A stretch of DNA of 64,000 bases from Halorubrum lacusprofundi ATCC 49239 (GTDB taxonomy: Archaea > Halobacteriota > Halobacteria > Halobacteriales > Haloferacaceae): the NCBI RefSeq assembly GCF_000022205.1, contig NC_012029.1, positions 1,240,001 through 1,304,000 on the forward strand. The letters run 5' to 3'. The notes under the pieces are model-generated. The model made no database searches, had not been told where the DNA came from, and saw nothing but the letters and a program-made list of their open reading frames with translations. The translations under genes were made by a program, and so were the position numbers. Positions within the stretch are counted from its first letter, which is position 1; each line of letters begins with the position of its first letter. Of the stretch, positions 1 through 64,000 are shown piece by piece.

Positions 1-121
1 GGCGCTTTTCGAGGTTGCCGTCGAGGTACTCGTCGTACACGTCCTCGAACACGTCGTAGCGGCACGCGTCCAACACCAGACAGTAGTCCCACTCCGATTC
101 GAGGAACCGCTGATCGTCCAT
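1..121 (-). CDS. Sulfatase/alkaline-phosphatase-like protein, N-terminal fragment
   Basis: Only the first 40 codons lie in the window; the rest runs off the left edge. The reading frame opens with ATG at 121 and reads MDDQRFLESEWDYCLVLDACR, then YDVF. The LVLDACRYD signature is typical of haloarchaeal sulfatase-like hydrolases of the alkaline-phosphatase superfamily, where the Asp and Cys sit at the metal/nucleophile region. These are often found with surface-polysaccharide genes. The function is inferred from this short motif alone. Confidence 0.55.
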   Translation of the reverse strand, partial: MDDQRFLESEWDYCLVLDACRYDVFEDVYDEYLDGNLEKR

Positions 122-180
122 AAGTACGCCACCGTTCCCAGCCGACGGTTGTATTCTTGTTGATGCCGTCTCAAGAGACG

Positions 181-213
181 AATCCGGCATATATCCGGTT
201 TAAATGCCGGATT
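181..213. promoter_or_regulatory. 10-bp inverted repeat with TATA-like core
   Basis: AATCCGGCAT (181-190) and its exact complement ATGCCGGATT (204-213) are separated by 13 nt that contain TATATCC and TTTAAA. It lies between the divergent genes starting at 121 (minus) and 311 (plus), so it could be an operator over a promoter or an extruding hairpin. No T-tract follows, which argues against a simple terminator. Confidence 0.45.
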
Positions 214-278
214 TGCGGCTATCTCATCTTCTGTTTCCCGGTCGAATCTGTGCTCGTCCGGGGGTGAGAACGATCAGA

Positions 279-287
279 CATTTAAAG
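279..287 (+). promoter_or_regulatory. TATA box for the flippase-like gene
   Basis: TTTAAA at 281-286 is centred about 28 bp before the ATG at 311. That spacing predicts transcription starting at or within a few bases of the start codon, the usual leaderless arrangement in haloarchaea. Confidence 0.55.
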
Positions 288-310
288 TCCGCCAGCGCGT
301 CATCTTCCCT

Positions 311-1324
311 ATGGACGGGCGCCAGCGGCGGGGGCTGATCATCGGCGGGATCGCGGCGATAGTGATCCTCGCCGTCCTCTTCGTCGTCGTCGGAGCGGAC
401 CGCGTGATCGAGACGCTGCTGGCGGCGGATCCCGCACTCGTCGCGGCAACGTTCGGGCTCGCGCTCTGCTGGCTGATCGCGTGGAGCCTCATGCTCCGGA
501 CCGTACTCGGGTCGCTCGATGTCGATCTTTCGGTCACCACGTCCTTTCTCGTGTACTCTGGGGCCGTCTTCGCCAACAACGTCACCCCGTTCGGGCAGGC
601 GGGCGGCGAGCCGGTGGCGGCGGCGCTTATCTCTCAGGCCTCCGGGTCGCGCTACGAGACGGGTCTCGTCGGGATCGCCAGCGTCGACGTGCTCAACGTC
701 GTCCCATCCATCTCGATCGTGTTCCTAGGCGTCGGCTACTACGCGACCACCGCCGCGATCGGCGAGCGCCTTGAAGTCGCCGTCACGGTCGCCGTCGCGC
801 TGATTGCGGCGATCGTCACGGCGATCGGCCTCGGCTGGCGGTACCGGCGGGTCGTCGTCGACCGCCTCCCGAGCGCGGTCGGCGGGCTGGCCGGGCGGCT
901 GGACCGGTTCGACGCGGCGACGGTCGAGGCCGGGATCGCCGATAGACTGCAGAACTTCTTCGAAGACATCGAGCGCGTCGGAACGAGCCCCGGGCGGCTG
1001 GCCGCCGCGGTCGGCCTCTCGCTTTCCGGCTGGCTGTTCCAGGCGGCCGCACTCACGGTCGCGTTCGCCGCCGTCGGTCACGAGGTGGCACCGGTGGTCC
1101 CGCTTTTCGCCGTCCCGCTGGCGTACGTCGCGGGCGCGACCCCCCTCCCCGGCGGGCTCGGCGGAATCGAGGCGGCGTTCGTGGCGCTGCTCGTCCCGAC
1201 GACCGGTGTTCCGGCATCGGCGGTCACCGCTGCCGTGCTCGTGTTCCGCGGCGGCGTCTACTGGATGCCGATGGCGATCGGCGGCGTGTCGGCGTCGGTG
1301 CTCGGCGTCCGGACGGTCCGGTAG
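311..1324 (+). CDS. Flippase-like (lysylphosphatidylglycerol synthase TM-region family) membrane protein
   Basis: This 337-residue integral membrane protein has about eight hydrophobic segments, the first at residues 9-27. The segment around residues 85-105 with NNVTPFGQAGGEP and the later GATPLPGGLGGIEAAF (about 277-292) match the UPF0104/YbhN family related to the membrane part of MprF. Family members are thought to flip or handle lipid-linked substrates, often polyprenyl-linked sugars. The substrate cannot be told here. The partial sulfatase-like gene upstream would fit a cell-surface glycoconjugate setting, but that is inference. Confidence 0.8.
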   Translation: MDGRQRRGLIIGGIAAIVILAVLFVVVGADRVIETLLAADPALVAATFGLALCWLIAWSLMLRTVLGSLDVDLSVTTSFLVYSGAVFANNVTPFGQAGGEPVAAALISQASGSRYETGLVGIASVDVLNVVPSISIVFLGVGYYATTAAIGERLEVAVTVAVALIAAIVTAIGLGWRYRRVVVDRLPSAVGGLAGRLDRFDAATVEAGIADRLQNFFEDIERVGTSPGRLAAAVGLSLSGWLFQAAALTVAFAAVGHEVAPVVPLFAVPLAYVAGATPLPGGLGGIEAAFVALLVPTTGVPASAVTAAVLVFRGGVYWMPMAIGGVSASVLGVRTVR

Positions 1325-1384
1325 CGGCGACCGATCGCAACAGCGCCACTTTTATCTGGGGAGCCGCTACCTCAGACGTTATAC

Positions 1385-2515
1385 ATGGGTGACGACGCTC
1401 TCAGCGCGATGGAAGCCAGAGAGCGGCTCTACGAGGTGATGGACCGAGATGTCCCTTTTGAGGAGAAGGCGACGCTGGCGCTCTCCATCGGGGAGGCGTA
1501 CCTGGGCGTGGAGAACGGACATCTGACGCGGATCGACGTCGAGAGCGACTACTGGAAGGCGATCGCCAGTACGGACTCGGTGGACGGACGGTTCCCGGTC
1601 GGGCTCCAGTTAGACCTCCAGAACACGTACTGCCGGCGAACGATCGACGGCGAGAGCCCGGTTCGACTGTACGACGCACCGAACCAGGGGTGGGACGACG
1701 ACCCCGCGTTCGAGCGGCACGGACTCCACTGTTACCACGGCAGTACGATCACCATCGACGACGGGGTCTGCGGAACGCTGTGTTTCGTCTCCACGGAGCC
1801 GCGTCCAGAGCCGTTCGCCGACGAGGAGACGCTGTTCGCTGAGCTTATCGCGCGGCTGTTGGAAACGGAGCTCCAAGCGGAACGGACGGAGGCAAAGATC
1901 GACCGGCTCGATCAGTTCGCCAGCGTCGTCTCCCACGACCTCAGAAGCCCGTTGAACGTCGCACAGGGCCGCGTCGATCTCGAACGATCGACCCGCGACA
2001 GCGACCACTTGGGGATCGCCGCGAGATCGTTGGACCGGATGGAGGACCTGATCGCCGACGTTCTCACGGTGGCCCGACAGGGACAGGAGATCGGGGACAC
2101 GGAACTCGTCTCGCTCGACGCGATCGTCACAGAGTGCTGGGACGCAGTGCAAACCGACGGCGCGAACGTGACCGTTACCGACGATCTGTGGTTTAAGGCG
2201 GACCGAGGGCGCGTCCGCCACCTCTTCGAGAACCTGTTCCGGAACGGTGTCGAGCACGCGGGCCCGGACGTGTCGATCCGCGTCGGACCGCTCGACAACG
2301 GAGACGGATTCTACGTCGAGGACGACGGCCCCGGAATTCCGGCGGCCGATCGGGAGCAGGTCTTCGAGTCGGGGTACACGACGGGCACGGACGGGCTCGG
2401 ACTCGGCCTCTCGATCGTCGGGGGCGTCGTCGACGCTCACGGGTGGACGATCGCGGTCGGAGCGGGCGCCGACGGCGGCGCGCGATTCGAGGTTTCCGGC
2501 GTGGTCGTTCCGTAG
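1385..2515 (+). CDS. GAF-domain sensor histidine kinase
   Basis: The 376-residue protein has three parts. Residues about 20-165 form a GAF-like sensory domain. Residues about 180-240 form a HisKA dimerisation domain with the phospho-acceptor in VVSHDLRSPLN. Residues about 275-374 form a HATPase domain with the N box (LFENLFRNGVEHA), G1 box DDGPGIP and G2 box GLGLGLSIV. No membrane segment is visible, so it is probably cytoplasmic and senses an internal signal. No response regulator gene is adjacent, so it is an orphan kinase. A TTTTATC box at 1350-1356 lies about 32 bp before the ATG. Confidence 0.9.
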   Translation: MGDDALSAMEARERLYEVMDRDVPFEEKATLALSIGEAYLGVENGHLTRIDVESDYWKAIASTDSVDGRFPVGLQLDLQNTYCRRTIDGESPVRLYDAPNQGWDDDPAFERHGLHCYHGSTITIDDGVCGTLCFVSTEPRPEPFADEETLFAELIARLLETELQAERTEAKIDRLDQFASVVSHDLRSPLNVAQGRVDLERSTRDSDHLGIAARSLDRMEDLIADVLTVARQGQEIGDTELVSLDAIVTECWDAVQTDGANVTVTDDLWFKADRGRVRHLFENLFRNGVEHAGPDVSIRVGPLDNGDGFYVEDDGPGIPAADREQVFESGYTTGTDGLGLGLSIVGGVVDAHGWTIAVGAGADGGARFEVSGVVVP

Positions 2516-2536
2516 ATCGCCGTTCCGACCTAACTT

Positions 2537-2544
2537 CTATATCC
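2537..2544 (+). promoter_or_regulatory. TATA box for the dodecin-like gene
   Basis: CTATATCC is centred about 31 bp before ATG 2571. It would place the transcript start after the alternative in-frame ATG at 2556, so it supports 2571 as the true start. Confidence 0.5.
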
Positions 2545-2570
2545 GAGGGTGTCGTATGTACTCATTCGCC

Positions 2571-2780
2571 ATGGGAACTACTGTCAAAACAATCGAACTG
2601 ATCGGTAACTCCCCAAAGTCGTGGGAGGACGCCGCTCAAAACGCGCTTGACGAAGCGAACAAGACGATCGAGGACATCAGAGGTGTCGAGATCGAATCGC
2701 AAACCGCAAACGTGGAGGACGGCCAGATCGAGCGATACAAGACGACTCTTCACGTGGCGTTCGAACTACAGGGTCGGTAA
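2571..2780 (+). CDS. Dodecin-family small protein lacking the flavin-stacking Trp
   Basis: The 69-residue protein has the dodecin beta-alpha-beta-beta pattern: a first strand (TVKTIELIG), a helix (residues about 14-33) and two long strands ending in HVAFEL. Dodecins form hollow dodecamers; haloarchaeal ones store riboflavin, stacked on Trp36 and contacted by Gln55. Aligned to the Halobacterium dodecin from memory, those positions are Gly and Lys here. The SPKSWEDAA helix start and the DIRG turn look more like the calcium-binding (SecE2-type) subgroup. It is therefore a dodecin fold, but flavin storage is doubtful. Confidence 0.85.
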   Translation: MGTTVKTIELIGNSPKSWEDAAQNALDEANKTIEDIRGVEIESQTANVEDGQIERYKTTLHVAFELQGR

Positions 2781-2835
2781 CACTGGCTACAGTCGGTGGG
2801 AACCGACTGTCGCCGAGATGAGCCGATCAGTACGC

Positions 2836-2845
2836 CGTTTTTTAA
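2836..2845 (+). terminator. Oligo-T terminator after the dodecin-like gene
   Basis: GCCGTTTTTTAAC puts six consecutive T residues about 60 bp after the stop codon in a GC-rich context. Archaeal RNA polymerase terminates at such T-tracts without needing a hairpin. Confidence 0.4.
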
Positions 2846-2926
2846 CTGTCTACCGTCTGTGTATCTTGCAGGCTATTCCCGTCCGATCTAAGAATTTCAA
2901 CAGAGCCGAATACAGAAACCCAGTCG

Positions 2927-4582
2927 TCAGAAGAACAGCCAGATGACGAGCAGCGCGTACAGCATCGCGAGCGAGATGACCGTCAACCGGATCAGGATGT
3001 TGACGCTGAACACGAGCCCGTTGTAGTCGTTTTTCAGTAGCTTGAGCGGGCGGGTTGTCCGGCTGGTCAGGCCGATCGTCGCGGGAGCCACCGCGTCGGT
3101 GGCGTGTTCGATCGCCTCGGTCAGCGACTCGGTGTCCGACCGCGTCGTGTTCGCGAGCTCGTGGATGGACGCATGGGTGTCCGTCGAGAAGACGAGCACC
3201 TCATCGAACGACTCGCGGTAGTCGGCCGCTAGCTCCCGCACGTCTGGCGTGATTCCGTTGGTGTCGATCCCCATTAACAGGACCTCCTGTCCGTCGACCG
3301 ACTCGACGATCGCCGCGACATCCTGATCAGTGCGGCGAACCGCGAAGCCGGCCGCGTAGTCGTAAAGCGGCGCGTCGTCGAGGAGATCACGGAAGTCGTC
3401 GAAGTGCCGTTTCAGCAGATCCGCCTCGGACGAGCCGTACAGCACCTCTTTTTCGGGCCCGTTCTGGAGGTCGTGTTTGTGGAGGTCCACGAGCAGCACC
3501 TCGGACTCGTCGACATCGCTCATGAACACGCCCGTGTCGTAGTCGTCGATCCCCTCGCCGTGAAGGAAGATCACCTGCTTGTCGCCGATTCGTCGGCCGT
3601 GGAACTCGATCTCTCCGTAGTCGTGGCTCACCAGCCGCGACGCGCGGTCGACGCGCCCGGGATCGGCGACGGCATCGAGGATCGTCTCGGCGTCGCCCGG
3701 GTTCGAGAGGTCCTCCTTGTGCGTGCACGGGACGTGGAGGAAGAACCCGCTATCTCCTTCATCGCCGTCGTTCAAGGCGTCGATCACGTTCCCGCTCAGC
3801 TGGCCGCCGCCGAACCCGCCGAGCGGGCCGGGGTGGACCCACGGCGCGGCGAGCGTCAGCTGGTCGCCGTTGTCGATCGCGAGCGTCTCGACGGCGGGTT
3901 CAGCCTCGATGCCGAGATCGAGCGAGGCGCGGTCGTTCTGCAGGATTCCGGAGGTGAGTTCGAACGCGGAGACGTCGGTGTTGCTCCTGATGAGGTAGTC
4001 GACGATGGCGAGCACCAACACGAGGAACGCCGCCGCGATGAGCAGCGAGGCGAACGCGAACACGTGTCGGTACGTCGTGAACCCGAGGTCACCGCCGGCG
4101 AACGCGTAGAACGCGACGATCAGCGCCGCCGGCTCCGCGAGCGCGACGAGGAGGATGCGCTTGTAGCGGTCGATCCCCGTCGAGACGACGAGCACGAGGA
4201 TGTTGATCAGGTAGATCGTGATAAACAGGAGCCAGACAATGCTCCACGCGTTTCCCACGTCGTTGGCTCCGGAGAGAACCAAGGCGTGGACGAACAGGAC
4301 GAACTGGTTGAGCAACGCCAGAAAGAAGCTCCACGTCCGCGGATACTCCGGGAGAACGCGGTGGAACAGCTCCCCGGCGAACAGGAAAGGGAGCAAGAAG
4401 AGCAGCACCGCGATCGGAAGGAGGGTCGACAGCTCCGGGGACAGCGGCGTGAACGCCGAGAAGGCGGCGAACGCGAGGACGCTGTAGGCGACAGCGAGAA
4501 TCACCATCGCGGGGAGCTGTCGCGAGAGCGGCGGCACGCTGAACACCAGCCGCTGGAAGACGTCGACGTTGTCCGCGCCCAT
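2927..4582 (-). CDS. DUF2070 family polytopic membrane protein
   Basis: The 551-residue protein has about seven N-terminal membrane segments (residues about 20-195), a soluble domain of roughly 300 residues and two C-terminal membrane segments that close the protein. The soluble part contains WVHPGPLGGFGGGQLS and a later LVDLHKHD, both typical of the archaeal DUF2070 family. The clustered His, Asp and Gly suggest a metal- or nucleotide-binding enzyme, but no activity is known. The ATG at 4582 directly follows the stop codon of the glycosyltransferase gene at 4583-4585, so the two are co-transcribed and may be coupled. Confidence 0.8.
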   Translation of the reverse strand: MGADNVDVFQRLVFSVPPLSRQLPAMVILAVAYSVLAFAAFSAFTPLSPELSTLLPIAVLLFLLPFLFAGELFHRVLPEYPRTWSFFLALLNQFVLFVHALVLSGANDVGNAWSIVWLLFITIYLINILVLVVSTGIDRYKRILLVALAEPAALIVAFYAFAGGDLGFTTYRHVFAFASLLIAAAFLVLVLAIVDYLIRSNTDVSAFELTSGILQNDRASLDLGIEAEPAVETLAIDNGDQLTLAAPWVHPGPLGGFGGGQLSGNVIDALNDGDEGDSGFFLHVPCTHKEDLSNPGDAETILDAVADPGRVDRASRLVSHDYGEIEFHGRRIGDKQVIFLHGEGIDDYDTGVFMSDVDESEVLLVDLHKHDLQNGPEKEVLYGSSEADLLKRHFDDFRDLLDDAPLYDYAAGFAVRRTDQDVAAIVESVDGQEVLLMGIDTNGITPDVRELAADYRESFDEVLVFSTDTHASIHELANTTRSDTESLTEAIEHATDAVAPATIGLTSRTTRPLKLLKNDYNGLVFSVNILIRLTVISLAMLYALLVIWLFF

Positions 4583-5614
4583 CTACGACACCCCGTATAT
4601 CTCCTCTAAGTCGTCTATCGTCCGCTCGACGGAGAACCCCTCGACCGCCGCACGGGTCGGCCTGTCGCCGTCGAGACAGTCGACGACGGCGCGCTCCATG
4701 TCGTCGAGGTCGCCGTGGTCGAACCGGGTGCCGTTGTCCGGCCCAATGGTCCGGTCAAATGGGGGCACGTCGGCGGCGGCGACCGGGGTCCCGCAGGCGT
4801 TCGCCTCCAGCGTCGAGAGCCCGAGCGTGTCGCAGGTCGAGGCGGTGACGAAGACGTCGAGCGCGGAGTAGAACGCCGGAAGATTCTCGCGCGGGAGGAA
4901 GTCGCGGAACCGGACGTTCCCCGGGGCGCCCCGTTCGAGGTCGTCCCGGACCGGTCCCTCGCCCACCAGTTCGAACCGCACGTCGGGCAGCCGGTCGGCC
5001 AGCCGGAGGATCTCGTCGACGTGTTTTTTTCGAGTCATCCGACCGCTGTATCCCACCGTCGGCTCGTCGCTTGCGAACTGCGAGTCCGTCACCGGGCGGA
5101 ACGTGTCCATCTCGATGCCGACCGGGAGCTTCCGCGGTGTCACGTCCCGCCGGATTCGCGAGGTGGACGCGGTGACGCAGTCGAACGACTGGAGGAACCG
5201 GTTTTCGTAGGCCACGTACGCCCGGCCAGCGATCCCGGCCAGCAACTCCAGTTTCAACCCCTGGACGAAGTAGTCTTCCACGGGCGTGTGGTGGGTGTAC
5301 ACCGACTTCACGTCGCGCTTCTTCGCGTATCGGCGGCCCATCAGACCGGTCGACGCCGGCCCGTGGCAGTGGACCACGTCCAGATCGGGAAGCGTCGAGA
5401 TCCGGCGGTACAGCGGAACGCGGTACTGACTGTAGAAGAGATTCGGCAGCGACGGCACGGGAATCTCTCGATCGTCGGGCTCGTGGCTGCTCGCCGGGTA
5501 GACGACGTACACCTCGTGGCCGCGGTCTTCGAGCCGATCCCGCCACGCGCGGATCGTGTACGTTACCCCGTCGATACCGGGGAAGTAACTGTCGGTGAAG
5601 AATCCGATGTTCAT
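4583..5614 (-). CDS. GT4-family glycosyltransferase (GT-B fold)
   Basis: From the ATG at 5614 the protein has 343 residues and opens with MNIGFFTDSYFPGIDGVTY, the usual N-terminus of GT4 enzymes. The N-terminal Rossmann domain has VHCHGPAS. The C-terminal donor domain has GYSGRMTRKKHVD and, near residues 265-285, the ALDVFVTASTCDTLGLSTLEANACG stretch that holds the E-x7-E-like donor site. It would transfer a sugar from a nucleotide-sugar to a lipid or glycan acceptor. An upstream ATG at 5662 is in frame but would add a non-conserved Thr/Arg-rich leader. It forms an operon with the DUF2070 gene. Confidence 0.85.
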   Translation of the reverse strand: MNIGFFTDSYFPGIDGVTYTIRAWRDRLEDRGHEVYVVYPASSHEPDDREIPVPSLPNLFYSQYRVPLYRRISTLPDLDVVHCHGPASTGLMGRRYAKKRDVKSVYTHHTPVEDYFVQGLKLELLAGIAGRAYVAYENRFLQSFDCVTASTSRIRRDVTPRKLPVGIEMDTFRPVTDSQFASDEPTVGYSGRMTRKKHVDEILRLADRLPDVRFELVGEGPVRDDLERGAPGNVRFRDFLPRENLPAFYSALDVFVTASTCDTLGLSTLEANACGTPVAAADVPPFDRTIGPDNGTRFDHGDLDDMERAVVDCLDGDRPTRAAVEGFSVERTIDDLEEIYGVS

Positions 5615-5859
5615 GCGAGGGCTTGCCGTCGCCGTGTCGTCTGTTTCGCGCCGCCGGAACACTCGCCGGGGTCGGGTTGCTGCGCCGATCCGCCGCGGAC
5701 CGTGTCCGCGACCGCTACCGTGCCCGCGACGGCAGTCGCACCGCCGTCGCGCTCGGATCGCCCCGCAGCGCCGTTGTCGTGTCCAGGCTGTGCCACGGTT
5801 GTCAAGTCGCGGGTTCCCCTCGGACGTGCATCAACATTTTCATTCCGAGCTGCACTCAT
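5611..5859 (-). CDS. Possible small hydrophilic ORF coupled to the GT4 gene
   Basis: This 82-residue frame starts at ATG 5859 and ends in an ATGA overlap with the GT4 start codon at 5614. The composition is Arg/Gly/Asp-rich and disordered, with no recognisable domain. The ATGA junction is the usual translational-coupling signature in haloarchaeal operons, and it is the only reason to list it. It otherwise fills the roughly 300-bp stretch between the GT4 gene and nnr, which could simply be non-coding. Confidence 0.2.
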   Translation of the reverse strand: MSAARNENVDARPRGTRDLTTVAQPGHDNGAAGRSERDGGATAVAGTVAVADTVRGGSAQQPDPGECSGGAKQTTRRRQALA

Positions 5860-5921
5860 CCCGAGCCTCTGTCGGCGGGCACGGCCCCACAGTTAATCAT
5901 CCGGCGTGCGAATAGCCGGGC

Positions 5922-7370
5922 ATGATAACCACCGACCGAATGGCGGCGGTCGACGCTAACGCGGCCGCCCTCGGCGTTCCTCGGAAGCAGCTGATGGAGT
6001 CGTCCGGCAACGCCGTCGCCCGCGAGGTCCGAGCGATCGCGGACCCCGGCGCGAGCGTCGAACTGCTCTGCGGACGCGGGAACAACGGCGGAGACGCGTT
6101 CGTCGCGGCGCGCTTCCTCTCCGCGTACGACGTGACCGTCCGCCTGCTCGGGCGCCCCGAGTCGATCCGGACCGAGATCGCTCGCGAGAACTGGGACGCC
6201 CTCAAGAGCGCCGCGATCCCCACCGAGACCGTCGCCGACGCCGCCGACCTCGCGCTCGACGATCCGGACGTGATCGTCGACGCGATGCTCGGAAGCGGAA
6301 TTACCGGCGCGCTCCGAGAGCCGGAACGGACCGCGGCGCGGCTGGCGAACGAGAGCGACGCCGCGGTCGTCGCCGTCGACGTGCCCTCCGGGATCGACGC
6401 CGACACCGGCGAATCGACCGGGAGCGGCGACGACGACGTGGTCCGTGTCGAGGCCGACCGCGTCGTCACCTTCCACGACGAGAAGCCCGGACTGACGGCG
6501 CTCGACGCCGACGTGACCGTCGCGGACATCGGTATCCCGGCGGCCGCCGAGCGGTTCACCGGTCCAGGCGACCTGCTCGGGATCGCGCGCGACCCGAACT
6601 CTCACAAGGGCGAGAACGGCGAGGTGCTCGTGATCGGCGGCGGCCCGTACACCGGCGCACCCTCGCTTTCGGCCCGATCGGCCCTCCGGACCGGCGCCGA
6701 CCTCGTGCGCGTCGCCTGCCCGGAGACCGTCGCAAGGACGGTTCAGGGCTACTCCGCAGACCTGATCGTTCGCGGGCTGCCGGGCAACCGTATCGGCCCC
6801 GCCCACGTCGACCGCGCGCTAGAACTTGCCGCCGGCAACGACGTGGTCGTGCTCGGCCCGGGGCTCGGCGACAGCGACGGCGTGAGCGAGTTCGTCCGTG
6901 AGTTCCTGTCGCGGTACGACGGGCGGGCGGTCGTCGACGCCGACGCACTCCGGGTCGTCCCCGAGATCGACACGGACGCCGAACTGATCTGCACGCCGCA
7001 TCAGGGCGAACTGGTCGGGATGGGCGGCGAGACCGCCGACGACCCCGACGAGCGCGCGGCGCTCGTGCGGTCGTTCGCCGACGAGATCGGTCACACGCTG
7101 CTGGTGAAGGGCGCGGTCGACGTGGTTAGCGACGGCGACGGGGTCCGGCTGAACCACACGGGGAACCCGGGGATGACCGTCGGCGGGACCGGCGACGTAC
7201 TCGCGGGCGCGGTCGGCGCGCTCGCGGCCGTGACCGACTCGTTCCACGCGGCCGCGGTCGGGGTGTACGCCAACGGGCTGGCGGGCGACGCGGCGGCCGA
7301 CGATATGGGGTACGGCCTCGTGGCGACGGACTTACCCGACCGGCTTCCCGAGGCGATGCGTGATGAGTGA
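5922..7370 (+). CDS. nnr: Bifunctional NAD(P)H-hydrate repair enzyme (epimerase + dehydratase)
   Basis: The 482-residue protein fuses two repair activities. The N-terminal YjeF_N domain (residues about 1-215) is the NAD(P)HX epimerase, with CGRGNNGGDAFVAAR and VDVPSGIDADTG. The C-terminal carbohydrate-kinase-like domain (about 225-475) is the ADP/ATP-dependent NAD(P)HX dehydratase, with the NHTGNPGMTVGGTGDVLAG nucleotide and catalytic motif. Together they restore hydrated NADH and NADPH. A TTAATC box at 5893-5898 lies about 27 bp upstream. The 3' end overlaps moaC by 8 bp, so the two are one transcription unit. Confidence 0.95.
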   Translation: MITTDRMAAVDANAAALGVPRKQLMESSGNAVAREVRAIADPGASVELLCGRGNNGGDAFVAARFLSAYDVTVRLLGRPESIRTEIARENWDALKSAAIPTETVADAADLALDDPDVIVDAMLGSGITGALREPERTAARLANESDAAVVAVDVPSGIDADTGESTGSGDDDVVRVEADRVVTFHDEKPGLTALDADVTVADIGIPAAAERFTGPGDLLGIARDPNSHKGENGEVLVIGGGPYTGAPSLSARSALRTGADLVRVACPETVARTVQGYSADLIVRGLPGNRIGPAHVDRALELAAGNDVVVLGPGLGDSDGVSEFVREFLSRYDGRAVVDADALRVVPEIDTDAELICTPHQGELVGMGGETADDPDERAALVRSFADEIGHTLLVKGAVDVVSDGDGVRLNHTGNPGMTVGGTGDVLAGAVGALAAVTDSFHAAAVGVYANGLAGDAAADDMGYGLVATDLPDRLPEAMRDE

Positions 7371-7881
7371 CGACCCCGAAGACGGCTCCACCGGCGAGCC
7401 CACCGACGAGCTGACTCACACCGACGCGTCCGGCGAGGTCAGGATGGTCGACGTGGGCGACAAGCCCGACACGAGCCGGCGCGCGGTCGCGCGCGGCGAG
7501 ATCCGGCTGACACCGTCGACGATCGAGGCGGTCGAGGCCGACGAGGTCGGGAAAGGCGACGTGCTAGCGACGGCGCGGGTGGGCGCGGTGCAGGCCGTCA
7601 AACACACGTGGGAGACGATCCCGATGTGCCATCAGATCCCGATCACGAACGTCGACACCGACTTCTCCGTTGGCGACGACGGGATCGAGCTAACGGTCGC
7701 GGTCGAGACGACCGGGAAGACCGGCTGCGAGATGGAGGCGCTGGAGGGCGTGACGACCGGCCTCAACGTGGTCTGGGACATGGTGAAGGCCGCGGAGAAG
7801 GACGACGACGGTCAGTATCCGGACACCGGAATCACGGATGTTGGTGTCGTCGAGAAGGAGAAGCGGGCGCTCGGCGAGTAG
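7363..7881 (+). CDS. moaC: Cyclic pyranopterin monophosphate synthase accessory protein MoaC
   Basis: MoaC converts the MoaA product into cyclic pyranopterin monophosphate in molybdenum-cofactor synthesis. The 172-residue protein has the family core: MVDVGDKPDTSR near the N-terminus, IPMCHQIPI in the middle, and TGCEMEALEGVTTGLNVVWDM, which carries the active-site residues. A short acidic N-terminal tail precedes it. ATG 7363 is preferred over the GTG at 7360. The cofactor is needed by the molybdopterin formate dehydrogenase encoded 1.8 kb downstream on the other strand. Confidence 0.95.
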   Translation: MSDDPEDGSTGEPTDELTHTDASGEVRMVDVGDKPDTSRRAVARGEIRLTPSTIEAVEADEVGKGDVLATARVGAVQAVKHTWETIPMCHQIPITNVDTDFSVGDDGIELTVAVETTGKTGCEMEALEGVTTGLNVVWDMVKAAEKDDDGQYPDTGITDVGVVEKEKRALGE

Positions 7882-7900
7882 CCGAACCGCAGGCAGCGCC

Positions 7901-9625
7901 TCAGAACAGCCCGCTCAGGTTCCCGTCTGCGTCCACGTCAATTTCTTCGGCGGCCGGCTCGGCCGGGAGCCCCGGCATCGTCATCACGTCCGCAGTCTTG
8001 ACGACGACGAAGCCGGCGCCCGCCGACGGCGACACCTCCCGGACGGTGAGCGTCCACCCCTCCGGAACGCCCGTCAGCGAGGCGTCGTCCGAGAAGGAGT
8101 ACGGCGTCTTCGAGACGCAGACGGGGAGGTCGCCGTACCCCCACGCCTCGACGCGGTCGATGTCCTCGTCGGCGCCGTCGACGTACTCGACGCCGTCGGC
8201 GCCGTACACCTCGCGGGCGACGGTCTCGACCTTCTCGCGGAGCGGTGCGTCGAGGTCGTACAGCGGCGCGAATTCGCCGGTGCCGGCACGTTCGCGGACC
8301 AGCTCCGCGAGCGGCATCGCCCCCTCGCCGCCGTCGCGGTAGGCGGTCGAGCGCGCGACGGGAATCCCCGCGTCGGTCAGCGTCGACTCGAGGGCCGCAA
8401 GCTCCGACTCCGCGTCGTCGGGGAAGACGTTGATACCGACGACCGCGGGGATCCCGAGCGATTCCACGATCTCGACGTGCCGTGTCACGTTGTCGACGCC
8501 GGCTCGCACCGCCTCGGGGTCAGTCTTCGCCAGCGCGTCGAAGTCGGCCGGCCACATCTCCAGTCCGTGGCGCTTCGCGCCGCGGACCGTCGCGACGACG
8601 ACCGCTACGTCCGGGACGATCCCCTCGCGCGCGACGATGTGCGCGAACTTCTCGGCACCGAGGTCCGCCCCGAAGCCGGCCTCGGTGACGAGGTAGTCGG
8701 CCAGCGAGGCACCGACGCGGTCGGCCACGAGCGTGTTGGTCCCGTGCGCGATATTGGCGAACGGACCGCCGTGGACCAAGGCGGGAACGCCTTCGATAGT
8801 CTGGACGAGGTTCGGGCGGAACGCGTCGCGGAGGAGCGCCGCCGCGGCCCCCGTGACGCCGAGGTCGTCGGGTGTGACCGGATCGCCGTCGGCGTCTTCG
8901 GCGAGGACGATCCGTCCGATCTGCGTCTTTAGGTCCGACAGGTCCTCAGCGAGCCCGAGGACGGCCATCAGCTCCGAGGCGGCGGTGATGACGAACTCGT
9001 CTTCCCGCGGCACGCCGCGCGCGGGACCGCCGAGTCCCACGACGGTCTCGCGGAGCGCGCGGTCGTTGACGTCGAGCGCGCGCGGCCAGTCGACGCGGCG
9101 CACGTCGACACCCTCCTCATTCCCCTGATGGAGGTGGTTGTCGAGCGCCGCGGAAAGCAGGTTGTGCGCGGCCGTGAGCGCGTGGATGTCGCCGGTGAAG
9201 TGGAGGTTGATCGACTCCATCGGAAGCACCTGCGAGTACCCGCCGCCCGCGGCGCCGCCCTTGATCCCGAAGACGGGGCCGAGCGAGGGCTCTCGGACCG
9301 CGACAGCCGTCGACTCTCCCAGTCCCGCGAGCGCCTGCCCGAGCCCCACCGTCGTCACGGTCTTCCCCTCGCCCTTCGGCGTCGGGGTCATCCCCGTGAC
9401 GAGCACGGTCGTCCCATCGGGTTCGCTCGCAGTCGCCGAGCGAACCGCCGACTGCGTGAGCTTCGCGACCCCGTCGCCGCGGGGTTCGATCTCGTCGGGG
9501 GCCAGCCCGAGGTCGGCCGCGACCTCCTCGATGGGACGGGGAGTCGCGGCGCGGGCGACGGCGAGGTCGGACTCCGGTGCGTCGGCCGTATCGGCTCCGT
9601 CGATTGCCGGATCTGCATGCACCAT
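7901..9625 (-). CDS. fhs: Formate-tetrahydrofolate ligase
   Basis: The enzyme makes 10-formyl-tetrahydrofolate from formate, tetrahydrofolate and ATP. From the ATG at 9625 it has 574 residues, close to the usual 556. The P-loop TPTPKGEGKTVTT lies at about residues 75-87, followed by the family signature running from GIKGGAAGGGYSQV to the INLHFTGD stretch. The longer frame to 9676 would add a non-conserved leader. It lies 76 bp after the formate dehydrogenase gene on the same strand, so formate could be drawn either into folate C1 units or oxidised to CO2. Confidence 0.95.
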   Translation of the reverse strand: MVHADPAIDGADTADAPESDLAVARAATPRPIEEVAADLGLAPDEIEPRGDGVAKLTQSAVRSATASEPDGTTVLVTGMTPTPKGEGKTVTTVGLGQALAGLGESTAVAVREPSLGPVFGIKGGAAGGGYSQVLPMESINLHFTGDIHALTAAHNLLSAALDNHLHQGNEEGVDVRRVDWPRALDVNDRALRETVVGLGGPARGVPREDEFVITAASELMAVLGLAEDLSDLKTQIGRIVLAEDADGDPVTPDDLGVTGAAAALLRDAFRPNLVQTIEGVPALVHGGPFANIAHGTNTLVADRVGASLADYLVTEAGFGADLGAEKFAHIVAREGIVPDVAVVVATVRGAKRHGLEMWPADFDALAKTDPEAVRAGVDNVTRHVEIVESLGIPAVVGINVFPDDAESELAALESTLTDAGIPVARSTAYRDGGEGAMPLAELVRERAGTGEFAPLYDLDAPLREKVETVAREVYGADGVEYVDGADEDIDRVEAWGYGDLPVCVSKTPYSFSDDASLTGVPEGWTLTVREVSPSAGAGFVVVKTADVMTMPGLPAEPAAEEIDVDADGNLSGLF

Positions 9626-9701
9626 ACCGGAGCCTTCTCTCGGGGTGCTAATCAGTCTTGGAGGCGTTCTCGGCACCTAAAAAACCGTCCGGGGTCGCCG
9701 A

Positions 9702-11867
9702 TCAGTCGTCGCCCGGCTCCGAACCCGCGTCGGGCTCAGCGTCGTCCACGCGTTCCCCGCCGTCAGAGACGGTGACCGCGATGTCCGCCGCCGCGGCCTT
9801 GTACTCGGGTATCTTCGCCCGCTCGTCGAGCACGTCGTTCGTGAGCCGGTTCGCGGAGGCGGCCGCGAAGTGCGGCGTCGTCCAGACGACGCCCTCCTTG
9901 ATGTCCTCGGTCACCTGCGCTTTCACTTCGATCTCGCCGCGTCGCGACCGGAGCGTCACCATGTCGCCGTCCTCGATCCCGTACTCTTCGGCGTCGTTCG
10001 GGTGCACGTCGACGAAGTTCTCCGGGTGCTGTCGCATCAGCGTCGGCGAGCGCCGGCTCATCGTCCCCGTGTTGTAGTGCTCTTCGAGCCGCGCAGTGGT
10101 GAGGATCAGCGGGTACTCCTCGTCGGGCACCTCCGCCGGTGGCTGGTGGCGGACGCCCTCGATATGTCCGAGCCCGCTCTCTGTGTCGAAGGAGTCCTCG
10201 TAGAGGTACTGGTCGCCCTGGTCGCCCTCCTCGTAGCAGGGCCACTGGATCCCGGTCTCGCCGAGCGCGTCGTAGGTCATCCCGTGGTAGATCGGACACA
10301 CCTCGCGCAGCTCCTCGAAGACGGCCTCCACGTCGTCGAAGCGGAACTCGTCTTCGCTAAAGAGGCGGCTCCCGACCTCCATCAGGATGTCGAGGTCGTG
10401 TTTCGTGTTCTCGTGGACCATCTCGGCGCCGCGCATGCGTTGGACTCGGCGGTCGGTGTTGGTGACTGTGCCGCCGCGTTCCGCCCACGTCGTCGCCGGG
10501 AGGACCACGTCCGCGAACTCCGCGGTCTCGGTCATGAAGATGTCCTGTGCGACCATGAACTCCAGCGACTTCAAGCGCTCTTCGACCTCGTTGCCGTCGG
10601 GCTCGCTCATGATCGGGTTCTCGCCCATCACGTACAGCCCCTTCACCGAGTGACCCGCCTCGTGGGAAATCTCCACGTTGGTGAGCCCGGGCTCGTCGGG
10701 CACCTCGAACCCCCACACGTCCTCGACGCTCCCGCGGGCCTCGTCGTCGTTGACGGGCTGGTAGCCGGGGAGGACGTTCGGCATCGCACCCACGTCGCTG
10801 GTCCCTTGGACGTTGTTCTGTCCACGAAGCGGGTTGACGCCGGTGCCGGGCTTCCCGAGGTTCCCAGTGATCAGCGCGAGGTTGATCTCGTTCTGCACGT
10901 TGTCGACGCCGCAGGTGTGCTGGCTCATCCCCATCCCGGTGAAGATGGCGGCGTTGTTCGCCATCGCGTACTTCTCGGCGGCGAGTTCGATGTCTTCGAG
11001 GGGGACGCCGGCCTCCTCCGCGGCCGCCTCCTTGTCGAAGTCTTCGAGGGTCTCTTTCAAGTGATCGAACCCCTCGGTGCGCTCGTCGATGAACGCCTCG
11101 TCGATCCAGCCCGCGTCCGGCTCTTCCTCGTGGCGTTCAAGGATCGTCTTCAAGACGATGTTGAGCAGGGGAATATCGGCGCCGGGGTTCACCTGAAGGT
11201 GCATGTGCCGGTCGGTCTCGCCGATCTTGAACGACCGGGTGGTCTTGTTGGCGTGCGGGTCGACCTGGATGACGGTCGCACCCTCCAAGACGGCCTGCCG
11301 GAAGTACTGGCTGTTGGCGATCGGGTGTTGTTCGCCGGGATTCGCCCCTTGGATCCAGAACACGTCGGCCGATTCCTCTAGGTCGACCATGCTGTTCGTC
11401 ATCGCGCCCGCCCCCAAGCTCCTCCGGAGCGCCCACACCGTCGAGGCGTGGCACATCCGCGTGCAGTTGTCGACGTTGTTCGTGCCGTATCGGCGCGCGA
11501 TCTTCTGGAGGAGGTAGTTCTCCTCGTTCATCGTCTTCGAGGAGCCGAAGAATCCCATCGCGTCTGGGTCGTTCTCGTCGCGGATCCGCTCCATCTCCGA
11601 GACGATCCGCGAGTAGGCTTCCTCCCACGTCGCCTCGCGGAACTCGCCATCTTCCTTTATCAGCGGCTCCGTCAGGCGGTCCTCGTGGTCGACGACCTGC
11701 GTCGCCGCGCCGCCCTTGATACACACCCGCCCCTCGTTGACCGGCGCCTCCCCCCACGGCATGAAACTCACGTCGCCGGGGTCGTCGCCCTGGTTCACTT
11801 TGATCCCGCAGCCGACGCCGCAGTACGGGCAGATGGTCTTCACCGGCTCGTCTCCCTCAGTGGACAT
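9702..11867 (-). CDS. Formate dehydrogenase catalytic subunit (molybdopterin bis-MGD oxidoreductase)
   Basis: The 721-residue protein has an N-terminal [4Fe-4S] site (Cys13, Cys16, Cys20, Cys49) and the Mo-ligand cysteine in CTRMCHASTV (Cys139), at the position of Sec140 in E. coli FdhF. The C-terminal molydopterin-dinucleotide-binding domain starts near residue 600 (ILTTARLEEHYNTGTMSRRS). It lacks the N-terminal [2Fe-2S]/ferredoxin extension of NAD-linked enzymes and has no Tat signal, so it is cytoplasmic. No beta or gamma subunit gene is adjacent, so its electron acceptor is unknown. ATG 11867 is chosen over the GTG at 11876. Confidence 0.9.
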   Translation of the reverse strand: MSTEGDEPVKTICPYCGVGCGIKVNQGDDPGDVSFMPWGEAPVNEGRVCIKGGAATQVVDHEDRLTEPLIKEDGEFREATWEEAYSRIVSEMERIRDENDPDAMGFFGSSKTMNEENYLLQKIARRYGTNNVDNCTRMCHASTVWALRRSLGAGAMTNSMVDLEESADVFWIQGANPGEQHPIANSQYFRQAVLEGATVIQVDPHANKTTRSFKIGETDRHMHLQVNPGADIPLLNIVLKTILERHEEEPDAGWIDEAFIDERTEGFDHLKETLEDFDKEAAAEEAGVPLEDIELAAEKYAMANNAAIFTGMGMSQHTCGVDNVQNEINLALITGNLGKPGTGVNPLRGQNNVQGTSDVGAMPNVLPGYQPVNDDEARGSVEDVWGFEVPDEPGLTNVEISHEAGHSVKGLYVMGENPIMSEPDGNEVEERLKSLEFMVAQDIFMTETAEFADVVLPATTWAERGGTVTNTDRRVQRMRGAEMVHENTKHDLDILMEVGSRLFSEDEFRFDDVEAVFEELREVCPIYHGMTYDALGETGIQWPCYEEGDQGDQYLYEDSFDTESGLGHIEGVRHQPPAEVPDEEYPLILTTARLEEHYNTGTMSRRSPTLMRQHPENFVDVHPNDAEEYGIEDGDMVTLRSRRGEIEVKAQVTEDIKEGVVWTTPHFAAASANRLTNDVLDERAKIPEYKAAAADIAVTVSDGGERVDDAEPDAGSEPGDD

Positions 11868-12031
11868 CGCGCTCACCCTGGTGTGCGTTCATGTGTCATG
11901 ATTTGTGACGCCTGCTGCAAGAGTGTATCGGTGGTTCTCGGCGTCGAGCAGGCTTACACCGTTGAACGGGCGAGACGCGAACGAGCGTCGATCCGCCGAA
12001 CCGTTTTGTCGCTCCCGACCGTTCGACGGGC

Positions 12032-12763
12032 ATGGACCGCTCGCTCGCCGACATCGAGGACCGAACGGCCGAACACGTCGAGGCGTACCGCGATTCGGCC
12101 CCGTTTTACCCCGTCGAGGAGGAGGCGATCGGCTCGCTGTCCGACGCGTTCCGCGCCGGCGAGTACGGCAAACGCGACGTCGAGTGGGTCGTGCGGTGGT
12201 ACTTCCGTCGACGGGTCGGCGACGTCGACCACGGGGGCCGTCGCGAGGTCGAGGAGGCAATCGCCGACGCGGACCGACGGGAACTTCGGGGTCGGCTCTG
12301 GGACGCGATCGACGCGCTGGACGGGACCGACGGCGAGACCGGCGCCGGCGACAGCGCAAGCGACGGTGCGGTCGATAGTGATCGCGCGAGCAAGGGAGAC
12401 GGTGCGAGCAAGGGAGACGGCGCGAGCGAGAGTAACAGTGCGTCGCCCGCCCATCACCGGGCCCTCGACGCGCTCACGGAACTGCCGGGCGTCGACGTTG
12501 CCGTCGCCTCCGCGCTGCTCTGGTTCCTCGATCCGGACCGGTACATGGTCGTCGGCGACCGGGAGTGGCGGGTCGTCGCGGCGCTCGCCGATGACGAGCG
12601 CGGTGTCGACCTCGACGACGACTACCCCGAGCCGATGACCGTCGACGCCTACGACCGGTATCTGGACGCGGTCCGAGCGCTCGCGGATCGGCTCGGTGTC
12701 AGCCACTGGGAGCTGTACATGGTCCTCCAGCGGGTGGCTGCGGAGACGATCGTCGAGGGGTGA
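12032..12763 (+). CDS. Haloarchaeal protein with HhH-like C-terminal domain, function unknown
   Basis: I do not recognise a named family. The 243-residue protein has an acidic helical N-terminal part (residues 1-100), a low-complexity linker (about 103-145) and a C-terminal domain. The latter has ALTELPGVDVAVASALLWFL followed by DPDRYMVV, which resembles the helix-hairpin-helix and following strand of HhH-GPD DNA glycosylases. The catalytic Lys/Asp of those enzymes is not clear, so a DNA- or RNA-binding role is only a guess. It is transcribed away from the formate dehydrogenase gene. Confidence 0.6.
   Translation: MDRSLADIEDRTAEHVEAYRDSAPFYPVEEEAIGSLSDAFRAGEYGKRDVEWVVRWYFRRRVGDVDHGGRREVEEAIADADRRELRGRLWDAIDALDGTDGETGAGDSASDGAVDSDRASKGDGASKGDGASESNSASPAHHRALDALTELPGVDVAVASALLWFLDPDRYMVVGDREWRVVAALADDERGVDLDDDYPEPMTVDAYDRYLDAVRALADRLGVSHWELYMVLQRVAAETIVEG
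12386..12421 (+). repeat. Tandem 18-bp repeat inside a coding linker
   Basis: Two consecutive 18-bp units (12386-12403 and 12404-12421) differ only in the last base and encode ASKGDG twice. A third, degenerate unit (ASESNS) follows. This marks the flexible linker of the HhH-like protein as length-variable. Confidence 0.7.
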
Positions 12764-12784
12764 CGGCGGCGTCCTCGTCGAACC

Positions 12785-13957
12785 CTACCGGTCGATAAAG
12801 GGCGGGATCACGACCTCGGCGCGCTTCTCGTCACCGCGCACGACGACGCTCACCTCGGTGCCCGGTTCGACGTAGCGCTCGTGGAGGTACCCCAACCCGA
12901 TCGGCTCGTCGAGGGTGGGGCTCATCGTACCGGAGGTCAGCTGGCCGATCCGCGTGAGATCGCCGTCGGTGACGGCGTATCCGTTTCGGGGGACGCCGCG
13001 TTCGAGCAGGCGGATCCCGACGAACTGCTCGTCGACGCCCTCCTCTTTCTGGGCTTCGAGGGCGTCACGGCCGACGAACTCCGTGTCGAGCTTCACGATG
13101 AACCCGATCCGGGCCTCGTAGGGGCTCCGCGGCTCGGTCTCGGGGTCGAAGTCCTGCCCGGAGAGGAGAAAGCCCATCTCGATCCGGAGGGTGTCGCGCG
13201 CGCCGAGCCCGCAGGGCTGGGCGTCGCGCGGCGCATCAACGAACGCCCCCCAGACGGTCTCGGCGTCGCCGGCCGGACACATCACCTCGAAACCGTCCTC
13301 GCCGGTGTAGCCGGTCCGGGCGACCCAGCTGTCGACCTCGTCGACGGCGGCGACCGTCGCCTCGAACTTCGAGAGGTCGACGACTCGGTCAGTCGGGGTC
13401 GCGTCATCGAGGGCGTCGGCCGCGTCCGGCCCCTGCACCGCGAGCATGGCCCAGTCGTCGGTCGCGTTCGCGACCGCGGCGTCGATCCCCTCGCTGTCCC
13501 GGTAGTCGACCCACCGGTCGTACATCTGCTCGTCGTGGCCGGCGTTGGGCACGAAGAGGTACGCGGGGTCGCCGGCGCCGGCGTCGAGGTCGCGGTCGAG
13601 TCCGGCGAGCGCGCCGGCGCCGTCGCCCGCCTCGATCCCGTCCGGGAGTCGGTAGACGACCGTGTCGTCGAGCATGACGCCGTCCTCGTTCGTGATCGCG
13701 GCGTACTGGGAGTCGCCCGGGTCGAGCGCGGTTACGTCGTTGGTCGTGAGGCGGTTCATCAGCCTCGTCGCGTCCGGCCCCGATACCTCGATCTCGCCCA
13801 TGTGCGACACGTCGAAGACGCCGAGCGAGTCGCGGACCGCCGCGTGTTCTTCGCTGATCGACGCGAACTCGACGGGCATCTGCCACCCGCCGAAATCGGT
13901 GAACTTCGCGCCGCGTTCCTCGTGGACCTCGTGGAGAGGGGTGCGTCGGTCTGACAT
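12785..13957 (-). CDS. gcvT: Glycine cleavage system aminomethyltransferase (T protein)
   Basis: GcvT takes the aminomethyl group from lipoylated H protein and passes the methylene carbon to tetrahydrofolate, releasing ammonia. The 390-residue protein opens with RTPLHEVHEERGAKFTDFGG and has VFDVSHMGEIEVSG, GYTGEDGFEVMCPA and a C-terminal beta-barrel with PTLDEPIGLGYL. It is somewhat longer than usual because of an acidic insertion around residues 105-140. The other glycine-cleavage genes are not in the window. The TCA stop complement is at 12785 and the ATG at 13957. Confidence 0.93.
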   Translation of the reverse strand: MSDRRTPLHEVHEERGAKFTDFGGWQMPVEFASISEEHAAVRDSLGVFDVSHMGEIEVSGPDATRLMNRLTTNDVTALDPGDSQYAAITNEDGVMLDDTVVYRLPDGIEAGDGAGALAGLDRDLDAGAGDPAYLFVPNAGHDEQMYDRWVDYRDSEGIDAAVANATDDWAMLAVQGPDAADALDDATPTDRVVDLSKFEATVAAVDEVDSWVARTGYTGEDGFEVMCPAGDAETVWGAFVDAPRDAQPCGLGARDTLRIEMGFLLSGQDFDPETEPRSPYEARIGFIVKLDTEFVGRDALEAQKEEGVDEQFVGIRLLERGVPRNGYAVTDGDLTRIGQLTSGTMSPTLDEPIGLGYLHERYVEPGTEVSVVVRGDEKRAEVVIPPFIDR

Positions 13958-14093
13958 GCCGAAACCGTCTCTCGGCCCGACCTAAGGTCTTGCCATCGGG
14001 CCGCCTTTTGGGGGATTGATCGCCGAGAGATCGCCGTCGCGAACCTCACCCACCGGCGACAACCTCAAGCCGTTTCCATCCCCGATACCGTAC

Positions 14094-14780
14094 GTGACGC
14101 GGAACCTCTCCGGCCTGCTCGCGCCCGCCGCCGCGGTCCTGTTGGTCGCGGTCGTCGTCGCCGCGGTCGCTGGAGCGTGGCCTCCGTTCGTCGCCGTCGA
14201 GAGCGGGAGCATGGCTCCGGAAGTCGAGCGCGGCGACCTCGTCGTCGTCACGTCGACGGACCGGTTCCCGTGGGGCGGGCTCGTCGGCGCGGCCGAGTCC
14301 GGCGCGCCGACCACGTTCGGCAGCGCCGGCGACGTGATCGTGTTCGACCCGCCGGACGACGGCCAGCGACCGATACTGCACCGGATCGCATTTCCGGTGA
14401 CCGACGGTGAGGACTGGACGGACCGGGCCGATCCCGCGCTGCTCGACGGCGACTGTTCGACGATCGCGGCCTGTCCCGCCCCGCACGACGGGTACATCAC
14501 CTACGGCGACGCAAACGGCGAGTACGATCAGAGCGCCGGGATCGCGCCCGTCGTCCGCGAGGAGTGGATCACCGCCAAAGCGCTGTTCTCCGTCCCGAAC
14601 CTCGGCTGGTTTCGGATCGGCGTCGACGCCGCGATAGCCCGGTTGGGAGTCCTCCCAACCGCCGTGGGGTTCGGCGGTCTCGCCGCCGTCACCGGCGGAT
14701 TCGGAGCGGTCCTTCTCGGTCGGATCACCGCGCGACGCGACCGGTCCGACCACGGTGAGCGCGGTGGTCGGAATCGCTAG
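14094..14780 (+). CDS. Archaeal signal peptidase I (S26B, Sec11-like)
   Basis: This membrane protease removes signal peptides from Sec substrates. An N-terminal membrane anchor (LLAPAAAVLLVAVVVAAVA) is followed by the catalytic Ser in ESGSMAPEVERGD. The general base is His in PILHRI, as in archaeal and eukaryotic enzymes, in place of the bacterial Lys. The Asp is in ITYGDANGEYDQ. Two further hydrophobic segments lie near the C-terminus. The open frame extends to a TTG at 14016, but the GTG at 14094 starts directly before the anchor and is preferred. The choice is uncertain. Confidence 0.88.
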   Translation: MTRNLSGLLAPAAAVLLVAVVVAAVAGAWPPFVAVESGSMAPEVERGDLVVVTSTDRFPWGGLVGAAESGAPTTFGSAGDVIVFDPPDDGQRPILHRIAFPVTDGEDWTDRADPALLDGDCSTIAACPAPHDGYITYGDANGEYDQSAGIAPVVREEWITAKALFSVPNLGWFRIGVDAAIARLGVLPTAVGFGGLAAVTGGFGAVLLGRITARRDRSDHGERGGRNR

Positions 14781-14805
14781 GGACAGTTGCGAGGGGCCGT
14801 TGGTC

Positions 14806-15300
14806 TCACTCCGCCGACGCGGCGGTTTCATCGTCGTCGTTGCCTCCGTCGCCGTTTCGGTCGCCGTCGAGCGTCACCGAGTCGTTCGTGGCGTTTCGGA
14901 GGGCGTCGGACCGGCCGAACTCGCCGGGCGCGATCGCGAGCGTCCGGATCCCGTAGCTGTTTGCGATCTCGACGACCGGCTTGAAGTCGGTATCCCGCGA
15001 AGCGATCGCGAGCGTCGACATTCGGCCCTCGGCCGCGAAGCGCGCGGCGTCGACCGCGAGCTTCACGTCGACGTCGCCGCTCGTGACGACGACCTCGAAG
15101 CCGCGGGCCTCCGCGGCCTGTATCAGTCCCGGAGTCGCGTGCTCGTCGAGGTAGAGCCGCGTCGTCACGAGTTGGCCCTCCGCTTCCGCCGCGATCCGCA
15201 CGTCGTCGAGGTCGACGTCGAACTCCTCGCGCAACACGTTCGGCCCGTCGACGAACAGCGCCACGCCGACTGGGTCGTCGTCCGCCCGGCTGGATTCCAT
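14806..15300 (-). CDS. NYN domain protein (TIGR00288-like, PIN-fold)
   Basis: The 164-residue protein has VGVALFVDGPNVLREEF at the N-terminus, then KLAVDAARFA and IASRDTDFKPVVEIANSYG. Asp residues of this kind form the metal site of NYN/PIN-like RNases. The family is conserved in archaea and related to LabA/limkain proteins, so a role in RNA processing or decay is plausible but unproven. The C-terminal tail (NGDGGNDDDETAASAE) is acidic and disordered. ATG 15300 is used, because the upstream part of the frame has no conserved sequence. Confidence 0.82.
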   Translation of the reverse strand: MESSRADDDPVGVALFVDGPNVLREEFDVDLDDVRIAAEAEGQLVTTRLYLDEHATPGLIQAAEARGFEVVVTSGDVDVKLAVDAARFAAEGRMSTLAIASRDTDFKPVVEIANSYGIRTLAIAPGEFGRSDALRNATNDSVTLDGDRNGDGGNDDDETAASAE

Positions 15301-15483
15301 GCCTCCCGCTCCGGGATCCGCGGAGATATGCGTGCTGGTCTGGCGCGGCGGTGTGTGTCCCGGTCGGGTATGACGCTCCCGGTCGGGTATGACGCAGCGT
15401 CCTGTCTGTAACGGCGACGAGGGAAGGAGACGATTGATCTGTGAGGGCAGGTCACTTATCACCCCGTCGAGCATAGATCAACC

Positions 15484-15903
15484 ATGATCTCTCGCGTGCT
15501 GGTACCGATGGACGAGTCGGAGATGGCGGAGCGGGCGCTCCGGTTCGCGCTGGAAGCGCACCCGGACGCAGAGATAATCGTGCTCCACGTGGTGGGCCAG
15601 CCGTCGTCGATGATGGGGGGCGCGGCCGGACTCGCGCTCGCCGACGACACCGAGGAGGCGGCGCGGGAGCAGGCGAGCGACCTGTTCGAGCGCGCCCACG
15701 AGATCGCCGCTGAAAGCGGGACCGAGATCAAAACGGACGTGATGGTCGGCCACCCGGCGCGGGCGGTCGTCAACGCGAGCGGGGAATTCGACACCGTCGT
15801 CATCGGGAGCCACAGCGGGAGTCTCGCGGACCGACTGCTCGTCGGTAACATCGCCGAGAAGATCGTCCGGGGCTCTGCGGCGCCCGTGACGGTCGTCCGG
15901 TAG
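15484..15903 (+). CDS. Universal stress protein (UspA fold)
   Basis: The 139-residue single-domain protein starts with the usual strand ISRVLVPMDESEMAERAL. It ends with the ATP-binding-type motif VIGSHSGSLADRLLVGNIAEKIVRGSAAPVTVVR, that is G-x2-G-x9-G-(S/T)-like, so it probably binds ATP. A CTTATC box at 15455-15460 lies about 27 bp before the ATG, which predicts a leaderless transcript. No stress target can be read from the neighbours. Confidence 0.93.
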   Translation: MISRVLVPMDESEMAERALRFALEAHPDAEIIVLHVVGQPSSMMGGAAGLALADDTEEAAREQASDLFERAHEIAAESGTEIKTDVMVGHPARAVVNASGEFDTVVIGSHSGSLADRLLVGNIAEKIVRGSAAPVTVVR

Positions 15904-16085
15904 GTCACCGGTGGCCGTGCCCATCGTTCGGTGAGCTACCGAGGTTCGACGAGCGGAGTCGGGAGAGTGGGTGACGCGCCGCCGTCGGTTCGATTTCTAA
16001 ACACCTTATATTCGTATTACCACCTGATCGACGACTGTAGTGAATATACGGAGTATTGAAGTAGAATATCCAAGAATAACGGAAT

Positions 16086-16343
16086 ATGATGTCGGGACCC
16101 AACGTATACACCGTCATTTCCGAACAGAACGATCACGATTGTACCACGGTACGTGCGCATCCGCGCAACGAGACGTTCCACGTCGTCGAGTACGCCGACG
16201 AGGACGCGCGGGAGCGCGTCGCGGACCTGCCGGTGGGTTCGGTGGTCAAGTTGGAACTGTCGCGCGCGGGCCGCCGGAGCAACGTCTGGCGCGCCGAGTC
16301 CGTCCGGATCGCACACACCGACGGCGGGGTAGCGGGAGAGTAG
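16086..16343 (+). CDS. Small conserved haloarchaeal protein, function unknown
   Basis: The 85-residue protein consists mainly of predicted beta strands (YTVISEQ, FHVVEY, VVKLELSRAG, VWRAESVRIA), consistent with a small beta-barrel that may bind nucleic acid. I recall similar short proteins in many haloarchaea without an assigned role. Two start codons are adjacent (16086 and 16089). The upstream DNA is unusually AT-rich (15998-16085). Confidence 0.6.
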   Translation: MMSGPNVYTVISEQNDHDCTTVRAHPRNETFHVVEYADEDARERVADLPVGSVVKLELSRAGRRSNVWRAESVRIAHTDGGVAGE

Positions 16344-16492
16344 GAGCGAATCGGCCAGAGGAGCGAATCGGCTAGACGACGATCCCGTCACCCTTCGGCC
16401 GTTGCCTTTTGCCTCCCAGTTCTCGGCGTCGACCGTCGCTGTATGCCGTCCCGAGGCGAGCGGTGAGGCCGTTCAAATCGCACCGAAATAGC

Positions 16493-16525
16493 TATATTAG
16501 AGAACCCTTATATTAGCAGATATAA
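16493..16525 (+). promoter_or_regulatory. Promoter/operator of the arsR-arsM operon
   Basis: TATATTAG occurs twice as a direct repeat (16493-16500 and 16509-16516). The second copy is part of a dyad, TTATAT (16508-16513) and ATATAA (16520-16525). The first copy sits where a TATA box should be for the ATG at 16528, so the second is well placed as the ArsR operator blocking transcription initiation. Confidence 0.55.
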
Positions 16526-16527
16526 AT

Positions 16528-16956
16528 ATGACTGACAAACTGTCCAGCGCCGAACCGAACGAGGGTTCCACGGCGCAACGCGGGTGCTGTGCGGGTGTCG
16601 ATCACTCGCTGTCCGACCGCGATCTCGAGGTCGACGTCGAAACCCTCGCTGCGGTCGGCAGCGAGACGCGGTACGGGGCGCTCAGACTCGTCGCCGCGTC
16701 CGAGGGCGGCACCTGCGGCTGCGAGCTGGAGCCGGCGCTCGGCGTGAGTCAGGGAGCAGTCAGTCAGGCGCTCTCGCGGCTGTACGACGCCGGGCTCCTC
16801 ACGCGGCGCAAGGAGGGTCGCTGGCGGTACTACGACGCGACCGGGCGAGCCGAACGACTGCTGGCGCTCCTCGACGAGACGCGATCAGCCGGTGAGACAG
16901 GATCCGCCGACGAGAGGCGATCGACCGACGAGATCGAAGCGGGGTCGCAGTCGTGA
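16528..16956 (+). CDS. arsR: ArsR-family arsenic-responsive repressor
   Basis: The 142-residue winged-helix protein has the recognition region SQGAVSQALSRLYDAGLL and wing RRKEGRWRYYDA. Two thiol pairs could bind As(III): Cys20-Cys21 near the N-terminus and Cys63-x-Cys65 (GGTCGCEL) at the start of the DNA-binding helices, close to the site used by classical ArsR. It probably represses its own operon until arsenite binds. Its TGA overlaps the GTG start of arsM, so the two are translationally coupled. Confidence 0.85.
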   Translation: MTDKLSSAEPNEGSTAQRGCCAGVDHSLSDRDLEVDVETLAAVGSETRYGALRLVAASEGGTCGCELEPALGVSQGAVSQALSRLYDAGLLTRRKEGRWRYYDATGRAERLLALLDETRSAGETGSADERRSTDEIEAGSQS

Positions 16957-17819
16957 CCGACGACGTCAGTGCGGAGGGTGGCGAGATCGACGCGGCAGAA
17001 CAGCGACACGCCGTTCGCGAGCGGTACAGCGACATCGCGACGGAGGGATCGTCGTCATCGTGTTGCGACGGCGACGTCGACGCCGCCGGAGACACAGGCG
17101 GCTCGACGGCCTGCTGCGGCGACACGGCACCGGAGTCGATGACCCCCGAGGACGAGTCCCGCAGACTCGGCTACGACGAGGACGACATCGACGCCGTCGC
17201 GTCCGGGGCGAACCTCGGACTCGGCTGCGGGAACCCGACGGCGATCGCGAGCCTCGAACCCGGCGAGACCGTCCTCGATCTGGGCTCGGGCGGCGGGTTC
17301 GACTGCTTCCTCGCGGCGCGGGAGGTCGGGCCCGACGGCCGCGTCATCGGCGTCGACATGACCCCCGAGATGGTCGAGCGGGCTCGCGAGAACGTCGAGA
17401 AGAACGACGCCGACACCGTCGAGTTCCGCCTCGGCGAGATCGAGCACCTCCCGGTCGCCGACGAATCCGTCGACGCGATCATCTCGAACTGCGTGATCAA
17501 CCTCTCGCCGCGGAAGCCGCAGGTGTTCCGCGAGGCGTTCCGCGTCCTCGGTCCCGGCGGACGGCTCGCGGTCTCCGACGTCGTTCAGACCGCACCGTTC
17601 CCCGACGACGTACGGCTCGACCCGTCGTCGGTCTCGGCCTGCGTCGCCGGCGCCGCGACCATCGACGAAGTCGAGTCGATGCTCACGGACGCGGGGTTCA
17701 TCGAGATCGCGATCGATCCGAAAGCCGAGAGCGAGGCGTTCATCCGTGACTGGGACGACGACCGCGACCCGAGCGAGTACGTCGTCTCGGCGACGATCGA
17801 AGCGCGAAAACCGCGGTGA
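16953..17819 (+). CDS. arsM: Arsenite S-adenosylmethionine methyltransferase
   Basis: ArsM methylates As(III) with SAM, giving methylated and volatile arsenicals. The 288-residue protein has the SAM-binding motif VLDLGSGGGFDCFL (about residues 107-120), VIGVDMTPEMVERA, and the conserved cysteines in LGLGCGNP, SNCVINLSP and SACVAGAAT that bind As(III). The N-terminal region carries two extra Cys pairs (37-38 and 54-55). The start is GTG 16953, overlapping the arsR stop. The coupling to arsR and these cysteines distinguish it from generic methyltransferases. Confidence 0.93.
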   Translation: MTDDVSAEGGEIDAAEQRHAVRERYSDIATEGSSSSCCDGDVDAAGDTGGSTACCGDTAPESMTPEDESRRLGYDEDDIDAVASGANLGLGCGNPTAIASLEPGETVLDLGSGGGFDCFLAAREVGPDGRVIGVDMTPEMVERARENVEKNDADTVEFRLGEIEHLPVADESVDAIISNCVINLSPRKPQVFREAFRVLGPGGRLAVSDVVQTAPFPDDVRLDPSSVSACVAGAATIDEVESMLTDAGFIEIAIDPKAESEAFIRDWDDDRDPSEYVVSATIEARKPR

Positions 17820-17874
17820 CCGAACGACGATCGGTCGTGCGTTTATAAGGATTCGAACGCCGCTTCGTCGATCT

Positions 17875-19662
17875 TTATAAATCCCGCGTGAGCCGCGGGT
17901 TCGTCACCGCGCCGTCGGAGGCGGAGGCGAAGTCGCGCGCGTACTTCGCGAGGACGCCGCCCTCGTACTGGGGCGCCGGCGCCTCCCACTCCTCGCGGCG
18001 CTCGGCCAGTTCCTCCTCGGAGAGGTCGACCGTGAGGTCGCGCTCCGGGATGTCGACGGTGACGTGGTCGCCGTCCTCGATGAGCCCGATCGGGCCGCCG
18101 TCGGCCGCCTCGGGCGCGATGTGGCCGATCATCGGGCCGCGGGTCCCGCCCGAGAAGCGGCCGTCCGTGAGCAGCGCCACGTCCTCCTCGTGGCCCGCGC
18201 CGACGACGGCGGCGGTGACGCCGAGCATCTCGCGCATTCCCGGGCCGCCGGTCGGCCCCTCGTTGCGGATCACGATCACGTCGCCGGAGTCGATCGCGCC
18301 CGACTGAACGTACTCCATCGCGTCCTCCTCGTTCTCGAAGATCCGCGCCGGCCCCTCGTGGTAGAAGGCGTCGTCGCCGGTCACCTTCAGGACGGCGCCC
18401 TCGGGCGCGAGGTTGCCGTCGAGGATCTTGATGGCGCCCTCCGCCTGCTTGGGGTCGTCGACGGTGTAGAGGAAGTCCGCCTCGATCTCGTCGTCGTCCG
18501 GGAGCGCGCCGCGGTCCTCCAACTCCGCCAGCTCCTCGGCGAGGGTGCGTCCGGTGACGGTCATCGCGTCGCCGTGGAGCAGGTCGGCCTCCAAGAGGCG
18601 TCGGAGTACAACGGGGACGCCGCCGATCTCGTGGAGGTCGTTCATGACGCGGCTCCCGCCGGGCTGGAGGTTCGCGATCTTCGGCGTGCGCCGCGAGATC
18701 TCGTCGAAGTCCTCGATCGAGAGGTCCACGTCGGCCTCCGCGGCCAGCGCGAGGAGGTGGAGGACACCGTTTGTGGAGCCGCCGATGGCGGTCTGGAGCG
18801 CGATCGCGTTCTCGAACGACTCCCGCGAGAGGATGTCGGAGGGACGGCGGTCGTTCTCGATGCAGTCCACGGCGAGTTCGCCGGCGCGCTCAGCGACCTC
18901 GTAGCGCTCCCGGTTCTCGGCGGGCGCGGAGGCGGAGCCGAGCGGGGCCATCCCGAGCGCCTCGGCGATAGAGGCCATCGTGTTGGCGGTGAACATCCCG
19001 CCACAGGAGCCCGCGCCGGGGCAGGCGTGCCGCTCCAGATCGTCGAGCTCCTCGCCGCTCATGTCGCCTTCGGCGTAGGCGCCGACCCCCTCGAACACCT
19101 GCACGATGGTCACGTCGCGGCCGTCGTGCTGGCCGGGCATGATCGAGCCGCCGTAGAGGAACACCGACGGGAGGTCGGTGCGGATCGCGGCCATCAGCAT
19201 GCCGGGTAGGTTCTTGTCACAGCCCGCCACCGTCACCAGCGCGTCCATCCGCTCGCCGAAGGAGACCAGCTCGACGGAGTCGGCGATCACCTCGCGGGAG
19301 ATGAGGCTCGCCTTCATCCCCTCGGTCCCCATCGAGATGGCGTCGGAGATGGTGATCGTCCCGAACTCGATCGGCATCCCGCCCGCCGCGTCGATCCCCT
19401 CGATCGCGGCGTCCGCCACGTCGTCGAGGTGGACGTTACACGGCGTGATGTCGGCCGCCGGGTTCGGCACGCCGATGATGGGCGAGGAGAGGTCCTCGTC
19501 GTCGAACCCCATCGCCCGGAACATCGCCCGGTGCGGGGCCTTGTCCGCCCCCTCCGTCACGTCTCTGCTCCGCAGGTTCTCGTCCTTCTCGCCCGCGAAC
19601 CGGTCCGCGTCGTCGCGGCCTCGGGAGCCGTCTCCCTCCGACCGCGGCTGCTGTTCGCTCAT
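17875..19662 (-). CDS. ilvD: Dihydroxy-acid dehydratase
   Basis: IlvD makes the 2-oxoacid precursors of valine, leucine and isoleucine from dihydroxy acids, using an Fe-S cluster. The 595-residue protein has [14 protein letters not shown] (about residues 145-160), [18 protein letters not shown], and a C-terminal [16 protein letters not shown]. The Cys in CDKN and [10 protein letters not shown] are cluster ligands. These motifs favour IlvD over the related phosphogluconate or sugar-acid dehydratases. An acidic 35-residue N-terminal extension is haloarchaeal style. A TTTAAG box on the minus strand near 19689 is about 27 bp from the ATG. Confidence 0.95.
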
Positions 19663-19766
19663 ACTCGATCCTGTCGCTCGGGGGTCTTAAACGGACGCAA
19701 CGAAACAAGGGTTGCTCGGTGGGGCGAACCGGTTCGGTGTGGGTCCGATCCAAGGCCTTCGTGCGC

Positions 19767-20159
19767 TCACACCGCCGTTTTCAGCTCCACCCGGTACCCG
19801 AACGGGTCCCGAACGTACACCGCGGGCGACTCGCCGGTCGCGCCGAGCGGCGCGTCGAGCGACTTCTCGATCTCGATGCCCGCCGCGTCCAGTTCGGCCT
19901 CGATCTCGTCGGCCGAACCCTCGACGACGACGGCGACGTGGTCGTAGTTCGTCGCCGTCGGCGGCTCGAACTCTTCGCTCGGCCAGCAGTGGATCACGGC
20001 GGTCGGGGACAGCCGCACGTCGAAGAACGGCTTGTCTCCGGCCACGTACGGCGCGTCCTCGATGCCGAACCCGAGCTTCTCGCCGTAGAACTCCTGGGCG
20101 TCGTCGACGCCGTCAGCGGGGATCCGGAGGTTGACGTGATCGATGTGGCGTGCCTGCAT
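19767..20159 (-). CDS. VOC-superfamily (glyoxalase/dioxygenase-like) protein
   Basis: The 130-residue protein from ATG 20159 has the paired beta-alpha-beta-beta-beta modules of the vicinal oxygen chelate fold: HIDHVNLRIP, then DAQEFYGEKLGFGIED, then YDHVAVVVEG, and a final AVYVRDPFGYRVEL. The His in the first strand, the His in HVAV and the Glu in VEL are the likely metal ligands. The reaction cannot be named from sequence; glyoxalase I, fosfomycin-type resistance and dioxygenases share this fold. Confidence 0.85.
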   Translation of the reverse strand: MQARHIDHVNLRIPADGVDDAQEFYGEKLGFGIEDAPYVAGDKPFFDVRLSPTAVIHCWPSEEFEPPTATNYDHVAVVVEGSADEIEAELDAAGIEIEKSLDAPLGATGESPAVYVRDPFGYRVELKTAV

Positions 20160-20197
20160 GCGGTCGGATTCGGCGGCAGATCGCAAAAAGGTAGCAG

Positions 20198-20875
20198 TCA
20201 GACGAAGGCGCGCAAGATTCCCGCACCGTCCGTGCTCCGGCCGAGGTCGGGGAGCGTCGCGCGCTCGGGGTGGGGCATCAGGACGGCGACCGACTCACGC
20301 TCGCCGAGGACGCCGGCGACGTTGTCGGTAGAGCCGTTGGGGTTGGCCGCGTCGGTAACGTTCCCGTCGGCGTCGCAGTAGCGGAAGAGCACGCGGTCGT
20401 CGGCGACGAGGTCGGCGTGGGCCTCCTCGCCGATCTCGAAGCGCCCCTCGCCGTGCGCGATGGGGACCTCGATCACGTCGCCCTCGTCGTAGGCGGCGGT
20501 CCAGGGTGTGTCCGCGCGCTCGACGCGCAGGTGGACGGGTTCGCACTGGAACCGCGCGGAGGCGTTGGTGGTGAACGCGCCGGGGGTGAGCCCGGACTCC
20601 GAGCCGATCTGCGCGCCGTTGCAGACGCCGATCACGGGGACGCCGTCGGCGGCGGCCTCGCGGACCTCGGCCATGATCGGGGCGCGAGCGGCCATCGCGC
20701 CGGCGCGGAGGTAGTCGCCGTAGGAGAACCCGCCGGGGAGGACGATCCCCTCGGTGTCGGCGGGGAGCCCGTCCTCGTGCCAGACGCGCCCGGCGTCGAC
20801 GCCGACGTGTTCGAGCGCGCGGACCGCGTCGCGGTCGCAGTTCGAGCCGCCGAACTGGACGACGGAGACCGTCAC
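20198..20875 (-). CDS. purQ: Phosphoribosylformylglycinamidine synthase, glutaminase subunit PurQ
   Basis: PurQ supplies ammonia from glutamine for the fourth step of purine synthesis, in complex with PurS and PurL. The protein of about 225 residues begins with VSVVQFGGSNCDRD. It has the nucleophile elbow PVIGVCNGAQIGSESGL (active-site Cys) and the His/Glu pair in MPHPERA near the C-terminus. GTG 20875 is chosen because conservation begins there; GTG 20884 is in frame. It lies 73 bp after purS on the same strand. PurL is not in the window. Confidence 0.94.
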   Translation of the reverse strand: MTVSVVQFGGSNCDRDAVRALEHVGVDAGRVWHEDGLPADTEGIVLPGGFSYGDYLRAGAMAARAPIMAEVREAAADGVPVIGVCNGAQIGSESGLTPGAFTTNASARFQCEPVHLRVERADTPWTAAYDEGDVIEVPIAHGEGRFEIGEEAHADLVADDRVLFRYCDADGNVTDAANPNGSTDNVAGVLGERESVAVLMPHPERATLPDLGRSTDGAGILRAFV

Positions 20876-20948
20876 GCCGACCACCTCGAGTGGGCGGCCG
20901 CGAGAGCCGTGCCGGTGACGATCGGCGTCGTCTCGACGACGGAGACCG

Positions 20949-21200
20949 TCATCGCTCCGCGACCGCGACTTCGTAGTCGTGGATCGTCGGATTCGCGAGC
21001 AGCCGCTCGGCCATCTCGTCGGCGCGATCGGCGGCCTCGTCGGCGTCGGCGGCGTCGAGGTCGACCTCGAACCGGTCGGCCGACCGGAGGTCCGACAGCT
21101 CGAACCCGAGCCGTTCGAGGGCCTGCTGGGTCGTCTCGGCCTCCGGGTCGAGGACGCCCCGCTTCAGGCGGACCGTCACCGTCGCGGTGTATGCCGTCAT
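20949..21200 (-). CDS. purS: Phosphoribosylformylglycinamidine synthase subunit PurS
   Basis: PurS is the small bridging subunit between PurQ and PurL. The 83-residue protein reads YTATVTVRLKRGVLDPEAET, then GFELSDLRSADRFEVDL, and ends with NPTIHDYEVAVAE, all hallmarks of the family. Its ATG at 21200 faces the divergent purU promoter, which makes this a two-sided purine and C1 control region. Confidence 0.94.
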   Translation of the reverse strand: MTAYTATVTVRLKRGVLDPEAETTQQALERLGFELSDLRSADRFEVDLDAADADEAADRADEMAERLLANPTIHDYEVAVAER

Positions 21201-21247
21201 GTCCGGTAGTGCGGAGTCGTGTGTAAAAACCGTTTTGGAATGCCTTT

Positions 21248-21269
21248 TATATCCATATTCGTGGATATA
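21248..21269. promoter_or_regulatory. 8-bp palindrome in the purS/purU divergent promoter
   Basis: TATATCCA (21248-21255) and TGGATATA (21262-21269) form a perfect dyad around a 6-nt spacer. It sits 48 bp upstream of the purS ATG and about 112 bp upstream of the purU ATG. The left arm overlaps a TATA-like TTTTATATCC, so a bound regulator could control one or both purine/C1 promoters. Confidence 0.5.
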
Positions 21270-21302
21270 TATCGGTCGATCGTGTACGTGACAGGGCCGG
21301 CA

Positions 21303-21375
21303 CGGAGCGAAAGGGGCAAACCCCTCCGCGTTCTGGATGGGATGTATGCAGCCGCTCGAACCCCTGGAGGTGATC
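21303..21375 (+). promoter_or_regulatory. purU leader: hairpin and strong Shine-Dalgarno
   Basis: If transcription starts near the 21248 TATA box, purU has a leader of about 100 nt, unusual in a window of mostly leaderless genes. It contains a hairpin (CGGA 21303-21306 with TCCG 21325-21328, GGGG 21313-21316 with CCCC 21321-21324). A near-perfect Shine-Dalgarno, GGAGGTGATC at 21366-21375, ends 5 nt before the ATG. That decides the start at 21381 over the in-frame ATG at 21342. Confidence 0.5.
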
Positions 21376-21380
21376 GTCGC

Positions 21381-22364
21381 ATGACCCGCGAACTGACCGA
21401 AATTACGGTCGTCGGAGGAGACAAGACCGGACTCATCGCGCGGGTCACCTCCCTGCTGTTCGAGCGGGGAATCAACATCGAGGACCTCGATCAGGCGGTC
21501 CGCGGGGGCGTCTTCCGGATGACGACCCGCGTGGACGCCTCGGAGATGGAGACCTCCCGGGGCGAGCTCCGGCGCGCGCTCGCCGAGCTCGGGCGCGAGC
21601 TCGACGTGGACATCCAGGTCCGGTTCCCGAGCGACCGGGACGCCCGCCGGATCGCGCTGTTGGTCACCAAGGAGACGCACGCGCCCGAGGCCCTCCTGGA
21701 GGCGGAGGCCGCGGGCGATCTGGCCGACGACGGCGAGGAGGCCGAGATTCCGGTCGTGGTCGGCAACCGCGGCGACCTCCGGTCGCTCGCGGAGCGCTAC
21801 GACAAGCCCTTCTACGACGTGGGCGACGGCAACGGCAACACCGACGAGGAGCGCCTGCTCGACCTGTTGGCCGAGTACGACGTGGACCTGATCGTCTTGG
21901 CCCGCTACATGCGCATCCTCTCGCCGGAGGTCGTCTTCCGCTACGAGGGCCGGATCATCAACGTCCACCCCTCGTTGCTGCCGGCGTTCCCCGGCGCGGA
22001 GGCGTACCGACAGGCGAAGGACGCGGGCGTCCGCGTCGCCGGCGTCACCGCCCACTACGTGACCACCGACCTCGATCAGGGGCCGGTGATCGCTCAGCGT
22101 GCCTTCGACGTGCCTCCGGGCGCCGACGTCGCCGAGATCAAGCGCCGCGGGCAGCCCCTCGAAGCCGACGTGCTGCTCAACGCGGTCCGGCTCCACCTCG
22201 CAGACGCGATCGCGATCCACCGCGGCACGGTCCACGTGCGCGAGGACACCACTGTCGACGCCCAACTAGGGCTGAGCGAGGCCGCGGTCGACGCGAACCC
22301 GGACGAGCCGGTCGACGGGGAGCCGCTGTCGCAGTCGGGGGCGTCGACCGCCGAGAGCGACTGA
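21381..22364 (+). CDS. purU: Formyltetrahydrofolate deformylase
   Basis: PurU hydrolyses 10-formyl-tetrahydrofolate to formate and tetrahydrofolate. The 327-residue protein has an N-terminal ACT domain (residues about 4-75, EITVVGGDKTGLIARVTSLL) and a C-terminal formyltransferase fold. The latter has the catalytic Asn/His in RIINVHPSLLPAFPG and the Asp in HYVTTDLDQGPVIAQ. A disordered acidic tail follows residue 290. With fhs and formate dehydrogenase in the same window it would set the balance between free formate and formyl-folate for purine synthesis. Confidence 0.93.
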   Translation: MTRELTEITVVGGDKTGLIARVTSLLFERGINIEDLDQAVRGGVFRMTTRVDASEMETSRGELRRALAELGRELDVDIQVRFPSDRDARRIALLVTKETHAPEALLEAEAAGDLADDGEEAEIPVVVGNRGDLRSLAERYDKPFYDVGDGNGNTDEERLLDLLAEYDVDLIVLARYMRILSPEVVFRYEGRIINVHPSLLPAFPGAEAYRQAKDAGVRVAGVTAHYVTTDLDQGPVIAQRAFDVPPGADVAEIKRRGQPLEADVLLNAVRLHLADAIAIHRGTVHVREDTTVDAQLGLSEAAVDANPDEPVDGEPLSQSGASTAESD

Positions 22365-22435
22365 GTCGGTTCGTTTTGAGTGCGTCGGCGGGAAGCGCCC
22401 GCCTTTTTAAGCGCTCGCGAGACGTATCGTCGTCT

Positions 22436-22666
22436 ATGCAGTCGCACAGGGCTTTCCGGCGGTTCGTCGCCGACGCCAGCGCCGCGGTGCGCAGCGACGA
22501 GCGGCTGGTTCTGCTCTTTTTACTGCTCCTGTCTGTCGCCGCGCTCGCCGTGTTCCTCCACTACACCGTGTCCCTCCTCGACGGGCTCCCGGAGGTACTT
22601 CCCCTGGAGATGCCGCGGCCGGGGAGTTCTACGCCGTCAGATTTCCCTCTTCAGACAGAGTTTTGA
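22436..22666 (+). CDS. Small single-pass membrane protein
   Basis: The 76-residue protein has a basic N-terminus (MQSHRAFRRF) and a hydrophobic segment at about residues 26-46 (LVLLFLLLLSVAALAVFLHY), then a short Pro-rich exterior tail. I see no family. TTTTTAA at 22404-22410 lies about 29 bp before the ATG, which supports real expression. Base composition matches the chromosome, unlike the next gene. Confidence 0.6.
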   Translation: MQSHRAFRRFVADASAAVRSDERLVLLFLLLLSVAALAVFLHYTVSLLDGLPEVLPLEMPRPGSSTPSDFPLQTEF

Positions 22667-23282
22667 CTGACTCCCCGCGAGGCCTCTTGATAAAAAAATA
22701 TTATCCAACCAGTGAACAAATCAATATAAATGGACCCACGGCTAGTATCATTTCTTCTAGGGAAGTCGTTGAAACTATCCCTTCGGTATCTCGGGTACTC
22801 GGTCATTCTCATGGCCTTGTTCTTCGGTCAACTCTATCTTGCTGGGAATTTCGAGATGGGAAAATCATCTATTTTATTTATGAGTCCACTTGGTGTCACA
22901 GTATTAGCAATTATCCTGGCAGGAATACATACATATCGAAATGACGGAATACTGACGAGCATCGCCGTCGCCGTCATTATCATGAACGGCTATACCCTGT
23001 ATGGTGTCATTTCGCTTAATAACCCCCAACCTGACTATAGGCTTTTAACCAGTGTGGGGACAGCGATTATGTATGGTGCACCAATTGGGATTATAACATC
23101 CACTATTGCGTATGTGTTACGGCGATTTGCCCGAAGCCCATCACCTGCAGCATCTAAGGAAAAATAGGATATAGGTACTCCTCTACTGAGTAAACTCTGG
23201 GTACCGTTCTAGTTCACTTGTATTGATCACAGCCGCGGCAGTATGTATCACTTTAAATATATTTCAACAGCGCTGAGAGCCC
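22667..23282. other. AT-rich island between chromosomal genes
   Basis: From about 22680 to 23275 the DNA changes from the surrounding high GC to visibly AT-rich sequence, with runs such as TAAAAAAATATTATCC and TTTAAATATATTTC. It holds one gene (22730-23167). The stretch 23168-23282 is non-coding. No integrase, terminal repeats or target duplication are visible at its edges. Confidence 0.65.
22730..23167 (+). CDS. Polytopic membrane protein of foreign composition
   Basis: The 145-residue protein has four hydrophobic segments at about residues 18-38, 47-66, 73-92 and 105-128, linked by short loops, and a basic C-terminal tail (RRFARSPSPAASKEK). I recognise no family. Codons are A/T-ending far more than in neighbouring genes (ATT, TTA, TAT), and the protein is not acidic. 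Both point to recent acquisition from a lower-GC source, possibly a virus or low-GC haloarchaeon. The ATG follows an AT-rich promoter-like stretch. Confidence 0.65.
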   Translation: MDPRLVSFLLGKSLKLSLRYLGYSVILMALFFGQLYLAGNFEMGKSSILFMSPLGVTVLAIILAGIHTYRNDGILTSIAVAVIIMNGYTLYGVISLNNPQPDYRLLTSVGTAIMYGAPIGIITSTIAYVLRRFARSPSPAASKEK

Positions 23283-26108
23283 TTAAGAATCGTCGATCGC
23301 CGCCCGCACCCGGTCGTGGAACTTCCGGAGCGTCGCCGACTCGTCGCCCGCGAGCACCGCGTCCGAGTCGACGAGCGTCGCGAGCCCGAACGCGAGGGGA
23401 GTCGGCGAGTCGACCGTCTGGTCGGCGACTGCGAGGTCGCCGTCGTCGATCCGCTCTGCCACCTTTCGGATACGGGGCGCGTCGAGCCGGTCGTCTAACA
23501 GCTCGCGGTACGTCTCCTCGATCACCGCGAAGTCGTCGAGCCCCTCCGCGAGCGATAGCAGCGTCTCCGCGGACACCTGCTGTTCGGCGGCCGACTTCTC
23601 GTACCCCTTGTACCGCTTGAGGATCATGAGCGAGCGCGTCGCGTTGATCCGGAAGTAGCGCTGGAGGAGGTCGGTCCCCCGCAGCGCCGCCCGGAGGTCC
23701 TCGCGGACCGTTTCGGGGTCCAGCTCGCGGATGACCCCCGCTACGTCGACCTTGCGGTTCAACGGGAGCGCGAGGCTGAACCCACGGTCGGCGACCGCGA
23801 CCGTCGGATCGGCGTCGGTTCGGGCCGCGCATTCGGCGGCGACCAGCCGCGAGAGCCCCTCGTTGAACCGCCGGCCGTACGTCGCGTGGACGTGGAACCG
23901 ACGCTTGTACGCGTCGCGGTCGAGCACCTCCTCGACGGCGAGCCGCGACGGGGTCGACACGCTCTCCGCGCCCGCATACGCGACCTGCTCGTCGTAGGTC
24001 CGAGTGATCGCCCGCACCGAGTTCCCGTCGATCGGAAGCTCGCGCAGCCACGCGCGGACCGCGGGGGGACCGCCGCGCTCCAGTCGGTCGAGCAGGTCGG
24101 CCTGAAACGCGAGCACCTCCGCCGCCAGATCGGCCGACAGCGGGAGCCGCTCGGCGTACCACGTGGGGACCGTCGGGCGCTCGCCGGTCCGGTCGACGTA
24201 CACCTTTGAGCCGCGGCGGTAGCGGAACGCGAACCGCTCGCCGCCCAGCGCGAACACGTCGCCCGGCGCGAGCGTGTCGAGGTAGTTCTCGTCGAGCGTC
24301 CCGACCGCCTCGCCGTCGCGGGTGACCACGTCGCAGCCGAACGAGTCCGGGATCGTCCCGACGTTGGTCATGTAGATGACCCGCGCGAGCCGGCCGCGCT
24401 TCCCGACGAGCGTCTCCCCGACCGGATACTCCTCGTGGTGGTGTTCGCCGTCCGGCGGGTCGTTCGCATCGCGCCACACCTTCGGGTAGACGTTCCGCTC
24501 CGCCAGCCCCTCGTAGTCGCCGGTGAGGTACCGCATGAGTCGCTCGTACTCGCCGGTCCCGAACTCGCGGTACGGGTGCGCGCGCCGGAGAACTTCGCGG
24601 ATCTCCCGGTCGGGGCGGATCTGATTGATCGCCATCCCGTAGACGTGTTGGGCGGCCACGTCGGCAGCTCCCTCGGGGAGCGACACGCCGTCGACGAACC
24701 CCTCCTCGGCGCGGGCGAGCATCGCCGCGCACTCGACCAGCTCGTCGCGGTCGAGCGCGAACATCCGCCCCTCGACGGTCTCGCCGGGGCTGTGGCCCGC
24801 CCGCCCGACGCGCTGGAGCAGCGCCGCGACCGACTTCGGCGACCCCACCTGCACGACCAGATCGAGGTGCGGCATGTCGATACCGAGTTCGAGGCTCGTC
24901 GACGTGGTCACCACGTCCAGCGTGCCCGCCTTCAGCCCCTCCTCGATCCGAGTACGCTGGGCCTCGCCGAGGCTCCCGTGGTGACAGCCCGAGTCCGACT
25001 CGTCGTAGCCGAACCGCTCGCGAAGCTCTCGAAGGGTGCGTTCGGCGCCCGACCGCGAGTTCGCGAACACTAGCGTGTTCTCGTGGTCCTCGATCAGCCC
25101 GTGGAGCGCGTCGTAGAACCGGTCGGTGACGACCGAATCAGGTGTGTGGATGAGGTCGGCCGCCGGCGTTCGGAGTTGCAGATCGAACTCGCGGCCGAAC
25201 CTGGCGTCCACGACCTCGCAGTCGCGGGGGGCGAAGCCGTCCGGGTCGCCCACCTCGCCGGCGACGCGCTCGCAGCCGACGAGGAAGTCGGCGACCTCGT
25301 CGAGCGGCTCGACCGTCGCGGAACAGCCGATCCGGGTCGGAGAATCGTCGGCGATTTCCGTCAGTCGCTCCAGCGAGGCCGAGAGGTGGGTCCCGCGCTT
25401 GTTCCCGGCCAGCGCGTGGATCTCGTCGACGACGACGTACTCGACGGTGCGGAGCTTCTCCCTGAACCGTGGGGCGTTGAGCAGGATCGCCAGCGTCTCC
25501 GGCGTGGTGTTGAGCACGTGCGGCGTCTCCTCCAGCATCGCCCGCCGGTCGGCCTTGCTCGTGTCGCCGTGGCGGATCGCTTGGCGGACGCCGGGATCGA
25601 CTTCTTCGTCTTCGTCGCTCTCGCTCGCAGCGGTCATTTCCGCTGCGATCCCATTGAGCGGCGCTTCGAGGTTCCGCTCGATGTCGTTCGCGAGCGACTT
25701 CAGCGGGGAGACGTACAGACAGTAGACGGAGTTGTCCAGCGTTCCGGCCCGATCGCGCGCGAAGAGGTCGTCGAGGACCGCGGTGAAGGCGGCGAGCGTC
25801 TTCCCGCTCCCCGTCGGCGCGGCGACGAGGCAGTTCTCCCCGTCGTCGACGCGGGGAATCGCCCCTCGCTGTGGCGGCGTGAACAGACCGCCGTTCTCGC
25901 CGACGTGCGCCGCGAACTCCGAGACCCACCAGCGGCGGACCGGCGGCGAGAGCCGGTCGAGCACGTCGGCGTCGGATATCGGGACCGTCTCCGGGTCGAA
26001 TTCGACGGCGGGCGCGTCCTCGCCCGCGAGCGCCTCGCGGAGGAGCGCTCGCGCCGACGGCTCGGCACCACCCTCCCCGTCCGAGCCGCTGTCCGTGAGT
26101 TCGCTCAC
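23283..26108 (-). CDS. Lhr-type DEAD/DEAH-box ATP-dependent helicase
   Basis: From the GTG at 26108 the protein has 941 residues. Helicase motifs run in order: Q-motif-like FTPPQRGAIP, Walker A LVAAPTGSGKT, motif Ib TPETLAILL, Walker B VVDEIHAL, and motif III GCSATV. RecA2 then carries LVFANSRSGAERT, TSLELGIDMP and VQRVGRAGHSPG-like sequence. A long C-terminal region with a winged helix and the Lhr/DEAD-associated domain follows. Lhr proteins are 3'-5' helicases in DNA repair or recombination. The frame continues upstream to 26240, but conservation starts after the GTG. Confidence 0.9.
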   Translation of the reverse strand: MSELTDSGSDGEGGAEPSARALLREALAGEDAPAVEFDPETVPISDADVLDRLSPPVRRWWVSEFAAHVGENGGLFTPPQRGAIPRVDDGENCLVAAPTGSGKTLAAFTAVLDDLFARDRAGTLDNSVYCLYVSPLKSLANDIERNLEAPLNGIAAEMTAASESDEDEEVDPGVRQAIRHGDTSKADRRAMLEETPHVLNTTPETLAILLNAPRFREKLRTVEYVVVDEIHALAGNKRGTHLSASLERLTEIADDSPTRIGCSATVEPLDEVADFLVGCERVAGEVGDPDGFAPRDCEVVDARFGREFDLQLRTPAADLIHTPDSVVTDRFYDALHGLIEDHENTLVFANSRSGAERTLRELRERFGYDESDSGCHHGSLGEAQRTRIEEGLKAGTLDVVTTSTSLELGIDMPHLDLVVQVGSPKSVAALLQRVGRAGHSPGETVEGRMFALDRDELVECAAMLARAEEGFVDGVSLPEGAADVAAQHVYGMAINQIRPDREIREVLRRAHPYREFGTGEYERLMRYLTGDYEGLAERNVYPKVWRDANDPPDGEHHHEEYPVGETLVGKRGRLARVIYMTNVGTIPDSFGCDVVTRDGEAVGTLDENYLDTLAPGDVFALGGERFAFRYRRGSKVYVDRTGERPTVPTWYAERLPLSADLAAEVLAFQADLLDRLERGGPPAVRAWLRELPIDGNSVRAITRTYDEQVAYAGAESVSTPSRLAVEEVLDRDAYKRRFHVHATYGRRFNEGLSRLVAAECAARTDADPTVAVADRGFSLALPLNRKVDVAGVIRELDPETVREDLRAALRGTDLLQRYFRINATRSLMILKRYKGYEKSAAEQQVSAETLLSLAEGLDDFAVIEETYRELLDDRLDAPRIRKVAERIDDGDLAVADQTVDSPTPLAFGLATLVDSDAVLAGDESATLRKFHDRVRAAIDDS

Positions 26109-26242
26109 TGTCGGTCTCTGGGCGCGGTGCGGGAAATCGGTTACGTCGGGTTCGACGCGGAGGCGCTCCGCGTTCGCGCGAATGCGGGTCAGTTCGCGTG
26201 AACCGGCCCGTTTATCCGGAGTCCGCCCGTGGCGGGGCACAT

Positions 26243-26857
26243 ATGAGTGGAACCTCGGTGGCGGCAGAACGGGAGATCGACCGAAACCTCTTCGTCACCG
26301 TCTCGGGGCCGCCGGGCTGCGGCGCGACGACGCTGGTGGAGGGGATCGCGGCCGCACTCGACTGCGGCTACGTCTCCGGCGGCGAGCTGTTCCGCGAGAT
26401 CGCCGCCGAGCGCGACATGAGCCTCTCGCAGTTGATCGCGAAGGCCGGCGAGTCCGAGGAGATCGACCGTGCGCTGGACAAGCGGCTCCGTCGGATCGCC
26501 GAGAAGTGGGGGGCCGCGAACAAGGCCTTCGTCCTCGAATCGCGGCTCGCCGGCTGGATCGCCGGCAACCGCGCCGACATCCGGATCTGGCTCGACGCGC
26601 CCGACGGGGTGCGCGCCGACCGTACCCTCGACCGCGAAGAGATGACCTCGGAGATGCAGGTCCGCGAGGTGATCGAAGAGCAGCGCTACCAGTCGTACTA
26701 CGGGATCGATCTGTCCGACCGCTCCATCTACGATCTGGCGATCAACACCGGTCGCTGGAACACCGAGGCGACGCTGGACCTGGCGCTCACGGCGATCGAG
26801 GGGTACGACGTGGAGTCCGACGAGGGGGCGTTCGACACGCCCGACTTCGAGATCTAG
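26243..26857 (+). CDS. cmk: Cytidylate kinase (archaeal type)
   Basis: Cmk phosphorylates CMP and dCMP. The 204-residue protein has a P-loop VSGPPGCGATTL at about residues 21-32, the lid and substrate region FVLESRLAGWIAG, and DLSDRSIYDLAINT near the C-terminus, the usual end of the fold. GCGATT in place of GSGKTT keeps the loop shape but replaces the Lys with Ala, as in some archaeal Cmk proteins. TTTATCC at 26211-26217 is about 30 bp before ATG 26243, which supports this start over 26198. Confidence 0.88.
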   Translation: MSGTSVAAEREIDRNLFVTVSGPPGCGATTLVEGIAAALDCGYVSGGELFREIAAERDMSLSQLIAKAGESEEIDRALDKRLRRIAEKWGAANKAFVLESRLAGWIAGNRADIRIWLDAPDGVRADRTLDREEMTSEMQVREVIEEQRYQSYYGIDLSDRSIYDLAINTGRWNTEATLDLALTAIEGYDVESDEGAFDTPDFEI

Positions 26858-26894
26858 TCGGGGTGGAGATTCGGCCGGATAAGCCGGCGGCCGC

Positions 26895-27251
26895 TCAGAA
26901 CGTGATGATCTCGTAGTCGTCGTCGACGAGCGAGCGGACGCTCGGGTGTCCGTCGTACTCGTCGAGGGTGACGAGTCCGGAGTCGGCGACGGCGTCTTCG
27001 ACGCCGAACGCGCCGGAACAGTAGTCGCAGACCGCGGCGTCGTCGCGGACCGCCTGATACAGCTCGTGGTAGTCGCTCTCCTCGTCTTCGAGCTCCGGGA
27101 TCCACTGGGTCCCGGCGCCGTCGAAGATGAGTTCGAGTTCGTCGCCCTCGGTCTCGGCGAACTCCTTGGCGGCCTCCAGTCCGTTCGCGAGGCGACCGTA
27201 GTCGGCGTGCGATTCGTTGCCAGCGAGAATCACGATTGCTGCTTTTGCCAT
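26895..27251 (-). CDS. DsrE-family protein
   Basis: The 118-residue protein opens with AKAAIVILAGNESHADYGRL and has the DsrE/F fold: alternating strands and helices with AAVCDYCSGAFGVEDAV. The cysteines in CDYC lie where DsrE-type proteins bind or relay sulfur. Family members act in sulfur transfer or as small peroxiredoxin-like proteins. It stands 83 bp upstream of a flavoprotein disulfide reductase on the same strand, and both fit thiol or sulfur redox chemistry. Confidence 0.85.
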   Translation of the reverse strand: MAKAAIVILAGNESHADYGRLANGLEAAKEFAETEGDELELIFDGAGTQWIPELEDEESDYHELYQAVRDDAAVCDYCSGAFGVEDAVADSGLVTLDEYDGHPSVRSLVDDDYEIITF

Positions 27252-27333
27252 CGTACTCTCTTATAAACGCCCCCCGTACAAAACCCACCCGCGGATGTGT
27301 GTCGCCGACGCCGAGTCGCCATGCGATGACGTG

Positions 27334-28797
27334 TTACGAATGGTGGTGGTGGTCGTGTCCGCCGCCGCCGCGCGAGAACTGCCCGGAGAAGGCACGGTCG
27401 ACGACCTCGGAGAGGGCGGGATGGATGTGGACCGCGTCGCGGATGTCCGCGACGGTCCCCGATCCCGCGGTCATCGCGACGACGACCTCCTCGATCAGGT
27501 TCGACGCCTCGGGGCCGACGATGTGACAGCCCTCGATGTTGCCGTCCAGATCGATGAGGACCTTCACGAACCCCTCGGCGTGCATCGCGCTCCCGCGGGC
27601 CGTCTCGTCGTACGCGTAGGTGCGGGTGGCGTACTCAGCGTCCGACTCCCGGAGATCCTGCTCGCGCGCGCCGACGCCGGCGACCTCGGGCGAGGCGAAC
27701 ACCGCGAACGGCATCGCGCTGTAGTCGACCGGCTCCGGTTCATCGCCGAGCAGGTTCCGGATCACGGCTCTCGCCTCGTGGTTCGCGCTGTGTTTCAGCA
27801 GGTACTCGCCAACCACGTCGCCGAGCGCCCACACGCCCTCGGCGTCCGTTTGCAGGTACTCATCGGTCTCGACGAAGCCGTCCGCGTCGGTTTCCACGCC
27901 CGTCGCGTCGAGGTTCAGCGCGTCCGTGTTCGGGCGGCGACCCGCCGCGACCAGCAGCGCGTCGCCCGCGACGGTCACGTCCTCGGCATCCTCGGGAGCG
28001 CCGACCGTCTCGCCGCCCGCGCGTACCGATTCCGCCTCGGGGTACGGCCGAGCCTCGACGGTCACCTCGCCGCCGGACTCGTCGGCCGCGACGGCCTCGT
28101 ACCCGGAGTACACGTCGAAGCGGTCGGCGTAGCGGTCGGTGAACGCCTCGCCGACCGCCTCGTCCGCCTCGGGGAGGAGGTTCTCGCGCCGGCCGACGAT
28201 CGTCACGTCGCTGCCGAAGGTCCCGAAGAAGTGGCCGAGTTCGGCCGCGATGTACCCGCCGCCGACGATGACGAGGTGGTCCGGCGCCGTCTCCAGCCGG
28301 AGCGCCTCCGTGCTCGTGAGGTAGTCCACGTCCTCGATCCCGTCGATCGGCGGGATCGAGGGGCGCGTGCCGGTGGCGATCAGGACGGTGTCGGCCCGCA
28401 GCGTCGCACCCTCGTCGTCGCCGTCGACGATCTCGACCGTGCGGTCGTCGACGAACCGCCCGGTCCCCGAAAACAGGTCGTGGGCGTCAGAGGACGTGAG
28501 GCCCTTTCGGATCGACTCGGAGCTGCCCGAAACGTCCTCGTTGACCGTCCGGACGATCTCCGCGAAGTCGACGCCGTTCACCTCGGCGTCGATGTCGAAC
28601 TCCCCGGCCCGCTGGACCGTCTTCATCACATCCGCGTGGTACAGGAGCTTCTTCGAGGGAATACAACCGCGGTTGAGACAGGTGCCGCCGAGCCGCCCCT
28701 CCTCGACGATCGCGACCGAGTTCCCCTGCCCGGCCATCGCGTTCGCCACGTCCAGTCCCGATCCCGACCCAATAACGAGGAAGTCGAACTCCTGCAT
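27334..28797 (-). CDS. FAD-dependent disulfide reductase, mycothione / bis-gamma-glutamylcystine reductase type
   Basis: The 487-residue protein has the FAD motif FLVIGSGSGLDVANAMA, the redox disulfide GGTCLNRGCIPSKK (Cys40, Cys45), an NAD(P)H motif VIVGGGYIAAELG and the C-terminal HPALSE His-Glu pair. The overall pattern (GSGSG start, VDFAEIVRTVNEDV) is closer to mycothione reductase than to lipoamide dehydrogenase. In haloarchaea the enzyme of this type reduces bis-gamma-glutamylcystine. The C-terminus ends in a His-rich tail (GGGGHDHHHHS). ATG 28797 is chosen; 28824 is in frame. Lipoamide dehydrogenase remains possible. Confidence 0.8.
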   Translation of the reverse strand: MQEFDFLVIGSGSGLDVANAMAGQGNSVAIVEEGRLGGTCLNRGCIPSKKLLYHADVMKTVQRAGEFDIDAEVNGVDFAEIVRTVNEDVSGSSESIRKGLTSSDAHDLFSGTGRFVDDRTVEIVDGDDEGATLRADTVLIATGTRPSIPPIDGIEDVDYLTSTEALRLETAPDHLVIVGGGYIAAELGHFFGTFGSDVTIVGRRENLLPEADEAVGEAFTDRYADRFDVYSGYEAVAADESGGEVTVEARPYPEAESVRAGGETVGAPEDAEDVTVAGDALLVAAGRRPNTDALNLDATGVETDADGFVETDEYLQTDAEGVWALGDVVGEYLLKHSANHEARAVIRNLLGDEPEPVDYSAMPFAVFASPEVAGVGAREQDLRESDAEYATRTYAYDETARGSAMHAEGFVKVLIDLDGNIEGCHIVGPEASNLIEEVVVAMTAGSGTVADIRDAVHIHPALSEVVDRAFSGQFSRGGGGHDHHHHS

Positions 28798-28919
28798 GGG
28801 CCGAATAACGGGATCCGTCGTCATCAAACTCCGCACTGACGGACGAGACGCACGACCGGGCCGGAGAACGGCTCGCGCGACTCCGGTAGGGCTCCCCACG
28901 ATCGGTGACGCTCAGCGAA

Positions 28920-28990
28920 TGCAAGGTGGAGCCTCCGACCTCAACGAAGCGAACGGCGAAGCCGTGAGCGAGTAGGGCGGGGGAGTTCAC
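28920..28990 (+). mobile_element. Probable relic right end of an IS200/IS605 (tnpB-type) element
   Basis: CCTCAACGAAGCGAACGGCGAAGCCGTGAGCGAG and the terminal GGGCGGGGGAGTTCAC look like the 3' ends of haloarchaeal IS605/IS1341 elements as I remember them, including the ACGGC-GAA-GCCGT hairpin (28953-28965). No transposase frame remains. The last bases supply the stop codon of the beta-propeller gene (28987-28989, minus). Identification is from memory and needs alignment. Confidence 0.4.
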
Positions 28991-30009
28991 ACCACGACCG
29001 ATCCGAACGGGTACGCCGGCGATTTCGCCGTCCAGACGGTCCCTGACTCGACGTCGACGAGAGAGACGCGGTCGTCGTCGTAGTGCGAGATGGCGATTCG
29101 ACCGCCACTCACAGGGGTTGCGACCAGTCCGGGCGCCGACGTCTCGACGACCGCGCCGTCGAGCGACCGAAGTCGCGGGGCGCTCGCGTCAAGCACCCAC
29201 CAGTCGTCGGCGACTTCGAGAACGTCGACAGGGCGGGAGAACCCGTCGTGGACCGCGATCGGATCCAACTCCCGGTCGAACTCGTGGACGACACCGTCGC
29301 CGCGGCCGGGGACGAACACCCGGTCACCGGTCGCGACGAGGTCGTACGGGTCGGCGCCGACCGCGGCCTCGGCGTGGATCGGCTCTTCGACGGAGAGAGA
29401 ACCCGAATTGTCACCGGTCTCGAAGGCGACAACCCGCGCGCCGCGCTGGTCGACCGCGTATCCCCTGTCCCCGTCCGGCGAGAGCGCGACGCCCTGCACC
29501 CGGGCGTCCGGGCCGGCGTCGATCGCGCCGATCCGCTCGTGGCGCTCGGTGTCGACGACGTCGACGACGCCCTCGCGGCGGCTCCCGGAGTAGAGCCGGT
29601 CGCCGTCCGGGGCGACCGCGACCTCGTGCGGCTCCGCGCCGACCGCGACGCGGTCGACGAGCGTCAGGCGCTCGGAGTCGATAACGGCGAGGGCGTCGCC
29701 GGCGGAGCAGGAGACGTACAACTCCCCGTTCGCGGCCGCGAAGTGCGACGGCCCCAACACACCGGTCTCAATCTGGGTCACCTCGCCGCTCGCGTCGACC
29801 GCGGTGACGGCTCGGTCGCCCATGGTCGCGACGACGGTCCGCCCGCGGCACGTCGTCGCGTGGACCGGATGGCTCCCGACCGGGACTTCACCGAGCCGCT
29901 CTCCCGTGTCGAGCGCGAACAGCGCCAGGAGGTCGTCGCCCTCGCAGGGGACCGCGAGAACGCGGTCGGCGGGGGAGGGGGCGTCGCTCTGCTTGTCCCA
30001 CCCGGTCAT
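28987..30009 (-). CDS. YncE/YVTN-like seven-bladed beta-propeller, no signal peptide
   Basis: The 340-residue protein consists of repeating blades of about 42 residues, such as LALFALDTGERLGEVPVGSH and HEVAVAPDGDRLYSGSRREG. This is typical of 40-residue YVTN beta-propellers. There is no Sec or Tat signal, unlike the related lipoprotein two genes upstream, so it should be cytoplasmic. Its ATG overlaps the stop of the rhodanese-like gene (30006-30009). It is the third gene of an operon starting at 32447. A scaffold or binding role is inferred; no active site is evident. Confidence 0.78.
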   Translation of the reverse strand: MTGWDKQSDAPSPADRVLAVPCEGDDLLALFALDTGERLGEVPVGSHPVHATTCRGRTVVATMGDRAVTAVDASGEVTQIETGVLGPSHFAAANGELYVSCSAGDALAVIDSERLTLVDRVAVGAEPHEVAVAPDGDRLYSGSRREGVVDVVDTERHERIGAIDAGPDARVQGVALSPDGDRGYAVDQRGARVVAFETGDNSGSLSVEEPIHAEAAVGADPYDLVATGDRVFVPGRGDGVVHEFDRELDPIAVHDGFSRPVDVLEVADDWWVLDASAPRLRSLDGAVVETSAPGLVATPVSGGRIAISHYDDDRVSLVDVESGTVWTAKSPAYPFGSVVV

Positions 30010-31085
30010 CCCGTACAGGAGAAGTCGCCGCCGTCGTCATCGCCGCCGACGCTTCCCTCCGTCTCGATCACGACGTTCGTCGCCGTCTCGACTGGGTATC
30101 GGCCGCGGTCGCCCTCGACGTTCGCCCACTCGCCGAAGCCGCCGTCGTACAGCCGCACGTCCTCGAAGCCGATCGCCTTCAGCGTCAGCCACGTCGAGGT
30201 CGGGTCCACGTTGTCGTCGCCGTAGACGACGACAGGCTCGCTCCGGTCCAGTTCAGCGTCGACCTCGTACAGCCGGACGAGCCGGCCCGGATCGGTCATC
30301 CGCCGGCCCGCGACGTTGCCGACCCAGTGCACGTCGACCGCGCCCGGGAGGTGGCCGTGTCGGTCGTGGTCGGCGTTGAGGGCGTCAGAACCCGCGGCGG
30401 CGAGGTACGCCTCCGGCACGCGCACGTCGACGAGCCCCGGACCGTCCCCGTTGAACGTCCCGATCCGGTCGGCGAGCCACTCGCGAGTGACCCACGTCGA
30501 CGCCGCGGGGTCCGGCTCGTACTCTGTCGGCGAGACGCGATCTCGCGACCCCGTCCCGAGTCGACCGTTCCAGGCGGAGAGCCCGCCGTTGAGGACGCGG
30601 ATCGACCCCTCGTGGCCGACCGCGGCGAGCGCGAACGCGACGCGAGTGACGCGGGACCCCACGCTCGCGCCGTAGACGAGCACGTCGTCGTCCGGGGTCA
30701 CGCCGATCTCGCCGAACGCGGACGCGATCGCGTCGGTGTCTGGCACGTCTCCCTCCCCGACATCGTCGGTCGCCTCGCGAGCCGTGATCGCGTCGAACGG
30801 CACGCGCCGAGCCCGGTAGATTCGCTGCTCACGAAACCGCTCTGGGTCGCGCGCGTCGAGGACGACGGTGTCTTCGCGGTTGTCGGCGAGCCAGCTCGGC
30901 CCGACGAAATGCGCCACGTTCCCCGACACGTCGTTTCGCGCCGCCACGTCTGCGGGGGTGGTGACACTGAGACAGCCGGCCGTGCTCGCCGCGCCCGCGA
31001 CGGTCGCGCCCGCGGCGGCTCGAAGCAGGCCGCGGCGGGTCGCGTTCTCCGCGTCGCCGTCGGCGTTCGGTGTCTCTCGCGTCAT
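30006..31085 (-). CDS. Tat-exported tandem rhodanese-fold lipoprotein without catalytic cysteine
   Basis: The 359-residue protein has a Tat signal (TRRGLLRAAAGATVAG) and a lipobox Cys38, so it is anchored on the cell surface. Two rhodanese domains follow (about residues 60-180 and 195-335). Thiosulfate sulfurtransferases keep a cysteine in the second domain's active loop; here the loop reads VVVYGDDNVDPTSTW and has none. The only other cysteine is Cys357 in the C-terminal FSCTG. It may bind rather than transfer sulfur, or use the tail cysteine. It sits in an operon between two propeller genes, beside a sulfur permease. Confidence 0.82.
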   Translation of the reverse strand: MTRETPNADGDAENATRRGLLRAAAGATVAGAASTAGCLSVTTPADVAARNDVSGNVAHFVGPSWLADNREDTVVLDARDPERFREQRIYRARRVPFDAITAREATDDVGEGDVPDTDAIASAFGEIGVTPDDDVLVYGASVGSRVTRVAFALAAVGHEGSIRVLNGGLSAWNGRLGTGSRDRVSPTEYEPDPAASTWVTREWLADRIGTFNGDGPGLVDVRVPEAYLAAAGSDALNADHDRHGHLPGAVDVHWVGNVAGRRMTDPGRLVRLYEVDAELDRSEPVVVYGDDNVDPTSTWLTLKAIGFEDVRLYDGGFGEWANVEGDRGRYPVETATNVVIETEGSVGGDDDGGDFSCTG

Positions 31086-32447
31086 CTATCCACAGTAGCA
31101 GTGGTCGTCCATGCACCACGACGCCTCCATCTCACCGAACGTGATCCCGAGCGAGGCGAGCGACGCCTGCACCCGCGACACCGCGTCGCTCTCCGGGCGG
31201 ACGGTACCGGCGGCGGCACCCGTGGGCGCCTCGCCGACCCCGATCGTCTCGACGACCTCGCGGCTCGCGTGGTCGATCACGGCGACCTGGTTGGCGTCTT
31301 GAACCGGGACGTACAGCTTCTCGCGGTTCGGCCCCCACGACGCGGAGATACTGCTTCCGCCTACGTCCAGCGTCGCCTCGTACTCGAAGCTCTTCAAGTC
31401 GATCACACCGACGCCTTCGCCGGGGATGAGGAGGTACGCGGCCTCGTTGTCCGGGGACACCTCGCTCGTGACCGGCGCACCGGGCAGTCCGTCGTCGCGG
31501 GTGATCTTCCCGACCTCCTCGGGGTTCTCGGGGTCGGAGATGTCCCACAGGCTCTCGGAGCCCTCGCGGGGCACCTCGGGGTCGCCGCCGAGCGTCCCCT
31601 CCCCGTTCTCGACGAGGAGGTACTCGCCGTCGAATGCGGCGGTACACATGAACGGGAGGACGTTCCCCTCGGTGACCGGTTCGCCCGAGCCGACGCGCGC
31701 GACCGTCTCGAACGGGTCGACGGTCAACACGCGGATCGCCTCGTCGGCCACGTCGACGACGAACGCGTAGTCGCCGTCGGGCCCGAGCGTCATGTCGCAG
31801 GGGCCGACGTAGCCGGTCTCGATCTGCGCGGTCACCTCGCCGAAGGTGTCGCTGTCGCGGTCGGCGTCGACGCGGAAGATCGCGTGGTTCTCGTCGCCCT
31901 CGGGCTCCATCCCGGTGGTGCCGCCCGAAGCGATCAGCAGGTGGTCGCCGTCGGGAGTCACGTTCGGGTAGTTCGGACCGTAGCCGGTCTCGACGTACGC
32001 GACCTCCTCCAGCGTTCGCTGGTCGATCCCCCGGACGCCGCCGGAGACGTTGAGCCAGAGCACGTCGTGGTCGGCGTCGATCCCGGTGGAGTACTGGTTG
32101 GCTGGAAACGAGGCGGTCGTCCCGAGAAACGCGGAGGTGACCAGCTCGTCCGACTCGGTGTCGATCACGCTGACGGTTCGGTCCCCGTTGTTGAACACGA
32201 ACATCGTCGGCTGGGGGTCGTCTCCGTCGCCTCCCCCACCTCCGCCCCCGGAACAGCCCGCGAGCGCGGTCGTCGCGCCGACGACGCCGGACGTTCGGAG
32301 CAGGCGCCGCCGGTCGATCCCCTCGGCGAAGGGGTTTCGGCGGTCGTCGTTCGCCAGGTCACTCCCCTTCGCGGGACGCGGACCCACCGCCCCCTCCGAG
32401 GGGCGCGAGTCCGCGTCGGTCGTCCCGCAACCGCAGTCGTCGCTCAT
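31086..32447 (-). CDS. Tat-exported YVTN beta-propeller lipoprotein with Cys-rich ends
   Basis: The 453-residue protein starts with MSDDCGCGTTD and has a long cytoplasmic leader. A twin-arginine motif (DRRRLLRTSG) and a lipobox (LAGC, Cys65) follow, then a Gly-rich spacer. The rest is a beta-propeller (FNNGDRTVSVIDTESDELV and similar blades). The C-terminus ends in Cys445, His449, Cys450 and Cys452 (CMDDHCYCG), a likely metal or sulfur site. It is the first gene of the propeller-rhodanese-propeller operon and is divergent from the YeeE/YedE permease gene, 155 bp apart. The substrate is unknown. Confidence 0.78.
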   Translation of the reverse strand: MSDDCGCGTTDADSRPSEGAVGPRPAKGSDLANDDRRNPFAEGIDRRRLLRTSGVVGATTALAGCSGGGGGGGDGDDPQPTMFVFNNGDRTVSVIDTESDELVTSAFLGTTASFPANQYSTGIDADHDVLWLNVSGGVRGIDQRTLEEVAYVETGYGPNYPNVTPDGDHLLIASGGTTGMEPEGDENHAIFRVDADRDSDTFGEVTAQIETGYVGPCDMTLGPDGDYAFVVDVADEAIRVLTVDPFETVARVGSGEPVTEGNVLPFMCTAAFDGEYLLVENGEGTLGGDPEVPREGSESLWDISDPENPEEVGKITRDDGLPGAPVTSEVSPDNEAAYLLIPGEGVGVIDLKSFEYEATLDVGGSSISASWGPNREKLYVPVQDANQVAVIDHASREVVETIGVGEAPTGAAAGTVRPESDAVSRVQASLASLGITFGEMEASWCMDDHCYCG

Positions 32448-32602
32448 ACCCGGGCGACGCGTCTCGCGGCTAAAGGCCCCCCGGACGCCCCGTTCGTTGC
32501 CCCGTGTGTCGCGTAGCGGCGAGTGTTGCGTCTTCCTCCGACCCGAGGGAGCCGTTACCGTCTCCAGCGACGCTTTACGTGCGGGTGCGGTGAGTTCCGG
32601 TA

Positions 32603-33811
32603 ATGTTGCTGTCGCCCGTCGCCTACGTCGGCGTCTCCATCGCGGTCGGGTTGTCCTTCGGAATTCTGCTCCAGAAGGCGCGGTTCTGTTTCGTCAGCGC
32701 CTTCCGCGACTTCGTCGCGTTCAAAGACACCCGCGTGCTGAAGGGGCTGCTCGTCGGGATCGCGGTGATGACCGTGTTCTGGAGCGTGCAAGCGACGTTC
32801 GGCTACTTCCGCGGCTTCTGGACGCCCGCGTGGGGGCTCGGATCGCTGTTCGGCGGGTTCGTCTTCGGGCTCGGGATGACCCTCGCCGGCGGCTGCGCGT
32901 CCGGGACCCTCTACCGCGCGGGACAGGGGTACCTCCAGTTCTGGCTCGTCCTCCTGTTCATGTTCGTCGGCTACGTCCTCTTCGCGTTCGCGTTCCCCGT
33001 GGCCGAGACGTACTACTTCCAGACGCTGAACCCGTTCGAGGGGCAGACGCTGTACCTCTCCCTGCCGTTCTCGCCGGCGGTTATCGGGGTCGGCGCCGTC
33101 GCGCTCGGCACCCTCGCGTACGCGTTCGTGAAGGGTCGCAGTCAGCTCCCCGACGACCCCTCCGGCGGGACCGGCGTGGGGACCGACACCCGCGCACAGG
33201 CGGCGATCGGCGCCTCCCGGACGCTCTCGGCCGTCTCGCTCGGGCTGCGCGGCATCGCCGACGGCACCGTCGAATACGGTCGTGCGCTCGCCAGCGACGA
33301 CCGGCCGGTGACGGTCCGGCTCCGCGACTCGTGGGACGCGCGGACCGCGGGCGTGGCGATGGCGCTCGTCGCGAGCCTCTGGTTCTACGTGCACGGCCAT
33401 TGGGCGATCACCGGCAGCGAGGCGCGCTGGGCCGGCTACCTGTTGGCGGGGGCCGGATTCGACGTGGCGAGCGTCGACTACTGGGGGTCGATCCTGTTCC
33501 GCGACGGCAACATCTCGCTGACCATCGACATGGTGATGATCGCGTCGCTGATCGTCGGCTCGTTCGTCGCCGCGTACGCCTCCGGCGACTTCCGGATCCG
33601 GAAGCCGAAGCTGAACCGGGTTCCGAACTACGCGATCGGCGGGCTCCTGATGGGCGTCGGCTCGCGGCTCGCGGCCGGCTGCAACATCGCGAACCTCTTC
33701 TCGGGGATCGCGCTGCTGTCGGTACACTCCTTCATCGCCGGCGCGGGGATCATCCTCGGCGTCTACGTGATGACCCACTACATGTACCGCGAGGTCGGCT
33801 GCGCGATTTAA
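32603..33811 (+). CDS. YeeE/YedE-family sulfur-compound permease
   Basis: The 402-residue membrane protein is built of two similar halves, as in the YeeE/YedE (TsuA) family that imports thiosulfate or related sulfur or selenium species. Conserved cysteines appear at LQKARFCFVSAFRD, GGCASGTLYRAGQG, GSRLAAGCNIANLFSG and the C-terminal EVGCAI. In TsuA such cysteines line the pathway. A soluble insert lies around residues 175-240. TTTACG at 32574-32579 is about 27 bp before the ATG. The tusA and rhodanese genes lie just downstream on the other strand. Confidence 0.9.
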   Translation: MLLSPVAYVGVSIAVGLSFGILLQKARFCFVSAFRDFVAFKDTRVLKGLLVGIAVMTVFWSVQATFGYFRGFWTPAWGLGSLFGGFVFGLGMTLAGGCASGTLYRAGQGYLQFWLVLLFMFVGYVLFAFAFPVAETYYFQTLNPFEGQTLYLSLPFSPAVIGVGAVALGTLAYAFVKGRSQLPDDPSGGTGVGTDTRAQAAIGASRTLSAVSLGLRGIADGTVEYGRALASDDRPVTVRLRDSWDARTAGVAMALVASLWFYVHGHWAITGSEARWAGYLLAGAGFDVASVDYWGSILFRDGNISLTIDMVMIASLIVGSFVAAYASGDFRIRKPKLNRVPNYAIGGLLMGVGSRLAAGCNIANLFSGIALLSVHSFIAGAGIILGVYVMTHYMYREVGCAI

Positions 33812-33900
33812 ATAGGACTCGCGATCGGGTTCAGATTCGTCGACTGAGACGGTAACACGAGGTGTTCCAGGGCTGTAAGGTTACTTGAAGCACTAGCCAG

Positions 33901-34258
33901 CCACTTATAAACGATTACCGGAAGATCGACGCTGAAGACCTCCAAAGCCCCAGCCGGCGGCAAAGCCGCCGGCGACTGCCCCTTTGAGTCCCACCCCGCA
34001 CCGCACAGCACCGCCGGAAGACGATCCTGCTCGCTTCGCTGCGCGGGCTGCGACTTCCATGCTCCCGCTCGCGTTGCTCGCGGGACCGCAGCCTCACACC
34101 TCCCCAGCCTCGTCGGCCGCCCTCTGCGTTGCTACGGGCGACCGACTCCCTCGCGGGCTCCTCGCGGGCTCCTCGCGGCTGTCGGCCGCTCGGAGGCGCG
34201 CCACCGTACCGCGTCTCACTAATAAACCAGCGTCGACGCCGCTCGACCACTTATAAAC
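33901..34258. repeat. Non-coding MITE-like element bounded by 12-bp direct repeats
   Basis: CCACTTATAAAC occurs at 33901-33912 and again at 34247-34258. Inside, close to each end, lies an inverted pair TCGACGCTG (33926-33934) and CAGCGTCGA (34228-34236). The interior has a perfect hairpin GCCGGCGGC/GCCGCCGGC (33953-33973) and further GC-rich inverted repeats, with no plausible gene. The structure suggests a small mobile or regulatory element between the permease and the rhodanese. The rest of the 33812-34337 gap shows nothing further. Confidence 0.5.
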
Positions 34259-34337
34259 ATCCGGCTCTCAAGGGTTCACAGCATCCCGCTATGAAGCCAC
34301 TCCAAAATGGGTCAGCTGCGAAAAAACCGATCGCCGC

Positions 34338-34673
34338 TCAGGCGTCCGCGGGCGCGCCGGTCTCCAGTTCGAAGTCCCACTCCTCGTAGCCGCCGGCCAT
34401 GCTGGCGACGAGCACGTCCTCTTCGACGCCCTCGTAGCTGCTGATCAACATCGCCGCCTGCTTCGACGACTGGCCGACTGGACACGCACAGACCACGTCG
34501 GTGTCGTCCCACTCGATGTCGGGGACCTGGGAGGGGAGATCGCCCAGCGGGACGTTGATCGCGCCGGGGATGTGGCCCTGCTCGTACTGTGCGGGCGGTC
34601 GCGTGTCGATGACGCGGATGTCGCCCGTCTGGACTCGCTCGTTGACTTCGTCGGGGGTGAGTTCTTCGACCAT
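34338..34673 (-). CDS. Single-domain rhodanese with intact active-site loop
   Basis: The 111-residue protein has the N-terminal EELTPDEVNERV and DTRPPAQYEQGHIPGAINVPL motifs and a C-terminal AGGYEEWDFELETG. The active-site loop is CPVGQSSKQAA, so the persulfide-forming cysteine is present, unlike in the exported rhodanese. It would carry or donate sulfane sulfur in the cytoplasm. It starts 2 bp after the end of the tusA gene on the same strand, which is strong evidence for a joint sulfur-relay role. Confidence 0.92.
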   Translation of the reverse strand: MVEELTPDEVNERVQTGDIRVIDTRPPAQYEQGHIPGAINVPLGDLPSQVPDIEWDDTDVVCACPVGQSSKQAAMLISSYEGVEEDVLVASMAGGYEEWDFELETGAPADA

Positions 34674-34675
34674 GA

Positions 34676-34975
34676 TTACTCCTTCCGCAGGAAGATGCGG
34701 TAGCGACCGTCGCCCGATTTCCACACCTTCGCCGTCGCGTCGTCGCCGACCGCCTTCGGGACGTTCTCCGTGCTCGGGACGTGGTCGGTCTTCTGGACCA
34801 GCACGTCGCCCGCGTCGAGCCCCGCGATGCCCTTCTTCGCCTCGACCTGCGGGTACGGGCACACCTCGCCGGTCATGTCCTGTACCTCGGTCGCGTCTGC
34901 CAAGAGCGCCTCGGCGGTCTCGTCGTCGAGCTCGTCGGGCATCTCGACGACGTCGTCCCACGATGGTTGACTCAT
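34676..34975 (-). CDS. TusA-family sulfur carrier
   Basis: From ATG 34975 the 99-residue protein has an acidic helical N-terminal part (residues about 1-30) and a TusA/SirA domain. The sulfur-binding motif is EVCPYPQVEAKKGI, in which the Cys of CPxP accepts persulfide sulfur. It is paired with the rhodanese gene downstream. Next to a YeeE/YedE permease, TusA-like proteins (TsuB/YedF) receive the imported sulfur, so this is the natural cytoplasmic partner. Delivery of sulfur to tRNA thiolation or molybdenum cofactor is also possible. Confidence 0.9.
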   Translation of the reverse strand: MSQPSWDDVVEMPDELDDETAEALLADATEVQDMTGEVCPYPQVEAKKGIAGLDAGDVLVQKTDHVPSTENVPKAVGDDATAKVWKSGDGRYRIFLRKE

Positions 34976-35124
34976 GGGCACGGGTACGTCCGTGACGGGG
35001 TAACGGCTTTCGTGACCGGCAGACATCTCCCGTATCTCTGACGGGGATCGTCGCGCACGACCGCGGTAGCCACCGAGAACGCCGTTTCCGTCGGACTCTT
35101 ATCGGACAGCGATCTACGGGACGC

Positions 35125-36144
35125 ATGAGCGAGTACGCCGTCGACGAATCGACGATCTTCGAGACGCCCCTCGTGAAGCTCGATCTCGACATCGAGTCGG
35201 ACGCGGACGTGTACGCGAAAGCCGAGTGGTTCAACCTCTACGACGCCCCGCACGGCGGGGGGTCGATCAAATCGCGGATCGCGAAGGGAATGATAGACGG
35301 TGCCGAGGAACGCGGCGACCTCGATCCCGGCGTCACCGTGATCGAGCCGACCTCCGGCAACACCGGCAGCGAGATCGCGCGCCTCGCAGGGTCCCGGGGC
35401 TACGACGTGGAGATCGTCATGCCCGACAACGCCGCGGGCGGGAAGGTCGACGCTGTCCGCGACGCCGGCGCGGAGATCCACTTCGTCGACGCCAATCTCG
35501 GCTACGACGCCGTCATCGAGCGCTGCGAGGAGATCATCGCCGAAGACCCCGAGGCGTACTTCCGGCCGAACCAGTACGAGAACCCCGACAACCCCGGTAC
35601 CCACGAGCGCACGACCGCTCGAGAGATTTACGGGGCGACGGACGGCGAGGTGACCCACTTCGTCGCCGGCGTCGGTACCGGGGGAACGATCACCGGAACC
35701 GGTCGCGGGCTGACCGACCTCAGCGACGGCGCGGTCGAGATCGTCGGCTTCGAGCCCGACGAACAGCTCCACGCCATCGACGGGCTGAAATACCTCAAAT
35801 CGGGCGACCACTACCACCCCGACACGTACGACGAGTCGGCCCTCGACCGGACAGAGTACGTCACGACCTCGGACGCGTACGACCGCGCTCGGGCCCTCCG
35901 CGAACGCTACCTGAACCGCGAGATCGAGATCGCGGATCCCGGCCAACACGACGAGGCGACGATCCGAGAGCATCTCCGGGTCGACGACCAGTTCGTCGTG
36001 GGCACGTCCGCGGGCGGCGGTGCGGCGGCGGTCGCGGGACTCGACGAGGCCGGCGCCCTCGCGGACGACGACGTGGTCGTGTTCATGCTGTGTGACCGCG
36101 GCGACAAGTACGCGGACATCCCGCTCTGGGAGGAGTACTTATAA
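35125..36144 (+). CDS. PLP-dependent cysteine synthase (CysK/CysM family)
   Basis: The 339-residue enzyme forms cysteine from an activated serine and a sulfur donor. It has the PLP lysine in GGGSIKSRIAKGMI, the substrate loop PTSGNTGSEIARLAG, and the phosphate-binding GVGTGGTITGTGRGL. Whether it uses sulfide, thiosulfate or a protein thiocarboxylate cannot be read directly. The neighbouring CysO-like carrier and E1 suggest the last, as with mycobacterial CysM. A TTATC box at 35099-35103 is about 25 bp upstream. No serine acetyltransferase gene is in the window. Confidence 0.9.
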   Translation: MSEYAVDESTIFETPLVKLDLDIESDADVYAKAEWFNLYDAPHGGGSIKSRIAKGMIDGAEERGDLDPGVTVIEPTSGNTGSEIARLAGSRGYDVEIVMPDNAAGGKVDAVRDAGAEIHFVDANLGYDAVIERCEEIIAEDPEAYFRPNQYENPDNPGTHERTTAREIYGATDGEVTHFVAGVGTGGTITGTGRGLTDLSDGAVEIVGFEPDEQLHAIDGLKYLKSGDHYHPDTYDESALDRTEYVTTSDAYDRARALRERYLNREIEIADPGQHDEATIREHLRVDDQFVVGTSAGGGAAAVAGLDEAGALADDDVVVFMLCDRGDKYADIPLWEEYL

Positions 36145-36172
36145 GCGAAGAAACCTCGTCGCCGCAGAGCTT

Positions 36173-36436
36173 CTACTGCCCGCCGCTGGCCGCCGGGATG
36201 ACTCGGACCTGCGCGTCGTCGGGCACTTCCGCATCGAGGCTGTCGACGGGCGTTCCCTCGACGTACACGTTGATGAACTCCTTGATCTCGCCGTCTTTGA
36301 TCACGCTGTCTCTGAGTTCTGAGCCGTGTTCGTCCGCGTGGTTCTCGAACAGCTCGCGGACCGTCTCGCCGTCGACGTCGACCTCGGAGGTCGAGGACCC
36401 TCCGACCAGCACGGCCGGCAGTTTGATCGTTGCCAT
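36173..36436 (-). CDS. Ubiquitin-like sulfur carrier (MoaD/ThiS/CysO/SAMP type) ending in GGQ
   Basis: The 87-residue beta-grasp protein has TIKLPAVLVGGSSTSEV at the N-terminus, IKEFINVYVEGTPVDSLD in the middle and VRVIPAASGGQ at the end. The FINVYV and VIPAASGG segments resemble mycobacterial CysO more than MoaD. Sulfur carriers and SAMPs are activated at a terminal diglycine; here one extra Gln follows (Gly85-Gly86-Gln87), so trimming would be needed first. A minus-strand TTTTTGAG box at 36459-36466 is about 27 bp from the ATG. The E1 gene begins 230 bp away, divergently. Confidence 0.88.
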   Translation of the reverse strand: MATIKLPAVLVGGSSTSEVDVDGETVRELFENHADEHGSELRDSVIKDGEIKEFINVYVEGTPVDSLDAEVPDDAQVRVIPAASGGQ

Positions 36437-36665
36437 ACGCCCGATTCGCCATCCATCTCAAAAAGGAACCCGCCGACGGCAAGCTCCACCCCCGTCTAAT
36501 ACGCGTTCTGAGAGGCGATGAACGGATCAGTTCGGGTGTCGCCGTCGTCTGGGCGATGGCAGATGAAGGGGTCGGCCGGTCGTGCGCCGCGCTCGCACCT
36601 CCGAGAAGGCGGCAGTACCTCCGGTGGACGGCCGGCTTATGCGTTCCCGGCGGTAAGGGGCGACA

Positions 36666-37529
36666 ATGAGCGATCTCGACCTCGATCCCACCCAGCTCGA
36701 CCGCTACTCCAGACACATCATCATGGACGACGTGGGCCCCGAGGGCCAGAAGGCCCTGCTCGACGCCGAGGTGCTCGTGCTCGGCGCGGGCGGGCTCGGT
36801 GCGCCGATCATCCAGTACCTCGCGGCCGCCGGCGTCGGCACCATCGGGATCGCCGACGACGACGAGGTGGAGCTGTCGAACCTCCAGCGACAAGTCATCC
36901 ACGGGAACGACGACGTGGGGCGCAAGAAGGTCGACTCCGCCGCCGACTTCGTCGCGCAGCTCAACCCGGACATCGACGTGCGAAAACACGAAATGCGGGT
37001 CACCGCCGACAACATCGAGGAGCTCATCTCCGGCTACGACTTCGTCGTCGACGGGACGGACAACTTCGCGACCCGGTACCTCGTCAACGACGCCTGTACG
37101 CTCGCCGGCGTCCCCTTCTCGCACGGCTCCATCTTCAAGTTCGAGGGGCAGGTGACGACGTTCGCGGGCGGCGAGGACTCGCCGTGTTACCGCTGTCTGT
37201 TCCCCGAGGCGCCGCCGGCGGGGATGGTTCCGAACTGCTCGACCGCGGGCGTCCTCGGCGTCCTCCCGGGTACCGTCGGCTGCCTGCAGGCGACCGAGAC
37301 GGTCAAACACATCATCGGCGAGGGCGAGACGCTCGACGGCTCCATGCTCTTCTTCGACGCGCTCGACATGGAGTTCGACAAGGTGGAGATCCCCAAGCGC
37401 GACGACTGCCCCGTCTGCGGTGACGACCCCGCCATCGAGTCGGTCCACGACGTGGAGTACTCCGCCTCCTGCGCCATCGACATCGGCGACGACGACGAAT
37501 CCGAGCCGGAGATCGAAGCGAGCGACTGA
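36666..37529 (+). CDS. ubaA: E1-like sulfur-carrier adenylyltransferase (MoeB/ThiF/UbaA)
   Basis: This enzyme adenylates the C-terminal glycine of small beta-grasp proteins so that they can be made thiocarboxylates or attached to lysines. The 287-residue protein has RYSRHIIMDDVGPEGQ, the nucleotide loop GAGGLG (residues 40-45), Asp130 in VDGTDNF, the catalytic Cys191 in PNCSTAG, and zinc cysteines 174/177 and 248/251. There is no C-terminal rhodanese domain, so the separate rhodanese or TusA would have to supply sulfur. In Haloferax a single UbaA serves all SAMPs; this may be that enzyme. Confidence 0.9.
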   Translation: MSDLDLDPTQLDRYSRHIIMDDVGPEGQKALLDAEVLVLGAGGLGAPIIQYLAAAGVGTIGIADDDEVELSNLQRQVIHGNDDVGRKKVDSAADFVAQLNPDIDVRKHEMRVTADNIEELISGYDFVVDGTDNFATRYLVNDACTLAGVPFSHGSIFKFEGQVTTFAGGEDSPCYRCLFPEAPPAGMVPNCSTAGVLGVLPGTVGCLQATETVKHIIGEGETLDGSMLFFDALDMEFDKVEIPKRDDCPVCGDDPAIESVHDVEYSASCAIDIGDDDESEPEIEASD

Positions 37530-37619
37530 GCGATCACGACCCGACATCGGCTCGGCCACGTCTGCTCAACCGCCGCCTCGCCGCTAACGCTTATCAACCG
37601 ACTGTCCGAACCCAGACAC

Positions 37620-39044
37620 ATGACCGACGAGCCGAGCGGTCGCAACCTCGACGGTGACGCTCCGGTCGCGGAGACCGTCGTCGAGACCGACGAGGCGACG
37701 ATCACCGAGGGCGCCGAGCTCGAACGCACCATCGGGCTGACGGGGGGCCTCGCAATCGGAATCGGGACGATGATCGGGGCCGGGATCTTCGTGTTCCCCG
37801 GGCTCGCCGGCGGGGAGATTGGGACGGCAGCGACCGCCTCGTTCGCGGTCGGCGGGGTGATCGCGCTCCTCGTCGCGCTCCCGACCTCGGAGCTGGCGAC
37901 GGCGATGCCGCGGAGCGGGGGCGGCTACTACTTCATTTCGCGAGGGCTCGGGACGCTCCCCGGAACCGTCATCGGGCTGTCGCTGTGGCTCGGGCTGGTG
38001 TTCGCGACGGCTTTCTACCTCGTCGGGCTCGGGTTCTACGCGCTCGACGCGCTCGCTCAGATTGGGATCACGGTCGGCGTCGGTCCGAACGCGATCGTCT
38101 CCGTCATCGCCGTCCTCGCCGGAGTCGCGTTCACGGTCCTGAACGTCACGGGTACCGAGAACGCCGCGAAGCTCCAGAACGGCATCGTCGCGCTGCTGCT
38201 CTCGATGCTGGTCGTATTCCTCGGGTTCGGCCTGTTGGAGGCGTTCGGGGTCGTCGCCGTCGACACGCCGCCGGGACAGGCCGCGGACGTCTGGGAAGCC
38301 GTACCGATCCTCTCGGTCGCCGCTCTCGTGTTCACCTCCTACCTCGGGTTCGCACAGATCGCGACGGTGGCCGGAGAGATGAAGGACCCCGGACGGAATC
38401 TCCCGCTCGCGATGGTCGGCTCCGTGGTGATCGTTACGGTCCTCTACGTGCTGACCATCTTCGTCGCGACGAACATCTTCACCCGGGACACGCTGCTGGC
38501 CGCCGGCGAGACCGCGATGGTCGAGGTCGGCCGAGCGCTCCTCGGTCCGGCCGGAGCGCTCGTGATCATCGTCGGCGGGCTGCTCGCGACGATGTCGTCG
38601 GCGAACGCGTCGATCCTCAGCACCTCGCGGGCGATCTACGGAGTCTCGAAGGACGCGCTTCTCCCGCGGCGGGCGAGTCGGATCAACCTGCGATACGGCA
38701 CACCACACGTAGCGCTCGGCATGGCCGGCGGACCGATCGTCGTCCTGGCGGCGACCGGACAGGTCCAGCTGCTCGCCGAGGTTGCCTCCTTCCTCCACCT
38801 GATCATGTACGGGCTGATGTGCGTCGCGCTCGTCTCCATCCGCCGGGACCGACCCGAGTGGTACGACCCCGACTTCAGGGTGCCCGGCGGCCCGGTGATC
38901 CCCGTCCTCGGCGCGCTCGCCAGCTTCGGGCTGATCGCGTTCATGAATCGGCTCTCGATCGCCGTCGGGATCGCGGTCATCGCCGTAACGGCCGGGTGGT
39001 ACTTCTATTATGCCCGCGACGTGGAACTCAAGGGGGCACTGTAA
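37620..39044 (+). CDS. APC-superfamily amino-acid permease
   Basis: The 474-residue protein has about twelve membrane segments after an acidic 35-residue N-terminal tail. The first segment has GLAIGIGTMIGAGIFVFPG, the substrate-binding helix-break signature of APC permeases, and SELATAMPRSGGGYYF follows. It imports amino acids or related compounds; specificity is not visible. Its stop overlaps the start of the UspA-domain gene by one base (TAATG), the common permease-plus-stress-protein pairing of haloarchaea. It stands between the E1 and JAMM genes. Confidence 0.9.
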   Translation: MTDEPSGRNLDGDAPVAETVVETDEATITEGAELERTIGLTGGLAIGIGTMIGAGIFVFPGLAGGEIGTAATASFAVGGVIALLVALPTSELATAMPRSGGGYYFISRGLGTLPGTVIGLSLWLGLVFATAFYLVGLGFYALDALAQIGITVGVGPNAIVSVIAVLAGVAFTVLNVTGTENAAKLQNGIVALLLSMLVVFLGFGLLEAFGVVAVDTPPGQAADVWEAVPILSVAALVFTSYLGFAQIATVAGEMKDPGRNLPLAMVGSVVIVTVLYVLTIFVATNIFTRDTLLAAGETAMVEVGRALLGPAGALVIIVGGLLATMSSANASILSTSRAIYGVSKDALLPRRASRINLRYGTPHVALGMAGGPIVVLAATGQVQLLAEVASFLHLIMYGLMCVALVSIRRDRPEWYDPDFRVPGGPVIPVLGALASFGLIAFMNRLSIAVGIAVIAVTAGWYFYYARDVELKGAL

Positions 39045-39889
39045 TGACACACGTACTCGTACCCGTCGCGGTACTGGAGGGAGAGACAATCTCGCCCGGC
39101 CTCATGTCGCTGCTCGGCACCGTCGACGTGACGGTGCTCGGCTACCACGTCCTTCCGGAACAGACGCCGCCGGATCAGGCTCGGCTCCAGTTCGAGGAGC
39201 GCGCGACGTCTGCGCTGGCGGATCTCAGCCAGGAATTCCGTGCCGCCGGCGGTGCGGCCGACCACCGCCTCGTGTTCACGCACGACCGCGAGCAGACGAT
39301 CCAGCGGGTCGCCGAAGACGTGAATGCGGATGCGTTCGCCATCTCCGGAACGACTGGCGACGTCGACCGGATCCTCGTGTCGCTCTCCGGTGACGTTGAC
39401 GTCGACCGAGTCCTCTCGTTCGTCGAGGCGCTCGTCGGCGATCTCGACATCGGCGTCACGCTGTTCCTCGCGACCGGAGAGCGAACTCCCGCCGCCGACG
39501 CCACCGCCATCGACGCCGCCGACACCATCGATGCCACCGACGCCACCGCCATCGACGCCACCGACGCCACCGACGCCACCGATGCCACCGATGCCACCGA
39601 CGCGGCCAACGGACGGCTAGAAGCCGCAGCCGACCGACTCCGCGAGGCAGGGATCGACGTGGCCACGGAGCGGGCGACAAAAGGGTCGGCGTTCGACGCG
39701 CTGATCGACGCGGTCCCCGGCCACGACGCAATCGTGATGGGGGAACGCGCGCCCTCGTTCCGATCGTTCGTGTTGGGCGACGAGAGCGACCGAGTCGCGA
39801 CCGCCTCGGTCGGCTCGGTTCTCGTGGTCCGAGACCGTCGGGAGTCCGACGGGGACGACGCGAACGCGACGCCCGGCACCGAAGAGTAG
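39044..39889 (+). CDS. Double UspA-domain protein linked to the permease
   Basis: The 281-residue protein has two Usp-like halves, residues about 1-140 (THVLVPVAVLEGETISPG) and about 185-265, which ends GSVLVVRD. They are joined by a low-complexity linker made of Asp-Ala-Thr repeats. The usual GxxG ATP-binding loop is not obvious in the first half. Such proteins may gate or sense the state of the partner transporter, but this is inference. The start overlaps the permease stop codon. Confidence 0.85.
   Translation: MTHVLVPVAVLEGETISPGLMSLLGTVDVTVLGYHVLPEQTPPDQARLQFEERATSALADLSQEFRAAGGAADHRLVFTHDREQTIQRVAEDVNADAFAISGTTGDVDRILVSLSGDVDVDRVLSFVEALVGDLDIGVTLFLATGERTPAADATAIDAADTIDATDATAIDATDATDATDATDATDAANGRLEAAADRLREAGIDVATERATKGSAFDALIDAVPGHDAIVMGERAPSFRSFVLGDESDRVATASVGSVLVVRDRRESDGDDANATPGTEE
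39497..39605 (+). repeat. Coding 9-bp microsatellite (GACGCCACC type)
   Basis: Units of GA(C/T)GCCACC are repeated almost without interruption at 39529-39605, and degenerate units extend back to 39497. They encode a run of Asp-Ala-Thr tripeptides between the two Usp halves. The number of units is probably variable between strains. Confidence 0.75.
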
Positions 39890-39940
39890 CGCGGACGTCG
39901 TCGCGTTTCCGAGCCAGCGTCGCGTTCCCGAAGCGAACGC

Positions 39941-40369
39941 CTACCGCTCACTCCGCACCGCGACCGTCTCCTGTTCAAACCCGTCGTCGTCCCCACGCCA
40001 GCGCCACGAGCCGACGAACGGGTAGCCGTCGAGCGCGCAGATGACGTACGAGTGGCCGGGCCACGTCGCCCGCGCGGCGTCCGTCTCGCTCGGGTGGGTC
40101 GGCCCGGTCGGGTGCGAGTGGTAGAACCCAACTACGTCGAGTCCGTCGTCCTCGACCCGCTCGATGAGTTCGAGCTGTTCCTCGGGATCGATCAGGTACC
40201 GTATCTGGGGGGTTTCGGCGACGTTCTCCGCCTCGTAGGTCTCCGTGACGACGCTCGCCCCTCCGTCGGTCCCGTGGGTGCCAGCGAGGACGCCACAGAT
40301 CTCCGCCTCCCCACCGCCGTACGCGCGGTATACGATGTCGTCGTAGGCCGCTCGGCTGAGTTCGATCAT
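39941..40369 (-). CDS. JAMM/Mov34 metalloprotease (Mec/HvJAMM-like)
   Basis: The 142-residue protein has a complete JAMM zinc site: Glu23 in AEICGVLAG, His84 and His86 in FYHSHPTGP, Ser94 and Asp97 in HPSETD. These enzymes cleave after the diglycine of beta-grasp modifiers. Mycobacterial Mec releases cysteine from CysO, HvJAMM1 removes SAMPs, and QbsD-type enzymes trim residues beyond GG. A carrier ending in GGQ is encoded 3.5 kb away, which makes the trimming role attractive. A TATA-like box near 40394-40399 (minus strand) is about 27 bp upstream. Confidence 0.92.
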   Translation of the reverse strand: MIELSRAAYDDIVYRAYGGGEAEICGVLAGTHGTDGGASVVTETYEAENVAETPQIRYLIDPEEQLELIERVEDDGLDVVGFYHSHPTGPTHPSETDAARATWPGHSYVICALDGYPFVGSWRWRGDDDGFEQETVAVRSER

Positions 40370-40494
40370 GGTCGGTGACAGGCGGGTCCGACCGATAAGT
40401 CCGTCTCGTCCGGCAAGGGGTGCGTTCCGTCCGAGGTAGCGGCAGCGGTTGGGCAGCGCGGATCATTTTTACCGGCGCCCCCGGAAGCGCCTCC

Positions 40495-40959
40495 ATGAGC
40501 GACACAGCGGCCGAATCGCCCGCGCCGACTGCCGACGAGGCGCTCCACACGACCCTCGACGTGCCCTTCGACGACGCGGTCCCGTTCGTACAGATCGAAC
40601 ACGAACTCGCCGACTTCGAGACGGTCCGCGTCACCCGACTCGATCAGATGATCGAGGGCATGCTCGGCCACGACAACGTCGAGCGGACCGCCCTGATCGT
40701 CGTCTGCCACCCCGAGATCGCGTACGACGCGCTCTCGATCGACCCGACGCTCGCAGGGATGTTACCTTGTACCACGATCGTCTACGAACGCGAAGGTGAC
40801 GATCTCGTCCACGTCCATCACGTGTCGGCGACGAAGGCGATCCGCGATCTCGGCTGCGCGCCGGGCGACTGTGACGACGCCGTCGAGGATCTCGTCGAGA
40901 AGACCGGCGAACTGATGACCGTCGTCTGGGAGAACATCGAGGAACACGGTCAGGAGTAG
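40495..40959 (+). CDS. DUF302 family protein
   Basis: The 154-residue protein begins with an acidic tail and then LHTTLDVPFDDAVPFVQ. The core IVVCHPEIAYDALSIDPTLAGMLPCTTIVYE matches DUF302, a small alpha/beta family often found near sulfur-oxidation and redox genes. Cysteines in VVCHP, LPCTT and LGCAPGDC are notable but not known to be catalytic. It is divergent from the JAMM gene, with an ATTTTTA box at 40464-40470 about 28 bp before the ATG at 40495. Confidence 0.8.
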   Translation: MSDTAAESPAPTADEALHTTLDVPFDDAVPFVQIEHELADFETVRVTRLDQMIEGMLGHDNVERTALIVVCHPEIAYDALSIDPTLAGMLPCTTIVYEREGDDLVHVHHVSATKAIRDLGCAPGDCDDAVEDLVEKTGELMTVVWENIEEHGQE

Positions 40960-40985
40960 CAACACACTGACCGCCCGCCAGACCG

Positions 40986-41450
40986 CTACAGCCCTTCGAC
41001 GCGCCGAAGCTCCGCCCGAACCTCGCCCGGCGTGGCGTACGGCCCGCCCTGCACGCGGTGGTCCGGGAAGAGGATCGGGATAGGGTTCTCTCGGAGGGCG
41101 TCCGTCACCAACTCCAGATCGTCCGGATCGTCGGCATCGAGCGCGGCCAGCCCCGTCAAGCGACTGACCGACACCTCCTCGCCGTACGGAATCGTTTCGA
41201 GCGCTTCGAGGACCTCCCGGCGGTCGGTCGGCACCGTGAGCCCGGTGGCGACGCCGTCGAACGCGTCTCGCTCGCCCGCGAGGTACGCCTCGATCCGGTC
41301 GAGCAGGTCGTGGTCCGCAGCCGCGTCCGCCGGCGCCGTCGTCGGGAACGACACCGAAATGACGCGGCCGCCGGCGAACCCGACCTCGACCGCCCGTCCG
41401 ATCTCGTCGACCTCGCGGGCGAAGACGCCCGACGTTCCCGTCGTATCCAT
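40986..41450 (-). CDS. Alkyltransferase-like (MGMT-fold) protein without the acceptor cysteine
   Basis: The 154-residue protein has the C-terminal MGMT DNA-binding fold, IPYGEEVSVSRLTG followed by ALRENPIPILFPDHRVQGG. In O6-alkylguanine-DNA alkyltransferases the last stretch is PCHRV, and the Cys accepts the alkyl group. Here Asp130 replaces it, and the protein has no cysteine at all. It cannot be a classic suicide repair enzyme. It is more like the ATL proteins that bind alkylated DNA and recruit excision repair, although those usually have Trp or Ala at that place. Confidence 0.85.
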   Translation of the reverse strand: MDTTGTSGVFAREVDEIGRAVEVGFAGGRVISVSFPTTAPADAAADHDLLDRIEAYLAGERDAFDGVATGLTVPTDRREVLEALETIPYGEEVSVSRLTGLAALDADDPDDLELVTDALRENPIPILFPDHRVQGGPYATPGEVRAELRRVEGL

Positions 41451-41610
41451 ACCTGCAATCCGTGACCGCGACGGTTAAATCGACGGGACCCGCCCGGGTC
41501 GAGGGCCGCGATCGAGAGGGAATTCGTCGGGGGTTCATTGCAAGGTTCGTCTCGCAGCGGTGACCCCGCCCGCAAGTCTTATGAACAGATACGTGCATTA
41601 GTGTACAGTA

Positions 41611-42420
41611 ATGGACGATCAAACCGAGCTGGCCCCGGCGGTCAGATCGATCCTGTCGGCTGCACGCAACCGCGCGACCGAGGGCCGATCCGGCGAGGTC
41701 GCCGTCGAGCCGCGCGATCTGCGGGCGGCGTTCGACCGCGCCGAGGCGGACGGGCGCGTCCCGCTGATCGCCGAGGTGAAACCCACCAGCCCGACGACGG
41801 AGGGCACCCGCGAGGACGACCCGGTCGCGCTCGCACAGGGAATGGTCGCCGGCGGCGCGGCCGCGCTGAGCGTGCTCACCGAGCCGGCGCACTTCGGCGG
41901 GAGCACCGACACGCTCGAACGCGTGCGCGAGGCGGTCGATGTGCCCGTCCTCCGGAAGGACTTCCTCGTCGCCGAATCGCAACTCGACGCCGTCGAGAGC
42001 GACGTCGTCCTGCTGATCGCCCGGTTCGTCGGCGACGACCTCCCCGACCTGCTCACCGCTGCGCGCGACCGCGGCTTCCAGGTCCTCGTCGAGGTTCACG
42101 ACCGCGACGAGCTAGAGCACGCACTCGACGCCGGCGCGACGATCATCGGCGTGAACAACCGCGACCTCGCGGAACTGGTCGTCGACCTCGGAACCTTCGA
42201 GTCGGTGGCGCCCCATGTTCCCGACGACGTGACGCTGATCGCCGAAAGCGGGATCGGCTCGCCCGCCGACGTTCGGCGGATGCGCGCGGCGGGCGCCGAC
42301 GCCCTCCTCGTCGGGAGCGCGATCATGGACGGCGACGTGGAGGCGAACACGCGCGAGTTGGTGCGGGCGGAGGCAGACGACGAGAGCGACACCCGAGACA
42401 CCACGGAGACACCCACATGA
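41611..42420 (+). CDS. trpC: Indole-3-glycerol-phosphate synthase
   Basis: TrpC closes the indole ring in tryptophan synthesis. The 269-residue TIM-barrel protein has [14 protein letters not shown] (catalytic Lys), [25 protein letters not shown] (second catalytic Lys), IIGVNNRDL and [20 protein letters not shown] box at 41578-41583 is about 30 bp before the ATG. It begins the trpCBA operon; the stop overlaps the trpB ATG (ATGA at 42417-42420). TrpD, E, F and G are not here. Confidence 0.95.
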
Positions 42421-43748
42421 GCGAGACGGAACCCACGACGAACGAGGCGACGAGCGCGAGAGACGGAGCCGACGCGGCGACGCCGTCGCGACGCCCCGGC
42501 CGCGAGCGCGGCCGCGACGACGGGAAGTTCGGCCGCTACGGCGGCCAGTACGTCCCCGAGGCGCTGATGCCCGCCATCGAGGAGCTGACGGACGCCTACG
42601 AGCGCTACGTCCTCGGCAACGAGGACGGATTCATGGACGAGTTCCGCGATCGGCTCGCGGACTTCGGCGGCCGACCGACGCCGCTCCAGCGCGCCGACCG
42701 GCTCTCGGAGCGCTACGACCGCGAGGTGTTCCTCAAACGCGAGGACCTCCTCCACGGCGGCGCGCACAAGCTGAACAACGCCCTCGGGCAGGTCCTCTTG
42801 GCGAAGTACATGGGCAAAGAGCGCATCATCGCGGAGACGGGCGCCGGCCAGCACGGCACCGCGACCGCGATGGCGGCCGCCCACCTCGACATGCCCTGTG
42901 AGATCTACATGGGCGAGCGCGACATCAACCGCCAGCGCCCCAACGTCTTCCGGATGAAGCTCAACGGCGCCGAGGTGAACCCGGTCACGACGGGCCGAGG
43001 CACCCTGAAGGAGGCCATCTCCGAGACGATGCGCGACTGGGCGACCACCGTCGAGAACACCCACTACGTCATCGGCTCGGTCGTCGGCCCGCACCCGTTC
43101 CCGGTGATGGTCCGCGACTTCCAGGCGGTCATCTCCGAGGAGGCGCGCGAGCAGTCGATCGAGAAGACCGGCGACCTCCCGACCGACGTGGTCGCCTGCG
43201 CGGGCGGCGGCTCGAACACGATGGGCGCGTTCGCCGACTTCGTCGACGACGAGGCGGTCGATCTGCACGCGGTCGAGGCGGGCGGCTCGACGCTGGAGGT
43301 CGACGAGGAAGCGGGCGTCGCCCCGAACTCGGCGTCGCTGTACGCGGGCGACGAGGGGGTACTCCACGGCGCGCGCACGAAGCTCCTGCAGGACTCCGAC
43401 GGCCAGATCATGGAGAGCCACTCGATCTCCTCCGGCCTCGACTACGCCGGCGTCGGCCCAGAGCTCGCGTACCTCGTCGACGAGGGGCGCGTGGACCCGG
43501 TCGCCGTCGACGACGACGCGGCCTTGGAGGGGTTCCACCGGCTCTCGCGCACGGAGGGGATCATCCCCGCCTTGGAGACCGCGCACGCGTTCGGCTTCTT
43601 GGAAGAGTTCCACGAGGAACTGGGCGAGAGGGTGATCGTGAACGTCTCCGGGCGCGGCGACAAGGACCTCGACGCCGCCATCGAGGAGACGGACAAACGG
43701 GACATCGCCGGGGCGCCGGACATGTCGATGTTCACGGGGGGGATCTGA
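42417..43748 (+). CDS. trpB: Tryptophan synthase beta chain
   Basis: TrpB condenses indole with serine on PLP. The 443-residue protein has an acidic 35-residue N-terminal extension, then [20 protein letters not shown], the PLP lysine in [28 protein letters not shown], and the phosphate-binding [13 protein letters not shown]. This is the TrpB1-type enzyme that partners TrpA. It starts inside the trpC stop codon, and its own TGA is directly followed by the trpA ATG. Confidence 0.96.
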
Positions 43749-44663
43749 ATGGCGGACCGGACCGCGGAATCGGCGAAGACGGGCAACTCCGAGGCCATCG
43801 CGGCCGCCTTCGCCGACGGCCCCGCCTACATCCCGTACCTCGCGGTCGGCGATCCGGACTACGAGTCCTCGAAGGCGTACGTCGAGGCGCTCGACCGCGG
43901 CGGCGCGGACATCATCGAACTCGGACTCCCGTTCTCGGAGCCGATCGCGGAGGGGTCGACCATTCAGGGGGCGCTGGTCCGCGCGCTCGACGCCGGGATG
44001 ACGCCGGACCGGTTCTTCGCGTTCGCGGAGGAGGTGGACGTTGAGGCGCCGCTCGTCTGCATGACGTACTACAACCTCATTTACCAATACGGCGGCGAGG
44101 CGCGGAGCGCCTCGGATGCGAGCGGTGAAACCGCGAGCGCCGGCCCCCGTCCCTTCGTCGAGCGCGCCGCTGCGGCCGGCATCGAAGGGCTCGTCGTCCC
44201 CGACCTCCCGGCCGAGGAGGCCGACCCCCTGCGAGAGGCGTGCGACGAGTTCGGGCTCGACTTGGTCTTCATCGTCGCGCCCACCACGGTCGACGACCGG
44301 CTCGATCGGATCATGGACAGGGTGTCCGGCTACGTCTACGTGCAGGCGCGCCTCGGGACCACCGGCGCGCGCAGCGACGTGTCCGACCAGACCACGCAGA
44401 GCTTAGATCGGCTCCGTGAGTACGACGTGCCGAAGGCCGTCGGGTTCGGCATCTCATCGGGCGAGCACGCGGAGCGCATCGTGGGCGGCGGCGCCGACGG
44501 GATCATCGTCGGCTCGGCGCTCGTCGACATCGTCGCCGAGGGCGTCGAGGACGACCTCTCGACCGCCGAGGTCGCCGACCGGCTGGAGGCGCTCTCACGG
44601 GAACTGAAGGCGGGCGCCGAACGCGGCTACGCCGCGCGCATCGAGGCGGCGGAGTCGCGGTGA
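43749..44663 (+). CDS. trpA: Tryptophan synthase alpha chain
   Basis: TrpA cleaves indole-3-glycerol phosphate to indole, which is channelled to TrpB. The 304-residue TIM barrel has [16 protein letters not shown], then [19 protein letters not shown] with the catalytic Glu. The second catalytic Asp position falls in [16 protein letters not shown], and a phosphate-binding [12 protein letters not shown] follows. An Ala/Ser/Gly-rich insertion (about residues 118-132) is peculiar to this protein. It is the last gene of trpCBA. Confidence 0.95.
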
Positions 44664-44745
44664 TCGCGGCTTCGAGCCAATACGTCCCCGAACGAAACCC
44701 ACTTACCTACAATTGCCACACTCTCACACAACGACCGACACCATC

Positions 44746-45537
44746 ATGACAGCAGGACTCTCGGCACGACTCAACCGCATCTCCACAAATGACCGATACC
44801 TCATCGTCCCCATGGACCACGGGCTCACGATGGGCGCCGTCGACGGCCTCGTCGACATCGAGTCGACGATCGACGGCGTGACACGCGGCGGCGCGGACGC
44901 GGTACTCACCCAGAAGGGGATCGCGCCGCGGGTTCATCCGAACAAAAACGACGCGGGCTACATCGTCCACGTCAACGGATCGACCACGATCGGTCCCGAC
45001 GAGAGCGACAAGCGCGTCACCGCCACCGCCGAGGATGCGGTTCGAGCGGGCGCTGACGCGGTCTCATTCCACATCAACGTCGGCTCCGATCACGAGCCGG
45101 ACCAGATCGAAGAACTCGCGGAACTGACCGCCGACGCCTCGCGGCTCGGGCTCCCCGTGCTCGCGATGGCGTACGCGCGCGGCCCCGGCGTCGACGAGAC
45201 AGATCCTGAATCGCTCGGACACGCGGTGCGGCTCGCCGAGGAGCTCGGCGCCGACGTGGTGAAAACCGGCTACTCCGGCGACGGCGACTCGTTTGCCCGC
45301 GTTACGGAGTCGACCCGGCTCCCGGTCGTCATCGCCGGCGGCTCGAAGGGAACTGATCGCGACACCGTGGAGATGGTACGCGGCGCGATGGACGGCGACG
45401 CCGCCGGCGTATCGATGGGACGGTCGATCTTCCAGCACGAGGACCCCGAGGGGATCGCTCGGGCAGTGTCGGCAGTCGTCCACGACGACGCGAGCGTCGA
45501 CGAGGCGCTCACCGCGGGCGGATTCGTCGAGGCCTGA
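44746..45537 (+). CDS. 2-amino-3,7-dideoxy-D-threo-hept-6-ulosonate synthase (AroA')
   Basis: The class I aldolase-like enzyme makes the six-carbon precursor of 3-dehydroquinate in archaea that lack DAHP synthase. The 263-residue protein has RYLIVPMDHGLTMGAVDGL, NGSTTIGPDESDKR, and ADVVKTGYSGD with the Schiff-base Lys, followed by PVVIAGGSKGTDRD. Its neighbour trpCBA and the second pathway enzyme AroB' at 47963 support this over plain fructose-bisphosphate aldolase. ATG 44746 is preferred to the TTG at 44713. Confidence 0.88.
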   Translation: MTAGLSARLNRISTNDRYLIVPMDHGLTMGAVDGLVDIESTIDGVTRGGADAVLTQKGIAPRVHPNKNDAGYIVHVNGSTTIGPDESDKRVTATAEDAVRAGADAVSFHINVGSDHEPDQIEELAELTADASRLGLPVLAMAYARGPGVDETDPESLGHAVRLAEELGADVVKTGYSGDGDSFARVTESTRLPVVIAGGSKGTDRDTVEMVRGAMDGDAAGVSMGRSIFQHEDPEGIARAVSAVVHDDASVDEALTAGGFVEA

Positions 45538-45558
45538 GGGCACCTCGCCTCGTAACGG

Positions 45559-46137
45559 TCACCTCGCCCCGACGTTCTGCTCCCCTTCGAACGAGTCCGG
45601 ATCGGGCTCGATGTCGGCGTACTGCACGGCGCGACGCCCCAGCGTGAGCACTCGCCCGTCGAGGTCCTCGTCGACGAGGTCCCCGTCGTCGAACTGCGCG
45701 TGGGCGCGGGGGACGGCCACCTGATGGGGGATCACCCACGCGTTGAGGGCCCGACAGACGGAGCGGAGGTGCTCTAACGCCGTCACCGGAAATCCGCCGC
45801 CGGCGACCGCGAGGAGCCCGACGGTCTTGTCCTCGAACTCCTCGAAGCCGCAGTAATCGAGCGCCGTCTTCAGCGTGGACGAGTACGAGCCGTGGTACAT
45901 CGGCGTGCCGAGGGGGACGGCGTCGGCCTCACGGATCCGCGTCTTGAACGCGTTCGCGTCCCCCGCCTCGTCGTGATCGGCGTCGTACGTCGGGAGGTCG
46001 TACTCCCGGAGGTCGAGCAGCTCGGCGGTGCCTCCCGCACGGCGAACGCCGTCAAGCGCGCGACCGACGCCGAGTCGGGTGTAGCTCCCGTCTCGAAGGC
46101 TGCCGACGACGCCGACGACGTGTGCTGAATCGGACAT
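45559..46137 (-). CDS. NAD(P)H-dependent FMN reductase
   Basis: The 192-residue flavodoxin-fold protein has the FMN-phosphate loop VVGSLRDGSYTRLG, then LGTPMYHGSYSSTLKTALDYC and VGLLAVAGGGFP, the usual marks of the SsuE/YieF/ArsH-like family. It would reduce FMN or quinones with NAD(P)H. ATG 46137 is chosen over the extension to 46146. It lies between the two early shikimate genes, in the opposite direction, with no evident pathway link. Confidence 0.9.
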   Translation of the reverse strand: MSDSAHVVGVVGSLRDGSYTRLGVGRALDGVRRAGGTAELLDLREYDLPTYDADHDEAGDANAFKTRIREADAVPLGTPMYHGSYSSTLKTALDYCGFEEFEDKTVGLLAVAGGGFPVTALEHLRSVCRALNAWVIPHQVAVPRAHAQFDDGDLVDEDLDGRVLTLGRRAVQYADIEPDPDSFEGEQNVGAR

Positions 46138-46201
46138 GTTCCACACGACACGCCACCACCACTAATACGATCGGGCCGATCCGGCCCCAGATACGCCCTC
46201 G

Positions 46202-46226
46202 CCCGCAACGCCCGACCCGTTCGCAG
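46202..46226. repeat. Left copy of a 25-bp direct repeat flanking the HTTM gene
   Basis: This copy starts CCCGCAACGCCCGACCC and ends TTCGCAG. It matches 47906-47930 at 24 of 25 positions; the mismatch is G here and T there before TTCGCAG. The HTTM gene lies between the two copies. Confidence 0.8.
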
Positions 46227-46287
46227 ATTCCGATTTTCCGCTCGGACGTCGTCGGAGCGAGCAACGCGAAGCGGAGTGCCACCGATA

Positions 46288-47841
46288 TCAGCAGGCGGCG
46301 CTGATCCGCTCGTGCGCCTCAGGCTCCCCCACCGGTCCGTTCGGATCGACCGCCTGCTCGACGTGGAAGACGGTCACGGACTCCAGGCTGCGGTCCGATC
46401 GCTCACAGACGTACGCCGCCACCGGTCGATACCGAGACTCTCCGGCGTACCGCATCCTGAATCCGAACTGATGCCACAGTGTCGTCGGATACGTCTCCGC
46501 CGCGTCCGGCGGTCGGTCGTACGTGGCCGCCTGCCCGCCGCGCACGTCGATCGATTCGCCCGATTCGAGCGTCCCCCGAACGACGTACCAGCTGGAGGAG
46601 TCCGGCGGGTTCGGCGCGAAGAACGACCAGCTCACCTCCGACAGCTCGCCGGCCGATTCCGACGCCGGGAGGTCGACGAGCCCGACTCCCGCGGCCTGCC
46701 ACCACACGAGCGCGAGGAAGAAGCCCACGAGCAGCAGGGCGGCTCCCGTCCAGATCACACGGCGAACCCGCGACGGCGACGGAATCGGAGACGCACTCTC
46801 GTTCGCGCTTCCGCCGTCACTTCGGTACGCGCGCTCCGTGGGTCGAGAGGAGCCGTGGAGCTTCGACGTGACGGCCTCGACGAGGTTCCAGACTCCGGTC
46901 GGGAAACACAGGAGAAGGATCGTGATCATAATAAATGGGAACACGCCGAGTCGCATCGTCGCGGCCATGCCGAGGTGTGCGGAGACGAACGCGAGGGCGA
47001 TCCCAGCCCTGAGCCAGCCAGTCGTGGCGATCAGCAGGACGGACGCTGACAGGAGCGCAATCCAGAGCCAGTTTATCGTCGCGAGAACCACAGTGTGTTC
47101 CGAGACGAACGGTCCCAGTCGCACGATAAACTCCTCCAACTGGAATATTTGAGGGACTGCGCCGCCCGACATCCACGTGTCGCTCCGGTACTTGGAGATC
47201 GCGTTCGCCGTGTATATCGACACGAGCGTCAGGAGCGTGACAGCCGTCCCGAGCGAACAGACCCGCCGATCGGCGCCGCCGTCTCGCTCGGCGGCTTCTC
47301 GTCCGTCGACGTCGTCCCGACCGTTACTGTTGCTCCAGCGGCCGGCATCGAGCGACCAGCGGGCGTCAAGCGGGAGAAAGAGGCTCAAAAAGAGGAACAC
47401 GGCCAGAATCGTGTTCCCCCCGTTGATCACGTACGGGTTCCGAGCGTATAGCGACGCGAGCAGGACGAGGGAGACGCCCGTCGACACTCGCGTTCGATAG
47501 CCGACGAGCAGGCCGACGGCGGCACAAGCCGCGACCGCGAGCAGTCCCGTTTGCACCCACGCCGAACCGGATATAGCGTGGATCGAGACGGCCTCTAACA
47601 GTGGGGAAATCTCAGCGAGCGTCGAGCGCGGAAGGACGCCGTCGTCCGTGTAGAACGCGCTCACACCCGGAAGCCGGTAGAACAGCAGATCCCCGAGAAG
47701 GAAGAGTGCCAACGCGATTCGGAACGCGCCCAGCGCTCGCGGATCGATCCCAAAATACGGTGTGGCGCGCTCGCGGAGGGACTCGCGTGCTGCCGCGTAT
47801 CGGGAACCAGCTTTCGAGAGCCGCTGAGGTAGTGGCGTCAT
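46288..47841 (-). CDS. HTTM-domain (vitamin K-dependent carboxylase-like) membrane protein
   Basis: From ATG 47841 the protein has 517 residues. The first 330 contain about eight membrane segments in the HTTM pattern: YFGIDPRALGAFRIALALFL, then DLLFYRLPGVSAFYTDDGVLP, RNPYVINGGNTILAVFLF and a segment with NAISKYRSDTWMSGG. A soluble domain (about 400-517) with WSFFAPNPPDSSSWYVVRG follows. The fold is that of gamma-glutamyl carboxylase, but most prokaryotic members have no known reaction. The C-terminus ends in a cysteine. The frame runs on to 48111 without conserved sequence. Confidence 0.88.
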   Translation of the reverse strand: MTPLPQRLSKAGSRYAAARESLRERATPYFGIDPRALGAFRIALALFLLGDLLFYRLPGVSAFYTDDGVLPRSTLAEISPLLEAVSIHAISGSAWVQTGLLAVAACAAVGLLVGYRTRVSTGVSLVLLASLYARNPYVINGGNTILAVFLFLSLFLPLDARWSLDAGRWSNSNGRDDVDGREAAERDGGADRRVCSLGTAVTLLTLVSIYTANAISKYRSDTWMSGGAVPQIFQLEEFIVRLGPFVSEHTVVLATINWLWIALLSASVLLIATTGWLRAGIALAFVSAHLGMAATMRLGVFPFIMITILLLCFPTGVWNLVEAVTSKLHGSSRPTERAYRSDGGSANESASPIPSPSRVRRVIWTGAALLLVGFFLALVWWQAAGVGLVDLPASESAGELSEVSWSFFAPNPPDSSSWYVVRGTLESGESIDVRGGQAATYDRPPDAAETYPTTLWHQFGFRMRYAGESRYRPVAAYVCERSDRSLESVTVFHVEQAVDPNGPVGEPEAHERISAAC

Positions 47842-47905
47842 TCGGTGGTGTACGTCGAACGATGTGATCTCAGTGATAAGTGCTTTGTCGTCTTCCGCGT
47901 CGTCA

Positions 47906-47930
47906 CCCGCAACGCCCGACCCTTTCGCAG
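47906..47930. repeat. Right copy of the 25-bp direct repeat, upstream of aroB'
   Basis: This is the second copy of the repeat at 46202-46226, with one mismatch. It ends 32 bp before the aroB' start codon and so falls in the aroB' promoter region. Confidence 0.8.
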
Positions 47931-47962
47931 TTTTCAAGCCCGCCCGCCGTGAGGTTCCGACA

Positions 47963-49135
47963 ATGACACGCACGGTCTGGGTGAAAGCCGACGGGGATGT
48001 CGGCGACTGGGAGGCGCGCAAGAGACGGATCACGGCCGCCATCGAGGCCGGCGCGGACTGGGTACTGGTCGACGAGGCGGACGTGGGCCGCGTCCGCGAC
48101 CTGGGCGACATCTCGGTCGCCGCATTCCGCTCGGAGGCGGACGTGATCGACGACGCCGAGAGCGACGCTGAGGCCGACGCCTACTTCGTCGGGAAGGGCG
48201 GCGAGGGAGACGGCACCATCGACATGCCCGAGGATCTGTCGGGCTCCGCGGACCTCACGACGGTTCGCCGGCGCGACGACCGCGCGCAGGGCGTGTACGT
48301 CCGGGTGCTCGGCACCGAGTACGAGCGCTTCGCCGAGGAGGCCGCCAACGACGCCGAGTTCACGATCGTCGTCGGCGAGGACTGGTCGATCATCCCGCTT
48401 GAGAACCTGATCGCGCGGGTCGGCGAGGAGACGCACCTCATCGCGGGCGCGACGACGGCAGCGGAGGCGCAGACGGCCTTCGAGACGCTGGAGATCGGCG
48501 CCGACGGCGTCCTCCTCGATTCTAACTCGCCCGACGAGATCCGCGGCGCGGTGGAGGCTCGCGACGCCGCCGACCGCGAGACGCTCGACCTCCGGCACGC
48601 CGAAGTGACCGCGGTCGAGCGAACGGGAATGGCCGACCGCGTCTGTATCGACACCGGGTCGCTGATGGACGACGACGAGGGGATGTTAGTCGGGTCGATG
48701 TCGCGCGGGCTGTTCTTCGTCCACGCCGAGACCGCGGAGTCACCGTACGTCGAGTCGCGCCCGTTCCGCGTGAACGCTGGTGCGGTCCACGCGTACGTCC
48801 GCAACGCCGAGGGCGGAACGAACTACCTCGCGGAGCTGTCGAGCGGCGACGAGGTGCAGGTCGTCGACACCGCGGGCCACACCCGAGAGGCGATCGTCGG
48901 GCGCGTGAAAATCGAGAAGCGGCCGATGTTCCGGATTCAGGCGGAAGTCGAGACGGAGGAGGGAATCGACCGCATCGAGACGCTCATTCAGAACGCCGAG
49001 ACCGTGAAGATCGCGACGAGCGAGGGCCGGAAGGCCGTTACCGATCTGGAGGAGGGCGACGAGGCGCTCGTCTACTACGAGGACGTGGCGCGCCACTTCG
49101 GCGAGGCGGTTGAAGAGAGCATCATCGAGAAGTAG
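47963..49135 (+). CDS. 3-dehydroquinate synthase II (AroB')
   Basis: The enzyme converts the AroA' product to 3-dehydroquinate in the archaeal shikimate pathway, using NAD. The 390-residue protein begins TRTVWVKADGDVGDWEARK and has EDWSIIPLENLIA, then LDLRHAEVTAVERTGMADRVCIDT, GSLMDDDEGMLVGSMSRGLFFVHAE and a C-terminal EGRKAVTDLEEGDEALVYYED. These are specific to the family. ATG 47963 is used; the longer frame has no conserved sequence. It belongs functionally with the aldolase gene at 44746 and trpCBA. Confidence 0.94.
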   Translation: MTRTVWVKADGDVGDWEARKRRITAAIEAGADWVLVDEADVGRVRDLGDISVAAFRSEADVIDDAESDAEADAYFVGKGGEGDGTIDMPEDLSGSADLTTVRRRDDRAQGVYVRVLGTEYERFAEEAANDAEFTIVVGEDWSIIPLENLIARVGEETHLIAGATTAAEAQTAFETLEIGADGVLLDSNSPDEIRGAVEARDAADRETLDLRHAEVTAVERTGMADRVCIDTGSLMDDDEGMLVGSMSRGLFFVHAETAESPYVESRPFRVNAGAVHAYVRNAEGGTNYLAELSSGDEVQVVDTAGHTREAIVGRVKIEKRPMFRIQAEVETEEGIDRIETLIQNAETVKIATSEGRKAVTDLEEGDEALVYYEDVARHFGEAVEESIIEK

Positions 49136-49161
49136 CGGGATCGAGCAACGCGAGATCCCGT

Positions 49162-49284
49162 ATGCGAACGGCGAAGCCGCGAGCCGAGTCGTCGATCGTG
49201 CTCGGCGCGGGCTGGGGGCTGTTCGAGGCCGTGACAATGCTCGACCTCATCGTCCTGATGACCGGGTTCCGACTGGGGGTGTAA
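49162..49284 (+). CDS. Possible 40-residue membrane peptide
   Basis: The short frame has a basic start (MRTAKPRAES) and one hydrophobic stretch, IVLGAGWGLFEAVTMLDLIV, ending in TGFRLGV. It has no known family and no clear promoter. It could be a real small membrane protein or a remnant of a longer gene. It lies within the 260-bp gap between aroB' and the SOUL gene. Confidence 0.25.
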   Translation: MRTAKPRAESSIVLGAGWGLFEAVTMLDLIVLMTGFRLGV

Positions 49285-49394
49285 CGGCGCTGTTGACGGT
49301 ATGAGTTAAGAGTGCGTTACAGCTGTAGCCAACGAAAAGCACCTCAAAGCGTGTCGGGCAGTTGGTTAATCCCGATGGACGACAAAGGAGTTGT

Positions 49395-50030
49395 ATGAGA
49401 CCGCTCGCGAAAACGATACTCGTTGGGGGTGGTGTGGTATTTGCTGGCTGGGTTGGGTGGGGCATCTACTCGACCAGGAAGACAAAATCAGTACCGTATG
49501 AACAGCTACGAACGCTAAACGGCAGTGAACTTCGTCGCTATCCCCAGACGATTCTTGTCGAAACGACGGCACCAAATCAGCGGATCGCATTTCGACGACT
49601 CTTCAACTACATCTCGGGAGCCAACCAAGCTAACGAGTCGATCTCGATGACGGCCCCTGTCGAAACTCAATCCGGGGAATCAATCGCGATGACGACTCCT
49701 GTTCGGTCAGAGGCGTCCGAGACTGAAGCTGAGACGATCCGGATGGCGTTCTATCTGCCCGCAGAGTATACTCCTGAAACGGCACCAGAACCGACGGAAG
49801 CGGATGTCACACTCGTCACCGAACCACAGAAGACAGTCGCTGTGGATCAGTTTTCTTGGTACGCCCCAGAGTGGCGGGTCACGCGACGGACGCAGAAGCT
49901 TCTTTCCACACTCGATCGTGAAGGCATCGAACCGGAGGGAGATCCCTATCTCCTCCGATATAACGACCCGTGGACACCGCCGTTTATGCGGCGAAATGAA
50001 GTGGCGGTAGCGGTGGTTAACGAGGACTGA
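49395..50030 (+). CDS. SOUL-family heme-binding protein with N-terminal membrane anchor
   Basis: The 211-residue protein has an N-terminal hydrophobic anchor (ILVGGGVVFAGWVGWGIY) and a SOUL domain: YEQLRTLNGSELRRYPQTIL, then ISMTAPVETQSGESIAMTTPV, and the C-terminal PFMRRNEVAVAV. SOUL/HBP proteins bind heme or other porphyrins. The domain should face outside the membrane. Base composition is clearly lower in GC than the neighbours, and an AAAGGAG Shine-Dalgarno (49384-49390) precedes ATG 49395. Both features are unusual here. Confidence 0.88.
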   Translation: MRPLAKTILVGGGVVFAGWVGWGIYSTRKTKSVPYEQLRTLNGSELRRYPQTILVETTAPNQRIAFRRLFNYISGANQANESISMTAPVETQSGESIAMTTPVRSEASETEAETIRMAFYLPAEYTPETAPEPTEADVTLVTEPQKTVAVDQFSWYAPEWRVTRRTQKLLSTLDREGIEPEGDPYLLRYNDPWTPPFMRRNEVAVAVVNED

Positions 50031-50097
50031 CTGTTGGTATGATCGAGTCGTTCAGAATAGGATATCAACAGATAATGAGTAACAGAGCCGAGACGAC

Positions 50098-51624
50098 TTA
50101 TATACCGTACAGCTCGCCGTACTTCTCCTCGACGTAGTCGGTAAAGGCGTCCGCCGAGAAGTCCTCGCCGGTGGCGCGTTTCACCAGCTCGTTCGTCTCG
50201 TAGCGGGAGCCGTGCTGATGGACGTTCTCACCGAGCCACTCCCGAAGGTCGTCGAACTCGCCCGCGGCGATCTGGTCGTCGAGGTCGTCGATCTCCGATT
50301 CGGCGGCCGCGAACAGCTGGGCGGCCATCACGGAGCCGAGCGAGTAAGTGGGGAAGTAGCCGAAGTTGCCGTGGCTCCAGTGGATGTCCTGCAGGCAGCC
50401 CTCGGCGTCGTTGTCGGGGCGGATTCCGAGGTACTCCTCGTACTTGTCGTTCCAGGCCTCGGGTACGTCCTCAATCGCGAGGTCGCCGCGGACCAGGTCG
50501 CGTTCGATCTCGAACCGGACGACGATGTGGAGGTGATAGGTGAGTTCGTCGGCCTCGACGCGAATGAGGTTGTCCTCGTGGACCTGATTGAACGCCTGAT
50601 AGGCGTCCTCGACGGTGGCGTCGTCGGTCTCCGGGAAGTGCTCTTGGAAGGTCGGGAGGAACAGCTCCCAGAACGCCCGGCTGCGACCAACGTGGTTCTC
50701 CCAGAGCCGCGACTGCGACTCGTGGACCGACAGATCACGGGATTCCCCGAGCGGGGTCCCGAACTGCTCCTGCGGGAGCCCGAGGTTGTACTGCGCGTGG
50801 CCGAACTCGTGGATCGTCGAGCCGATCGCGCCGAGCGGGTCGGACTCGTCGAATCGGGTGGTCACCCGGCAGTCGAACTGGTTTCCCGCGGTGAACGGGT
50901 GCGAGGAGACGTCGAGCCGGCCGCGGTCGAAGTCGTAGCCGACCAGTTCGAGCGTCTCGCGCGCCAGCGCCTCCTGCTCCGCTTCTGGGAAGGTTCCCTC
51001 GAAGGTGTCGACGGCGAGGTCGGCGTCGGACTCGCGGATCGCGTCGATCATGGGGACGAGCGTCTCGCGGAGCTCCTCGAGGATCGACTCCGCGCGCTCC
51101 ATCGAGAGGCACGGCTCGTAGTCCTCGAAGAGCACCTCGTAAGGGTCGCGGTCGGGGTCGATGTGCTCGGCGTACTCGCGTTTCAGTTCGACGTGCTTCT
51201 CCAAGTAGGGTGCGAACGCGTCGAAGTCGTCCTCGGCTTTCGCCTCCTCCCACGCCTGTAGCGCTTCCGTGCCCGTCTCGGAGATCTCCTCGACGAGCTC
51301 GACGGGGACGGCGTCGGCGCGTTCGTAGTCGCGGCGGATCTCGCGCACGACCGCCGCCCGCTCGTCGGTGAGGTCGGCGTCGGCGAGTTCGTCGAGCAGG
51401 TCGCCCGTCTCCTCGTCGGTGACCATGTCGTGGCGGATCGAGGAGAGCGTCGAGAGCTGCTTCGACCGCGCGGGAGTGCCCCCTTCGGGCATCATCACCT
51501 GTTGGTCCCACCCGAGCACGCCGGCGGCGCTCCCGACCGCGTTCCAGCGTCGAACGCGGTCCAGGAGGGCGTCGTACGCCTCGGGGGCGTCGGCTGCGTC
51601 GTCGGCCGCGGCTTCCGTTGCCAT
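50098..51624 (-). CDS. M32-family metallocarboxypeptidase
   Basis: The 508-residue enzyme removes C-terminal residues from peptides. The zinc site is HEFGH in STIHEFGHAQYNLGL, with the third ligand Glu in the following SRDLSVHESQSRLWENHVGRS. LGWDQQVMMPEGG near the N-terminus and IRPDNDAEGCLQDIHWSHGNFGYFP near the C-terminus are also family marks. ATG 51624 is preferred; the frame extends to 51780 without conserved sequence. A minus-strand TTCTTAACC near 51650 could be the TATA box. Confidence 0.94.
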   Translation of the reverse strand: MATEAAADDAADAPEAYDALLDRVRRWNAVGSAAGVLGWDQQVMMPEGGTPARSKQLSTLSSIRHDMVTDEETGDLLDELADADLTDERAAVVREIRRDYERADAVPVELVEEISETGTEALQAWEEAKAEDDFDAFAPYLEKHVELKREYAEHIDPDRDPYEVLFEDYEPCLSMERAESILEELRETLVPMIDAIRESDADLAVDTFEGTFPEAEQEALARETLELVGYDFDRGRLDVSSHPFTAGNQFDCRVTTRFDESDPLGAIGSTIHEFGHAQYNLGLPQEQFGTPLGESRDLSVHESQSRLWENHVGRSRAFWELFLPTFQEHFPETDDATVEDAYQAFNQVHEDNLIRVEADELTYHLHIVVRFEIERDLVRGDLAIEDVPEAWNDKYEEYLGIRPDNDAEGCLQDIHWSHGNFGYFPTYSLGSVMAAQLFAAAESEIDDLDDQIAAGEFDDLREWLGENVHQHGSRYETNELVKRATGEDFSADAFTDYVEEKYGELYGI

Positions 51625-51783
51625 ACGCCGCAGATCGGCCGCGTCGGTTAAGAAGGGACCGGACGCGGAACCCGCCCCTCGACCGCCACGGGGGGGCCAG
51701 CGCACGAGCCTCATGTCGGAACCGGACGAACCGGCCCCCGAGCGCGACCTATTTCCGGCCGGCCGCCGAACCGCCGGCAACGA

Positions 51784-52830
51784 ATGGAGATCGACGAGGA
51801 CACCATCGACCTGCGATCCGACACCGTCACGACTCCCTCTGAGGCGATGCGCGAGGCCGCCCGCGACGCCGAGGTCGGCGACGACGTGTACCGGGACGAC
51901 CCGACTGTCAACGAGTTAGAGCGCCGCGCCGCCGATGCGGTCGGCACCGAGGCCGCGCTGTACGTCCCCTCCGGGACGATGGCCAACCAGATCGCCGTCC
52001 ATGTTCACACCGAGCCCGGACAGGAACTCCTCTTAGAGCGCGAGTCTCACATCTACCGGTGGGAGCTGGCGGGCGCGTCGAAGCTCTCGGGCACCCAGAC
52101 CCGAACGATCGATGCGGGCGATCGCTGCGTCCCGACGCCCGAGTCGGTCCGAGAGGGGCTCGTCGAGGAGGACCTCCACCGGCCCGGCACCGGACTCCTG
52201 TCGCTGGAGAACACCCACAACTACCGCGGCGGGACGGCGATCCCCGTCAACCAGATCACCGCAGCTGCCGAGGTCGCTCGCGACGCCGACGTGCCGGTCC
52301 ACCTCGACGGCGCGCGCGTGTTCAACGCCGCGGTCGCGCTCGGCGTCGACGCGAGCGAAATCGTCGCGCCCGTCGACACCGTCACCTTCTGTCTCTCCAA
52401 GGGGCTCGGCGCGCCCGTCGGCTCGATCGTCGCCGGCGACGAGGCGTTCGTCGAGGACGCCCGACGCGTCCGCAAGCTGTTCGGCGGCGGGATGCGACAG
52501 GCCGGGATGATCGCCGCGCCGGGTCTGCTCGCCCTCGAAAACGTCGACCGGCTCGTCGACGACCACGCCAACGCCGAGCGACTCGCGACCGGCCTCGACG
52601 CGCTCGACGGGATCCACGCGCCCGAACCCGACACGAACATCGTCGTCGCGCACACCGAGGACGCCGGAATCACGGCATCCGACCTCGTGACGGCCTGTAA
52701 GGATGCGGGCGTCGGCTGCGTGGAGTTCGCCGAGTACACGACGCGATTCACCACCCACCTCGACGTCGACGGCGATGACATCGACGCCGCGATCGACCGG
52801 ATCGGCGACGTGATCGCGGAGCTGGCGTAG
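51784..52830 (+). CDS. Low-specificity L-threonine aldolase
   Basis: This PLP enzyme splits threonine to glycine and acetaldehyde. The 348-residue protein has IDLRSDTVTTPSEAMREA at the N-terminus, GDDVYRDDPTVNELE, YVPSGTMANQIA, VHLDGARVFNAAVALG, and the PLP lysine in TVTFCLSKGLGAPVGSIVAG. Glycine from this reaction could enter the glycine cleavage system represented by gcvT at 12785. The start is the first ATG and matches the family. Confidence 0.93.
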   Translation: MEIDEDTIDLRSDTVTTPSEAMREAARDAEVGDDVYRDDPTVNELERRAADAVGTEAALYVPSGTMANQIAVHVHTEPGQELLLERESHIYRWELAGASKLSGTQTRTIDAGDRCVPTPESVREGLVEEDLHRPGTGLLSLENTHNYRGGTAIPVNQITAAAEVARDADVPVHLDGARVFNAAVALGVDASEIVAPVDTVTFCLSKGLGAPVGSIVAGDEAFVEDARRVRKLFGGGMRQAGMIAAPGLLALENVDRLVDDHANAERLATGLDALDGIHAPEPDTNIVVAHTEDAGITASDLVTACKDAGVGCVEFAEYTTRFTTHLDVDGDDIDAAIDRIGDVIAELA

Positions 52831-53092
52831 TGACGAGTTTATAGGCCTCTCTACGGTTATTTATAAGCAGCTTCGGAGAATCAATCGACGAGCCGACGGC
52901 TCAGCACTGTAGGGCGACCGCCGCTACGGTGCGGACGTTGAAAGGTGACCGCCCCGCGCGAACGCGAGACGACCAGTGTGTCGCACACCGGCGGCCGGTC
53001 GAGTAAGCATCAGCCGCTCCGGTACTTAAACCCTCGTTCGTGCGGCTCCGATCGTGTCGGTCGGGTCGACGGAGTCGGTTCGGCCGATGGAG
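52831..53092. other. Non-coding gap with several TATA-like boxes
   Basis: TTTATAGGCC (about 52840-52849), GTTATTTATAAGC (about 52856-52868) and TACTTAAACC (about 53024-53033) are promoter-like, yet no convincing gene starts within 35 bp of them. It could be a divergent or antisense start, or a small RNA. I see no tRNA or stable hairpin. Confidence 0.35.
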
Positions 53093-53953
53093 TCACTCCG
53101 GCCGGTGAACCTCGCCCTCGCGCGCGTCGGCGTCTTTCCGACGCAGCGCAGCGGCTGCGTTGTTGGCGTCATAGCCGAAAAACACGTCTTTCGCGTACGT
53201 CTCCGCGACCTCCGCAGCGTGAATTAGGTCGTCGACCGCGACGTCGACCGCGTACAGCTCCAGCGAAAACGGGGTCTCCGGCGGCGCGCCGTGCACGTCG
53301 TAGTCGCCGCCGAGCCGCGAGCGGAACCCGCGGGCGATGGTCTCCAGCCAGTAGGTCGTGGCGTACTCAGTGTCGTACAGTGGGACCACGAACTCGTCGA
53401 CGTGCTCGGCGAGGCGGTCGAGGTCGAGGCCGGCCCGCGCCCGAAGATGGCCGGGGTAGGGATCGGGGTACAGCGTGAGCAACACCCGACCGGGGACCCG
53501 ATCGGCGGCGTCGGCGACGAACTCGGTGATTACGTCTGCTCGCCAGTCGCCCCGGTCCTCGCGGTCGCTCTCGGCGAACAGTCGCTCGCAACGGTCACAG
53601 CGACAGAACCCCTCTCGCGGGAACCCCACGTCATCGAGGCGCACGTCGTCGTTTTCGGTGGCGCAGTCCTCGATGATCTCCAAGAGTCCCTCGCGGTACT
53701 CCGGGTGGGTCGGGCAGATGTACGCCCAGTCGAAGTAGTCGCGGTCGCGAGTTGCCGGCTCACCGCGCTCGTCGACCGGGACGAGGTCGGGATTTTCGCT
53801 CGCCGCGGCGTTGTCACCGAAACACGACACCATGTTCACGGCGTTCGGCAGGGGAGCGGCCGCCCGCCCCGTGACGTCTTTGACCTCGTAGAAGCCGAGA
53901 TCGAACGGCTCCATCTCGACCTCGTCCGCGTTGCGCGTGACGACCCCGTACAT
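53093..53953 (-). CDS. TIM-barrel-like protein with a Cys cluster, function unknown
   Basis: The 286-residue protein has no name I can give. DWAYICPTHPEYREGLLEII, then VRLDDVGFPREGFCRCDRCERLF and VDEFVVPLYDTEYATTYWL suggest a glycoside-hydrolase-like TIM barrel: a conserved Asp pair after the strand (LDDVGF) and a CRCDRC zinc-like cluster, a pattern seen in putative hydrolases with an N-terminal DUF-type barrel. The ATG at 53953 (MYGVVTRN) is the conserved-looking start; the frame continues to 54037. Confidence 0.6.
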   Translation of the reverse strand: MYGVVTRNADEVEMEPFDLGFYEVKDVTGRAAAPLPNAVNMVSCFGDNAAASENPDLVPVDERGEPATRDRDYFDWAYICPTHPEYREGLLEIIEDCATENDDVRLDDVGFPREGFCRCDRCERLFAESDREDRGDWRADVITEFVADAADRVPGRVLLTLYPDPYPGHLRARAGLDLDRLAEHVDEFVVPLYDTEYATTYWLETIARGFRSRLGGDYDVHGAPPETPFSLELYAVDVAVDDLIHAAEVAETYAKDVFFGYDANNAAAALRRKDADAREGEVHRPE

Positions 53954-54069
53954 ACGCGCCACTACGGGAGTGACGGGTAAAAACGGCGGGCATCCGCCCG
54001 CGAGGAGTTCGTCATCAACGGCGGAAATGGTTGGCAAGCGATTCAGCCGAGGAGTGCGCGGCGATCCGG

Positions 54070-54165
54070 TTACTGGACTTCGACCGGCTCCTTATCGCCG
54101 GCAAACAGGAAGTACGCGAGCGCGACCAGCGACAGGACTACGACGAGCTTCAGTTTCTTGCTCAT
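54070..54165 (-). CDS. 31-residue single-pass membrane protein
   Basis: The frame reads MSKKLKLVVVLSLVALAYFL then FAGDKEPVEVQ and stops. A basic N-terminus, one membrane helix and an acidic tail are the usual pattern of very small haloarchaeal membrane proteins. It is too short for most gene callers. The start follows 75 bp after the pyrI region on the other side and has no clear partner. Confidence 0.55.
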   Translation of the reverse strand: MSKKLKLVVVLSLVALAYFLFAGDKEPVEVQ

Positions 54166-54237
54166 ATCCGACACGTCGGGCGGCGGGCGCTAAAATCTAC
54201 CGGAGCCCTCGTCGATCGCTGACGGTGCCCTCCCCCG

Positions 54238-54696
54238 TCAGACGTCGATGTAGTCGGCGATGTCGCTCCGGAGGATCGTCGAGCAGTAGTCGCAGCGGAC
54301 GCCGTCGGCGACCACGTCGAACCGGGTGTCGATCGGCTCGCCGGCGTTCGTGATGCAGTTGCGGTTCGGACACGAGAGCACGCCAGTTACGCTGTCGGGG
54401 CGGGTGACGCGGTTCTTCTCGACCACCTCGAAGTCGCGGACGATGTTGATCGTCGCCTCGGGCGCGATCAGCGAGAGCACGTCGACCTCCGACTGCGAAA
54501 GTTCCCGTTCCTCCACCTTCACGATGTCCTTGCGGCCGAGTCGGTCCGAGGGGACGTTCATCCCGACCGAGACGCCGTACCCCTCGGAGCCGTCGATGCC
54601 CAAGATCGCGAGTACGTTGAGCGCCTGCCCGCCCTCGACGTGGTCGATCACGGTGCCGTCGCGGATCTTCGAGACGCGCAGCTCGTGGTCGCTCAT
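54238..54696 (-). CDS. pyrI: Aspartate carbamoyltransferase regulatory subunit
   Basis: PyrI binds nucleotides and stabilises the PyrB catalytic trimers, giving allosteric control of pyrimidine synthesis. The 152-residue protein has an N-terminal nucleotide-binding domain ([20 protein letters not shown]) and a C-terminal zinc domain with CPNRNC and, later, CDYC. Its ATG overlaps the pyrB TGA (54693-54696), so the two are coupled and made in balanced amounts. Confidence 0.95.
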
Positions 54697-55634
54697 CGGT
54701 CCACCTCCATCCCCTCGTCGCCCTCGGCGTTCTCGAGGAGGATGTCGAGCAGCGCCATCCGCACCGGGATCCCGTTGTGCGCCTGCTCGAAGTACGTCGC
54801 GTGATCGGTCTCGTCGACGTCGGGCGCGATCTCGTCGACGCGGGGAAGCGGGTGCATCACGGTGAGGTCGTCGGGCGCATCTTCGAGCGTCTCGGCGTCG
54901 ATCTGGTACTCGCCGGCGACGCGGTGGTACTCGTTTTCGTCCGGGAACCGTTCCTTCTGGATCCGGGTGACGTACAGCACGTCGAGCTCGCCGAGCACGC
55001 CCTCCAGATCGGTGTGTTCGCGCACCTGTGCGCCGGTTTCGTGGAGGTCGAAGCGCACGGAGCGTGGGAGCCGCAGCGACTCCGGACTGATGAAGTGCTG
55101 GTTGGCGTCGAACTCCGTGAGCGCCGCGGCCAGCGAGTGGACCGTGCGGCCGTACTTCAGATCGCCCATGATCCCGACCGTGAGGTCGTCGAGTCCGTGG
55201 TTCTCGCGGATCGTGTGGAGATCGAGGAGGGTCTGTGAGGGGTGTTGGCCCGCGCCGTCACCGGCGTTGACGACGGGGACGGAGACGCGCTCCGCGGCCA
55301 GTGTCGCGGCGCCCTCGCTGGGGTGGCGGAGTACCAATGCGTCCGCGTAGCCCTCGATGACGCGAACGGTGTCCGAGAGCGACTCCCCTTTCGAGACCGA
55401 CGAGGAGTCGACGTCGCCCATGCCGATCGTATTCATCCCGAGGCGTTTGGCCGCGCTGTCGAAGCTCATCCGGGTGCGCGTGCTCGGCTCGAAGAAACAG
55501 AGCGCGAGTACGCTGCCGGCGTGCCGGTCCGCGTAGGCGGCGGGGTCGTCGGCGACCTCCCGGGCCCGGTCGAGCACCGCCTCGATGTCATCCCGCGAGA
55601 GCTGGGTCGCGGTGATGAGGTGGTCCTGACGCAT
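54693..55634 (-). CDS. pyrB: Aspartate carbamoyltransferase catalytic subunit
   Basis: PyrB forms carbamoyl-aspartate, the committed step of pyrimidine synthesis. The 313-residue protein has the carbamoyl-phosphate motif [15 protein letters not shown], then [33 protein letters not shown] and [11 protein letters not shown]. The ATG at 55634 starts the conserved [18 protein letters not shown]. It is the upstream gene of pyrBI. Confidence 0.96.
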
Positions 55635-55821
55635 TGTCGAAGAAGGGGGTCGGCAGTATCTTGAATCCCTCGGCTCGGCCGCCGACAAGGGTGTTCACGT
55701 CTGTGTGGATCGTCACGAGCGACCGTTTCGAGATTCGCAGAACGTGAGGCGCGTCAGCACGTTTCAGGTCCCGCCTGCCGTCGGCCGCGCTTATAAACCG
55801 ATCCGCGCCCAACAGACAGAT

Positions 55822-56139
55822 ATGTCCGCCAACGATCCCGCCGACCTGCTCCCGAACGATCGCGTGAAACAGGCTGCGCTCGACGGCGACGTGACCCAGC
55901 TCCACCGCGGGAACCGGTACGGCGAGGAGGGCGACGCCTTCGAGGTCGACGGCGTCACCTTCGAGCTGACCGAGGTCACCGAGCGCACCCTCGGCGACAT
56001 GACCGACGAGGACGCGAAACGAGAGGGGTCGCCGTCGCTAGAGGCGTACAAGGAACGAATGGTTCACGCGCACGGCGGGAGCTTCGACTGGGACGACGAC
56101 GCCGACGTAGTCCGACACCGGTTCCGGCGGGCGGAGTGA
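55822..56139 (+). CDS. ASCH-domain-like small protein
   Basis: The 105-residue protein has VKQAALDGDVTQLHRGNRYG at the start, a beta-rich middle (AFEVDGVTFELTEVTERTLG) and LEAYKERMVHAHGGSFDW. The layout fits the ASCH family (PUA-related beta-barrel) thought to bind RNA. TTATAAA at 55791-55797 lies about 28 bp before ATG 55822, a good leaderless promoter. The biological role is unknown. Confidence 0.7.
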   Translation: MSANDPADLLPNDRVKQAALDGDVTQLHRGNRYGEEGDAFEVDGVTFELTEVTERTLGDMTDEDAKREGSPSLEAYKERMVHAHGGSFDWDDDADVVRHRFRRAE

Positions 56140-56175
56140 ACGGATGAGCGGCGGGAGAACTCGACGCGTCGAGAG

Positions 56176-56961
56176 TCACCCGCCGAACGCGCCCAAACTC
56201 GACTGGAGCTCTCGATCCGGCACTTCCTCGGTGAGTTCGTAGCCGACCAGATCGCGGGCGTCGACCGCGTAGGTCGACCCGCCGCGATCGAGCACGAGCA
56301 CGCGCCCCTTCCAGCCTCGGACCGTCCCGGCCGCCATCGTCTCCGCGACGGGACGGTCGTCGAGGTCGAGGCCGTAATCGAACGCGAACCGCTCGATCGG
56401 ATCGAACCCGTCCAGCAGCGACTCCCACGCCGCTGCGTCCACGCTGCGACCGAATCCCCTGAGCTTCGTCGGGACGCGTACCCGATCGACGAGATTGTCG
56501 CGCTCAGCCAGTTCGGCCTCGACCTCGCGCGCGATCTGCCCGTCCGGGTACGTCCGGATGTGAGCCGCGCGGTCGGCGCCCTGCTCGCGGAGCCGGGTCT
56601 CCAGCCGCCACAGGCGCGTGACGCCCACCTTCCACACGTCGGGCGCGAACGCCGCGAGGTACACCGCGTGCTCCTCGTGGCAGTCCATCTCGTCTTTTAA
56701 ACACGTCCCCGTACAGCGGGCGCAGACCCAGACGCTCCCATGGGCATCGCAGTAAGGGGTGTCGGCGGCGTCGCAGGCGATATGTTCGCCGTTGTGGACG
56801 GTTCCCGCACAGCGGCGGTCGCCGAGCCCGAAGGCGAGCTCCGTACCGGCGGTCGCCTCGACGAACTCGACCGCGCCGCCGCTGGCGACGGTGAACCCTT
56901 CGCCCGACTCGTAGCCGACGACCTGCACGCGATTCCCTACGGGGAGCCGCGACTTAGGCAC
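56176..56961 (-). CDS. DUF2797 family protein
   Basis: The 261-residue protein has a Cys/His-rich zinc-like region (RRCAGTVHNGEHIACDAADT, then YCDAHGSVWVCARCTGTC). A GIY-YIG-like core follows, HAVYLAAFAPDVWKVGVTRLWRLETRLREQGAD, typical of DUF2797. Some members may act on nucleic acids, but no activity is established. The start is the GTG at 56961. Confidence 0.82.
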   Translation of the reverse strand: MPKSRLPVGNRVQVVGYESGEGFTVASGGAVEFVEATAGTELAFGLGDRRCAGTVHNGEHIACDAADTPYCDAHGSVWVCARCTGTCLKDEMDCHEEHAVYLAAFAPDVWKVGVTRLWRLETRLREQGADRAAHIRTYPDGQIAREVEAELAERDNLVDRVRVPTKLRGFGRSVDAAAWESLLDGFDPIERFAFDYGLDLDDRPVAETMAAGTVRGWKGRVLVLDRGGSTYAVDARDLVGYELTEEVPDRELQSSLGAFGG

Positions 56962-57142
56962 GTCGTCGGAGCGATCGAATCGGCGGCGGCCCGTCGTTCG
57001 ACGAATCGGCGCCGACTACCACCCGTCCGAATCGCCCGCGAACGACCCTCTCGAGATCCTCGGCAGACGAGACAGTTCGGATCGATTGACCAGTACGGGC
57101 CGAGGCTATAACAGCGGTGAAGCCGATGAATTCCGCACGAAC

Positions 57143-58060
57143 ATGTTCCCAGAGGGCCGCAGTATCGGAGTCACCGAGGCGCTCCACGGGTCGGTACCGG
57201 ACCCGGTTCTCGTGCTCTTCGCACTGCTCACGCAACTCGGTGACGTTTGGTTCCTCTTTCTGCTCGGGGGCATGCTCTACGTCGCCGGCGACGAGCTCCC
57301 CCGGTGGGGAATCGACCGGCGGCGCGGTCTATTCATCCTCGGCCTCCTGCTCACGTACGTCGCCCTCATCGGGGTTCTCAAAGGGTTCTTCCTGTTTCCG
57401 CGCCCGGTCGGAGCGGGTGACCCGCCCGTTGTACGGTGGGTTCCGTCCGTCCTCCAATGGGTGTTCGCCGATATCACCACGGCGGACGGGCCGGGGTTCC
57501 CGAGCGGTCACACCTTCGGAAGCACGCTGGTGTGGGGCGGGTTCGCGCTCATTGTTGGAGAGGGAAAACGGTCGCGTGCGTGGCTGGCATTCGCGGGCGC
57601 CGTCGTCGGGATCGTCTCGCTCTCGCGGCTCGTCTTAGGGGTCCACTACCTCGTAGACGTCGTGGTCGGAGTCGGTCTCGGGCTGGTGGTACTGGGGGCG
57701 CTCTACGTCGTCGCCGACCGCGGTACCGTCCCCGGTCGGGTGCTCCTCGTTAGCGTCGGCGTCGGGGTGTTAGGGTTGCTGCAGGGGGCCTCCTTCGAGA
57801 GCGTGGCCGCGCTCGGAAGCGCCGTCGGCGCGTGGCTCGTGTGGCGCGGCGTCGCCGATTCGACGCCGGCCCACCCGTCGAACCGCCGAGAAGTCGGTGC
57901 CGGATCCGTCATCCTCGGACTCGCAGGGGGTTTCTTCGCGCTCCTGTACGTCATCGAACCACCGCTGCTGGTCGCGTTCTTCGGTTCCGCCATCGCCGTC
58001 GGCAGTACGGTCGCCGCCCCGCTGGCCGGTGAGAAACTCGGCGGGGAGTACGGTGCTTGA
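57143..58060 (+). CDS. PAP2-family membrane phosphatase
   Basis: The 305-residue protein has about eight membrane segments and the three PAP2 motifs: KGFFLFPRP (K-x6-RP), GFPSGHTFGSTL (PSGH) and SRLVLGVHYLVDV (SR-x5-H-x3-D). It probably dephosphorylates a lipid phosphate such as a polyprenyl or phosphatidate-type compound. ATG 57143 is used; 57086 would add an unrelated leader. Two extra C-terminal segments lie beyond the motifs. Confidence 0.92.
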   Translation: MFPEGRSIGVTEALHGSVPDPVLVLFALLTQLGDVWFLFLLGGMLYVAGDELPRWGIDRRRGLFILGLLLTYVALIGVLKGFFLFPRPVGAGDPPVVRWVPSVLQWVFADITTADGPGFPSGHTFGSTLVWGGFALIVGEGKRSRAWLAFAGAVVGIVSLSRLVLGVHYLVDVVVGVGLGLVVLGALYVVADRGTVPGRVLLVSVGVGVLGLLQGASFESVAALGSAVGAWLVWRGVADSTPAHPSNRREVGAGSVILGLAGGFFALLYVIEPPLLVAFFGSAIAVGSTVAAPLAGEKLGGEYGA

Positions 58061-58161
58061 CCGCACAACAGTGAGGGGACCACGGAGGTCGTATCCACCG
58101 ACTCTCACGGACTGGAGAGACCGGACGCGGTTTTAACTCACGTCGTGTGCGATCCGATCGC

Positions 58162-58530
58162 ATGCTCGATGCAGCGTTGACGACCGCCGCGGGCAACGAA
58201 GGGGTCGACCTCGTGCTTACCGTGGCGAACGCGGGCGACGATCCGGTTACGCTCCGGTTCCGAACCGGACAGCGCGTCGACTTCGCGGCCTACCGGATCG
58301 GCGGGAAGGACGGGAGAGACGAAGCAGATAGCGACGCCGACCCGGTCTGGCGGTACAGCACCGGCCGGATGTTCACGCAGGCACTCGGCAGTGAGACGCT
58401 GGAACCGGGTGATTCGGCCACTTACGAGGCGAGGTGGCGGGATCCGCCACCGGGTCGGTATCGATTCGTCGGCGAGGTGATCGCGGAGGAATGCGACCTG
58501 ACCGCGACGGGGGCCGCCGAGGTCGACTGA
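58162..58530 (+). CDS. BsuPI-like (intracellular proteinase inhibitor) domain protein
   Basis: The 122-residue all-beta protein has VDLVLTVANAGDDPVTLRFRTGQRVDF, then WRYSTGRMFTQAL and ESLEPG-like GSETLEPGDSATYEARW, ending PGRYRFVGEV. These repeat the BsuPI immunoglobulin-like fold of a Bacillus protease inhibitor. Archaeal members have no proven target. TTTTAA at 58132-58137 is about 28 bp before ATG 58162. Confidence 0.8.
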   Translation: MLDAALTTAAGNEGVDLVLTVANAGDDPVTLRFRTGQRVDFAAYRIGGKDGRDEADSDADPVWRYSTGRMFTQALGSETLEPGDSATYEARWRDPPPGRYRFVGEVIAEECDLTATGAAEVD

Positions 58531-58541
58531 ACCGCGTCCGG

Positions 58542-60398
58542 CTATTCCGCTTCGTCGCCGTGGACCGCGCGATCGACGGCCGCTTCGAGGCGCTTGCGGG
58601 TGCGGTGGCTCGACTCGGCGTCCGTCCGCACCTCGATCAGGTGCGAGCCGTCAGCGTCGCGGGCTCCCGTGTACGCATCCGCGAGGTCGTCAGCGACGTT
58701 CCCAGCAGACTCCACGGAGTCCGGTCGCGCGTCGATCCGAGTGTACGCCAGCCCGTGGAGATCGGCCATCGGCTCGAACTCGATGCCGTGCGGCGTTTTG
58801 AACGACTCCGTGAACTCCGGTTCGAACGACTCGATCGGGAGCTCGTGGAAGATCCCGCCGCCGTCGTTGTTGATCAGCACGACCGTCGCGTCGACGTCGC
58901 AGCGATCGAGCGCGAGGAGGCCGTTCGTGTCGTGGTAGAGCGCCAGATCGCCGACGACGAGCGTGAGGTCGTCGGTCGTCGCGGAGCCGGCGCCGAGCGC
59001 GCTGGAGACGATCCCGTCGATCCCAGAGACGCCGCGGTTGCCGAGGGCGGTGACGCTCGTCGTCGTCGGCCCGACGAAGCGGTCGAGGTCGCGCACCGGC
59101 ATCGAGTTGGAGACGAACAGCGTCGCGGGGTCGGGAAGCGCGTCGGCCACCACGCGGAGCGCGTCGCCTTCGTGGAACTCGACCGGCTCGTCGTCGGCCG
59201 GGATGTCCCCGTCTCGCTCTCGACCGTGGATCTCTTGGGCGACTCGGTCAGCGTCCTCCCACTGCGCGCGCCAGTCAGCGTCGCCGTCGCCGCCAGCAAC
59301 GAGCCGGGACAGGCGAGCGCAGAGGCGGCTCGGCTCGGCGACGACGAGGTCGGTCGCCGCGAACTCCGCCTCGCGCCAGCGCCCGGCGGGATCGACCTGG
59401 TACTGGTCGGCGCCCGTCTCGGCGAGGTACTTTCGGAGGCGCTTGGAGGTAGGCGACGCGCCGAGTCGGAGGACGACTTCGGGGTCGTTCCAGCTATCAG
59501 ACGCATCGGCGTCGCCCGCCTCCCCAGCGACTTCCGCCGAGAGGTACGCGTCGTAGGCGCCGATCACGGGCGCGACACGGGTGTGGCCGCCGAACCGGAC
59601 GCCGGAGAGCGGGTCGGCGAGGATCGGGAACCCCGTCGCGTGCGACAGCGCCGTGACGGCCTCGGCGTCGAGCCCCGGCGGGTCCGCGGGGCCGGCGACG
59701 ATCAGCCCGCGGTCGGTCGTCATAAGCTCGTTGCCGAGCCGCCGGAGTGCGTCGTCGCCCGGCTCGGGCGACCCGGGCGTCACGTCGACGTAGGGGCCGT
59801 CGCGACCGCGTTCGGCGACTGGATCGAGGTCGGCGGGCACGTCGTCGAGGACCCGGGTCGGCTCCAGCGGCTTTTTAAAGGGAACGTTGAGGTGGACCGG
59901 CCCGGGATCCGCGCCCTCGGCGGTCCCGACGGCGCGGGCGACGGTGGTCCGGAGCGAGCGGAGCGCGCGGTCGTTGGGGGCGGGCTCCGGCAGATCCTTA
60001 TAAAACCGGACGGCGTCACCGTACAGCTTCTCCTGATCGGCGGTCTGGTTCGCGCCCGAGTCGCGGAGCTCCGGCGGGCGGTCGGCTGTGAGCGCGAGCA
60101 GGGGGACGCGGGCCTCGCTCGCTTCCATCACGGCCGGATGGTAGTTGGCGGCGGCGGTGCCGGAGGTGCAGATCAGCGGCGTCACCTTCCCGGTTCGGCG
60201 CGCGCGGCCCAGGGCGAAGTAGGCGGCCGAGCGCTCGTCCAGTTGGGAGAAGACGCGCAGGTCGTCGGTGCGCGCGGCGGCCACCGTCAGCGGCGTCGAG
60301 CGGCTCCCGGGCGAGGCCACGACGGCGTCGACGCCCGCGGCGACGAGCTCGTCGATCAGGGCGCGCGCCCACAGCGTGTTCCGGTTCGGCGCGGTCAT
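58542..60398 (-). CDS. menD: 2-succinyl-5-enolpyruvyl-6-hydroxy-3-cyclohexene-1-carboxylate synthase
   Basis: MenD is the thiamine-diphosphate enzyme that adds a succinyl semialdehyde unit to isochorismate in menaquinone synthesis. The 618-residue protein has VVASPGSRSTPLTVAAARTD, CTSGTAAANYHPAVMEASEA, LLALTADRPPELRDSGANQT and the ThDP/Mg motif region LVVGDLALYHDTNGLLA with VVLINNDGGGIF. TTTAAAT at 60421-60427 lies about 26 bp from the ATG at 60398. The frame continues to 60824 but that part is Ser-rich and not conserved. No other men gene is present. Confidence 0.94.
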   Translation of the reverse strand: MTAPNRNTLWARALIDELVAAGVDAVVASPGSRSTPLTVAAARTDDLRVFSQLDERSAAYFALGRARRTGKVTPLICTSGTAAANYHPAVMEASEARVPLLALTADRPPELRDSGANQTADQEKLYGDAVRFYKDLPEPAPNDRALRSLRTTVARAVGTAEGADPGPVHLNVPFKKPLEPTRVLDDVPADLDPVAERGRDGPYVDVTPGSPEPGDDALRRLGNELMTTDRGLIVAGPADPPGLDAEAVTALSHATGFPILADPLSGVRFGGHTRVAPVIGAYDAYLSAEVAGEAGDADASDSWNDPEVVLRLGASPTSKRLRKYLAETGADQYQVDPAGRWREAEFAATDLVVAEPSRLCARLSRLVAGGDGDADWRAQWEDADRVAQEIHGRERDGDIPADDEPVEFHEGDALRVVADALPDPATLFVSNSMPVRDLDRFVGPTTTSVTALGNRGVSGIDGIVSSALGAGSATTDDLTLVVGDLALYHDTNGLLALDRCDVDATVVLINNDGGGIFHELPIESFEPEFTESFKTPHGIEFEPMADLHGLAYTRIDARPDSVESAGNVADDLADAYTGARDADGSHLIEVRTDAESSHRTRKRLEAAVDRAVHGDEAE

Positions 60399-60534
60399 GA
60401 CGACCGCTTGGGGGTGCCGATTTAAATACTCCCGCGGGTCGGCGGTGACACCGTCGAACGCATTTTTGATCGAGGTTGAGGCGGGCCCGTTACGTTCTGC
60501 AACGCTTATGCACGCCGAACGACTTCGATCGGAC

Positions 60535-61191
60535 ATGAGCGACGACGACGCCGTCGACGTCGAGGTCGAATCCCCCGACGCCGCCGCCGACGCGGCGAGG
60601 ACGAACGGCACCGCGGACGCGGCTGCCGAGGAAGCGAGCAGTGACGCCCGCGCCGACGGTGAGGCGCTGGCCGCCGCCGTCGCCGAGCACGACGAGGCCC
60701 TTGCTCGGGAGGTCGCGGCGCTGGAAGCCGATTTCGCCGAGACGCGCGACGAACTGCTCGCGGCCGAGGAAGAGGTCGAGGAGCTGACGAGCAAGCTCGC
60801 CCGCGTGAAGGCGGACTTCAGCAACTACAAGCAGCGCGCCAAGCGGAAGCAGGACGAGATCCGCGAGCGCGCCTCGGAGGCGCTCGTCGAGCGCATCACA
60901 CCGGTCCGCAACGACCTCCTCCGCGCGCTCGATCAGGAGGAGGGAAGCGATCTCCGCCCCGGCGTCGAATCGACGCTGGAGAAGTTCGACGAGGTGCTCG
61001 CCGACGAGGGCGTCGAGGCCATCGATCCCGAACCCGGCGAGGAAGTCGATCCCGCCCGCCATCAGGTAATGTTGCGGGTCGAAAGCGACCAGCCCTCGGG
61101 GACTGTTCACGAGGTGTACGAGCCCGGCTACGAGATGGGCGATCGCGTGGTCAGCGAGGCGAAGGTCACCGTCAGCGCCGACGAGGAGTAG
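60535..61191 (+). CDS. grpE: GrpE nucleotide-exchange factor
   Basis: GrpE releases ADP from DnaK. The 218-residue protein has a long acidic, Ala-rich N-terminal tail (about 60 residues), a coiled coil (about 60-120), and the GrpE core, with KADFSNYKQRAKRKQDEI, then VLADEGVEAIDPEPGEEVDPARHQVML and GTVHEVYEPGYEMGDRVVSEAKVTVS. DnaK is not in the window. A CGCTTATGC box at 60504-60512 supports the start at 60535 rather than the in-frame ATG at 60508. Confidence 0.94.
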   Translation: MSDDDAVDVEVESPDAAADAARTNGTADAAAEEASSDARADGEALAAAVAEHDEALAREVAALEADFAETRDELLAAEEEVEELTSKLARVKADFSNYKQRAKRKQDEIRERASEALVERITPVRNDLLRALDQEEGSDLRPGVESTLEKFDEVLADEGVEAIDPEPGEEVDPARHQVMLRVESDQPSGTVHEVYEPGYEMGDRVVSEAKVTVSADEE

Positions 61192-61206
61192 TCTCGGAGC
61201 AGTTAG

Positions 61207-62022
61207 TCATCGAACGTTCTCGGTCACGCGTCCGTACGCCGCCGCCAGCTCGTCGAGCCCCGCGTCTGGCTCGGCCGCGTGCGGCACCGACAGCGGGGAG
61301 ACGGAGACTTCCCCATCGATGACCGCCCGGCGATCGGTGCCGACCGAGTCGGGCACATCGCCCTCGTTCATTTTTCCCCAGATCGGGTCGGAGAAGCTCA
61401 CGCGACCGTTTCCGTCGTGTGCCGCCTCCATCCCGTACCATGTCGAGGGCGCGGTGACGCGCATCGGCGCTGGGGTGTCGCGCTCTCCGTCCGGATTCGC
61501 GATCGGGGCGTTAACGTTGAGGTAGTCGGCGCGGTCGAACGCCCCCGACGCGGTCGCCTCCGCGACGAGGTACCGGGTCGCGCGGGTCGCGTTCGCGAAC
61601 TCCGCCGGCTCCAGCTTCCGCTTCCACCAGTCTTCCCCGCCCGGGACGTACATCGAGGTCGCCACCGCGGGCACGTCGAAGAAGGCCGCCTCGACCGCGG
61701 CGGAGACGGTCCCGGATCGCCCGAGCGTGTACGCGCCGAGGTTCGCCCCCTTGTTACAGCCCGCGACCACGACGTCGGCGTCCGGGACCAGCGCGTCGAG
61801 CCCCGCGACGACGCAGTCGACCGGAGTGCCGTCGACGGCGTAGCCGAGCTCGTGGTCCGCGATATCGACGCCGTCCGAGAGCGCGCGCCCGGCCGACGAT
61901 CGGTCGCCGGTCGGTGCGACCGTCACCACGTCGTAGTCGGCCGAAAGCCCGTCGTAGAGCGCTCTAAGTCCGACGGCGTCGATCCCGTCGTCGTTCGTCA
62001 ACAGGACGCGCTCGACGCTCAT
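61207..62022 (-). CDS. surE: 5'/3'-nucleotidase SurE
   Basis: SurE is a metal-dependent phosphatase acting on nucleoside monophosphates. The 271-residue protein opens with VERVLLTNDDGIDAVGLRAL, has APTGDRSSAGRALSDG, and PDADVVVAGCNKGANLG, where Asn usually sits in the SGIN motif. The Asp pair in NDDG binds the metal. It is convergent with grpE (16 bp between stops). Confidence 0.92.
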   Translation of the reverse strand: MSVERVLLTNDDGIDAVGLRALYDGLSADYDVVTVAPTGDRSSAGRALSDGVDIADHELGYAVDGTPVDCVVAGLDALVPDADVVVAGCNKGANLGAYTLGRSGTVSAAVEAAFFDVPAVATSMYVPGGEDWWKRKLEPAEFANATRATRYLVAEATASGAFDRADYLNVNAPIANPDGERDTPAPMRVTAPSTWYGMEAAHDGNGRVSFSDPIWGKMNEGDVPDSVGTDRRAVIDGEVSVSPLSVPHAAEPDAGLDELAAAYGRVTENVR

Positions 62023-62148
62023 ACCGTTACCTCGGGCGGTTCGGCCAAAAGTCCACCGTCCCGCTTAGGCGCCGGGAAATGCCAAGGAGACCGCGAGCTC
62101 ACCGCGCCGAACGGAAAAGCCCACGTATCTCGAACCCAATCGCCCGAT

Positions 62149-62505
62149 ATGGGATTCGGGGACACGGCGAAGAAGATCCAGACGCTCGCCGACAAGGCCG
62201 AGCGAACGTACCAGAAGATAAACGAGCTCCGCAGCGAGGTCGAGGAGACGCAGACGACCGTCCTCGACACCTCCGAGCGGATACAGAAGCTGGAAAACGA
62301 GATGGCCGAACAGCGGGCCGTTCTCGACGCGGTCGCGACCGAAGTCGGCGTCGACTTAGAGAGCGTGAGCACCGAGGCGCACATCACCGACGCCGAGGAA
62401 GTGACCACGTCCGAGGGAGGCGACGCCGGGGACGTGAGTGGTACCGAGAACGCGGGAGGCGCCGCCGAAAGCGACGGCGGCGAGTCCGCGGACGCCGGAA
62501 AGTAA
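62149..62505 (+). CDS. Coiled-coil haloarchaeal protein, function unknown
   Basis: The 118-residue protein starts MGFGDTAKKIQTLADKAE and forms a long heptad-repeat coiled coil (residues about 5-65) before a disordered, acidic and Gly-rich tail. Similar short coiled-coil proteins are common in haloarchaea (DUF5798-like) without a known role. It is divergent from surE. The composition matches the chromosome. Confidence 0.65.
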   Translation: MGFGDTAKKIQTLADKAERTYQKINELRSEVEETQTTVLDTSERIQKLENEMAEQRAVLDAVATEVGVDLESVSTEAHITDAEEVTTSEGGDAGDVSGTENAGGAAESDGGESADAGK

Positions 62506-62521
62506 GTCCGAGACGGCCGGA

Positions 62522-63106
62522 TTAGTCGTTGTCTTCTCTCCGTTCTTCGCGCTCTGCATCCGCCTGCGAGACGACCTCGGCCGGCACGCCGGCGACCGTC
62601 GTCCCGGGCGGCACGTCCTCGGCGACGAGCGAATTCGCGGCGACGCGGGCGCCCTCGCCGACCGTGACGCCCGGGAGGACGATCGCGCCCGCGCCGATCA
62701 TCGCGCGGTCCTCGACGACCACGTCGCCGAGGCGGTACTCGTCTTGGAGGAACTCGTGGCAAAGCAGCGTGGCGTCGTAGCCGATGATGGCGTCATCTTC
62801 GACCGTGATCCGCTCGGGCCAGAACACGTCCGGGGTCGACTCCAACCCCCACGCGACGCCGGCGCCGACGGTGACGCCGATCCGGCGCAACAGCCAGTTT
62901 TTCAGTCGGAGGCTCGGGCAGATCCGCGCGAGCACGATCACGACGTAGTTGCGGACGACCGCGAGCGGTGACTTCGCGTTGGGCCACGACCACAGGGAGT
63001 TGCGTGGCCCGGGCGTCGGGTGGCGCTCCAGCCGGTCGCCGCGGTGGCCGTCGCTCTCCGTGGCGTCAGTCTCCGCGGCGCCGAGACGCTCGTCCTCGTG
63101 AGTCAC
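62522..63106 (-). CDS. Left-handed beta-helix (hexapeptide-repeat) acyltransferase
   Basis: The 194-residue protein has a disordered acidic N-terminus and a helical part (about 45-75, PLAVVRNYVVIVLARICPSL). A series of hexapeptide-type turns follows: ITVEDDAIIGYDATLLCHE, then VVVEDRAMIGAGAIVLPGVTVGEGA. The fold transfers acetyl or other acyl groups to sugars or similar. The ending GTTVAGVPAEVV is typical for this class. The acceptor is unknown. Confidence 0.88.
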   Translation of the reverse strand: MTHEDERLGAAETDATESDGHRGDRLERHPTPGPRNSLWSWPNAKSPLAVVRNYVVIVLARICPSLRLKNWLLRRIGVTVGAGVAWGLESTPDVFWPERITVEDDAIIGYDATLLCHEFLQDEYRLGDVVVEDRAMIGAGAIVLPGVTVGEGARVAANSLVAEDVPPGTTVAGVPAEVVSQADAEREERREDND

Positions 63107-63154
63107 GGGAGAGCGTTCGGGCGGCTCCGGTAAAAGTATCGCTGACGGCGCGAG

Positions 63155-64000
63155 CTACTTTCGGATCTCGGCCATGTGCTCGATCCGCCGCTCGACGAGG
63201 TCGGCCGTCCCGATGTCGTGACGGATGCGGACGCGGTCGCCGGCGGCGGCGAGCGCGTCCTCGGCCTCAGCCTCTGCGGCCGCGATGGAGTCGCCGCGAC
63301 CGACGACCGCGAACGCCCGAGAGGTGGTGGTGTAGAGCCCGTCGTCGCGCTCGTCGACGCTGGCGTAGTAGAGGAGCGCGTCGCCGACGCTCTCCTCGTC
63401 GACCGCGATCTTCGCACCCGCGTCGGGGTCGGTCGGGTACCCCTCCGGCACCGCGTACTTACAGACCGTCGCCTCGCCGGTGAAGGAGAGTTTGGGGAGG
63501 TCGTTTCCGTCACGCGCGGCCGTGAGCACGTCGATGAAGGGCGTCTCCAAGACCGGGAGCGTGTTCATCGCCTCCGGGTCGCCGAAGCGCGCGTTGAACT
63601 CGACGACTTTCGGGCCCTCGGCGGTGAGCATGAACTGGCCGTAGAGGACGCCCTTGTAGTCGGGGAGCGCGTCGACGACTGCCTCCAGCACGTCGACGGC
63701 GTCGTCGTAGTCGCCCTCGGCCATGAACGGCAGCGAGAGGCCGGTGTCGGTGTACGAGCCCATCCCGCCGGTGTTCGGTCCCTCGTCGCCCTCGTAGGCG
63801 CGCTTGTGGTCCTGCACTGCGGGGGTCGTGCGGAGGTCGCCGTTCGCGACGAACGCCTGCACCGTGAACTCCTCGCCGACGAGCCGCTCTTCCAACACGA
63901 CCCGGTCGTAGTCGGAATCGCGGAGGTACGTCTTGGCCTCCTCGGCAGTCACCTGATCGCCGATCACCTTCACGCCCTTGCCGCCGGTGAGCCCGGCCGG
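63155..64000 (-). CDS. purD: Phosphoribosylamine-glycine ligase, C-terminal part
   Basis: PurD joins phosphoribosylamine and glycine with ATP. The gene runs off the right edge, so about 281 C-terminal residues are present. These include PAGLTGGKGVKVI (ATP-grasp loop), VVLEERLVGEEFTVQAFV, GGMGSYTDTG and VVEFNARFGDPEAMNTLP, then the C-terminal domain with SRAFAVVGRGDSIAAAEAEA. With purS, purQ and purU it makes purine synthesis a recurrent theme of this window. The stop is TAG at 63155-63157. Confidence 0.95.
   Translation of the reverse strand, partial: PAGLTGGKGVKVIGDQVTAEEAKTYLRDSDYDRVVLEERLVGEEFTVQAFVANGDLRTTPAVQDHKRAYEGDEGPNTGGMGSYTDTGLSLPFMAEGDYDDAVDVLEAVVDALPDYKGVLYGQFMLTAEGPKVVEFNARFGDPEAMNTLPVLETPFIDVLTAARDGNDLPKLSFTGEATVCKYAVPEGYPTDPDAGAKIAVDEESVGDALLYYASVDERDDGLYTTTSRAFAVVGRGDSIAAAEAEAEDALAAAGDRVRIRHDIGTADLVERRIEHMAEIRK

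Follow-up and report, generated by a model that had tools for sequence, protein, structure and literature searches.

A haloarchaeal CysO-like sulfur carrier with a conserved post-diglycine tail is a probable pro-form for a JAMM protease in a putative cysteine route

Our analysis of the Halorubrum lacusprofundi ATCC 49239 genome, centered on a stretch of 64,000 nucleotides (the window; contig NC_012029.1, positions 1,240,001 to 1,304,000), points to a haloarchaeal cysteine route resembling the CysO/CysM/Mec+ system, in which the sulfur carrier would be a pro-form matured by a JAMM protease, a reading that we consider reasonably probable. The carrier is probably produced in an inactive form that becomes usable only after clipping, since relatives in many species have similar short tails and tails are found only together with JAMM. 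This agrees with the original prediction of a pro-form activated by proteolysis, and the linked JAMM is a catalytically intact member of the HvJAMM1 family. The observations that carry the argument are the tail and its conservation, the surrounding gene module, the intact JAMM residues and the association of tails with JAMM.

The carrier gene (36173..36436, reverse strand) encodes an 87 amino acid CysO-like beta-grasp protein with a ThiS domain (Pfam PF02597), ending in RVIPAASGGQ. Reading the reverse strand from 36184 to 36173 gives GGC GGG CAG TAG, and hence a C-terminus SGGQ followed by the stop codon, as originally claimed. The diglycine codons GGC GGG (Gly85-Gly86; 36179..36184) contain the predicted JAMM cleavage position, after Gly86, and the CAG codon of Gln87 (36176..36178) provides the one-residue tail, as read from the ORF and its orthologues. 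The possibility that the carrier is SAMP1 (ubiquitin-like small modifier protein 1) was rejected, as it scores 41.3 bits against the NCBIfam SAMP1 model NF041918, under the 60-bit cut-off; the SAMP1 of H. lacusprofundi itself scores 130.9 bits. A profile of the carrier family found its best matches in the CysO-type chains 4n6e_B (5e-13) and 3dwg_C (6e-8), which we take to be an actinobacterial CysO-type chain and Mycobacterium tuberculosis CysO, respectively, and matched SAMP1 structures at 6e-5. Judged by these profile matches, actinobacterial CysO lies closer to the carrier than MoaD/SAMP1 does. Copies of the carrier are also found on plasmids of three haloarchaeal genera (NZ_CP053942.1, NZ_CP054588.1, and NZ_CP101459.1), where they are annotated merely as MoaD/ThiS family protein.

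The orthologue alignment proposed with the original prediction shows that the extra residue is conserved, and not that every orthologue ends in GG, the outcome named as speaking against it. Exactly one residue follows the diglycine in 20/20 carrier-bearing Halorubrum genomes, being Arg in 18 and Gln in two (the window carrier and that of H. kocurii), with carrier identities of 82-100% across these genomes and 82-94% for the loci in named Halorubrum species. Among 39 carrier loci from named genomes, 36 have a tail of one (28 loci), two (5) or three residues (3), and the other three, two of Haloquadratum type (L057 and L060) and one from Halorutilus (L070), end in GG. Outside Halorubrum the tail sequence varies; over all loci, the tails include R, Q, RR, AR, QA, QF, QSK, TRA, TGQ, and G, with SR and CSP in additional genomes. 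The diglycine itself is invariant in 16/16 aligned orthologues.

The module around the carrier includes both a cysteine synthase and JAMM. The carrier gene is convergent with a gene encoding a cysteine-synthase-like PLP enzyme (35125..36144, forward strand; Pfam PALP), which likely performs the sulfur acceptor step, and divergent from a gene for an E1/UbaA-type adenylating enzyme (36666..37529, forward strand; above the cut-off of NCBIfam NF047750). The latter is one of two UbaA-type E1 genes in the genome, the other being located at L079:1429-2241. The carrier, this second E1, and the cysteine synthase are present together in 20/35 Halorubrum genomes, and none of the three is found in the other 15 (20/20 vs. 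0/15; raw Fisher p=3e-10, with ancestry left uncorrected). As the window E1 copy occurs among Halorubrum only in carrier-bearing genomes, this distribution suggests that it is dedicated to the carrier; an E1 lies near the carrier in nearly all orthologues. The cysteine-synthase-like enzyme has a generic match to the cysKM family, below every NCBIfam cut-off, and no CysM-specific match among the matches listed; judged by these matches, it is a distinct cysKM-like subfamily. In two carrier-bearing Halorubrum genomes (G025 and G027) the cysteine synthase is split or frameshifted, through decay or assembly error. In Natrialbaceae (L062:9029-10246 and L101:5739-6956), a gene of the cystathionine gamma-synthase family replaces it beside the carrier, E1, and JAMM, hinting that the acceptor enzyme may have been swapped between lineages.

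Three further genes of the module encode a TusA-like sulfurtransferase (34676..35026, reverse strand; Pfam PF01206), a single-domain rhodanese (domain region 34338..34670, reverse strand, with the ORF open further upstream; Pfam PF00581), and a YeeE/YedE (TsuA-type) sulfur-compound transporter (32603..33811, forward strand; Pfam PF04143, with TsuA models below cut-off). Adjoining the transporter, at 28987-32447, are genes for two beta-propeller-like proteins and a two-domain rhodanese precursor, which possibly form with it an extracytoplasmic sulfur-handling set.

The candidate maturation enzyme is a JAMM/MPN+ metalloprotease (39941..40369, reverse strand), a desampylase of the HvJAMM1 family with homology to PfJAMM1, which scores 151.4 bits against the NCBIfam desampylase model NF041370, above the 130-bit cut-off. 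It has the catalytic residues E23, H84, H86, S94, and D97, which are invariant in diverse relatives. Its gene is 3,505 bp from that of the carrier, in line with the 3.5 kb first given. JAMM lies within the stretch examined around the carrier in 35/39 loci, and in Halorutilus and Ods archaea its gene directly precedes that of the carrier, a gene order like that of mec-cysO, presumably the arrangement in Mycobacterium. JAMM is encoded in 35/35 Halorubrum genomes, including those that have no carrier, which rules out a JAMM dedicated to the carrier in this genus. In two of the carrier-less genomes (G026 and G034) the JAMM gene contains an internal stop, from decay or assembly error. The bare-GG carriers (L057, L060, L070, and a fourth in G044) still have JAMM nearby, so tail removal is not its sole task. 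A second JAMM, L111 (G000:C2:2393000-2403000), adjoins a cytidylyltransferase-like gene, a pairing that has been described in archaea (PMC2948915).

Tails are by no means unusual on haloarchaeal SAMPs, contrary to what the original prediction implies: between a quarter and a third of the SAMP1 sequences sampled are tailed. In H. lacusprofundi itself, SAMP1 ends in GGAVGR (L073:1492-1776; G000:C2, about 1,991,360) and a SAMP3-like protein in GGCEV (L072:1489-1776; about 1,563,600), so that with GGQ all three diglycine carriers found in this genome are tailed. We therefore compared tails with JAMM presence across 116 Halobacteria genomes, reading SAMP1 tails strand-aware with tblastn and scoring JAMM as present when a match to the JAMM of the window reached E ≤ 1e-6, a threshold that a diverged JAMM could escape; 8 of the 28 JAMM-less genomes were assigned by subtraction from the 116. 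SAMP1-type tails were present in 27/89 sequences where the genome encodes an HvJAMM1-type JAMM, vs. 0/27 where it does not; these counts include, twice, an implausibly long Arg-rich reading from genome G047, and become 25/87 and an unchanged 0/27 when it is left out. For SAMP3-like proteins, the corresponding figures were 19/32 and 0/13. Counted by genome, a tailed SAMP1 or SAMP3-like protein occurs in 34/88 with JAMM vs. 0/27 without (p=2e-5), and by genus in 12/34 vs. 0/13 (p=0.01). The association across these genomes is good but not conclusive, because an independent-pair test on the SAMP1 tree (0.8 concordant and 0 discordant pairs) was powerless.

Two further features of these families were recorded. 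In three SAMP3-like sequences (L276 in G065, L234 in G066, and L285 in G127), the reading continues past GG into the conserved YRGISRRL of the neighboring gene; these longer tails amount to naturally occurring linear fusions, which cleavage behind GG would have to separate. At L075:1033-1788 (G000:C2, about 1,906,130), a protein of the ThiS fold has Cys-Cys at its C-terminus in place of Gly-Gly; Makarova and Koonin (2010; PMC2948915) noted proteins of this kind as arCOG00539.

The restriction of tails to JAMM-bearing genomes is also what would be expected if the tail were merely permitted. It could arise by stop-codon loss (TGA to CGA, giving Arg, or TAG to CAG, giving Gln) and be tolerated, with no gating function, since a JAMM retained to free cysteine and to de-sampylate would take it off anyway. 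In favor of this explanation, which we judge unlikely but worth weighing seriously, 13/36 carrier tails have CGA or CAG as their first codon, a single transition away from a stop, gain and loss are frequent, with at least 11 tail changes on the SAMP1 tree, and bare-GG orthologues retain JAMM. The last point, seen in 3/39 orthologues, also means that some versions of the system manage without trimming. Against it, codon-level constraint in Halorubrum and the limit of one to three residues point to some selection on the tail and its length. At codon 87, pairwise diversity among 24 close orthologues is 0.00, 0.16, and 0.39 at the first, second, and third positions, compared with 0.39 on average for the fourfold sites of the carrier gene and 0.63-0.78 in the 3' flank; the first base is constant and the second has changed twice (CGG/CGA to CAG). 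This pattern suggests protein-level constraint on the tail residue, as supporting rather than decisive evidence because this short gene also has some invariant fourfold sites. As for length, stop-codon loss would be expected to leave at most three residues roughly 13% of the time, and all carrier tails have one to three.

A different peptidase, such as a general carboxypeptidase acting on C-terminal Arg or Gln, might remove the tail and leave JAMM only the release of cysteine or the removal of SAMP conjugates. Single basic or polar residues should be easy carboxypeptidase substrates, and JAMM stays with the bare-GG carriers; however, tails are missing class-wide wherever the HvJAMM1-type JAMM is missing, and HvJAMM1 is known to cut exactly at GG (PMC4443979), which makes this option improbable. 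We give still less weight to an E1 that accepts the tailed carrier, or to a role of the tailed protein that is independent of the thiocarboxylate, since Gly-Gly is kept in all orthologues with an E1 near in nearly all, and a SAMP1 with a blocked C-terminus is non-functional in vivo without HvJAMM1 (PMC4443979). Lastly, a strain-specific mutation or sequencing artefact can be ruled out for practical purposes, for although Gln itself is rare, an extra residue occurs throughout carrier-bearing Halorubrum and in most other genera.

The reading that we favor, maturation of the carrier by JAMM, has precedents. In Wolinella (HcyS/HcyD) and Pseudomonas (QbsE/QbsD), short residues after GG are removed by a JAMM protease before thiocarboxylation, on routes to homocysteine and thioquinolobactin, respectively. 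The carrier described here has the encoded post-diglycine residue and the linked, catalytically intact JAMM of this kind of system, in archaeal genes. The analogy to QbsE and HcyS drawn in the original prediction was fair, but sequence and gene content place CysO with Mec+ nearer. In the mycobacterial MoeZR/CysO/CysM/Mec+ route, Mec+ hydrolyses CysO-cysteine, that is, carrier-Gly-Gly-Cys (PMC3227635). The haloarchaeal module shares with it a carrier, an E1, a cysteine synthase, and a JAMM as one set; it differs in that the rhodanese is a separate gene, the synthase belongs to a distinct cysKM-like subfamily, and the carrier has an encoded one-residue tail, whereas M. tuberculosis CysO (3dwg_C) ends in GG.

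In Haloferax, HvJAMM1 cuts a linear SAMP1-MoaE fusion precisely behind the C-terminal Gly, and the fusion sustains DMSO respiration in the presence of jamm1 but not in its absence (PMC4443979); the cut after GG is the one proposed here, although the substrate in that case was an engineered fusion. Archaeal SAMP precursors exist in Caldiarchaeum subterraneum, where CsJAMM cleaves them after GG, and the accessible part of that report describes no tie to cysteine synthesis, unlike the route proposed here (PMC6043591). Operon types 4c and 4e, described by Iyer, Burroughs and Aravind (2006), combine a ThiS/MoaD-like protein, an E1, and a JAB protein with a cysteine synthase (4c) or an O-acetylhomoserine sulfhydrylase (4e), and the authors foresaw that JAB would free the C-terminus of fused ThiS/MoaD (PMC1779556). 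As given in the accessible portion of that paper, these types are mainly bacterial, the only archaeon in 4e being Pyrobaculum, the type 4c E1 is fused to rhodanese, and short tails go unmentioned, whereas the present module is haloarchaeal, has separate E1 and rhodanese genes, and includes a tailed carrier (PMC1779556).

Based on these precedents, we propose a five-step route in which each biochemical step, as well as the origin of the sulfur and the identity of its acceptor, is assigned by inference, with steps two to five shown elsewhere for relatives. Translation would give carrier-GG-Gln (carrier-GG-Arg in most relatives), which the HvJAMM1-type JAMM would cut after Gly86. The dedicated E1 would then adenylate the exposed glycine, and the rhodanese and TusA-like proteins would relay sulfur, probably from imported thiosulfate, to form the thiocarboxylate. 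The cysteine-synthase-like enzyme, with O-acetylserine or O-phosphoserine as the candidate acceptor, would use this thiocarboxylate to produce carrier-cysteine and, finally, the same JAMM would hydrolyse carrier-Gly-Gly-Cys to release free cysteine. One protease could perform the second and fifth steps because both are chemically the same GG-X cut. Trimming is taken to be constitutive, which explains everything seen, rather than the control step suggested in the original prediction.

JAMM thus likely also releases cysteine from the carrier, in the role of Mec+, and de-sampylates. The simplest reading is that a single GG-X hydrolysis serves three uses, namely maturation (X being the Arg or Gln tail), cysteine release (X being Cys), and de-sampylation (X being a Lys side chain). 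De-sampylation is established for HvJAMM1; cysteine release is proposed from gene content and the mycobacterial precedent; and maturation is argued for by the tail, its conservation, the tail-JAMM association, and the published cleavage by HvJAMM1 and CsJAMM. More tentatively, where a haloarchaeon encodes an HvJAMM1-type protease, it is possible that several carriers and modifiers (the CysO-like protein, SAMP1-like and SAMP3-like proteins) are all produced as tailed pro-forms, with one JAMM gating their entry to E1 and also removing products and conjugates, and with the tail residue mimicking carrier-Gly-Gly-Cys. In that case, JAMM would be contested between the supply of free carrier on one side and the release of cysteine and de-sampylation on the other.

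Taken at this strength, the module, which is annotated only as a MoaD/ThiS family protein, an E1, and a desampylase, suggests that haloarchaea make cysteine in protein-bound form. It also predicts for archaeal JAMM proteases a housekeeping role in carrier maturation, beyond the removal of SAMP conjugates. Tailed carriers would be dead without JAMM, and deletion of JAMM in species with tailed carriers would cause defects in sulfur amino acids and cofactors. If this is true, work in species with bare-GG SAMPs may miss the maturation step.
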